Assembly: GCF_003254465.1 (NCBI RefSeq) | Contig: NZ_QDFI01000046.1 | Location: 1 to 34,285 of the forward strand | Origin: Meridianimarinicoccus zhengii | Lineage (GTDB): Bacteria; Pseudomonadota; Alphaproteobacteria; Rhodobacterales; Rhodobacteraceae | Length of the DNA: 34,285 bases | Direction: 5' to 3' | In this document: positions 1 through 34,285 of the stretch, piece after piece | Layout: the number at the start of each line of letters is the position of its first letter | Numbering within the stretch: the stretch's first letter is position 1 | Made by a program: the position numbers and the translations under genes | The notes under the pieces: generated by a model | What the model was told of the DNA's origin: nothing | What the model saw: the letters and a program-made list of their open reading frames with translations, nothing else | The model's database searches: none

Positions 1-416
1 CTCCGTTTTCGATCTTGAATCAGAAATGAGACCAAACGGGAATCCCTTGATTGCAGACACGGCCTAGGCCGCGGCGCCTGACGGGGATCGGTGCCACGGC
101 CGGGGACGGCCGCGGCTTCCTTGATGGCTGACGGGCCGCTTCCTGCACGACCGCCCGAAAGCCCGGCCGCGCATGCGGCCGCGTTGCAAGCCCGCGGAGA
201 TCGTGCCCCAGATCACGATGCGTGGCGCGGGAAGGGACCGGTCGAACGCGCCGGTTGCCGGGGCGTCGCGGACCTTCGTATCGCAGCCCTAACGATCAAC
301 GCCCTTTCCCAAGGGCTTGAGGGAACATGGGCCGGAGCTTCCGGTCAGTTGCGGGGCGTTCGGCGAGTTGCACCATGTGGGCTGCTTCCAGTTCTGCGGC
401 TGGCGGATGACGGCCA
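1..416. other. Left-edge region without a convincing gene
   Basis: Open frames here are short, arginine/proline-rich and overlap each other on both strands, as expected of chance frames in GC-rich DNA. I see no conserved motif. It holds a 12-bp CCTAGG-centred palindrome at 60-71 and an imperfect GC-rich inverted repeat (93-101 with 108-116, one mismatch). The repeat has no T-run placed to terminate the leftward gene beside it. Confidence 0.5.
60..71. repeat. CCTAGG-centred palindrome, copy 1
   Basis: CGGCCTAGGCCG is a perfect 12-bp palindrome. The identical 12-mer recurs at 14272-14283, and a longer palindrome with the same CCTAGG centre lies at 31151-31168. All three are outside intact genes. 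Function is unknown and chance is possible. Confidence 0.4.
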
Positions 417-2018
417 CTATGTCTGCGGCAAAAGGTGGCGGCATTCCCGTGCCTGTCGCGCTGCAATCGCCGTACCGCCCGTTCGACCGCAGGTCCGTTC
501 GCTGCCTTGCCGGATGACCGTGGCAGAACGCGTCCCGACATAGGCGTCGATCCGGTCATGCATGGCGGCGTCACAGGACGCATCGACGATGACCAGACGC
601 GGCCGGATCAGGTGCGCCCTGGCGATGCACAGGCTGACACGCTCCGCCCGTGTCAGGTTTCCCCCGCCTTCGCGGACCGTTCCGTCGAGACCGCCAAGAC
701 GCGCAAGTGCCGGGCCAAGCCCGACCGACGCCGCGAGATCGGCAAGGGCAGGGTCACCGATGCGGCGCGTCACCCCCATCAACAGCACACGGCGGAGCGA
801 GCCCTGCAGGATCTCGGGCGACGTGCCGATACGCAGCACCCCGCGCCGCAGGCTGCCGCGGCTCAGGTCGCGCAGATCGACGCCGGAAAGCAGGATGCGC
901 CCGCGCGGCAGGTCATCCAGCCCCAAGAGGGCGTCGCCGACGGCCTGGCAATCAAGCTCGTCGAGGGGAAGGCTGATCTCGGCGCCGCCATCGATGTGCA
1001 TGTCGAGCGTCCGGCCGGACGGCAGGGCGACCCCTTCGAAGGTCACGTCGATCGGCCCCTGTCCGACGGCGCGGCCCCCGCGATAGAGATCCCGCGTCTT
1101 GCGGGCCAGTGCCGCCTCGGCCTTGATGGCTGCGGCACGATAGGCGGCCCGGTGGTTCAACACCCCGCCCAGATCGCGCAGCGGTCCAAGCAGAAGGCCC
1201 ATCGTGGCCAGCGCCGCGGCGATGCCCGCGGGCGGGACGCCCTGCGCGTACCCGGCAAGGATCAGCAGCGCGGCAGCCAGCCCGCCCGCAAGTTCGGGCA
1301 ACGCCCGAAGCGTTTCCGCAAGCCGTCGATGACGCAGGGCGGCACGGATCAAGGCGTCGGTGCGCTTGTCCAGCAATGCGAGTTCCTTTCCGCGGCGCCC
1401 CAGGCGGTCGAGATGCGGTGCAAGCGGCATCCGCTCGGCCATGTCCGCCGCGATCCGTGCACGGCGTTGCCGCAGCGTCCGTTGCAGCCCCACAAGCCGC
1501 CGACCGCCGGCCAGGCTGCAAAGCAGCGTCACGCCGATGATCGGCAGGACGACAAGCCCGAAGACAGGGTCCAGCAGCACGAGGATCATGAGCGTCGCCG
1601 GGATCAGGATGGCCCCGGCGACCAGGCGCGGGATGCCCAGGCCGATCCAGTTGCGGAACGCCGTCATGTCGCCGACGAAGCGCAGGGACATGTATCCGGC
1701 GCGGCGTTCCGCCACGGCGCGGGCCGGCATGCGGGCGGCGCGGTCGAACAGGGCGGCGCGGACCTCGCGGGCATAGTCCTGGCCAAGCCGTTCACCGAGA
1801 ACCCGTGCGGCGACACGCGTCAGCGCGATGACCGCCCCGGCTGCGACAAGCGCGGCCAGCGCGGCCGGGGGAAGCGCGTCGCCGCCATGCATCGCGGCAA
1901 ACAAGGCGCGCGTGGCGAAGGCGGCACCGCCCGCGGCACATCCCTGGAACAAGACCAGCGCGGCGATGGCGGCAAGACGCCGCCCCCGGTCGCGGTTGAA
2001 AATCGCCGGCAGCGCCAT
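417..2018 (-). CDS. ABC half-exporter with degenerate nucleotide-binding domain
   Basis: A 533-residue protein with the layout of a half ABC exporter. The first ~300 residues hold about six hydrophobic membrane segments typical of a type IV (exporter) transmembrane domain, followed by an NBD-like domain. The NBD keeps its overall order, with LPRGRILLSGVDLRDLS and SLRRGVLRIG recognisable. It lacks a Walker A (the GxxGxGKS/T position reads LPLDELDCQAV) and a Q-loop glutamine. LSGGQ is replaced by LTRAE, and the Walker B catalytic glutamate is lost (VIVDAS instead of LLDEAT). No clear H-loop is visible, and the last ~30 residues look non-homologous. The start is the ATG overlapping the previous stop (ATGA), so it is translationally coupled to the P-loop gene. 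It probably cannot hydrolyse ATP alone. It may be a heteromeric partner, a non-transport membrane protein or a decaying gene. Export substrate is unknown. Confidence 0.8.
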   Translation of the reverse strand: MALPAIFNRDRGRRLAAIAALVLFQGCAAGGAAFATRALFAAMHGGDALPPAALAALVAAGAVIALTRVAARVLGERLGQDYAREVRAALFDRAARMPARAVAERRAGYMSLRFVGDMTAFRNWIGLGIPRLVAGAILIPATLMILVLLDPVFGLVVLPIIGVTLLCSLAGGRRLVGLQRTLRQRRARIAADMAERMPLAPHLDRLGRRGKELALLDKRTDALIRAALRHRRLAETLRALPELAGGLAAALLILAGYAQGVPPAGIAAALATMGLLLGPLRDLGGVLNHRAAYRAAAIKAEAALARKTRDLYRGGRAVGQGPIDVTFEGVALPSGRTLDMHIDGGAEISLPLDELDCQAVGDALLGLDDLPRGRILLSGVDLRDLSRGSLRRGVLRIGTSPEILQGSLRRVLLMGVTRRIGDPALADLAASVGLGPALARLGGLDGTVREGGGNLTRAERVSLCIARAHLIRPRLVIVDASCDAAMHDRIDAYVGTRSATVIRQGSERTCGRTGGTAIAARQARECRHLLPQT

Positions 2019-3079
2019 CACGCGGCCTGTCGCGGTGCGATCAGCGCGCGCATGGCGAGTCCGTTCGCCTCGGCCGGATCGGCCAGGTCGTCCTTGCGCA
2101 GGACGGGAACCCCGGTCGCGGCCTCGGCCTCGGCTGCGGCCATGGGCGAACAGCTCAGGATTCCTGTCAGAACATCCGGGCGCAGCCCGTGGTGATCCAG
2201 CACCGCCACGCCGCCCGCGGCGGCAACGGCATCGCCGCAGGCGAAGACCAGTCCGGCCAACCGGTCGGAAAACCACGGGTCCGCGATCAGAGCACCGGTT
2301 TCACGCTGGAACAGGCCGTCGGCGATTTCCATGACCGCGATCTGGCAGCCGCGTTGCGAGGCGTGGTCGAGCAGCAGCTCCATCCCCGCCTTAACGCGTG
2401 CAAGGGGCTCGCGGTAGGTGGTCACCATTCCGGCGTCGGTGAAGTCCGCGACCCAATGCGCCCCGGTATCCGCGTATTCGTTGACATCCCCGAAGGCCCC
2501 GGTGCCCGTGCCCTTGAGCGCCGCGACACGGTATCCCGCGTGCCGCAACCCGAGCGACAGTTGCGCCGTCGCAAGTGTCTTGCCAGAGTTCATGGCGGCG
2601 CCGAGAACGAAGATCGCGGGAATCTTGGGGTTCTCCGGGCTTAAGTCGGCGGGCGGCAGCGCGAACCGGCCGAGGTTCACTGGCGCACCCTGCGCATCCA
2701 GCAGCCGGGCGACGGGCATCATCTTCGTGGCCGGCTTGATCCGCTCGTTGCGCGCGACCATGCGGCCGATGCACCCGCCACCGGCCAGCAGGTCGGCGCC
2801 ATCCGGGTCGATCTTGGCATGACCTTCGAACTGGTCCGGCGCGTAACGCGCACCGCAGGCCAGCACCACCAGGTCGCCGGGATATAAGAGCGATGGCCGC
2901 CCGGTGACGAGTTGCACGCGCTGGTGCTGGCCAAGCTGGTGCACCTGCGCAAGGATCAGGTCGCCGGGGCGGGCGGCGGCGAAATCCCGGTCGCTTCCCG
3001 CCACGCAGGCGCGATCCACGCGGCGGGTCGAAAACGTCCACTTGGCGGCATCGAGATGGGACAGAACGGGGTCGGTCAT
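2018..3079 (-). CDS. P-loop NTPase, DUF1611/MobB-like, function unknown
   Basis: A 353-residue soluble protein. A Walker A-like GAAMNSGKT motif lies near the middle, followed by LSLGLRHAGYRVAALKGTGTG, which resembles MobB- and DUF1611-type P-loop proteins. Further on, VADFTDAG and VMEIADGLFQRE look like the switch and Walker B regions. The N-terminal ~140 residues form a separate beta-rich domain (RPGDLILAQV, YAPDQFEGH) that I cannot name. The chosen ATG has AAAGGA six bases upstream; an in-frame start 15 codons earlier has no such site and would run into the hydrolase gene. It sits 28 bp after the hydrolase stop and overlaps the degenerate ABC gene by four bases, so the three probably act together. 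A role in energising or regulating the ATPase-dead ABC partner is only a guess. Confidence 0.75.
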   Translation of the reverse strand: MTDPVLSHLDAAKWTFSTRRVDRACVAGSDRDFAAARPGDLILAQVHQLGQHQRVQLVTGRPSLLYPGDLVVLACGARYAPDQFEGHAKIDPDGADLLAGGGCIGRMVARNERIKPATKMMPVARLLDAQGAPVNLGRFALPPADLSPENPKIPAIFVLGAAMNSGKTLATAQLSLGLRHAGYRVAALKGTGTGAFGDVNEYADTGAHWVADFTDAGMVTTYREPLARVKAGMELLLDHASQRGCQIAVMEIADGLFQRETGALIADPWFSDRLAGLVFACGDAVAAAGGVAVLDHHGLRPDVLTGILSCSPMAAAEAEAATGVPVLRKDDLADPAEANGLAMRALIAPRQAA

Positions 3080-3107
3080 GGGGTGTCCTTTAGGGAATGG
3101 GGCGGGA

Positions 3108-3932
3108 TCAGCTTGCCGAAGCAAAAACGGGCACTTCGGCGGCCGTCACACGCGCGGCGAGGCCGCCCTGCCGGATCGCCTGCACGACATCGTGGCCCAC
3201 GCCGGGCAGGTGGGTCAGCGACACGTCGGGGCAGATGCCGCGGTCATGCGCCGCCGCCCGGAAGCGCGCCACATAGGTTGCGGCTCGTGCGATCCGCGTC
3301 TCGCCTTGCCCCCGATCGAGGTGGATCGCCTGGCGCAGCGCATCGTCACGGGCGTCATCGGCGGTGCCGACGAAGACCCGCACGGGCAGGCGCAGGTAGG
3401 CCGGCAGCATCTGGCCATGACGGCGCACCCAGGCCAGGCTGTCGGGCGTCCCGTCAGCGGCAAGGCCGTAGGGATAGGCCATGCTGGCGTCCGGCAGGCA
3501 ATACCACCCCGCGGCCGCGAGGTTGAGCTGCCCGACCCTGTGTGGATAGAGCATCGCGAAGCGATGGGCGAGCTGGGCGCCGCCCGAATGTCCGAAGACA
3601 TCGACAGGCCCGGCGAAGCCCGGATCGGTCACCGCCAGATGTTCGAGCAGCGCCAGAAGCGCGCGGTCCGGGCGCGCGGCACGGCAGGGGCGCTGGAAAT
3701 GCGGCCAGCGCTGTTCGCTGAAATGGGGAACGACGATCACGCGCCCGGTTCTTTCCGCTTCGGGCAGGAACAGGTCGGTCAGCACGTCGGCATTGCGCGC
3801 GATCCCGTGCAGCACCACGAGCGGCGGGCGCCCGGACAGCTGCGACGGCCGGATGACGCGCGCTGGCAAGCTGCCTGCGGATGACGCGACATGATGACGG
3901 GTAATCGTCGTTTGTGGAACCGTGCGGTGCAT
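3108..3932 (-). CDS. Alpha/beta-hydrolase fold protein
   Basis: A 274-residue alpha/beta hydrolase with no evident signal peptide. PLVVLHGIARNAD forms the strand with the oxyanion-hole HG motif. VDVFGHSGGAQLAHRFA is the nucleophile elbow with a GHSGG serine. RVFVGTADD probably carries the acid, and LPGVGHDV near the end supplies the histidine, so the catalytic triad looks complete. The family includes esterases, lipases and PHB-depolymerase-like enzymes; the sequence does not tell which ester is cut. Two adjacent ATG codons follow GGAGG, and the second has the better spacing (5 nt). It is the first gene of a leftward operon with the P-loop NTPase and degenerate ABC genes. The bond it cuts may belong to whatever the membrane partner handles, which is inference. 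Confidence 0.8.
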   Translation of the reverse strand: MHRTVPQTTITRHHVASSAGSLPARVIRPSQLSGRPPLVVLHGIARNADVLTDLFLPEAERTGRVIVVPHFSEQRWPHFQRPCRAARPDRALLALLEHLAVTDPGFAGPVDVFGHSGGAQLAHRFAMLYPHRVGQLNLAAAGWYCLPDASMAYPYGLAADGTPDSLAWVRRHGQMLPAYLRLPVRVFVGTADDARDDALRQAIHLDRGQGETRIARAATYVARFRAAAHDRGICPDVSLTHLPGVGHDVVQAIRQGGLAARVTAAEVPVFASAS

Positions 3933-3935
3933 CAT

Positions 3936-4311
3936 TGCCTCCATGCAGATCGCCACGCACCTTTAACGGGCACGCATCCGGCTTATTCCGCTGGGGTAGA
4001 ACTTTCCCGGTCCATGGTGGCGGTGTTCCGCCGGGTGCGCGTCGGCGGGCTTTCCTTTCGGCGTCTAGGCGTTCCACGCGCTGCGCCGGACAGGCGCTGG
4101 AGAGCGCCATCACCGCTGACGCGCCGGTGCATGCGGGGTCCTTCGTTCTGCGCCGTATCGACACGCGTGATCTACAGGCCGATCCCCGGCAGCACGCAGG
4201 TGACAGCGGTCGCCGGTCACTTCGTCGGCGTCACGGTGCCCGTATCATGCCCGCGTGCGCCGAGAAGGTCCGGATGCGCCACCCGGGAACGCAGGCATGT
4301 CGCTGTACGAT
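3936..4311. other. Intergenic region upstream of the hydrolase operon
   Basis: About 375 bp without a supported gene; the open frames are arginine-rich and lack motifs. It must contain the promoter of the leftward hydrolase operon and the end of the leftward oxygenase operon. I could not pick a convincing -35/-10 pair or a stem followed by T residues. Confidence 0.5.
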
Positions 4312-5112
4312 CTACGCCCGAAGCACCGGAAACGCGGCGGGGTCGAGGTGCGCACCCATGGTGCGGGCGAATGGGTGATCCGACCAGAACTCCGCGACCG
4401 GCCAGTCGCGCGGCCGGATGTGCGTGCCCGGATGGGCGTAGCGGATCGACAGTCTTCGGAAGACGGACGCACAGTTTCCCCCGGCCGCGTGCAGGGTGCG
4501 GGAATCCATCACGATCGCGTCGCCCTTGCCGATTTCAGGCGTGACCACGTCCCAAGCGCCGGGATCGGCATCGATGTCGGGCACCGGTGCGAGTTGTCCC
4601 GCGGCGCTGCCCAGCGTCGCATCGCCCGCCGAGAACTCGACGGGGCCATACATGGTGCCGCCGTGACTGCCGCGGGCCACGGACAGGCCGACTGGCCCCG
4701 GCGGCGGGTCGAGCGCGATCCAGATGGTCAGGAACCACGGCTCCAGCGGGTGGTAGGGGTGATCCTGGTGCCATGGACTGCGTGCGCCGGCCCCGGCTTC
4801 CGACAGGAACCATTGGTCTTCCATCAGGATCACGTCCGGGGTGCCGAAGGCTGCGCGTGCAAGCCGTGGCAACGTGCCTTCCGTGGCCACGGCACGAATG
4901 GCCGGGGTGTCGCCCCAGCGGAAAAGCTCGCTCTCCAGCCGTGGCTCGCCCGCTGGTGACAGAACGCGATGCGTCGGACCGGGTGCCGCGCGGCAGGTCT
5001 CGATCGCGGCGTTGAGCGCATCGCATTCCGCCACGCTGAGCGCGCCGGGCACCACGGCAAAGCCATCGCGCGCGAGCGCCGCGGCAATGTCGCCTTCACG
5101 TGTTTCGGTCAT
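4312..5112 (-). CDS. Phytanoyl-CoA dioxygenase (PhyH) family oxygenase
   Basis: A 266-residue Fe(II)/2-oxoglutarate oxygenase of the PhyH family, a normal length for it. The iron-binding HxD is W-H115-Q-D117 and the distal histidine is H208 in SRTLHAAGGN. An arginine in VFRRLSIRY follows at the place where 2-oxoglutarate is bound. Such enzymes hydroxylate small molecules, fatty acyl chains or natural products in the cytoplasm; the substrate is not readable here. The ATG is preceded by GAGG, and a TTG six codons upstream overlaps the previous gene. It is the last gene of the nine-gene operon, 10 bp after the SnoaL-like gene, so its substrate is probably an intermediate from the upstream Rieske step. 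Confidence 0.85.
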   Translation of the reverse strand: MTETREGDIAAALARDGFAVVPGALSVAECDALNAAIETCRAAPGPTHRVLSPAGEPRLESELFRWGDTPAIRAVATEGTLPRLARAAFGTPDVILMEDQWFLSEAGAGARSPWHQDHPYHPLEPWFLTIWIALDPPPGPVGLSVARGSHGGTMYGPVEFSAGDATLGSAAGQLAPVPDIDADPGAWDVVTPEIGKGDAIVMDSRTLHAAGGNCASVFRRLSIRYAHPGTHIRPRDWPVAEFWSDHPFARTMGAHLDPAAFPVLRA

Positions 5113-5122
5113 CGCCGTGCCC

Positions 5123-5554
5123 TCAGCCAATCTTCAGAACGCCCATCTGTTCGAAGACCGACAGCCCGTCCCACATGGACGCGCAGGCAACGATCTTGCC
5201 ATCTTTCAGGGTCAGGATGTCGATCCCGGCCATGGTGATCTGCTTGCCGGTCGCCGGGATGTCCCCGTAAGGGCCGACATGGGTGCCCAGCGTGGACCAG
5301 TGCAGCGCGACCCGGTCGCCTTCGGCCAGTAGCGCATGGATCGTCGTCGTCACGTCGCGGAAGGCGTTGAAATACCGCTCCGCGTCCTCGTGCACGACAT
5401 CGACCCCGGTCCCATCGAAATCCGTCATGTGGACCATGGCGTCCGGGTCCCAGTAGACCGGGATCGCGGACAGGTCGCCCTCTCCCCACAGCCGGGTGTG
5501 ATAGGTCCGGATCGTCGCCTTGTTAGCGTCTTGCAGGTCGGAGTGGTCCAGCAT
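5123..5554 (-). CDS. SnoaL-like/NTF2-fold protein
   Basis: A 143-residue single-domain protein of the SnoaL-like (NTF2 fold) superfamily. Typical features are the N-terminal helix NKATIRTYHTRLWGEGD, WDPDAMVHM in the pocket-forming part, and the closing strands ITMAGIDILTLKDGKI and MWDGLSVFEQMG. Family members include polyketide cyclases, isomerases, hydratases and many proteins of unknown role. It starts one base after the Rieske alpha stop region, with AAGGAG at good spacing, so the two are coupled. It probably processes the Rieske product (isomerisation, dehydration or cyclisation), but the reaction cannot be told from sequence. Confidence 0.8.
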   Translation of the reverse strand: MLDHSDLQDANKATIRTYHTRLWGEGDLSAIPVYWDPDAMVHMTDFDGTGVDVVHEDAERYFNAFRDVTTTIHALLAEGDRVALHWSTLGTHVGPYGDIPATGKQITMAGIDILTLKDGKIVACASMWDGLSVFEQMGVLKIG

Positions 5555-5555
5555 C

Positions 5556-6938
5556 TCAGGCTCCTTTCTTCGCCATCTCGCGGCGTCTGATCGTCTGCAT
5601 GAAGCGGCTGTCCTCGATCCGCGCGCGGCGGATCGTGGTCGGGATGGGCCTCGCCATCAGGCGTTTCCATTCGGCCAGGTACGCGCGCATCGGGGCTTCC
5701 GACGCGACCGTGCCGGTCACGAGCCCGTCTGCGCCCAGCACGTCACCCGCGCCGTCGCCGCGGGAGATGTCGATCCATTCCTCTTCCTCGACGGCGAGAC
5801 CCTCCTGCACGCGTTCGAACATCTCGAAATCGTCGGGCGTGCCGAAGGACAGGAAATCCTCGTCCACGCGCAGCCGCATCAGGTCGATCTCTTCCGGGGC
5901 GTCCGGTGCATGGGTCAGGTAGAACCGCAGGCGCGTGCGGTTTAGCGCCACCGGCTCGACCACCATCATCTGGTTGCCCACGAAGATGAGATTGGGAAAG
6001 ATCGACAGGTTCACCATGTCGCCGGTCATGAGGTCCCAAGTGGCGGGGTCGGTCACACCCTTCGCGCGCAGCCCGTCCTCCAGGGCTTCCCGCGTTGGCA
6101 GGGGGCGCATGGTGGACCATGGGCCGTCGGGGATACCGGGGCGCTGGTCCACGACGCAATGCCCGTGGCCAAGGGTCTTCGACACCATGGGCGTGTCGGC
6201 GGGGTTGCGGGCCAGCACCGTGTCTGTGTCTGCCTCCTTGCCGAGATGGTTGTAGGATGCGTGGGCGAAGGTGGCGTGGATGCCGTCAGCGGCGTTGTCC
6301 CAGGACATCTTCCAGTTCGCGCCGTATTCCTGCGTGAGCCGGCGCCGCTGCACGCCCATCCGCCCACCCGGATAGCGTGCCGCGTGCTGGTCGAGCCACG
6401 GGCCCGCGGCCCCCAGCCAGGTGTCGATCTCCATGGGCTCGGCCGCGAGCGTGCCGAAGACGAAGCCCGCGCGCGTGGCCAGCGCGACCTGCCCGAGATC
6501 GAAGGGCCGCTCATAGAGCCGGTCGTAGCTGTCGGGCACCGGCAGGTTCTGGATGCGCCCGTCCAGCCCGAAGGACCAGCCGTGATAGGGACAGACGAAC
6601 CGCTTCGCGCAGCCGCCATCCTCGCCCACCAGGGTCGTGCCGCGATGGGTGCAGCGGTTCAGGAGCCCGCGCAGGCCGCCATCCTCGGTGCGCACGATCA
6701 GGATCTGGCGACGGCCCATTTGGCGGCGCACGAAATCCCCCGGCGCGGGCACTTCGCTGTCATGGGCAAGGTAAACCCAGGTGCCGCCAAAGATGCGCAG
6801 CATTTCCAGATCGAACAGCGCGGGATCGGTGTAAAGGCTGCGGTGCACCACGTCGTGGCGGACAAGCCGGTCGATCAGGTCGGTCAGGTCCGGGCCGCGG
6901 GCGACGATGGCGTCGGGGCGGGTGGTGTCTTGGGTCAT
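5556..6938 (-). CDS. Rieske non-heme iron oxygenase, large (alpha) subunit
   Basis: A 460-residue ring-hydroxylating oxygenase alpha subunit of standard length. The N-terminal Rieske domain has the full CxH-x17-CxxH set (C96, H98, C116, H119) for the [2Fe-2S] cluster. The C-terminal catalytic domain carries N-x2-D218-x2-H221-x4-H226. The spacing equals the bridging aspartate and two iron-binding histidines of naphthalene-type dioxygenases. A DDFEMFERVQEGL segment near the end should supply the third ligand. The enzyme adds O2 to an aromatic ring or hydroxylates or demethylates a substrate, using electrons from NAD(P)H through a reductase. No reductase or ferredoxin is encoded nearby. The ATG follows TGAGGA, which overlaps the beta-subunit stop; the usual alpha-beta order is reversed here. 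Confidence 0.93.
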   Translation of the reverse strand: MTQDTTRPDAIVARGPDLTDLIDRLVRHDVVHRSLYTDPALFDLEMLRIFGGTWVYLAHDSEVPAPGDFVRRQMGRRQILIVRTEDGGLRGLLNRCTHRGTTLVGEDGGCAKRFVCPYHGWSFGLDGRIQNLPVPDSYDRLYERPFDLGQVALATRAGFVFGTLAAEPMEIDTWLGAAGPWLDQHAARYPGGRMGVQRRRLTQEYGANWKMSWDNAADGIHATFAHASYNHLGKEADTDTVLARNPADTPMVSKTLGHGHCVVDQRPGIPDGPWSTMRPLPTREALEDGLRAKGVTDPATWDLMTGDMVNLSIFPNLIFVGNQMMVVEPVALNRTRLRFYLTHAPDAPEEIDLMRLRVDEDFLSFGTPDDFEMFERVQEGLAVEEEEWIDISRGDGAGDVLGADGLVTGTVASEAPMRAYLAEWKRLMARPIPTTIRRARIEDSRFMQTIRRREMAKKGA

Positions 6939-6945
6939 GGCGTCC

Positions 6946-7515
6946 TCACATGATCCAGCCGAGATGCGGCGTGCCGAGGGTGAGTTCCGGCAGCAGCAGC
7001 ACCTTGGCGGTGATGCGCGGACCGGCGTCCGTGTCGCGCAGGGCGACGACCTGCCGCCCGGCAAGCCGCACCGGCGGGCCGCGGCGCACATGGGTCAGGC
7101 TGAGCGCGCAGGTGGCCAGCCAGCCCTCCGCTTCAGGCCACGCGGCGACGGGGCCCAGATGGCGGAGGGTGAGCGGCCGGGGCCGCGTGACCGCCCAGGC
7201 CTGCCGGTCGTGCATGTGCCAGGCCCGTTCGCTCAGGCGGCGGCGGTCGTCGAAGGCCAGCGCCTGGTCGCGGGCCGGGTGGTCGTCGGGATGCAGCGGG
7301 ATCCACAGGCACGCATCCGCCGTGAAGAGGTCGAGCCACGCCCCGTAGGCGCGGGCGTCCACGAGCCGCGCCTCCGCCTCCAGCACCGGTGCCGCGCGGG
7401 CGGTCGCGGCGGCGTCCCCGGCAGGCGCCGCCAGTGCGCGGTCGACCATGGCCCGCAGCGCGTCGTAGCGGTCGATGACGGCCTGCGTCGCAGCGGGGTG
7501 CGCGGCGGCGGTCAT
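6946..7515 (-). CDS. Rieske oxygenase small (beta) subunit
   Basis: A 189-residue ring-hydroxylating dioxygenase beta subunit with an NTF2-like fold and usual length. Family landmarks are the early EAEARLVDARAYGAWLDLFTADACLWIPL and the mid-protein RRRLSERAWHMHDRQAWAVTRP. The subunit is structural in alpha3beta3 oxygenases and lacks metal. Its ATG overlaps the permease stop as ATGA, and its TGA forms part of the ribosome-binding site of the alpha gene. Pairing with the adjacent alpha subunit is well supported by position. Confidence 0.88.
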   Translation of the reverse strand: MTAAAHPAATQAVIDRYDALRAMVDRALAAPAGDAAATARAAPVLEAEARLVDARAYGAWLDLFTADACLWIPLHPDDHPARDQALAFDDRRRLSERAWHMHDRQAWAVTRPRPLTLRHLGPVAAWPEAEGWLATCALSLTHVRRGPPVRLAGRQVVALRDTDAGPRITAKVLLLPELTLGTPHLGWIM

Positions 7516-9101
7516 CGGGCCACCTGTTCCGGGGCATAGACCCGCAGGACGGCGCGTTCCAGTGCACCGACGACGACATGGGCGGCGAAGGACACCAGTG
7601 TCAGGATCACGATGGCGCTCCAGAGCATGTTGTAGTTGGACGTAGACGCGGTCAGGGCCATGAGGTTGCCGATCCCCGTGCCGGTCGCCAGCCATTCGGC
7701 CACCGTCACGGCCAGAATTGCCGCGGGCACCGCCATCCGCGCGGCGGCGAAAAGCGCAGGCAGCATCGCGGGCACACGTGCGAGCAGCAATGTCCGCCAC
7801 CGCCCGGTGGCGTAGCTGTCGAACACATCGAGCACCTGTCCCGGCGCCTGCCGCAGCCCCTGGATGCAAGCGACGAGGGTGGGGAAGAAGATCATGACCG
7901 CGACGATGGTGATCGTGCCCGCCGGACCGCGCCCCAGCGCCAGCACGATCAGCGGCGCGGTCGTGACGATGGGGATGGACCGCAGCGCGACGGCCAGCGG
8001 CAGTGCCGTGCCTGCGACCCCGGGCCACGTCACGAACACGCAAGCCAGCCACGCGCCAAGGCCAAGGCCCGCAAGGTACCCTGGCAACGTGTATCCAAGC
8101 GTCTGGCCCAGTGCCGCGAAAAGCTGCGCGCGATGTTCGGCGGCGGCGGCATGGGTCACGAGGAAATCCCACACGTCGCCGGGGCGCTTGGCGAAGAACG
8201 GGTTCAGCCCGGCAGCATCCATCGCGACCTGCCAGCCAACCAGAACGACAGCGGCAGTGGCCAGCGCCGCGACGGCGGCGGACCGGGGCCGGCGCCCTCC
8301 AGTCATTGGCGAGGTGGCGAGGATCATCGCGGGGCGGTCCGGCCAAAGCCGCCGACCAGCCCAGCCGATGGCCGCATAAGCGGCGATGGACACTGCCGCG
8401 GCGATGGTGGCGAGCGCCCATGTCGCGTCCACGTCCAGCCCGCGCATGGCCCGAATGGCGAGCACGCCCATCCCGCGCTCCGCCCCCGTGAATTCGCCGA
8501 TCATCGCGCCAAGGAACGCGGCCGGGGCGGCGATCTGAAGTCCGGCAATCAGGTAGGGCATGCAGGCGAAGGCGCGGACATGCACCAGCCGCGCCCATGA
8601 CCCGCGGCCATAGCTTGTGACCAGGTCGAACCATGTGGCGGGGGCTGCGCGCAGACCCACCAGAAGCGGCACGAAGGTGGTATAGTAGCAGGCCAACGCG
8701 GCCAGCGTGACCTGCGGACCGATCCCGGGGCCGTAGAGCACGCGAAGGATCGGGCCGGTGGCCACCAGTGGCAGGCAGAAGACCAGCAGCGCCAGCGCCT
8801 GTATCGGGCGCTCCAGCCGCGGGACAAGTATCGCGACCGCCGCCAGCATGATGGCGGCAAGGTTGCCGAAGACGAAACCCAGCGTCGCGGCCCACAACGT
8901 CACGGTCAGCGCCCGCCACATCAGCCCGGCATGGATGGCAATATGTGCCAGCACATCGACCGGACCGGCCAGCAGGAAACTGCCGTCAAGACGCACCGCG
9001 GCCAACTCCCACGCGACGAGCGCACCGGCGATGCCCGCCGCGGTCCGCAGGTGGGCGGAGGCCGGACGGTGCCAGCGCGGGCTTTGCACCGCGGTCGTCA
9101 T
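7512..9101 (-). CDS. Fused tandem ABC permease (NitT/TauT type, two domains in one chain)
   Basis: A 529-residue inner-membrane importer permease of about twice the usual SsuC/TauC length (near 260). Two permease units are fused head to tail. Each has about six membrane segments and an EAA-like cytoplasmic loop: SYGRGSWARLVHVRAFACMPYLI in the first half and SYATGRWRTLLLARVPAMLPALF in the second. The junction is the charged stretch SPMTGGRRPRSA near residue 265. One chain could therefore form the whole membrane channel, where relatives need two. It overlaps the ATPase gene upstream and the Rieske beta gene downstream, each by four bases. With two NMT1-like binding proteins upstream it forms the uptake arm of the operon. 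Substrate is unknown; relatives carry sulfonates, pyrimidines or aromatic carboxylates. Confidence 0.88.
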   Translation of the reverse strand: MTTAVQSPRWHRPASAHLRTAAGIAGALVAWELAAVRLDGSFLLAGPVDVLAHIAIHAGLMWRALTVTLWAATLGFVFGNLAAIMLAAVAILVPRLERPIQALALLVFCLPLVATGPILRVLYGPGIGPQVTLAALACYYTTFVPLLVGLRAAPATWFDLVTSYGRGSWARLVHVRAFACMPYLIAGLQIAAPAAFLGAMIGEFTGAERGMGVLAIRAMRGLDVDATWALATIAAAVSIAAYAAIGWAGRRLWPDRPAMILATSPMTGGRRPRSAAVAALATAAVVLVGWQVAMDAAGLNPFFAKRPGDVWDFLVTHAAAAEHRAQLFAALGQTLGYTLPGYLAGLGLGAWLACVFVTWPGVAGTALPLAVALRSIPIVTTAPLIVLALGRGPAGTITIVAVMIFFPTLVACIQGLRQAPGQVLDVFDSYATGRWRTLLLARVPAMLPALFAAARMAVPAAILAVTVAEWLATGTGIGNLMALTASTSNYNMLWSAIVILTLVSFAAHVVVGALERAVLRVYAPEQVAR

Positions 9102-9909
9102 TCTGCCGCCGCTGCCAGCCGGGGCCCGGCGGCGTCCGTGCCGAATAGCGCGCCGGTGACTTGCGCGCCGATTGCGCGAAAAGCATCCGTATCGACCAGG
9201 TCGCGGCGCCGGGGACGCGCGAAGGGGACCGCGACGTCGCCAATGACCCGCGCCGGGCGATCCGACAGGACGATGACGCGGTCGGACAGCAATACCGCCT
9301 CGCTCACGGAATGGGTGACGAGCAGGGTCGTGGCACCCTGCCGTTCCCAGACCGGCGGCAATTCGATGTTCAGCCTGCGGCGGGTCAACTCATCCACCGC
9401 ACCGAAAGGTTCGTGAGCAGCAGCAGGCGCGGCGCGGTAACAAGGCACCGGGCGATGGCGGCGCGCTGCCGCATCCCGCCCGACAGTTCCGCCGGGCGAC
9501 GATCCTCGAAACCTGCCAGCCCGACCATGGCGATTAGCGCCGCGACGAAATCGTCGTCGCGCGGCAGACGGGCCAGATGGCGCGCCAGTTCGACATTGCG
9601 CCGCACAGTACGCCACGGCAGCAGCGACGGGTCCTGAAACGCCACCGACAGCGCGCCGCTGCGGCGCAGCGCGTCGGGCGGCTCCCCACCGATGCGCACC
9701 GCGCCTTCGGTGACCGGCTCAAGCCCGGCGATCATCCGCAGCAAGGTGGATTTGCCGCATCCCGATGGCCCGACCAGCGCCGTCGTGGTGCCCGGCCCCA
9801 GCGCGAGATCCGTGGGTGCGACGGCTGCAACCGCGGTTTCGCCCGTGCCGAAGGTCTTGGCGACGGCGTGGCACCGGATGTCGGGCGGTGCGGGCCGGTC
9901 AGGTTCCAT
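9098..9909 (-). pseudogene. ABC importer ATPase (NitT/TauT type) with a one-base frameshift at Walker B
   Basis: When reconstructed this is a ~270-residue ATP-binding subunit partner of the fused permease. Walker [10 protein letters not shown] (47-55), Q-loop [10 protein letters not shown] and signature LSGGMRQR (142-149) lie in the first frame. That frame then reads [12 protein letters not shown] and stops. The adjacent frame continues perfectly as EPFGAVDE and then TTLLVTHSVSEAVLLSDRV (H-loop). Inserting a single C on the plus strand between 9414 and 9415 restores [14 protein letters not shown]. The lesion therefore falls exactly in Walker B and removes the catalytic half. Both flanks read as intact, conserved ATPase, so this is either a very recent mutation or a sequencing/assembly error. 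The start ATG follows GGAGG and overlaps the preceding binding-protein gene by 11 bases. If real, the importer would need another ATPase. Confidence 0.9.
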
Positions 9910-10897
9910 GCACCTCCTCCAGTATCGACCGGTCCCACAGGTCGGGGCTGACCGTCTGGCCGAGCAGCGCCAGCGTCTCCACGTTGGCGGCCACCGTGTC
10001 GTCGGTGAACCAGCCGAAACCGTTCTTTGCCGTCAGGTCGGAGAACATCAGCGGCACCTGCCGCGCCGCCTGCAATTTCTGGGTTTCGAGGTCGAGCCCG
10101 GCATCGGGGAACATCTCTACCGTCAGTGCTGCGGCGGCGTCCGTGTCGGCGTGATAGTCGGTCCAGCCCATCACCTCGCCACGCAAAAGGGCGACCAGCG
10201 TCGCACGATCATTCGCCAGCGTCTCCTCGGTGACGATGTAGGTCTGGGAATGGACCGAATGGCCGTGATCGGCCATCAGCATCACGATCGGGTCGGCGCC
10301 CTGTACGATCATGGCGACCGGCAGGTCGGTGGCCCATGACAGGATACAATCGACCTGCCCGTTCATCAGTGGCGCGGCGTCGTATTGCGTCGGCACGATC
10401 TCGATAGCGTCGAAATCCACGCCGTTGATATCGCAGAGCGCACGCAGGACCGGCGTGTTGGCCGTGGCCATGCCGATGGACCTGCCTTCGAGATCCGCGG
10501 GCGCGTTGACCGGGCTGTCCGGAAGCGACGAGATCGCGAAGGGGTTCTTCTGCATCGCCACCGCGATGATCTTGAAGGGCGCGCCCTGCGCCACCGCGGC
10601 GGCCGTGTAGTCGGCGGCCGAGATGCCCATGATCGCGTTGCCCGCGACGACCGGCGGTTCAACGGGCGCGTTCGGCCCGCCGGGGTTCAACGCGACCGCG
10701 AGCCCGAGATCGGTCCAGTAGCCCCGGTCGCGCGCGATGTAGCTGCCGCCGAACTGGACCGAATGCAGCCATGACAGCTGGAAATTGACCGCGGTCTGCG
10801 CCGCAAGGCGGCCGGGGCGCAAGCCGAAGGCGGCAGCGCCAAGGGCACCGCCACCCGTCTGCAACAACCGACGTCGGGAAAGGGAAAGACGAGTCAT
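9899..10897 (-). CDS. NMT1/THI5-like ABC substrate-binding protein, Tat-type signal
   Basis: A 332-residue periplasmic binding protein. The N-terminus [16 protein letters not shown] is a twin-arginine signal with the SRRRLL motif and a hydrophobic GALGAAAFG core, with likely cleavage near LAAQ. The mature part, starting [23 protein letters not shown], fits NMT1/THI5-like proteins that deliver small cyclic or acidic ligands to TauBC-type transporters. Use of Tat suggests folding before export. AAGGAG lies seven bases before the chosen ATG, which supports this start over earlier ones. The gene ends inside the ATPase start. It is the second of two paralogous binding proteins, so the importer may recognise two related ligands. 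Confidence 0.88.
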
Positions 10898-10937
10898 GGG
10901 CGGGCTCCTTGGCTGGTGCGGCGGGGGGACGGGGCGC

Positions 10938-11885
10938 TTAGTCGGACATGAAGCCGAGATCGTAGACGGCAGAGACATCGAGCGTTTCCGGGTAGACGCC
11001 CGCGGCGATCATCGTGTCGGCAAAGGACTGCCATCGCGCGGCGTCCATCGCGCCGATGGGCAGGCCGGCTTCGCCCGTCACGAGATTACGGGCGCGCATC
11101 TGGTCGAGCTTGAAATCGAACAGGGCCGCGGTGTGATCCGGGTTGGCATCGAGGATCGCCGCCTTGCCCGCGGTGGCATCCCCGTCAAGGCACTGTCGAT
11201 ACCCTTCGGCCGTAGCGTCAAGAAACGCCTGCACGGCGTCCCGGTTCGCCTCGATCCAGTCCCGCATGCCGTAAACGGTGGTGGCGTAATCCTCGAACCC
11301 GTGGTCGGCGAGCAGGATGGACACCGGGTCTTCGTCCATCTCGGCGCCCAGCAGATGGGCATCCTCGGTCACATAGCCCTGCTGCACCGCCATCTTGTCC
11401 GCAAGGAACGGTGCCGCGGAATAGGCATAGGGCGCAAGCTGGTCGTCGCTGAACCCGTGTTCCGCCTTCAGGAACTGCCAGAATTCCTGCCGCGAGAAAT
11501 TGGCGACCATGATCTGGCGGTCGCGCAGGTCCGCAAGCGTCTCGACCCCGGTGCCGGGATGGGCCACCAGCGTCTGGGGCGATTTCTGCATGAACGCGGC
11601 GACCGTGACCGCGTCGATGCCCTGCGTGGCCATGTTCAGCGCGGTAAAGGCCGACCCCATGCCCAGATCGACCCGTCCGCCGACGACAAGCTGGTTGACG
11701 TTGACGTTCGGCCCGCCGGGCAGGATCTCCACCGTCAGGCCCGCATCTTCATAGAGGCCCGCGGCCGCGGCCTGGAAGAAGCCGCAATGCTCCCCCTGCG
11801 GCAGCCAGTTGAGGCTGTAGCTGATCTCGGTCGCGGCGGCGGGTGTGGCCAGCAGCGCGGCACAGGTGACGGCCCGGATGTTCAT
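10938..11885 (-). CDS. NMT1/THI5-like ABC substrate-binding protein, Sec-type signal
   Basis: A 315-residue periplasmic binding protein with a short Sec signal (MNIRAVTCAALLATPAAA, likely cleaved before TEI). The mature start, SYSLNWLPQGEHCGFFQA followed by GLYEDAGLTVEI, is the usual NMT1/THI5 opening, in which aromatic residues stack on a ring-shaped ligand in pyrimidine-binding relatives. The ATG overlaps the stop of the 2-oxoglutarate oxygenase gene as ATGA. A 40-bp gap separates it from the second binding protein, the widest gap in the operon. It differs clearly from the neighbouring paralogue and uses another export route, so the two probably bind different forms of the nutrient (inference). 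Confidence 0.87.
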   Translation of the reverse strand: MNIRAVTCAALLATPAAATEISYSLNWLPQGEHCGFFQAAAAGLYEDAGLTVEILPGGPNVNVNQLVVGGRVDLGMGSAFTALNMATQGIDAVTVAAFMQKSPQTLVAHPGTGVETLADLRDRQIMVANFSRQEFWQFLKAEHGFSDDQLAPYAYSAAPFLADKMAVQQGYVTEDAHLLGAEMDEDPVSILLADHGFEDYATTVYGMRDWIEANRDAVQAFLDATAEGYRQCLDGDATAGKAAILDANPDHTAALFDFKLDQMRARNLVTGEAGLPIGAMDAARWQSFADTMIAAGVYPETLDVSAVYDLGFMSD

Positions 11886-12850
11886 TTGGCTTCGCTCAGC
11901 TCCATGGAGGCACGGATTTTCGACATGATGTATTCGCCGCATTTGACCGGCTCGAACTGCGGGGGGTTTTCGGCGGATTGGCAGGTGGGCAGGCAGGAAA
12001 TCTCGGTGCCCTCGTTCGGTCCGGTGAAGGCCACCATGGACAGCCGCCGCGTCGACCCGGTCAGGTGCCGCGCCGGGTTCGACACGCGGTGTAGGGTCGA
12101 ATGCCAGCGGTTGTTGGTCCAACGCGCCATCAGGTCGCCGACGTTGACAATGAAACTGTCGGGCACGACCGGCGCCTCGCGCCACGTGCCGGTGTCGTCG
12201 CGGATCTGCAGACCGCCCGGCGCCTCGTCTTGCCGCAGGATCGTCAGTGCGCCGTAATCATGATGCGCACCATAGCGCAGCTGCCCCGGCGCGGGTTCCT
12301 CGGGCTGGTCGGGATAGTTCACGAAGCGCAGCGTGAGCGAAGGGTCGGCATAGGGTCCCGCGAAATGGGTTTCCGGCAAATCGAGCGCGAGCGCGGACAG
12401 CCGCGACAGGTGCTGTGTCAGCGCCGCCATCTCGCCCGTCCATTCCCGGATCAGCCCGGCCAGTTCCGGCGGGTAATCGGGCCAGATGTTGGTGTCGCTG
12501 CCGGGCCGGTGCGGGGCCGCGAAGACCAGCGCCTCGCACAGGTCGGGCGGCGTCTCCCCGGTCAGGGTCTTCGCCACGCTTTCGATCCCCATGGGCAGAT
12601 AGCCCCGGCCCTTCGCCTTTTCGGGCGGGCTGAGGGCCATCTTGGCGTCCATCGGCTGGTCGAAGAACCGCGTCAGCGCCGCATAGGTGTCGTCGGCCAG
12701 CGTCGCGGGCACGCCGTGGCCGACGAGGATGGCGAAGCCCGTATCCTCGAATGCCTGTGCGAAGGTCTGCGCCACCCGCGCCTTCGCGCCCGGATCCCCA
12801 CCGAGAAAGGGCGACAGATCGACGATCGGCAATTCGATTTCACTGGCCAT
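11882..12850 (-). CDS. Isopenicillin-N-synthase-fold 2-oxoglutarate/Fe(II) oxygenase
   Basis: A 322-residue enzyme of the IPNS-like 2OG-Fe(II) family. The N-terminal part has LPIVDLSPFLGG and TGFAILVGHGVP, the typical DIOX_N features. The iron site is H196-x-D198 in GAHHDYGALTIL plus H254 in WHSTLHRV, and R269-x-S271 binds the 2-oxoglutarate carboxylate, so it looks active. Relatives hydroxylate, desaturate or cyclise small molecules. The ATG with GGAG upstream is preferred to a GTG ten codons earlier, because the ribosome site lies between them. It is the first gene of the leftward operon and faces the divergent LysR gene, so it is probably made first and controlled by that regulator. Confidence 0.9.
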   Translation of the reverse strand: MASEIELPIVDLSPFLGGDPGAKARVAQTFAQAFEDTGFAILVGHGVPATLADDTYAALTRFFDQPMDAKMALSPPEKAKGRGYLPMGIESVAKTLTGETPPDLCEALVFAAPHRPGSDTNIWPDYPPELAGLIREWTGEMAALTQHLSRLSALALDLPETHFAGPYADPSLTLRFVNYPDQPEEPAPGQLRYGAHHDYGALTILRQDEAPGGLQIRDDTGTWREAPVVPDSFIVNVGDLMARWTNNRWHSTLHRVSNPARHLTGSTRRLSMVAFTGPNEGTEISCLPTCQSAENPPQFEPVKCGEYIMSKIRASMELSEAK

Positions 12851-12931
12851 GCGCGACGGCTCCTTTTCGATTGTGGTCACGGACGCGTCACCGACCAGCG
12901 TTCCGGCGATTTCGGCGGCAGGCGAGCGTCA

Positions 12932-12956
12932 TTTTGCATCCGCCGCGTTCGCAAAA
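12932..12956. promoter_or_regulatory. LysR-type operator candidate
   Basis: TTTTGC-N13-GCAAAA is a perfect dyad with six-base arms in the 160-bp divergent region. It lies about 54 bp before the LysR start and about 80 bp before the oxygenase operon start. It is an AT-rich island in GC-rich DNA. Position and symmetry fit a LysR recognition site serving both promoters; binding is inferred. Confidence 0.55.
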
Positions 12957-13010
12957 AGCGTACATCGGGTCCGGCGGCTGTTAGGATCGAGACAAGCGCA
13001 AGGGACACCG

Positions 13011-13928
13011 ATGCTGCATTCCAGCCTGTTGAACCAGATTGACGCGGTGGCCCGCGCGGGGTCCATCCGCGGCGCGTCCGACCTGCTCAACGTGTCGGCC
13101 TCATCGATCAACAGGCGCCTGATCCAGCTTGAAGAAGAACTCGGCAGCCCCTTGTTCCTGCGCCAGAAATCCGGGATGCGACCCACTGCGGCGGGGGAGG
13201 TCGTGCTGGCCCATATCCGCCAGACCCTGCGCGACGCGGACCGGATGGCGAACCGCCTTGACGAGTTGCGGGGAACCGGCGGCGCTCGAGTGCGGATTTC
13301 GGCCATGCAGGGCCTGACGGAAGGTCTTTTGCCCCGGGTCCTGTCCGAATTCCGGCAAAGCCACCCTGCTGTCTGCGTGACGGTGCGTGCCCGCGTTTTG
13401 GGCGATGTGCAAACGGATCTCGAGTCCGGCGAGGCGGATCTGGGCCTTACCTATGCGTTGCCGCAGGATCAGGACCTGCCGATGGCCGACGTATTTCCGA
13501 CCCGACTCGGGGCCGTGGTCGCCATCGACCATCCGCTTGCCAGTCGGTCGGACATGCGCTTGTCGGACCTGCAGGACTGGCCGCTCGCGGTCGCGGACGA
13601 ATCCCTGATCATCCACGCGCTGATAGCCGAGGCATTCAGCAGGGCAGGGCTCCTGTTGGCCCCGGCGTACCATTCAAATTCGCCCGGGTTCCTGAAATAC
13701 TTGGCGCGGTCCGGCGCGGCCGTGACCTTCCTGTCCCGGATCGACGTGGACGAGGATCTGCGCGCCGGGCGGTTGCGGTATATCCCGCTGCTCGGCCGGA
13801 CGCTGCGCAATCACGAACTGCGGCTCGGGCATCGGCGCGGTGCGATGCTGACCCCGGCTATAGCACTCGTGTCTGAGCAACTCCGCCGCGCGCTGATCGC
13901 GGTGCAGTCATTCGACATCGGCAAGTGA
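13011..13928 (+). CDS. LysR-family transcriptional regulator of the oxygenase operon
   Basis: A 305-residue LysR regulator. The N-terminal winged helix-turn-helix covers about residues 5-62 (AGSIRGASDLLNVSASSINRRLIQLEEELGSPLFLR). The rest is a periplasmic-binding-protein-like effector domain with RVRISAMQGLTEGLLPRVL as its first strand and helix. The ATG is preceded by AAGGGA. It is transcribed away from the nine-gene oxygenase and uptake operon, the classic LysR arrangement, so it probably responds to the imported compound or an early product and also controls itself. The effector is unknown. Confidence 0.9.
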   Translation: MLHSSLLNQIDAVARAGSIRGASDLLNVSASSINRRLIQLEEELGSPLFLRQKSGMRPTAAGEVVLAHIRQTLRDADRMANRLDELRGTGGARVRISAMQGLTEGLLPRVLSEFRQSHPAVCVTVRARVLGDVQTDLESGEADLGLTYALPQDQDLPMADVFPTRLGAVVAIDHPLASRSDMRLSDLQDWPLAVADESLIIHALIAEAFSRAGLLLAPAYHSNSPGFLKYLARSGAAVTFLSRIDVDEDLRAGRLRYIPLLGRTLRNHELRLGHRRGAMLTPAIALVSEQLRRALIAVQSFDIGK

Positions 13929-14345
13929 CGCAAGACCGACGTGACGAAATATGCGACTGGACCGGTCGCCATGTCGGCGTGACCGTTCCTTTGCACAGGT
14001 CCGCACGTCGGGACTGCGGACCGCGGGTGCAGGCACGGGGCCGACAGCGCCATCTTCGATCGCATGCCAGACGGGTTTCACCAGGCGCACCGGGCGATCA
14101 GGCCGGGGCCGTGCCACGCTTGTCGGTCTGTGGGTGCCCGGTGCCCGGCTGGACCGCAGGAATTCCGGTCAGTCGCGGGTATCGTCGCACGCGACGGCGT
14201 GGCGGAAGCGAAAGCACCCGAACGCGTTCGCCGGCGCGCGGGCAAACAGCCGGATGCGCGGCCCCACAGCGCGGCCTAGGCCGGGCCGGCACACCCGGCG
14301 AAGCGCTGGGGCGCGGGCCATGCGACGAAGGCTGGCGGCGCTCCG
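13929..14345. other. Gap between two convergent LysR genes
   Basis: About 417 bp between the ends of two LysR genes that point toward each other. No frame shows a recognisable domain or a good ribosome site, and the longer ones are arginine-rich chance frames. It contains a CCTAGG-centred palindrome at 14272-14283. I see no clear stem-plus-T terminator. Confidence 0.5.
14272..14283. repeat. CCTAGG-centred palindrome, copy 2
   Basis: The sequence CGGCCTAGGCCG is identical to the 12-mer at 60-71, while the flanking DNA is unrelated. It lies in the gap between two convergent LysR genes. Role unknown. Confidence 0.4.
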
Positions 14346-15260
14346 CTACCGCTGTCCGTCGTCCTGTGCGTGCTCTGCCGCTGCCGCGCGGACCATGGCC
14401 AGGAATGCCGTGAACCCAGCAGATGGATTTCGCCTGCCCGGATAATAGAGACTGAAGCCGGGGCGCGGCGGTGTCCAGTCGTCCAGCAGGCGAACCATCC
14501 GGCCAGCCGCGATGTCATCGGCGACGTCCTGTTCGATGAAAAAGCCGATGCCTGCACCGTTCAGGACAGCGGTGCGCGCGATCATGGCCTCGTCGAGGGT
14601 CAGGCGGCCCTTGGCTTCGATCTGCACGATTTCGCCATCGCGCTCGAACTGCCAGCGGAACAGCGCACCGTTCGGCAGGCGCACCCGGATGCAATCGTGC
14701 AGCGGCAGGTCGGCCGGGGTCAGCGGCAGCGGGTGGGCCGCGACCCAGTCGGGTGAGGCCACGACGGCGTATCGCTGCGGTCGCCCCAAGGGCAGCGCGA
14801 TCATGTCGCGCGGTACCAGCTCGGAGGTGCGCAGGCCCATGTCGAAGCCCTCAGCCACGATATCGACCAGCCGTCCCTCGGTGACCAGATCGACCTGCAT
14901 CTCGGGGAACCGCCGCAGGAACGCAAGCACCATCGGTGCGATCTCGCGGCCCGCCTGCACCGAGGCGTTGATCCGCAGCAGGCCCGACGGCGTCTGGCGC
15001 TGGGATTGCGCGGTTTCCATGGCCATGCGGATCTCGGCCACCGCAGGGCCGATGCGCGCGACGAAGCTGCGCCCGGCATCGCTCAAGGACACGCTGCGCG
15101 TCGTGCGGTTGAAAAGGCGCACGCCAAGGCTGGCCTCCAGCCGCCCGATGGTATGCGACAGCGCCGTGGTCGACATGCCGAGGTCGAGCGCCGCCGCCCG
15201 GAACGATCCGCGCCGCGCGATGGCCAGCACAGCCTCGAGCCCTTTCAAGCCGCTTTCCAA
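14346..15260 (-). CDS. LysR-family transcriptional regulator, divergent from NTF2/SDR pair
   Basis: A 304-residue LysR protein of the common CrgA-like type. The winged helix covers residues ~6-62 ([48 protein letters not shown]). The effector domain opens with [12 protein letters not shown]. The start appears to be TTG, since no ATG or GTG fits the conserved N-terminus. Only a weak GGGAT precedes it, so translation may be low. It is transcribed away from the NTF2-like and SDR genes about 100 bp off, and is their likely regulator. Confidence 0.87.
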
Positions 15261-15284
15261 GACAATCCCGATCCTGTCATCAGA

Positions 15285-15309
15285 AGATACCGCTTTATCC
15301 GGATTATCT
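15285..15309. promoter_or_regulatory. Possible LysR operator in the divergent region
   Basis: AGATA-N15-TATCT is a 25-bp dyad, and the palindrome ATCCGGAT sits inside it. It lies between the LysR start and the NTF2-like gene, where an autoregulatory LysR site is expected. The arms are short, so confidence is modest. Confidence 0.4.
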
Positions 15310-15364
15310 GCATGGTCGTCCAGCCATATGTTTGGGTCGAACGAGAACCGGAAGGACCGTCCCC

Positions 15365-15685
15365 ATGCATCTCCCCGCCCCGATCCGCACCTATTTCACC
15401 GCCCGCGCGCCGCAAGACGGCGACGCCCTTGCCGCCGCATTCACCCCCGATGCGATCGTCCATGACGAGGGCCAGAGCCACCGGGGTCCGCAGGCGATCC
15501 GCGACTGGTGGCTTGCCGCCAAGGCCAGGTATCGCCACGACGCGGCGCCGATGGATGCGACCGAGGCTGCCGGAAAGACCGTGGTCAAGGCGCGCGTCAC
15601 CGGCGATTTCCCCGGAAGCCCGGCTGTCCTGACCTTTACATTCGGTCTGAACGGCGACCGCATCACAGATCTGGAGATCGGCTGA
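15365..15685 (+). CDS. Small NTF2-like (SnoaL-like) protein
   Basis: A 106-residue NTF2-fold protein. [28 protein letters not shown] is the usual helix and first-strand pattern, and [18 protein letters not shown] is the usual closing strand. It starts at ATG with AAGGA upstream. Its stop overlaps the start of the SDR gene (TGATG), so the two are coupled. Proteins like this often accompany short-chain dehydrogenases as uncharacterised accessory or isomerase-like enzymes. No specific reaction can be assigned. Confidence 0.8.
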
Positions 15686-16464
15686 TGTCGGGTTTCCTCG
15701 CGCTGGAGGGCAAGCGCGCCCTGATCACTGGCGGCACACAGGGTGCGGGCGCGGCCACCGTGTCGCTGTTTCGAGAGCTCGGCGCATGGGTGCTGACCAC
15801 GGCGCGCAAGTTGCCTGCCGATCTGTCGGAAGACCTGTTCATTGCCGCCGATCTGACGACGCCGGAGGGATGCGACACCGTGGCCAAGGCCGTGCAGGGC
15901 CGGATGGGCGGCGTGGACATCATCGTTCACATGCTGGGCGGGTCGTCTGCCCCCGGCGGCGGCTTCGCGGCCTTGGGCGAGGCGGAATGGCAGGCCGAAC
16001 TGGCCCTGAACCTTCTGCCCGCCCTGCGCCTCGATCGTGCGCTGGTGCCGGGGATGGTCGCACGCGGGGCGGGGGTGGTGGTCCACGTCACTTCGATCCA
16101 GCGCCTGCTGCCGCTGCCCGAGGCGACCACTGCCTATGCCGCCGCCAAGGCCGCGCTGTCTGTCTACAGCAAGAGCCTGTCGAAGGAGGTTTCGCCCAAG
16201 GGCGTCCGCGTGGTGCGGGTGGCGCCCGGCTGGATCGAGACCGAGGCCTCGGTCCGCCTGGCCGAGCGGGTGGCCGCCGATGCCGGCACCGATCTGGACG
16301 GGGGGCGGCGCATCATCATGGACAGCCTCGGCGGTATCCCGATCGGCCGCCCGTCGCGGCCCGCCGAAATCGCCAATCTGATCGCCTTTCTCGCCTCTGA
16401 CCGCGCCGCGACCATCACCGGCACGGAATACATTATCGATGGGGGAACGGTGCCAACCGCATAG
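15685..16464 (+). CDS. Short-chain dehydrogenase/reductase
   Basis: A 259-residue classical SDR. The cofactor motif ITGGTQGAG lies at residues 14-22. The catalytic serine is in HVTSIQR, and the Y-x3-K pair is in [17 protein letters not shown]. The PGWIETE segment and the C-terminal [12 protein letters not shown] are typical. It oxidises an alcohol or reduces a ketone with NAD(P)(H) in the cytoplasm; the substrate is unknown. An acidic residue that would fix NAD preference is not evident after the second strand (LTTARKLP), so NADP use is plausible. It is coupled to the NTF2-like gene, with the LysR gene divergent. Confidence 0.92.
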
Positions 16465-17003
16465 ATGCCGGCCCCGTCTGCATGCACCACATCGACGCGC
16501 CGGATGCAGCGGCAGGCCGTGGCGCGCCCCGCCCGGGCCCGGCCTTATACCCAACAGGTTGGCCACCGCGGCGGGAAGCCGGCGATTGTGGCACTGGTGC
16601 CGTGTCTTCAGGCGCTCGATACCGGGGCATCTGCCGGGATTGCACCGGCAGCCCGACGGGATGCGCTGGGATAACGAGCAGGGATAGCGAAGACCGAGCC
16701 GGACGGGGCGGCGAAAGGGCGCGCAAAGGGCTGCGCTGTCAACAGGCGTATCGTCCGCCGGTCTGTTCGCTGGCGCCGACAAAGACCGCCCCAACGCGGT
16801 GCGGGATGGACGGCGGCAGACGCGAACGGTCCCTCCGTAGTATCTGAGCGGCGCCGTGGTCGCCGCGGGGACATTGCCGAAGCGATCCCATGACGTGCCG
16901 CGACAGTGCCCGCCCATCGCGTGGACGCACTGCACATCACGGCGGATCGCCGTTGACCGTTTCATGTCCAGAGCCTAACCCGTTCGGGTCGTCGGAGGGC
17001 ACC
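16465..17003. other. Intergenic region before the potassium uptake genes
   Basis: About 540 bp without a supported gene. Frames on both strands are short or low-complexity and show no motif. The right end carries the candidate promoter and ribosome site of the KtrA-like gene. The left part might be decayed coding DNA, but I cannot assign it. Confidence 0.5.
16953..16981 (+). promoter_or_regulatory. Candidate sigma-70 promoter of the potassium uptake operon
   Basis: TTGACC, a 17-base spacer and TAACCC sit just before a GGAGGG ribosome site and the ATG of the KtrA-like gene. The -35 matches well and the -10 weakly. Confidence 0.45.
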
Positions 17004-17669
17004 ATGGCCAGACAGAAGTCGCGCAGTTTCGCCGTTATCGGCCTCGGCACGTTCGGCACCACCGTCGCGTCCGAACTGGCACGCTTTGGCAACCATGTGC
17101 TGGGGATCGACACGATCGATCGCAACGTGTCGCGTGTGGCCGACACGCTGGCGGAAGCCGTGATCGCCGACGGCCGCGACGAACAGGCCCTGCGGGAAGC
17201 GGGCGTCGGCAATTACGATGTGGCCGTGGTCGCCATCGGCGAAGAGCTGGAGGCGAACATCCTGTGCACGATGAACGTCAAGCTGCTCGGTGTGCCGACC
17301 ATATGGGTCAAGGCCATGAGCCGCACGCACCACCGCATCCTCACCAAGCTGGGGGCGGACCGCGTGATCCAGCCTGAACAGGAAATCGGGCGCCACATCG
17401 CGCAGATGCTGCACAACCCGCTGGTGCGCGACTATGTCAGCCTCGGGAATGGGTTCCATGTCGTCGATTTCCGCGTGCCGGAAAGCCTTGAAGGCAAGCG
17501 GGTCGACGGTGTCGGCCTGCGCGACAAGTTCGAGTTGCGCGCGCTCGGCCTGATGCGGGGCAGCGAGTTCCTGCCCTGCGAATCCGGCGCGATGGAGTTG
17601 AAGACCGACGACAAGCTGCTGCTGCTCGGCCGGCGGGACAACCTGCGCCGTTTCGCGGACGGGCTCTGA
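17004..17669 (+). CDS. Potassium channel regulatory subunit, KtrA/TrkA-N (RCK) type
   Basis: A 221-residue cytoplasmic RCK protein, the normal size of single-RCK KtrA rather than the double-length TrkA. The N-terminal Rossmann domain has VIGLGTFGTTVASEL (GxGxxG) and the acidic end of strand two at GIDTIDRN. AVVAIGEELEANIL and VKAMSRTHHRIL are typical RCK segments. The last ~80 residues form the RCK-C domain (RVDGVGLRDKFELRALGLMRG). It binds nucleotides and gates the partner membrane subunit encoded 3 bp downstream. The ATG follows GGAGGG with ideal spacing. Confidence 0.92.
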   Translation: MARQKSRSFAVIGLGTFGTTVASELARFGNHVLGIDTIDRNVSRVADTLAEAVIADGRDEQALREAGVGNYDVAVVAIGEELEANILCTMNVKLLGVPTIWVKAMSRTHHRILTKLGADRVIQPEQEIGRHIAQMLHNPLVRDYVSLGNGFHVVDFRVPESLEGKRVDGVGLRDKFELRALGLMRGSEFLPCESGAMELKTDDKLLLLGRRDNLRRFADGL

Positions 17670-17672
17670 GCC

Positions 17673-19013
17673 TTGCGGCGTTTGAAATGGGCGAAACGGG
17701 GCGGGCGGCTGAAGATCCCGCCGCCTGCCATCCTTGCCGGGCTCTATGCCGTGCTGATCACGCTGGGCGCCGGGCTGCTGATGCTGCCGATGGCCACGCC
17801 CGCGCCGATCACCTGGTCCGACGCCGTGTTCACCGCCGCCTCGGCAGTGACCGTGACGGGCCTTGTGGTCATCGATACGGGCAGCGACCTGACGCTGTTC
17901 GGGCAGGCCGTGGTGATGGTGCTGATCCAGTTGGGCGGGCTGGGGCTGATGACGTTCGCGGTGCTGGTGCTGTCGATGCTGGGGCTGCCCGTCAGCATCT
18001 CGCAGCGGATCTTCCTGCGCGAAGATCTCAACCAGACGTCCATTTCCGATCTCATGGTGCTGGTGCGCGGCATCCTGAAGGTGGTGCTGGCCTGCGAACT
18101 GCTGGGCGTGGCGCTATTGTCCATGGTCTTCGTCCCGGAATTCGGCTGGGGCATGGGTCTGTGGCAGGCGCTGTTCCACACGATCTCGGCGTTCAACAAC
18201 GCGGGGTTCGCGCTGTTCCCCGATAGCCTGACAGGCTGGGTCGGCAACCCGATCGTCAACCTGACGATCCCGGCGCTGTTCATCTTCGGCGGGCTTGGCT
18301 TCGTCGTTGTGACGGAACTCTATGCCAAGCGGGGCTGGCGCGCGTTCTCGCTGCATACCAAGCTGATGGTCGTCGGCACGCTGTCGCTGATCGTCTGGTC
18401 CGTGGTGATGTTCGCGGCGCTGGAATGGACCAACCCGGGCACGCTGGGCGCGTTGCCGCTGGATGACCGGCTCTGGGCAAGCTGGTTCCAGGGGGTGACG
18501 ACCCGCACCGCCGGGTTCAACACGGTCGATATCGCCGCGATGCACGACAGCACGTCACTGATGTTCATGTCGCTCATGGTGATTGGCGGGGGCAGCACGT
18601 CGACCGCGGGCGGCATAAAGGTGACGACCTTCATCGTGCTGTTGCTAGCGACGGTCGCGTTCTTCCGGCGCCGGCAGCAGTTGCACGTCTTCGGTCGCAG
18701 CCTCGGCCCGGAGGAGGTGATGAAGGTGCTCGCCCTGACCATGGTCAGCATCCTGACGGTGTTCGGGGCGATCTTCCTGATCACCATTTCGCATGACGGC
18801 GACTTCCTGGATCTCGCGTTCGAGGTCACGTCGGCCTTCGGCACGGTGGGCCTGTCGCGCGGCGCGACGGACGAACTGGACGGGTTCGGCCGCGCGGTGA
18901 TCGTGGGGGTGATGTTCATCGGCCGCGTCGGGCCGCTGACACTTGGTTTTTTCCTCGCTACCCGTGCCAAACCGAGGCTGGGCTACCCGGCGAGCAGGGT
19001 GTTTCTGGGCTGA
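17673..19013 (+). CDS. Potassium uptake membrane subunit, KtrB/TrkH family
   Basis: A 446-residue inner-membrane protein with four membrane-pore-membrane repeats. The selectivity-filter glycines are visible in all four: SAVTVTGL (G63), SAFNNAGF, TTRTAGFN and SAFGTVGLS. Together with the upstream RCK subunit it forms a K+ (sometimes Na+-coupled) uptake system for osmotic and pH control. The flexible gating loop GGGSTSTAGGIK is present in the third repeat. The start is TTG three bases after the RCK stop, so translation is probably coupled. Length and order match KtrAB pairs. Confidence 0.93.
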   Translation: MRRLKWAKRGGRLKIPPPAILAGLYAVLITLGAGLLMLPMATPAPITWSDAVFTAASAVTVTGLVVIDTGSDLTLFGQAVVMVLIQLGGLGLMTFAVLVLSMLGLPVSISQRIFLREDLNQTSISDLMVLVRGILKVVLACELLGVALLSMVFVPEFGWGMGLWQALFHTISAFNNAGFALFPDSLTGWVGNPIVNLTIPALFIFGGLGFVVVTELYAKRGWRAFSLHTKLMVVGTLSLIVWSVVMFAALEWTNPGTLGALPLDDRLWASWFQGVTTRTAGFNTVDIAAMHDSTSLMFMSLMVIGGGSTSTAGGIKVTTFIVLLLATVAFFRRRQQLHVFGRSLGPEEVMKVLALTMVSILTVFGAIFLITISHDGDFLDLAFEVTSAFGTVGLSRGATDELDGFGRAVIVGVMFIGRVGPLTLGFFLATRAKPRLGYPASRVFLG

Positions 19014-19250
19014 GCAGGCATGGACGGGCGTGGCGGCGCCGGACGCGCCCGGACGGCAGTCGATATACGCAGGCATGCCGGACGTGTCCGCGGGGTGTTC
19101 CTTGTCCGCCGCGCGCGGGCGACGGGTATGACGCCAGGCGCCCCCAAGCCTATTGGTGCAGCACCGGTGACGGTGGCTCCGGTCGCTGATCGTGCCGCAC
19201 GGGATCGACGACTATCGGCCCACGGTTGTTGGGGCGCCAGCGCGCCAAGC

Positions 19251-20690
19251 TCACAAGGCGAGGGGCGCCGTCATGCCGCTTGCTTCCAGGTCCCAGCGGG
19301 TCGTCCAATTTCCGGCCGCCCGCTCGAAGACGAGGTAGTTCCGTTCGGCGACATAGCGGCTTCGCTGGCCGGGAAGCCGCTCGATCCGGATCGGGTGCTC
19401 GGGCAACGGGTCCTCGCCCAGCCACGAAAGTGCCCCCAGGATACGGGCCCAAGCCCTGGGTGGCGCCCGATGCGCGATGCCCGAGGCCACCAACTGGTTG
19501 AGTTGCAGCCCGTCCCCAAGCTCCATCACCGCCCGCGTGGCCAGATGGATCTCGCCCGATACAGCCGTGACGTCATGGCCGTCCCGGCGCGCAAGATCGC
19601 GGACCAGCCGCAGCATGCGGCGCCACTCGTCGCGGTGCGCGCGACTTTGCCACTGGTCGCGCAGGTCGTCTTCGTACTCCTGCATGCGAGGCACAAGCAC
19701 CATCAGCGCCTCGAGCAGCGATAGCCTCGGGCCCAACAGGGGCACGCTGGACATCAATAGGGTCTGGCCGCGCACCTCTCGCCGCGCCTCGGCGTCCAGC
19801 ATTGCCCAGCCGCCCGGCCCCATGATCCGGCGCCGCGTCCGTTCGGACCTGAGATCCGGCGCGAGGATGCGCAGACCCGGACTCAGAACGACCCAGCCCA
19901 GATGCTGCCCGACGGGATCTGTGAAGCGGGCAGGCAGGTCGCCATCGGTCGTCGCGTTCTGGAAAAGCAGGAAGCTTTCGCGTGCCACGGTGAAAAGGGC
20001 CTGGCCCACGGGCGAATAGGTCCGCGACCGGCTGAGCGAGCCCCAGCCGTCGCAGATATCGTGATCGTCCCATTGCATGAGCGATGGCACGCGCGCCGCG
20101 AGCCACGCGAACTGCGGCGCCGCATAGAGAGCCGCGTAGCGCTCCAGGAACCCTTCGCGGAGATGCCGCCGAAGATCGTCCAGGTCCGCGCGTGGGGGAT
20201 CTCGGGGGATGCGGTTCGGCCAGTCATGGCTGAGGGGGTGTCCGCGCGTCACCTCGTCGGCATAGATCTGGTCGCCGCCATGCAGCATGAACGCGAAGGC
20301 CTGGCGGGCGTGTTCGTCGCGCAGCCGCGCCCACATGGCGTTTCGTTCGGACGCTTCGCGATCCATGTCGCCCACTTCCTCGCCATTGCACGAGACGTAG
20401 GCGAGCCGCAGGTCACCCGTGATATCACCAGCCACCGGGTAGGCGGTGCCATCCCAGCGGTATTCCGAGGGGCGGTCAGCCGGAAGCGTGAACCGCGCGC
20501 GCCAGACGGTCGCGTGTTCGTACGCGGCAAGCGCGACCGGATGGGCAAAGCCTTGGGGCAGCTCGACGGGCGGCACGGTCTGCCCGCGTGCCACGATGAA
20601 CAGGGCGGACAAGAATAACCGTCCTTCCGCGACATCGTCGAGGAACAGCACCGGCCCAACGGGGTATCGCAGGTTCGTCATCATGGCCAT
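19251..20690 (-). CDS. PhoD-like metallophosphatase/phosphodiesterase
   Basis: A 479-residue protein of the PhoD-like metallophosphatase family. Metal-binding motifs are YVSCNGEE, HGGDQIYADE and WDDHDICDGWGS. AVSGEIHLATRAVM near the end carries the last histidine. The N-terminal ~90 residues resemble the beta-sandwich domain of PhoD (WRARFTLPADRPSEYRW). No signal peptide or twin-arginine motif is visible, unlike secreted PhoD, so it is probably cytoplasmic. Such proteins hydrolyse phosphomonoesters or diesters; the substrate is unknown. Three ATGs cluster at the start, and the first is chosen for its distance from GGA. The gene stands alone or follows the small upstream frame. Confidence 0.85.
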   Translation of the reverse strand: MAMMTNLRYPVGPVLFLDDVAEGRLFLSALFIVARGQTVPPVELPQGFAHPVALAAYEHATVWRARFTLPADRPSEYRWDGTAYPVAGDITGDLRLAYVSCNGEEVGDMDREASERNAMWARLRDEHARQAFAFMLHGGDQIYADEVTRGHPLSHDWPNRIPRDPPRADLDDLRRHLREGFLERYAALYAAPQFAWLAARVPSLMQWDDHDICDGWGSLSRSRTYSPVGQALFTVARESFLLFQNATTDGDLPARFTDPVGQHLGWVVLSPGLRILAPDLRSERTRRRIMGPGGWAMLDAEARREVRGQTLLMSSVPLLGPRLSLLEALMVLVPRMQEYEDDLRDQWQSRAHRDEWRRMLRLVRDLARRDGHDVTAVSGEIHLATRAVMELGDGLQLNQLVASGIAHRAPPRAWARILGALSWLGEDPLPEHPIRIERLPGQRSRYVAERNYLVFERAAGNWTTRWDLEASGMTAPLAL

Positions 20691-20693
20691 CAG

Positions 20694-20921
20694 CTATTCC
20701 GGGGCGGTCTTGCGCACAATTGGGTATTCATGCGTGCGGGTCACGGGATCGCCGGACCGGGTGATCGCGGTACTGCCGGGTGAAAGCAAGCCGCTGAAAG
20801 TGCGGAGATAAAATCCGAAAGCCGCTTTCGGGTTCGGCGCGCGGCCCATGCGCGACAATGCGCTGAAAACCTGGTCGAAGCGTCTCTCGACAAGGACCAA
20901 AAGACATCCGGGCGGGATCAC
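20694..20921 (-). CDS. Possible small protein or gene remnant upstream of the PhoD-like gene
   Basis: A frame of up to 75 codons from a GTG, ending four bases before the PhoD-like ATG. The translated C-terminal part (RRFDQVFSALSRMGRAP, FGFYLRTFSGLLSPGS, THEYPIV) looks protein-like rather than arginine-rich noise. I recognise no family. The third-base GC content is clearly lower than in neighbouring genes and the ribosome site is weak. It could be a real small gene, a decayed fragment or chance. Confidence 0.3.
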   Translation of the reverse strand: MIPPGCLLVLVERRFDQVFSALSRMGRAPNPKAAFGFYLRTFSGLLSPGSTAITRSGDPVTRTHEYPIVRKTAPE

Positions 20922-21215
20922 GATGGGAAGCTTACCGCGAAGCGATGCGCTCGGTTCTGATCCGACCCCGCCATGACCTGCGGGGCTTCGTGTCCGGTGG
21001 GGCAGGAAGGAACAGGTCACTGGCGGTGGGTATTCCGGCATTGTGTTGCAAGGGAAAGCGGCACGAATTCGGGCATGGCCGGGCAGGATGTAGACGCCGG
21101 TGCAGGCCACGTGTTCCCGCGCCACTTTCGACGGCTCGACGATCCGGCGCCATGACCGGACCTCGTCAGGGACGGGTGTGCGCCACGCCTGGCGTCGCGA
21201 AAAGGGCAAGGGGGA
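20922..21215. other. Gap between the enolase-type gene and the small frame
   Basis: Nearly 300 bp without motif-bearing frames. It probably holds the end of the enolase-type transcript and the promoter of the PhoD-like gene. No clear terminator or promoter could be picked. Confidence 0.4.
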
Positions 21216-22412
21216 TCATGCGGCAGTCGTCGATCGCCGGGTGGTCGAGAACGCCCGGTCGATCTCGGGATGAAGTTCGAGCCCGAGGCCCGGTCCCGGC
21301 GGAACGGTGATCATGCCACCGCGGACCACGGGCAGTGCGGTGACGAGGTCGCGATACCATGTGTGATAGAAGGCCCGCACGCTTTCCTGCACCAGCGCGT
21401 TGGGCGCGTTCAGCGACAGGTGGGTGGATGCCGTCAGGACCACCGGCCCGGTGCAGTCGTGGGGGGCCACCGGCAGGTGCCACGCCTCGGCCATCGCGGC
21501 GATCTTGCGCGCCTCGGACAGGCCGCCGCACCAGCTGATGTCCAGCATCACCACGCCGGCCGCACCGGTTTCCAGCAGGTCGCGGAACGCCCATCGCGTG
21601 GCCAGCGTTTCCGACGCGCAGATGGGCGCGGGCGATGCGGCGGCATAGCGTTTCAGACTGGCGAGGCTATCCATCCGTATCGGGTCCTCGTGCCAGTAGG
21701 TGTCGAAGGGTGCCAGCGCCCGGGCGATCTGCATTGCAGGCAAAAGCTGCCAGAGCGAATGGAACTCCACCATGATGTCCATCCGGTCGCCGACCGCGGC
21801 GCGGATACGCTCGAACGGCACCAGAGCGGCCTTGAGATCGGCGGTCGAGATCGACTGGCCGCGGGTCTTTTCGGCGGCGATGTCGAAGGGCCAGATCTTC
21901 ATGGCGGTGATGCCTTCCTCCAGCAGCGACAGCGCCAGATCGTCGGCGCGGTGCAGGAAGGCATCGAGATCGTCATACGCCCCCGCGCGCCCCTGTCCCC
22001 AGTTCGCCACCGTTTGGCCGGTCGCCTTGCGGATGTATTCGGTGCCCGCGCAGGTGTTGTAGGTGCGGATGGCGTCGCGGGTGAAACCGCCCAGAAGTTG
22101 CGCGATCGGCTGTCCCACAGCCTTGCCGAACAGGTCCCACAGCGCGATGTCGAAGGCGGAGTTGCCCCGCATCTCTGCGCCCGAGGACCGGAAGCCGACA
22201 TAGCCCGCCAGATCCGCCGACAGTGCGTCGATGGCCAGCGGATCGCGCCCGATCACCCGCGGGGCGAGCCAGTCGTGGACATGCGCCTCCACCGTGGTCG
22301 CGCCGAAGAACGTCTCCCCCAGTCCGGTCAGCCCGGCGTCGGTGTGCACCATCAGCCAGATGAGGTTGGGACGCTCCGCGATCCGCAGGGTTTCCAGCGC
22401 CGTGATCTTCAT
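21216..22412 (-). CDS. Enolase-superfamily enzyme (mandelate racemase/muconate lactonizing type)
   Basis: A 398-residue two-domain enzyme. The capping domain opens MKITALETLRI. The barrel carries candidate base K172 (ITAMKIWPF) and metal ligands E216 (VEFHSLW), E242 (HEDPI) and E268 (CASETLATRW). H318 (VAPHDCTGP) is the general acid/base, paired with D291 (MLDISWCGG). The superfamily abstracts a proton alpha to a carboxylate, as in sugar-acid dehydratases, racemases and cycloisomerases. Glutamate as first metal ligand with a histidine two residues on recalls the sugar-acid dehydratase groups, where D-x-H is usual, but the subgroup is uncertain. The ATG follows AAGGAG. It diverges from the TRAP operon, so it probably acts on the acid that transporter imports. 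Confidence 0.88.
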   Translation of the reverse strand: MKITALETLRIAERPNLIWLMVHTDAGLTGLGETFFGATTVEAHVHDWLAPRVIGRDPLAIDALSADLAGYVGFRSSGAEMRGNSAFDIALWDLFGKAVGQPIAQLLGGFTRDAIRTYNTCAGTEYIRKATGQTVANWGQGRAGAYDDLDAFLHRADDLALSLLEEGITAMKIWPFDIAAEKTRGQSISTADLKAALVPFERIRAAVGDRMDIMVEFHSLWQLLPAMQIARALAPFDTYWHEDPIRMDSLASLKRYAAASPAPICASETLATRWAFRDLLETGAAGVVMLDISWCGGLSEARKIAAMAEAWHLPVAPHDCTGPVVLTASTHLSLNAPNALVQESVRAFYHTWYRDLVTALPVVRGGMITVPPGPGLGLELHPEIDRAFSTTRRSTTAA

Positions 22413-22803
22413 CGGTTTCTCCTTCCTGCAGGACGAGCGGTCCCGGTGTCTGCGCGGGCGGCGGCCCGGCCTGCTTGGAATGCCCGGCCATGGCCCTGAG
22501 GGCCGAAAGCCATAGACCGGGCTATCGCGCCGCGCCTGTGTCTGTCCGGCATCCGGCAGGTCACGGCGCGTGCCGCGCGAACGGGGCCCATTCCGCCGCG
22601 CTTGCGATACTGTGCACCGGCAGTGCGCTTCGTGGTCAAGTGCCATCTGCGGTCGTCGCGGCGGCAAGCGATCCAGACCAAGCACCGGGCATCAGCCGGT
22701 CCGGAATGGAACGTTGACAGATGATGGCGCGGGTACCTAGCGTCGGACAGGATGCCGCGGCGCAAGATCGCGACACCGCGACAGACAAGGAGGAGGACTC
22801 AGG
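22413..22803. other. Divergent intergenic region, enolase-type gene and TRAP operon
   Basis: About 390 bp between the two divergent starts. It holds the probable promoter of the TRAP operon on the right. No frame here looks coding, and I found no long dyad that would betray a GntR- or IclR-type operator. No regulator gene is next to the pair. Confidence 0.5.
22714..22743 (+). promoter_or_regulatory. Candidate sigma-70 promoter of the TRAP operon
   Basis: A perfect TTGACA -35 is followed after 18 bases by TAGCGT, a weak -10. The site lies about 60 bp before the dctP start codon. It is one of the few consensus-grade -35 elements in the noncoding DNA of the window. Confidence 0.45.
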
Positions 22804-23823
22804 ATGCGACTGATCACGACACTGGCCGCGACCACTGCGCTGTTCGGCGCGCTCGCCACGGCCGCCATGGCACAGGATTACACGCTGCGTGTCCAAAGTT
22901 CGGACCCGGCGGGCAACGCCAATTTCATCCTGCAGCAGGAATGGGCCAAGGACGTCGCCGAACGCACGGATGGCGCGGTCGAGATCGACCTGCTGCCGGT
23001 GGAAACGATCGTGGCGCATTCGGAAACGCAGGACGCGGTGGCCGCGGGTATTCTCGACGGGCATTTCACCGACACCTCCTATTTCGCGGGAAGGGACCCG
23101 GCCTTCGGCCTGATCGCCAACCCGGTCGGGGCGTGGTCGTCGCCGCAGCAGTTGTTCGATTTCATGGAAAACGGCGGCGGCAAGGAACTGATGAACGAGA
23201 TGCTCAACCCTTACGGGTTGCAGTTCCTCGGGGCCACCACGCCGGGGCTTGAAGCGTTCCTGTCCAAGGTCCCTCTGGAAGGCGTGGACGATCTCGATGG
23301 GCTGAAGCTGCGCGCGCCCGAAGGCATGGTACAGCGCGTCTTTGCCGCTGCGGGCGCAGCGCCCGTGAACCTGCCCGGATCGGAGGTGTTCACTTCGCTC
23401 GACAAGGGTGTGATCGACGCGGCGGATTATTCGGTGTTCTCGACCAACCACCAGCAGGGCATGCACGACGTGGCGGGTCACCCGGTTTATCCGGGCTTCC
23501 ATTCCATGCCGCTGGTCGAGGTCTCGATCAACAAGGACGTGTGGGATTCCATGCCCTCCGAGGTCCAGACGGCGATGGAAGACTCGGTGCGCGACTGGGC
23601 GCAGATGCAGGTCGCCACGTTGTCCGAGCGGGACGAGCAGGCGGTGGAAGAAGCCCGGGCCAATCCCGATATCACAGTGCACAACTGGTCCGATGAAGAA
23701 CGCGCGCGCTTCCGTGCCATCGCGCAGACCGAATGGGAAAAGGCCGCCGAAGGGTCCGAGAACGCCCGCAAGGTCTATGAGACCCTCACGGCCTACCTGC
23801 GGGACCAGGGCCTGATGAACTGA
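22804..23823 (+). CDS. dctP: TRAP transporter substrate-binding protein DctP
   Basis: A 339-residue periplasmic protein of the DctP family. A Sec signal (MRLITTLAATTALFGALATAAMA) is cleaved before QDYTLRV. LDGLKLRAPEGMVQRVFAAAGAAPVNLPGSEVFTSLDKGVIDAADY contains the conserved arginine that salt-bridges the ligand carboxylate, and the usual GxIDAxD segment. It binds a small organic acid and passes it to DctQM. A strong AAGGAGGAGG ribosome site precedes the ATG. It is the first gene of the operon, and the hairpin after it probably keeps it more abundant than the membrane parts. The ligand is probably a carboxylate or sugar acid, given the divergent enolase-type enzyme. Confidence 0.93.
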   Translation: MRLITTLAATTALFGALATAAMAQDYTLRVQSSDPAGNANFILQQEWAKDVAERTDGAVEIDLLPVETIVAHSETQDAVAAGILDGHFTDTSYFAGRDPAFGLIANPVGAWSSPQQLFDFMENGGGKELMNEMLNPYGLQFLGATTPGLEAFLSKVPLEGVDDLDGLKLRAPEGMVQRVFAAAGAAPVNLPGSEVFTSLDKGVIDAADYSVFSTNHQQGMHDVAGHPVYPGFHSMPLVEVSINKDVWDSMPSEVQTAMEDSVRDWAQMQVATLSERDEQAVEEARANPDITVHNWSDEERARFRAIAQTEWEKAAEGSENARKVYETLTAYLRDQGLMN

Positions 23824-23833
23824 CCATCGCCCA

Positions 23834-23870
23834 AAGGACCGCCGGGCGCGCAGCGTGCCCGGCGGTCCTT
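23834..23870 (+). terminator. Strong intercistronic hairpin between dctP and dctQ
   Basis: A perfect 14-bp inverted repeat (AAGGACCGCCGGGC pairing with GCCCGGCGGTCCTT) has a nine-base loop and no long T-run after it. It starts 11 bp after the dctP stop. Such a stem most likely protects the dctP message from 3' decay or partly terminates transcription, giving an excess of binding protein over the membrane subunits. Confidence 0.75.
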
Positions 23871-23893
23871 CACGCCAGAAAGGCGGGTGTTCC

Positions 23894-24451
23894 ATGAACG
23901 ACGAGTCGGAACCGCGGCCACCGTTGCAGGAACTGGGCGGGCCTGCGCCGGAAGCCGGCGCACTGGGGCGCACCATCGACCGGCTGGGCGTTGTCTTCGC
24001 AGTGGCTATCCTGTGTTCGGCGGCGATCCTCGGGTTGGAAGTGGTGCTGCGCTATGTCTTCAACAAACCCACGATCTGGGCCCATGAAACGGTGATCTTC
24101 CTGACGGCCGTGTCCTTCGTCTATGGCGGGGTCTATGTCGCCGCGCGCAACGCGCATATTCGGGTGGTGCTGATCTATGACGCGCTGTCGCCGCGGGTGC
24201 GGCGGCGTTTCGACGTCGCAATCTCTCTCGCCTGCCTCGGGTCGACCGCGTTCTTCGCCTGGGCCGCATGGATGAGCGTCAAGCGCGCGGTCTGGACCCC
24301 CGCAGGCGATCTCCGGCTGGAGACGACAGGCAGCGCTTGGGATCCGCCCACGCCGGGGCTGCTGAAACTGTTCCTGTTCGCCATCCTGATCGTGATGGCG
24401 GTGCAGTTCGCCGTTCTGGCGTGGAACTATGCCCGGCGGACGCTTGATTGA
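23894..24451 (+). CDS. dctQ: TRAP transporter small membrane subunit DctQ
   Basis: A 185-residue protein with four membrane segments, the DctQ pattern: VVFAVAILCSAAILGLEVVLRYVF, a segment around TVIFLTAVSFVYGGVYVAARNAHIRV, SLACLGSTAFFAWAAWMSV and LFLFAILIVMAVQFAVLAW. LRYVFNKPTIWAHE is a well-kept DctQ signature. It partners DctM in the inner membrane. The N-terminal ~35 residues are a hydrophilic extension. The stop overlaps the dctM start as TGATG. Confidence 0.9.
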   Translation: MNDESEPRPPLQELGGPAPEAGALGRTIDRLGVVFAVAILCSAAILGLEVVLRYVFNKPTIWAHETVIFLTAVSFVYGGVYVAARNAHIRVVLIYDALSPRVRRRFDVAISLACLGSTAFFAWAAWMSVKRAVWTPAGDLRLETTGSAWDPPTPGLLKLFLFAILIVMAVQFAVLAWNYARRTLD

Positions 24452-25776
24452 TGGATCTCGTCGCGCTTCTGCCCGATCTCAAGGCCATGGGCATCGAATG
24501 GGCCACGTTCTGGATGTTCGTGTCGCTGTTCGGGCTGCTGCTGACCGGCATGCCGCTGGCGTTCGTCACGCTGTTGGTGGCGCTGATCTTCGCGCTGGGA
24601 TGGTTCGGGCCGATGGCTGTTCCGCTGATCACATCGCGGATCTTCAGCTTCGTGAATTCCTTCGTCTTCGTGTCGGTGCCGATGTTCGTGCTGATGGCGG
24701 CGATTCTCGACCGGTCGGGCATCGCGCGCGACCTGTTCGATGCCATGCGCGTGGTGGGTGGGCGGCTGCGCGGGGGCGTGGCGATCCAGACGCTGCTGGT
24801 AGCGGTGATCCTTGCCGCGATGTCCGGCATCATCGGGGGCGAGGTCGTGCTTCTGGGCCTTCTGGCGCTGCCGCAGATGCTGCGGCTGGGCTATGACCGC
24901 AAGCTCGCCATTGGCGTGTGCTGCGCCGGCGGTGCGCTTGGCACCATGGTGCCACCGTCGATCGTGCTCATCATCTATGGGCTGACGGCTTCGGTTTCCA
25001 TCGGGGATCTGTTCACCGCCTCTTTCCTGCCGGGGCTGATGCTTGCGTCCTTTTACATCGCCTACGTTCTGATCCGTGCCTACCTGAACCCCGCGCTCGC
25101 CCCGATCCCCGAGCAGTCCGAAACCACGACGACCGAAAAGCTGCGGCTGCTCAAGGGGTTGTTCCTGCCGGTCCTCGTGGTCATCTTCGTGCTGGGGTCG
25201 ATCTATGGCGGCATCGCCTCGGTCACCGAGGCGTCGGCGATCGGGGTGATCGGCGTGGTTTTGTCCACGGTGATCCGCGGTGAATTCACGCTGGACCTGG
25301 TGATGGGAGCTGCGCAACGGACGCTGGCGACCGTGGGGATGATCGTCTGGATCGGCATCGGCGCCTCGGCGCTGGTGGGGGTGTTCAACCTGATGGGTGG
25401 GATCGATTTCGTCTCGACCCTGATCACCGGGGTTTCGGAGAATCCCACGGTCATCGTTCTGTTCATGATGCTGATCCTGTTCGTGCTGGGCATGTTCCTC
25501 GACTGGGTGGGGATCGCGCTGTTGACCATGCCGATCTTCGTGCCGATCATCCGCGATCTCGGGCTGGATCCTGTCTGGTTCGGCGTGGTCTTCGCCATGA
25601 ACATGCAGGTCAGCTTCCTGTCGCCCCCCTTTGGTCCCGCAGCCTTCTATCTCAAGTCGGTCACCCCGCCCGACATATCGCTGGGCGAGATTTTCCGCGC
25701 GCTTCTTCCCTTCATCGCCATGCAGATCCTTGCGGTGGGTTTGCTGATCGTTTTTCCGGGCATCACCGGGCGCTGA
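24451..25776 (+). CDS. dctM: TRAP transporter large membrane subunit DctM
   Basis: A 441-residue inner-membrane transport subunit with about a dozen membrane segments. Family landmarks are the early GMPLAFVTLLVALIF, the region with MSGIIGGEVVLLG, GALGTMVPPSIVLIIYG (the conserved G-x-MxPPS loop), GGIASVTEASAIGV and LDWVGIALLTMPIFVP. It performs Na+-driven uptake of the ligand brought by DctP. Translation is coupled to dctQ through the TGATG overlap. No terminator better than a five-base stem follows the stop. Confidence 0.94.
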   Translation: MDLVALLPDLKAMGIEWATFWMFVSLFGLLLTGMPLAFVTLLVALIFALGWFGPMAVPLITSRIFSFVNSFVFVSVPMFVLMAAILDRSGIARDLFDAMRVVGGRLRGGVAIQTLLVAVILAAMSGIIGGEVVLLGLLALPQMLRLGYDRKLAIGVCCAGGALGTMVPPSIVLIIYGLTASVSIGDLFTASFLPGLMLASFYIAYVLIRAYLNPALAPIPEQSETTTTEKLRLLKGLFLPVLVVIFVLGSIYGGIASVTEASAIGVIGVVLSTVIRGEFTLDLVMGAAQRTLATVGMIVWIGIGASALVGVFNLMGGIDFVSTLITGVSENPTVIVLFMMLILFVLGMFLDWVGIALLTMPIFVPIIRDLGLDPVWFGVVFAMNMQVSFLSPPFGPAAFYLKSVTPPDISLGEIFRALLPFIAMQILAVGLLIVFPGITGR

Positions 25777-26602
25777 TCGTCGGGACGACGACATGACCGA
25801 CGGCAAGCCCGCTCGCGGCCCTCCCCAGCGGGTCGACCGCGTGGCCATGCCTGTCAGCCCTGTTTTCATATGCTCCCGTTCCCTCCTTGGCGGCCTGAAC
25901 ATGCGGGCAGCTCGGATGTTTCATCGTGCTGCGCCCAAACGACTTGGCGCTCCGCCACAAATCCCATGAAAAGGGCATTCGCTCCGTTGTGCTCAACCCT
26001 CAGAGCATGCTGATCGACAGGCGGGCAGGGCGCCTGACCGGACTGGGCAACGAGAAACAAGATGGGTTGCACGGGTGCTTCGGGGAGTGGCGCAACCGCG
26101 TGCGAAACGGTGTCGGCGTTCGACCGGAGGGTGGCACAGAAAACTGGCCGCCGATGCCAAGTGAGTTCGAGTTCAAAGCGAACGGCCGGCAGCAGCGCTG
26201 GAACGCGTTGCAATGCGAGTGCGGAACAGGCTGCTGACAAAACATGAGAGTTTTCGCGCCATGGCGGTCCGCAGGGACCTCACATGATCCGAAATAGCCG
26301 AATGAAATCAGGGTATATGTGTCACGCACGGTGCGAAATCCGGGCCTGTGGATAACAGTGGATCATGACGACGGTGTTCCGTGCGAAATGTCTTGTCCGA
26401 TCTGTTAGACGGTCGCTCAAGGCTGAAAAGACAAACGGAAAGGTGAAGACATTACGGGGTGGTGAAAGTCCGATAGGTGTGACACCCCGTCAGCGCACAC
26501 ATATTCAAGAAACGGCTTGAGCGCCCGCCGCGGGTTGAAGCATGTCGTGCCCGATCCAGTTCACTCGATTCCGAGATACGGACCCGAAAGGACCACCAGC
26601 CC
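25777..26602. other. Long gap of lower GC with repeats
   Basis: About 825 bp without a supported gene. Base composition, especially from about 25870 to 26460, is visibly more AT-rich than the neighbours. Overlapping frames of about 100-125 codons exist on both strands (25926-26237 plus, 25866-26240 minus), but neither shows a domain, a good ribosome site or the codon bias of nearby genes. The right part holds GTGCGAAAT twice, exactly 50 bp apart, around a consensus DnaA box. It may be a remnant of transferred DNA or a complex regulatory region for the cupin gene. Confidence 0.5.
26331..26389 (+). repeat. Direct repeats GTGCGAAAT flanking a DnaA-box match
   Basis: GTGCGAAAT occurs at 26331-26339 and 26381-26389, and a related CGAAAT at 26290-26295. 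Between them TGTGGATAA (26347-26355) is the reverse complement of the DnaA consensus TTATCCACA. One box is not an origin. The repeats may be operator half-sites for the downstream cupin and oxidoreductase genes. Confidence 0.4.
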
Positions 26603-27274
26603 ATGCATCTGAACGCGGATTTCAGCCAGCGCGCGCTCGTGCGCTTCGACGACAGCGACTGGGTCGCGTCGCCCATGCCCGGTGTCCGGCGCCGGATGCT
26701 GGACCGCATCGGGGACGAGGTCGCCCGCGCCACCAGCATCGTGCGCTTCGATCCCGGCAGTGCCTTTTCCGCGCACACCCATGACGGCGGCGAGGAATAC
26801 CTGGTGCTCGACGGCACGTTCCAGGACGAGGACGGTGACTTCCCGACCGGCTTCTACGTGCGCAACCCGCCGACCACGTCGCACATGCCGGCGGCACGGG
26901 ACGGGGCCACGATCCTCGTCAAGCTGCACCAGTTCGACGCCGCCGACCGGACGCAAGTCCAGATCGACAGTGGTGCCGCGGCGTGGTCCGACGCCGCGCC
27001 GGGTGTCACCCGTTTGCCGCTGCACGCGGACGCGCGCGAAGTCGTGGCGATGGAACGCTGGGCGCCCGGCACGACGCGCACCCTCGATGCCTCGGGCGGG
27101 CTGGAGGTTTTCGTGATCGCGGGGGCGCTGTCAGACGGGACGGACCGGCTTTCCCGCTGGGACTGGCTGCGCCTGCCGGTCGGGTCGGATTTCACGGCGA
27201 AGGCCGGTGATCAGGGTGCACATGTCTGGATCAAGACCGGGCACCTGCGCACGGCGGCGGGCGACCCTGCATGA
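26603..27274 (+). CDS. ChrR-like double-cupin protein
   Basis: A 223-residue protein with two cupin halves. The first (about 40-105) has the metal ligands H58, H60 and E64 in FSAHTHDGGEEYLVLDGTF, plus H94 in TTSHMP. The second (about 140-215) keeps the fold (ERWAPGTTRTL, GLEVFVIAGAL) but lacks clear ligands. The pattern matches the cupin part of ChrR, the zinc anti-sigma factor, but the ChrR N-terminal zinc domain and a sigma factor gene are both absent. It is therefore more likely a free cupin enzyme or sensor. The ATG has AAAGGA upstream. Its stop overlaps the oxidoreductase start, so the two work together. Confidence 0.8.
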   Translation: MHLNADFSQRALVRFDDSDWVASPMPGVRRRMLDRIGDEVARATSIVRFDPGSAFSAHTHDGGEEYLVLDGTFQDEDGDFPTGFYVRNPPTTSHMPAARDGATILVKLHQFDAADRTQVQIDSGAAAWSDAAPGVTRLPLHADAREVVAMERWAPGTTRTLDASGGLEVFVIAGALSDGTDRLSRWDWLRLPVGSDFTAKAGDQGAHVWIKTGHLRTAAGDPA

Positions 27275-28266
27275 CCGTCCAGACGGACATCTGCATCATC
27301 GGTGCGGGGCTTTCGGGCCTTGCGCTGGCGGCCGCGCTTCGGGCCGGGGGCAGGGCGATCATGGTGCTCGAGGCGCGCGACAGGCCGGGCGGGCGCGTGC
27401 TGTCACCCGGCGGGCATGACCTCGGGCCGTCCTGGGTCTGGCCGCACAACCGGCGCATGCTGGCGCTGCTGGACCGTCTGGGCCTGAGCCATTTTCCGCA
27501 GCATACCTCCGGGCGGCTGGTGTTCGAGGACGCCACCGGCGCGATCAACCGGGACATGGACTTCGCCACCATGGCCGGTGCGCTGCGCGTCGAGGGCGGG
27601 CTGGCGCGGGTCACGGATACGCTGGCGGCCGAGGTCGGTGACGCGCTGAGCCTGTCCTGTCCGGTGCAGCGGGTAGCCCCGGACAGGGACGGCGTGACCG
27701 TGACGGCGGCGGGCGATGCGATCCGCGCGAACCGCGTCGTGCTTGCCCTGCCGCCCCGGCTGGCCGCCGGGCTGGGCGTGCCGGTCCCCGACGTTCCGAC
27801 ATGGATGGCCGGACAGGCCAAGCTGGTCGCAACCTATCCGACGCCTTTCTGGCGGGACCAAGGGCTGAACGGCGACGCGATCTCCCATCGCGGGCCGCTG
27901 GCGGAGATCCACGATGCCGCGCCCAGTGGCGCCGAAACGGGCGCGCTGTTCGGCTTCGCCCATCCCGGTGCCGCGCGCGCGCCGGATTTCCGCGAAGCGG
28001 CGCTTGCACAGCTCGCGCGCCTGTTCGGACCGGCGGCTGCAACCCCGGTGGATGTGCTGATCAAGGACTGGAGTACGGACCGCGCCACCGCCACACCCGC
28101 CGACCGCGCACCACCCGCGGACCATCCGGCCTATCACCCACTGGCCCCGACGGGGCGGCTGTTCTTCGCCGGAACCGAAATAGCCCCCGAGGACGGCGGC
28201 TTCCTCGAGGGTGCATTGGCGGCAGCCGAGGCGGTCTATGCCCGGCTTGGCGCAATCCCGGCCTGA
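27271..28266 (+). CDS. FAD-dependent amine-oxidase-like oxidoreductase
   Basis: A 331-residue flavoprotein. The N-terminal dinucleotide fold IIGAGLSGLALAAALRAGG ends in the acidic LEARDRPGGRV (residues 8-43), the FAD signature of the amine oxidase family. C-terminal GRLFFAGTEIAPEDGGFLEGALAAAEAV is the second FAD contact. It is shorter than monoamine oxidases (~450 residues), as seen in compact bacterial members. No cysteine for covalent FAD is evident at the usual site. It oxidises an amine or a related C-N or C-C bond; the substrate is unknown. It overlaps the cupin gene by four bases (ATGA). Confidence 0.87.
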   Translation: MTVQTDICIIGAGLSGLALAAALRAGGRAIMVLEARDRPGGRVLSPGGHDLGPSWVWPHNRRMLALLDRLGLSHFPQHTSGRLVFEDATGAINRDMDFATMAGALRVEGGLARVTDTLAAEVGDALSLSCPVQRVAPDRDGVTVTAAGDAIRANRVVLALPPRLAAGLGVPVPDVPTWMAGQAKLVATYPTPFWRDQGLNGDAISHRGPLAEIHDAAPSGAETGALFGFAHPGAARAPDFREAALAQLARLFGPAAATPVDVLIKDWSTDRATATPADRAPPADHPAYHPLAPTGRLFFAGTEIAPEDGGFLEGALAAAEAVYARLGAIPA

Positions 28267-28571
28267 GTCCGCAAGAGAGGCGCACCGGGACAGTGCGTCA
28301 CGCGAAACGCCGCATAGGCATCCGGACGCAGTCCGGCGGCAACTGCCAGAGTCCGGTCCGGCCTTTGCCGGCGCAGAATTCGGCACCACGGACGGAAAGC
28401 CGTCCTGCGGCACTGCGGCATGGCAACAGTGGTATCCAGCGGAAGCAGCCGCCAGTTGAGCCCAATCCAGACCTACACCCATAAGCAGGGCCTGCGATCG
28501 GCTTGAAGCAGCCGATACATGCAGTCGCACATTCCTGCCGTCACAGCTCATCGTCAGGGACGGTTCGGGGG
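28267..28571. other. Convergent intergenic region
   Basis: About 305 bp between converging genes. A perfect six-base stem with a three-base loop (CCGGAC-GCA-GTCCGG, 28322-28336) might help end transcription, but no T-run follows. No coding frame is supported. Confidence 0.4.
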
Positions 28572-28946
28572 TCAGCCGGGCCCGACAAGCTCGGCCAGCC
28601 GCCGTGCGTCCGAGACCGCGTCCTGAAGGCGCCGGAGCCGCTCCTCATCGGTCGGCGCGCTGACGTCCCGATCGAGAAGCTCCGTCACCTCCGCGTCGAC
28701 TTGGGGCGGGATGTCCCGGCCAGACACCGCGGCTTCTGTCCGCGCCGCGGCCACCTCGCGCTTGGAGCGCGCCCATTCCGCCTGCCAGCGGTCGATCTCC
28801 GGGCTCGGCACCCCGGTATGCTGCATCTCGGGCGGCGCGGCCATGTCGGCGGCGGGGGGGTCTTCCGGCCCTGGCCACCACGCTTCCACGTAAGAGCATC
28901 CCGAGATCAATAACACGGCAGCAAGCGGGCGCCACGATGTCCACAT
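28572..28946 (-). CDS. Small predicted lipoprotein
   Basis: A 124-residue protein. The first 16 residues are a lipoprotein signal ending in the lipobox LISGC, so the mature protein should be anchored through Cys17. The mature part is a proline-rich stretch (WWPGPEDPPAADMAAPPEM) followed by charged helices (RWQAEWARSKREVAAARTEA, EERLRRLQDAVSDARRLAEL), which may form a coiled coil. No family is recognised. It follows the caspase-like gene by three bases, so it is probably that protein's partner or membrane anchor. Confidence 0.75.
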   Translation of the reverse strand: MWTSWRPLAAVLLISGCSYVEAWWPGPEDPPAADMAAPPEMQHTGVPSPEIDRWQAEWARSKREVAAARTEAAVSGRDIPPQVDAEVTELLDRDVSAPTDEERLRRLQDAVSDARRLAELVGPG

Positions 28947-28949
28947 GGG

Positions 28950-30473
28950 TCAAAGTCCTTCCATCATCGATGCGAGCCAGGTGTAGGAGCCATCCGGCGC
29001 AGTCCGCGCGATCGCGAGATGCCTGGTGAATGTCCGGGCGTCCGACAGCGCGCGGTCCGACAGGCGCGTGATGCCGCGGCTGGAGGCGAAGCGCGGCTGC
29101 GCGTCCTCCGACATCCAGTCCGCCAGATACCGGTCGGTCAGCGCGATCAGGTCGCTGTAATAGGTTCGGCTGGCGTCGAGATCCGCGGCGACGTTCCGGC
29201 GGATCCGTTCGACCTGGGCGACATCGTCGCGCATCCGCTGCAACGCCGACTGCGCCTGCGCGTCGTCGCCGAAATCGGCTTCGGCGATGCGCAGGTTGTC
29301 CCGCGCCTGCTCTAGCGCCGTGTCGACCGAGGCATAGCGTTGCAGGTCGTTCTTAAGGATGCCGACCGTGTAGGTGCCGACATAGGTCGCCGTGCGCGCC
29401 GCTTCGGCCATGAGCGCCGGAAAACCGCGTGCGCCTGCGGGTCGGGTCGATTGCCAGCGCGCGAAGGCCTGCCGGACTTCCGTGTCAGGCACATCCGCCG
29501 CGTTCGGCACGAGATGGCCGATCATCTCGAGCGCCGCAGTCGCCGCCGGCAGGTCGGTCGTGTCAAGGTCGGTCGCTTCAGGCGCGTTCCCCTGCAGGGC
29601 GTCGATCCGGAGCTGCGCCACGATCTTGTAGAGACCTTCCGGAAAGCTTTCGAGATAGTCCCGGTAGCTTTCGACGCTGCCGGCAACCACGGCCTCGCGC
29701 CAGACACTGAGCTCATCGCCGGGGTCCAGCGGATCGGGCGGCGCGGCCAGATAGTGCTCGCCGAGCACGGCTTCCTCCACCCAGGGCACCTGCTGGCCGC
29801 CGGTATCGCCGACGACATCCTGCCGCACCCGTCCGAACATGATGCGCACGTCGATGCCGGGTGTTTCGACATGGTCCAGAAGCGCTGCGGTGAAGGTGCT
29901 GTTCGCGCCAAGGCCGTCGGCGGCAACGTTGCCCGGATCGGTGGCATAAGCGACCAGCGTGCCGATGGACCCCGAGACAGGCGAAAGCCCGGCCTCGCCG
30001 ATCCGGGTCCCCCCGAACGGATTGTCCCGGCACGCGTCGAGGATGACGAGCGACAGCTCTGCACCGGCCGCCTCCACGCCGGTCAACACCTCCGACAGCG
30101 TGACGCTGGAATCGACTAGCGCCGGTGCGGACAACTCGGCCAGTTCGGTCCCGATCAGGTAATTCTCGGCTTCTGCCTGAACCGAATGGCCGGCATAGAA
30201 TACTAGCGCGATATCTGCGCCCCGCGCGGAACGGCCCAGCCAGTCCAGCGCCGCACGCATCTGTGGCCGCGACAGATCGACCTCGGATCGTACCTCGAAG
30301 CCCAGCCGCGTGAGTGCCGCGCCGAGCGCGCGGACATCGTTGGCCGGATTGGCGAGCGCGAAGTCGTCGTTCCGGTAGCCGCCGTTGCCGATCAGCAGAG
30401 CAACGCGCCCGTCGGCAGCGACCGGCGCCGGCGCGAACCAGAGGACGAAGACGATCAAAGGCCAGTAGCGCAT
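28950..30473 (-). CDS. Secreted caspase-like (peptidase C14 family) protein
   Basis: A 507-residue protein with a Sec signal (MRYWPLIVFVLWFAPAPVAA) and a caspase fold over about residues 22-250. RVALLIGNGGYRN is the first strand and ANPANDVRALGAALTRLGF the first helix. H96 in VFYAGHSVQ and C148 in VILDACRDNPF form the His-Cys dyad, so it is probably active. GHS replaces the more usual GHG. The rest is helical without a named domain (DALQGN, ATAALEMIGHLVPN, QSALQRMRDDVAQVERIRRNV), perhaps a protein-interaction part. The ATG has GAGGGA upstream. It is the first gene of a pair with the small lipoprotein. Bacterial caspase-like proteins of this type act as proteases in signalling, stress or envelope functions; which one is unknown. 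Confidence 0.87.
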   Translation of the reverse strand: MRYWPLIVFVLWFAPAPVAADGRVALLIGNGGYRNDDFALANPANDVRALGAALTRLGFEVRSEVDLSRPQMRAALDWLGRSARGADIALVFYAGHSVQAEAENYLIGTELAELSAPALVDSSVTLSEVLTGVEAAGAELSLVILDACRDNPFGGTRIGEAGLSPVSGSIGTLVAYATDPGNVAADGLGANSTFTAALLDHVETPGIDVRIMFGRVRQDVVGDTGGQQVPWVEEAVLGEHYLAAPPDPLDPGDELSVWREAVVAGSVESYRDYLESFPEGLYKIVAQLRIDALQGNAPEATDLDTTDLPAATAALEMIGHLVPNAADVPDTEVRQAFARWQSTRPAGARGFPALMAEAARTATYVGTYTVGILKNDLQRYASVDTALEQARDNLRIAEADFGDDAQAQSALQRMRDDVAQVERIRRNVAADLDASRTYYSDLIALTDRYLADWMSEDAQPRFASSRGITRLSDRALSDARTFTRHLAIARTAPDGSYTWLASMMEGL

Positions 30474-30867
30474 GCGATGTCCCTCGCGGTTGCGGCCCGA
30501 AGCGGTGCCGGCGTCTCCATGCTGACATGTCGCCATGGGTCAGGGAAGACCCCGGGGCGTAACGCGTCACGCGCGGACGGTGGCTCTGTGGGTTGCGCGG
30601 AAGGGGCGTGGCTTGCCGAAACTCCGACTTGCGGGACATCCCTGCAGCATAGGTAGGCCGTCACGCCATTTGAACGGACTTTCCGCTGCGCCGGATCGAC
30701 AAGAACGGTAGTGCCCCACCGGGTTATCGCTTGCGGCGATTATGCCTGTTCAACCTTGAAGCAACCGGTTGCGCAGGCGAGAACGGATATCTTTTGGGAT
30801 CATCAGTTGTCCATTGCGCGCGCTCAGCGCAGCATGGAGTCGTGTGTTGTCCCGCCCAAGGTCACCC
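30474..30867. other. Divergent region between caspase-like gene and HipB-like remnant
   Basis: About 390 bp without a supported gene. It must hold the leftward promoter of the caspase-like operon. Near the right side two adjacent palindromes (30749-30772) lie before the HipB-like gene. Confidence 0.5.
30749..30772. promoter_or_regulatory. Paired palindromes, possible HipB-type operator
   Basis: TTCAA-CC-TTGAA is followed directly by the perfect 12-bp palindrome GCAACCGGTTGC. The pair lies about 100 bp before the HipB-like start. HipB-type antitoxins repress their own promoter by binding palindromes, so this is a plausible relic operator; binding is inferred. Confidence 0.45.
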
Positions 30868-31161
30868 ATGCTCCCCGCACTCGACACCGGCACCGACCTG
30901 TCCGGGGCTGTCGGGCTTGCAGCCTGGAACCGGCGGATCGCGTTGAACATGACGCAGACAGAGCTTGCCACGCGGTCCGGTGTTCCGCTGGGCACGCTCA
31001 AGTGGTTCGAACGGCTTGGGGAGGTGTCGCTGCCGTCGCTGCTGGCGCTGGCCGAGGCGCTGAATGCGCGCCCAGCCTTCCACAGGCTCTTCGCTGCCCG
31101 AATTCCGCAGGCTGGACGAGTTCGAACGCCAGGCGTCGTTGCCCGGCCACGCGCGACCTAG
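30868..31161 (+). pseudogene. HipB-like XRE antitoxin gene, frameshifted at its end
   Basis: An XRE-family DNA-binding protein of the type paired with HipA toxins. The helix-turn-helix is intact (MTQTELATRSGVPLGTLKWFERLGEVSLPSLLALAEALN, about 28-66). After LF at residue 75 the frame turns to AARIPQAGRV. The neighbouring frame from about 31094 instead reads LPEFRRLDEFERQASLPGHARPR, which is the usual C-terminal tail of these antitoxins. A net +1 (or -2) change near 31093 explains this. The DNA-binding half may still be made. The in-frame stop lies inside an 18-bp palindrome (31151-31168). Confidence 0.75.
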
Positions 31162-31168
31162 GTCGCGC
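31151..31168. repeat. 18-bp perfect palindrome centred on CCTAGG
   Basis: GCGCGACCTAGGTCGCGC is a perfect palindrome at the point where the HipB-like reading ends. It shares its CCTAGG centre with the two 12-bp palindromes at 60-71 and 14272-14283. It might mark a deletion junction or a protein-binding site. Confidence 0.45.
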
Positions 31169-31201
31169 CGGATTGCCCGGCAGTTTATCCTGCGCCGTCT
31201 T

Positions 31202-31421
31202 CACGTGGCGCTGGCGTCCGCCTATGAACTGTGCTTCAGCCACGGTCCGGGCGGCGAGCATATGCTGCCGGTGGGGGGAAGAAGGCCGCAGGCCGGGGCG
31301 CGCGCATATGGATGCCGTGGCCGCGTCAGCCGGGATCAAGCTGCGCAGCGCGGGCGAGATCGTCGATGAGGTGGACGCAGCCCTTTCAGACTGGCCCCCC
31401 GCGCCATCGAGGCCCAGGTGA
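31202..31421 (+). pseudogene. HipA toxin C-terminal remnant, internally deleted and frameshifted
   Basis: About 73 codons that match the very end of HipA kinases: VALASAYELCFSHGPGGEHMLPVGG in one frame, then GRRPGRAHMDAVAASAGIK and AGEIVDEVDAALSDWP in the next. The switch is at a run of six G followed by AAGAA (about 31273-31283), a typical slippage site. The N-terminal and kinase parts, roughly 300 residues in intact HipA, are absent. Only a few dozen bases separate the antitoxin tail from this piece, so a large internal deletion has occurred. No active toxin can be made. Confidence 0.72.
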
Positions 31422-31567
31422 CCCCAGCGCATGGCAGGGGAGATCGCGCGGGCCAGCCAGACGGCGCGTGGATGGTGACGCACATGTGCATCTGGGCCTT
31501 CCGGCAAGAAAGGACCGGCTAGGTCCGTCTGGCCGCATTTGACCCGATCCGACCATGCTTCCGCAGG

Positions 31568-31990
31568 TCAAGGTTTCCAGGCGGCATCCTGCTGCCACCC
31601 TGTCAGTCCCGATTGCAGCAAAACGACGTTGTCGCGCCCTGCCACACGCAGCGCGAAAGCCGCCTGCGCCGACAGGCTTCCGGTGTTGCAGAACAGGATC
31701 GTCATGCGATCCTCCGGAATATCATCGATCCGGTCGAGCACTTCGCGCCACTCGATGTTGACGGCACCGGGGATCGTGCCCTCCGCGAACTGGCCTGCAT
31801 CGCGGGTATCCACGAAGAGCGCGGCTTCGAAGACCTCTCTGTCGATCTGTTGCGGCACGATGATGCCTGCCTCGTATTCCGAGAACATCATGTATTCCTG
31901 CATGGCGTCGACGGCCGCGTCCTGCGCAAGTCCGGGGGCTGCGTGCAGGCCGAGCGCAATGGTCGCCGCAAGAAGGTGTTTCAGGGTCAT
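31568..31990 (-). CDS. Periplasmic single-domain rhodanese
   Basis: A 140-residue protein with a Sec signal (MTLKHLLAATIALGLHAAPGLA, cleaved before QDA) and one rhodanese domain. ALFVDTRDAGQFAEGTIPGAVNIEW is the CH2A region. The active cysteine C101 sits in LFCNTGSLS, and VVLLQSGLTGWQ ends the fold. It should carry sulfane sulfur as a persulfide in the periplasm. It is the last gene of a leftward group with DsrE and sterol-desaturase-like genes, opposite an ArsR-rhodanese regulator. A GGAGGAG ribosome site precedes the ATG. Confidence 0.88.
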   Translation of the reverse strand: MTLKHLLAATIALGLHAAPGLAQDAAVDAMQEYMMFSEYEAGIIVPQQIDREVFEAALFVDTRDAGQFAEGTIPGAVNIEWREVLDRIDDIPEDRMTILFCNTGSLSAQAAFALRVAGRDNVVLLQSGLTGWQQDAAWKP

Positions 31991-32033
31991 TCGGGGTCTC
32001 CTCCGCTTCGGGTATTCGGTCCTGATGTGCCCC

Positions 32034-32387
32034 TCAGAACACCAGCACCTTGTCCGCCGCGAGCGTCGCTTGCGCGAGTTCGTCCATGGTGGACCGCTCC
32101 GCTCCGTCCATCATGTCGTCCACGGTCAAGCAACGTGCGTCCATGCAGGTGCCGCACATCAGAACGCGCCCGCTTGCGGACAGAACGCGACGGATCATGC
32201 GCTCCAGGTTGTAGAAGCCTTCGGGCGTCTTCTGCCCTGCCTTGGCGCACAGGACCGCGTCGGCCATCAGGAAGACGGTGATCTCGGCCTCCGGGTCGTT
32301 CTTGGTCAGTGCATGGGCCATGCGCAGGCCGTTGAAGCTGCGCTCGGTGCCATAGGGCGGATCGTTCAGCAGGATCAGGTGTTTCAT
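32034..32387 (-). CDS. DsrE/DsrF-like sulfur-relay protein
   Basis: A 117-residue cytoplasmic protein of the DsrE family. The first strand and loop are MKHLILLNDPPYGTERSFNGLRMAHAL, then EITVFLMADAVLCA. A cysteine cluster follows in VLMCGTCMDARCL (C78, C81, C86), where family members hold persulfide sulfur. It probably passes sulfur to or from rhodaneses. It lies 28 bp after the sterol-desaturase-like gene and 43 bp before the periplasmic rhodanese gene. Confidence 0.87.
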   Translation of the reverse strand: MKHLILLNDPPYGTERSFNGLRMAHALTKNDPEAEITVFLMADAVLCAKAGQKTPEGFYNLERMIRRVLSASGRVLMCGTCMDARCLTVDDMMDGAERSTMDELAQATLAADKVLVF

Positions 32388-32415
32388 GCGCGTTCCGTTT
32401 CTCGGCCTGTTTTGG

Positions 32416-33270
32416 TCATTCCGCCGGTTCCCTGCGTGTGATGCGCGGATCGAGTGCGCCGCCCGAGGCAGGGCCACGCACCGGCTGGAACAGCATCCGG
32501 TCGAGCCACAGATCGCGGGGCGTGCGGAACTGCTCGATCCCGATCTCCATCCCCTGATGGCCCCGCGCCGGTTGCGCGACGTAGGTGCCCAGGAGACGGT
32601 CCCACCACGGCAGGTTGAAGCCGTAATTCGAGTTGGTCTCGCGCGGATCGACGGAATGATGCACGCGGTGCATGTCGGGCGTCACCAAGAACAGGCGCAG
32701 CACGCGGTCCACCGGGCGCGGCAGGTCGATATTGGCGTGGTTGAAGAGCGCAGTGGCGTGCAGCAGCACCTCGAACAGCAGCACGGCGATGGCAGTCGGG
32801 CCGAGGGCCGCGACCACCGACAGCTTGATCCCCATGGAGATCAGGATCTCCACCGGGTGGAACCGCAGGCCCGTCGTCGCGTCGAAATCGAGATCCGCAT
32901 GGTGCATCCGGTGCAGCCGCCACAGCCCCGGCACGGCATGGAACATCACGTGCTGAAGATAGATCGCGAGGTCGAGCAGCAGCATGGAAACGATCACCGC
33001 AACCCACGGGGCCACGTCGATGACGTTGAACAGCCCCCAGCCGCGGTCCGCGGCCATCACCGCAAGGCCCACCGCGAGGATGGGAAAGGTCAGCCGCAGG
33101 ATCACGGTGTCGAGCACCACGAGCGCAAGGTTGTTGCTCCAGCGCAGGACGCGGGGGAATTCGCGCCGCCGCCGCGGGGCCGCGATTTCCCACAGCGCCA
33201 TCGCCGCCAGCACGCCAAGGAATGCGGCAAGGCGGATCGTCGGTTCTGCGGCAAGGATCGTGTCGGACAT
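32416..33270 (-). CDS. Sterol desaturase/fatty acid hydroxylase family membrane protein
   Basis: A 284-residue inner-membrane di-iron enzyme. The histidine clusters are complete: H107-x3-H111 (QHVMFH), H120-x2-HH (HRMHH), H178 (FNHAN) and H201-x2-HH (HRVHH). Four or so membrane segments frame them. The family hydroxylates or desaturates lipids with O2. Its place as first gene in a sulfur-relay operon under an ArsR-rhodanese regulator recurs in my memory of roseobacter genomes, but the lipid link is unexplained. The chosen ATG has GAAGG upstream; an earlier in-frame start would run into the regulator's promoter region. Confidence 0.9.
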   Translation of the reverse strand: MSDTILAAEPTIRLAAFLGVLAAMALWEIAAPRRRREFPRVLRWSNNLALVVLDTVILRLTFPILAVGLAVMAADRGWGLFNVIDVAPWVAVIVSMLLLDLAIYLQHVMFHAVPGLWRLHRMHHADLDFDATTGLRFHPVEILISMGIKLSVVAALGPTAIAVLLFEVLLHATALFNHANIDLPRPVDRVLRLFLVTPDMHRVHHSVDPRETNSNYGFNLPWWDRLLGTYVAQPARGHQGMEIGIEQFRTPRDLWLDRMLFQPVRGPASGGALDPRITRREPAE

Positions 33271-33290
33271 GGATGCGGACCTTCGGGGGG

Positions 33291-33335
33291 TTGTGGCGCG
33301 CGGCGGTGCTGCTATCATTCAATTCATAGATTGAA
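33291..33335 (+). promoter_or_regulatory. Promoter and operator of the ArsR-rhodanese gene
   Basis: TTGTGG, 16 bases and TATCAT form a likely -35/-10. The dyad TTCAAT-N6-ATTGAA (33318-33335) starts at the -10 and covers the expected transcription start, where an ArsR repressor would block polymerase. It lies between divergent genes, so it can control both directions. Confidence 0.65.
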
Positions 33336-33358
33336 GGACTGTCCGCCGGAGGCACACC

Positions 33359-34033
33359 ATGTCAATCAGTCCGAAGCTGGCCCTCCTCGAAGAGTACGCG
33401 AGCGTCGCCCGCGCGCTGTCCGCGCCCGCACGGCTGATGCTTCTCGAACAACTGGCACAGGGCGAACGCGGGGTCGAAGGGTTGGCCGACAAGACCGGGC
33501 TGACGGTCGCCAACTGCTCGCAGCACCTGCAACAGCTCCGTCGCGCGGGTCTTGTCACGAGCCGGCGCGACGGCAAGGCGGTGATCTATCGGCTGACCGA
33601 CGCGAAGACGCTGGACCTGATGGACCTGCTGCGCATCGTGGCGGAACGGAACCTCGCACAGGTCGAGCACATCCTGCGTGGTCTCTCGGACGGCGCGGAC
33701 GCCCCCGAACCGGTCAGTCGCGCCGATCTGGCCGCGCGGCTTGCCGAAGGCGCCGTCACGCTGCTCGATGTCCGGCCCGCCGACGAATACGCCGCGGCAC
33801 ATATTCCCGGCGCGGTGAACGCGACGCTTGCCGATCTCGGTATGATCCTCACGCGGCTCGACCCGGAGGCCGAGATCGTCGCCTATTGCCGCGGCCCCTA
33901 CTGCATCTACGCCCATCAGGCCGTCGCCGCCCTGCGCGCACGCGGCTACACGGCGCACCGCCTGGACGGCGGCTTGCCGGAATGGCGCGCGGATGGCCGG
34001 GCGGTATCTTCTGTGCATGCGGGACAGGTGTAG
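33359..34033 (+). CDS. ArsR-family repressor fused to a rhodanese domain
   Basis: A 224-residue two-domain regulator. The ArsR winged helix spans about 10-95 (ALSAPARLMLLEQLAQGERGVEGLADKTGLTVANCSQHLQQLRRAGLV). A lone cysteine, C53, sits in the recognition region. A rhodanese domain follows (about 122-215): VTLLDVRPADEYAAAHIPGAVN and the loop VAYCRGPYCIYAH with C177 and C182. The fusion suggests a sensor in which reactive sulfur loads the rhodanese cysteine and alters DNA binding. ArsR proteins usually repress and release DNA when their ligand is sensed. It diverges from the sterol-desaturase, DsrE and rhodanese genes, its likely targets. GGAGG precedes the ATG. Confidence 0.92.
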   Translation: MSISPKLALLEEYASVARALSAPARLMLLEQLAQGERGVEGLADKTGLTVANCSQHLQQLRRAGLVTSRRDGKAVIYRLTDAKTLDLMDLLRIVAERNLAQVEHILRGLSDGADAPEPVSRADLAARLAEGAVTLLDVRPADEYAAAHIPGAVNATLADLGMILTRLDPEAEIVAYCRGPYCIYAHQAVAALRARGYTAHRLDGGLPEWRADGRAVSSVHAGQV

Positions 34034-34189
34034 CGGCGCGGGGCCACGCGTTGACCGGCGAACGTCGTGATCTTGGCAGCAGGACACGTCGTGAGGGCAA
34101 TTTTGCGGATAAATCCGCGCTGCGATCACCCTACCAGATCGTCCAGCCTCACGCCAAGCGCATCGGCGTTGCGCAACTCCGTCGACAGA

Positions 34190-34208
34190 GGATTCACTTC
34201 GTGAATCC
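34190..34208 (+). other. Hairpin before the transposase start
   Basis: GGATTCAC-TTC-GTGAATCC is a perfect eight-base stem with a three-base loop, 20 bp before the transposase ATG. Insertion sequences often carry such stems to block read-through expression. It also separates the transposase from the upstream regulator gene. Confidence 0.5.
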
Positions 34209-34227
34209 ATGCCGTTAGACGTGCCGC

Positions 34228-34285
34228 ATGAGCAAGCCATCTCCCGCCCGCTATCGCACGACGAACTGGTCCAGCTACAACGCGT
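34228..34285 (+). CDS. IS5-family transposase, start only (cut by window edge)
   Basis: The last 58 bases encode MSKPSPARYRTTNWSSYNA, the characteristic N-terminus of one IS5-family transposase group (MSKPTP-RYRTTNWSSYN in my memory). The gene continues past the window. The left inverted repeat of the element should lie between the ArsR-rhodanese stop (34033) and this start. A candidate edge is near 34093 (GAGGGCAATTTTGCGG), but it cannot be confirmed without the right end. Confidence 0.82.
   Translation, partial: MSKPSPARYRTTNWSSYNA

Follow-up and report, generated by a model that had tools for sequence, protein, structure and literature searches.

The question raised by this locus is which compound its nine genes may import and oxidize. 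The window, i.e., the whole stretch of 34,285 nucleotides of Meridianimarinicoccus zhengii DNA that was analysed, carries them all on the minus strand between positions 4312 and 12850, in the order first described, with gaps between neighbouring genes of -11 to +40 bases. All nine gene products matched Pfam families above the cut-offs, the ATPase in its N-terminal part only. The coordinates and the Pfam and NCBIfam matches bear out the leftward nine-gene operon and the protein families proposed for it in the sequence-only reading. The start of SBP1 was read as 11885, which gives a 4-base overlap with the IPNS-fold oxygenase gene. The operon and the gene divergent from it consist of the following features:

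11882..12850, minus strand: 2OG-Fe(II) oxygenase, IPNS fold, 322 aa (Pfam DIOX_N 7e-21, 2OG-FeII_Oxy 1.8e-19)
10938..11885, minus strand: SBP1, NMT1/ThiY-type substrate-binding protein, ~315 aa (Pfam NMT1 1.7e-25)
9899..10897, minus strand: SBP2, NMT1/ThiY-type substrate-binding protein, 332 aa (Pfam NMT1 1.4e-38)
9098..9909, minus strand: ABC transporter ATPase, frame changed near 9410 (ABC_tran in the N-terminal part; NCBIfam in the C-terminal part)
7512..9101, minus strand: ABC permease, two permease units in a single chain, 529 aa (BPD_transp_1, twice)
6946..7515, minus strand: Rieske oxygenase beta subunit, 189 aa (Ring_hydroxyl_B 2.5e-10)
5556..6938, minus strand: Rieske oxygenase alpha subunit, 460 aa (Rieske 1.2e-19, Ring_hydroxyl_A 7.8e-12)
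5123..5554, minus strand: SnoaL-like protein, 143 aa (SnoaL 2.9e-27)
4312..5112, minus strand: 2OG-Fe(II) oxygenase, PhyH type, 266 aa (PhyH 2.7e-19)
13011..13928, plus strand: LysR-type regulator (open frame; family assigned by eye, start by reading of the ORF list)

A LysR homologue also diverges from the operon in loci L007, L008, L009, and L010 (39–40%) and in a second genus, G212 (59%). The gene at 13011..13928 is the probable regulator of the nine-gene operon.

The ATPase gene is not one open frame in the window. The frame 9388–9909 contains the Walker A and LSGG motifs; near 9410, in the Walker B region, the frame shifts, and the C-terminal part continues to 9098 in the other frame. This part had no Pfam match and was recognized by NCBIfam as the C-terminus of a nitrate/taurine-type ATPase. 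Thus, the ATPase listed earlier stands as to its family and not as to a single open gene. The change could be a true loss-of-function mutation in an operon that is decaying in the source strain, as all 14 relatives examined have the gene in one frame and it is split over two frames here. However, the other eight operon genes are all open, and the N- and C-terminal parts show 67% and 62% identity to the G212 protein with dN values of 0.29 and 0.28. This similar constraint in both parts, together with the single frame in the relatives, points to a mutation that arose recently or to an error in the sequence. Since the source assembly is a 220-contig draft, an error is about as likely as a real mutation, and we consider decay quite possible, at somewhat less than an even chance. 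If the frame change is real, the route may be off in the source strain.

At least 79 public loci (genome contigs) with relatives of the Rieske alpha subunit were compared and split at an alpha identity of at least 54% versus at most 45%. The order SBP2–ATPase–permease–beta–alpha was present in all 13 loci listed in the first group, which belong to Alphaproteobacteria and Acidimicrobiia, and in none of the 66 listed in the second. The importer-linked alpha subunits form one clade with a support of 0.999. The second genus has the LysR gene and all nine genes in unchanged order, so the linkage between importer and Rieske genes, which had been named beforehand as the point to check, was found in 14 other loci. 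The fused permease is of similar length in the 14 relatives. As the order is kept in G212 and the core in both Alphaproteobacteria and Acidimicrobiia, we conclude that the arrangement is not due to chance and that the core of importer and Rieske beta and alpha genes is conserved across these classes. The proposed set of three oxygenases occurs entire in the window and in G212, but it is not a fixed core: the PhyH gene is missing in Pacificibacter and Harenicola, and the IPNS-fold and SnoaL genes are missing in the nine Acidimicrobiia loci. Among the linked loci, the SnoaL gene was seen only in L007–L010 and G212.

The flanking genes were named after a homology check. All five other alphaproteobacterial loci have, next to the operon, some or all genes of a partner module that encodes a cytosine-deaminase-like enzyme, a creatininase-like enzyme, RidA, and an FAD oxidase. 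The FAD oxidase gene is near the operon in 5/5 (only 39% in Bauldia, and truncated at the end of the locus in three), the creatininase and RidA genes in 4/5 each, and the cytosine-deaminase-like gene in 3/5. In the source genome, the complete module, RidA included, is on a separate contig (C155), the deaminase of which scored 622 bits against a cut-off of 403 for NF005759. No partner-module genes were found in the nine Acidimicrobiia loci, six of which have other amidohydrolases nearby. SBP1, which is 69% identical to its G212 counterpart and 28% to SBP2, shares 32–39% identity with six of the seven partner-module-type binding proteins compared and 20% with the seventh, from Agrobacterium. Clusters similar to the module are present on plasmids of Rhizobium, Pantoea, and Klebsiella. 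A relative of the FAD oxidase was detected in 69 of the 380 genomes of the order (E 1e-100). As for electron transfer, neither a reductase nor a ferredoxin is encoded among the nine operon genes; the source genome has three NAD_binding_1 matches, one of them beside a second Rieske alpha gene on contig C188. With module parts adjoining the other alphaproteobacterial loci and no redox partner inside the operon, the nine genes probably do not make up the complete oxidative route that had been suggested.

The nature of the imported compound was approached through the binding proteins. The AlphaFold model of SBP2 (pLDDT 84) gave the thiamin-binding protein, ThiY, and Thi5 as the best folds in Foldseek (TM 0.65–0.75, at 17–20% sequence identity). 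Entries of these three occupied ranks 1–21, and the sulfonate and taurine binders SsuA and TauA came below them. The modelled fold favours a pyrimidine- or pyridine-like ring; the "aromatic-binding pocket" assumed before is thereby narrowed to a ThiY/Thi5-type fold. In fold and NMT1 family, the binding proteins resemble those of ThiXYZ-type uptake of formylaminopyrimidine/thiamin (ThiY 3ix1, thiamin-binding protein 4nmy). Unlike that system, the importer has a fused permease, is linked to oxygenases, and stands at 18–20% identity, and no TPP riboswitch match at the Rfam gathering score was obtained in 13 sources (six operon-bearing, including the window itself, and seven importer-only). An uptake system for vitamin B1 precursors (HMP/FAMP) that adjoins a degradation operon by chance would agree with the SBP2 fold and with the many genomes holding the importer without oxygenases. 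It appears improbable in view of the missing riboswitch, the absence of a thi gene among the nine, and the importer–Rieske linkage maintained from Alphaproteobacteria to Acidimicrobiia. Thiamin salvage was rejected because no riboswitch was found in these 13 sources.

The importer was detected at an identity of at least 57% in 54 of the 380 genomes of the order, two of which also have the operon. The 20 other importer loci examined (of 53 such places) all lacked matches to the alpha, beta, SnoaL, PhyH, and IPNS-type genes; near the importer of one such locus, L146, lies a Rieske gene of a different type. The importer is therefore not exclusive to these oxygenases, contrary to the earlier description of it as dedicated. 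None of the four partner-module genes was found in the 20 loci, indicating that the module goes with the oxygenases and not with the importer. A glycosyltransferase gene adjoins the importer in each of these loci; the oxygenase-free importer is a second testable puzzle. Because the SBP2 and permease trees differ in their details and contain weakly supported nodes, we draw no firm history of the importer.

The alpha subunit has the Rieske site CTH-X17-CPYH at residue 96, within the pattern CxH-X15-18-CxxH, and the iron site DGIHATFAH at residue 218 (D-x2-H-x4-H). Together with the adjoining Ring_hydroxyl_B beta gene, this identifies an alpha/beta-type Rieske non-haem iron oxygenase. Its nearest curated models (NCBIfam) are benzoate dioxygenase (BenA, TIGR03229) and anthranilate dioxygenase (AntA, TIGR03228), at 184.9 bits against a cut-off of 780.95 and 163.3 bits against 671.9, respectively. 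The best solved relative, PDB 7yls, which we take to be an auxin (indole-3-acetate) degradation oxygenase of the Iad/Iac type, belongs to the same broad Rieske alpha group; the importer-linked clade excludes relatives of 33–45% identity in a tree that does not include 7yls. These best matches would suit a pathway that degrades a carbocyclic aromatic or indole-like acid, in which an ordinary benzoate/auxin-type dioxygenase attacks the ring and side chains are trimmed by the 2OG enzymes. Both scores are far below the cut-offs, however, the nine genes include neither a ring-cleavage enzyme nor a diol dehydrogenase, and such an acid fits poorly with a ThiY-type importer and a deaminase/creatininase/RidA module. 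We regard this alternative as unlikely, although it keeps a real share of the probability because the nearest curated models of alpha are those of benzoate and anthranilate dioxygenases. A plasmid search with alpha found no close relative, the best match being 45%. In the Nostoc relatives (alpha 44–45%), the neighbour of the alpha and beta genes resembles, by eye, a glutamine synthetase gene, and no importer match was found.

Methanesulfonate (msm) operons encode their own reductase. According to the available part of PMC4433239, msmEFGH-msmABCD resembles the present operon in combining ABC importer genes with those of a Rieske alpha/beta oxygenase, and it encodes its own ferredoxin. A comparable sulfonate importer and monooxygenase is nevertheless extremely improbable here. 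The spacer in CxH-Xn-CxxH is 26 residues in MsmA in the same source and 17 in our alpha subunit, both redox genes are missing among the nine, and ThiY and Thi5 are better fold matches of SBP2 than SsuA and TauA. What sets the operon apart from msm as described in that part is its pair of ThiY-type binding proteins, its fused permease, and its two 2OG oxygenases. The methanesulfonate pathway was rejected for the spacer mismatch and the absent redox genes.

Both 2OG oxygenases have the HxD...H triad and the 2OG-binding arginine: H196/D198 (HHD), H254, and RLS at 269 in the IPNS-fold enzyme, and H115/D117, H208, and RLS at 220 in the PhyH-type enzyme, with the distal histidine assigned by motif. 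By overall sequence, the IPNS-fold enzyme is closest, among solved structures, to the ethylene-forming enzyme (2e-41) and then to thymine dioxygenase (2e-37; phmmer against PDB); in contrast to the thymine dioxygenase system, none of the nine genes belongs to pyrimidine salvage. Meanwhile, the PhyH-type protein has the mycosporine-like amino acid dioxygenase MysH as its best PDB match both by sequence (2e-12) and by fold (TM 0.69). This would allow the catabolism of mycosporine-like amino acids, the PhyH enzyme attacking the glycine side chain in the manner of MysH and RidA and the amidohydrolases acting on the imine. Yet the identity to MysH is only ~20%, SnoN and SnoK are nearly tied with it by fold on a model of moderate confidence (pLDDT 74), and the PhyH gene is absent from Pacificibacter and Harenicola. 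No mys-type families were found among the nine genes (Pfam), and no supporting paper appeared among the literature matches listed; MysH itself belongs to a biosynthetic cluster in the available part of PMC10510106. We hold this explanation to be very improbable, and it was rejected for the weak likeness to MysH and because the literature found, as far as its available part goes, concerns biosynthesis.

Judging from the gene content, the operon may serve to import a small nitrogen-containing ring compound and break it down oxidatively, a reading to which we give nearly even odds. The two ThiY-type binding proteins would hand the compound to the ATPase and the fused permease. A 2OG oxygenase, of the IPNS-fold and/or PhyH type, could then hydroxylate or dealkylate a substituent, and the Rieske alpha/beta enzyme, with a reductase encoded elsewhere, would oxygenate the ring or remove a substituent. 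An unstable product might be handled by the SnoaL-like protein. Finally, the cytosine-deaminase-like amidohydrolase would remove an exocyclic amine, the FAD oxidase would oxidize an alcohol, the creatininase-like enzyme would open a cyclic amide, and RidA would hydrolyse the resulting enamine or imine. The LysR regulator would control the operon.

Counted for an N-heterocycle route were the conserved operon and core, the single alpha clade, the presence of all catalytic motifs, the ThiY/Thi5 fold of SBP2, thymine dioxygenase as the second-best match of the IPNS-type enzyme, the partner module beside the operon, and the resemblance of SBP1 to the binding proteins of the module. Counted against it were the Acidimicrobiia loci without module genes, the location of the module on another contig in the source genome, the nine genes without ferredoxin or reductase, the importer in many genomes without oxygenases, the SBP2 fold match at 17–20% identity, and the Agrobacterium binding protein only 20% like SBP1.

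More specifically, and more tentatively, these genes could represent an undescribed aerobic pathway of Alphaproteobacteria and Acidimicrobiia. In it, one or two 2OG oxygenases would act with a Rieske oxygenase, and in Alphaproteobacteria also with the deaminase/creatininase/RidA/FAD-oxidase module, to dismantle an amino-substituted N-heteroaromatic (a modified nucleobase, the thiamin pyrimidine, or a pterin-like compound) imported via ThiY-type importers. Each enzyme family is known, and the combination was not found described: among the literature matches listed, no pathway joins a ThiY-type importer, a Rieske alpha/beta enzyme, 2OG oxygenases, and the deaminase/creatininase/RidA module. Those on pyrimidine catabolism, creatininase/RidA, NMT1/Rieske, and Acidimicrobiia included nothing relevant, and the homarine pathway was rejected as no relevant paper was among the matches listed for it. 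None of the family models matched here names the pathway either, in line with the sequence-only reading, which knew of no described pathway with this set. Given the relatives of the FAD oxidase in the order and the similar clusters on plasmids, identifying the substrate would allow many genomes to be annotated.

The nine-gene leftward operon that the sequence-only reading had placed at 4312-12850 was confirmed in its coordinates, minus strand and Pfam families. All nine genes lie on that strand, the spacing between neighbours ranging from -11 to +40 bases, and all nine products were named by Pfam above cut-off, the ATPase via its N-terminal part. The IPNS-fold and PhyH-type 2OG oxygenases retain HxD, the distal H and R-x-S, and the Rieske alpha subunit retains CxH-X17-CxxH and D-x2-H-x4-H. 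The claimed positions and families of the genes stood, but the ATPase proved to be split: its N- and C-terminal parts occupy two overlapping frames at 9098-9909 on the minus strand, with the switch near 9410 in the Walker B region. In 14 of 14 relatives the gene reads in one frame. Compared with G212, a second genus with the full operon, the two parts show 67% and 62% amino-acid identity (dN 0.29 and 0.28). Because both are similarly constrained, the switch is either a recent change or an error in the sequence of the 220-contig draft.

For the examination of neighbourhoods, a genome_contigs scan was performed with the alpha subunit and the best-matching 79 loci were kept. These loci and the G212 region were searched with the window proteins at E 1e-10, using flanks of up to 10 kb, some contigs being short. 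The genes for the second NMT1/ThiY-type binding protein (SBP2), ATPase, fused permease, beta and alpha subunits were found in the same order on one strand in all 13 of these 79 loci with alpha identity of at least 54% (Harenicola, two Pacificibacter, a Bauldia MAG and nine Acidimicrobiia/Acidimicrobiaceae MAGs). Neither SBP2 nor the permease was found in the flanks, up to 10 kb and on some contigs shorter, of the 66 with alpha identity of 45% or less. In G212, another genus of the same family, a divergent LysR gene, IPNS, SBP1 (the first binding protein), SBP2, ATPase, permease, beta, alpha, SnoaL and PhyH follow the window's order. The proposed check, whether the fused permease and the Rieske alpha subunit occur together elsewhere, came out positive in the 13 loci and G212. 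In a FastTree analysis of 81 alpha sequences, the 15 linked ones (window, G212 and 13 loci) formed one clade (support 0.999), within which six alphaproteobacterial and nine acidimicrobial sequences are sister clades.

The remaining genes are less constant. Of the linked loci, only those of Harenicola, Pacificibacter and Bauldia, G212 and the window have the IPNS-type gene; PhyH is carried by the window, G212, the Bauldia locus and all nine Acidimicrobiia loci. The same E 1e-10 search found no PhyH gene in the Pacificibacter and Harenicola loci and no SnoaL gene in the Acidimicrobiia loci. Given this variation, the core of the operon is the importer with beta and alpha; the 2OG enzymes may substitute for one another or belong to side routes.

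An alpha search of 390 genomes of the order gave a match in three, with orthologues in two (the window's own genome and G212) and the third at 33%. The fused permease was matched at E 1e-60 or better in 61 of 380 genomes, a set possibly not identical to the former, and at 57% identity or more in 54 of those 61, at 55 places including the window's genome and G212. Twenty of the 53 other places were examined, and all 20 contained SBP2 and the permease. No match at E 1e-5 to alpha, beta, SnoaL, PhyH, IPNS-type, creatininase, RidA, FAD-oxidase or deaminase proteins was found in any of them. A GT4-type glycosyltransferase gene stood at the permease end in all 20, and 14 also contained an LPG_synthase_TM gene like that of L151 (both labels are Pfam names taken from L151, one of these loci). 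Near the importer in another, L146, a LigXa-type Rieske gene (LigXa_C), of another type than the operon alpha, is followed by a glutamine-synthetase gene (12921-15634); in two Nostoc loci (L020, L021) a Rieske alpha is likewise paired with a gene that is glutamine-synthetase-like by eye. Midpoint-rooted trees of SBP2 and of the permease, each built from 35 sequences, place the importers of Acidimicrobiia, Bauldia and Pacificibacter/Harenicola outside and those of the window and G212 with or beside Rieske-less importers, some nodes being weak (0.07-0.71). The importer thus also serves settings other than the oxygenase operon, and its description as dedicated must be limited accordingly.

Genes of a possible partner module were seen near the operon in relatives. 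RidA and creatininase-family genes are close to it in Pacificibacter, Harenicola and Bauldia. Of the five other alphaproteobacterial loci, three have a cytosine-deaminase-like gene and all five, including G212, one for an FAD-linked oxidase (truncated at the end of the locus in L007, L008 and L010; with a likeness of just 39% in Bauldia). The window's genome itself has homologues of the creatininase (50%) and the deaminase (60%) together on contig C155, in the following cluster, which also has a divergent RidA gene (57%):

Locus L090, 9237-18190 (contig C155): binding protein of a ThiY-type ABC importer, ATPase, permease, deaminase, FAD oxidase, two NAD(P)H-oxidoreductase-like genes, 2OG oxygenase, creatininase.

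The C155 deaminase passes the curated NCBIfam model NF005759 'cytosine deaminase' (622 bits; cut-off 403), the only scanned module protein over a curated NCBIfam cut-off. A relative of the FAD oxidase occurs in 69 of 380 genomes of the order (E 1e-100; 42-100% identity). Similar clusters of varying content are carried by plasmids of the alpha- and gammaproteobacteria Pseudooceanicola, Sulfitobacter, Paroceanicella, Rhizobium, Ruegeria, Agrobacterium, Klebsiella and Pantoea; no deaminase was found in the Agrobacterium cluster and no adjacent permease in that of Ruegeria. Of seven binding proteins from such clusters, six share 32-39% identity with the window's SBP1 and the seventh, from Agrobacterium, 20%; SBP1 and SBP2 are 28% identical. 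No published substrate for a C155-type cluster was found among the literature results listed. A Klebsiella locus (L131, 800-13316) encodes two ThiY-type binding proteins, creatininase, RidA, two deaminase-type amidohydrolases, a PDR/VanB-family reductase and a 2OG oxygenase; none of the genes annotated in this stretch is a Rieske alpha. Partner-module genes were found in none of the nine Acidimicrobiia loci. Several Acidimicrobiia MAGs (e.g., L011, 12728-19779) have an enolase-superfamily gene, two deaminase/chlorohydrolase-type amidohydrolases and a VanA-type Rieske oxygenase downstream of PhyH. On contig C188 of the window's genome (51972-53382), a second Rieske alpha adjoins a reductase-domain match, whose protein is a possible shared electron donor.

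The predicted SBP2 model (pLDDT 84, pTM 0.81) gave as top fold matches the thiamin-binding protein 4nmy, ThiY (3ix1) and Thi5 (TM 0.65-0.75, 17-20% identity), followed by a Bordetella exported protein and then PQQ, taurine and sulfonate binders. Such matches would suit uptake of a thiamin precursor, but no TPP riboswitch was found in the 13 scanned sources, and this explanation ranks behind an N-heterocycle. The IPNS-type enzyme is nearest to the ethylene-forming enzyme and thymine dioxygenase. The genes beside the operon for a deaminase, RidA and a member of a cyclic-amide hydrolase family are consistent with an amino-substituted N-heterocycle as substrate. Against such a compound stand the nearest models of the Rieske alpha, benzoate and anthranilate dioxygenases, with scores far under cut-off; they would suggest catabolism of a carbocyclic acid, also ranked lower. 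With the SBP2 fold, the likeness to thymine dioxygenase and these neighbours, catabolism of a small N-heterocycle is the favoured reading, its pathway steps being deduced from enzyme families.

Catabolism of mycosporine-like amino acids was likewise ranked behind the N-heterocycle. MysH is mentioned in PMC10510106 and methanesulfonate genes are described in PMC4433239. As in the sequence-only reading, no known pathway with the full gene set was matched among the best literature results listed, a coverage mostly of open papers other than preprints. The operon is real and conserved, built from known enzyme families in a combination that matches no described pathway found, and its function is most likely catabolic.
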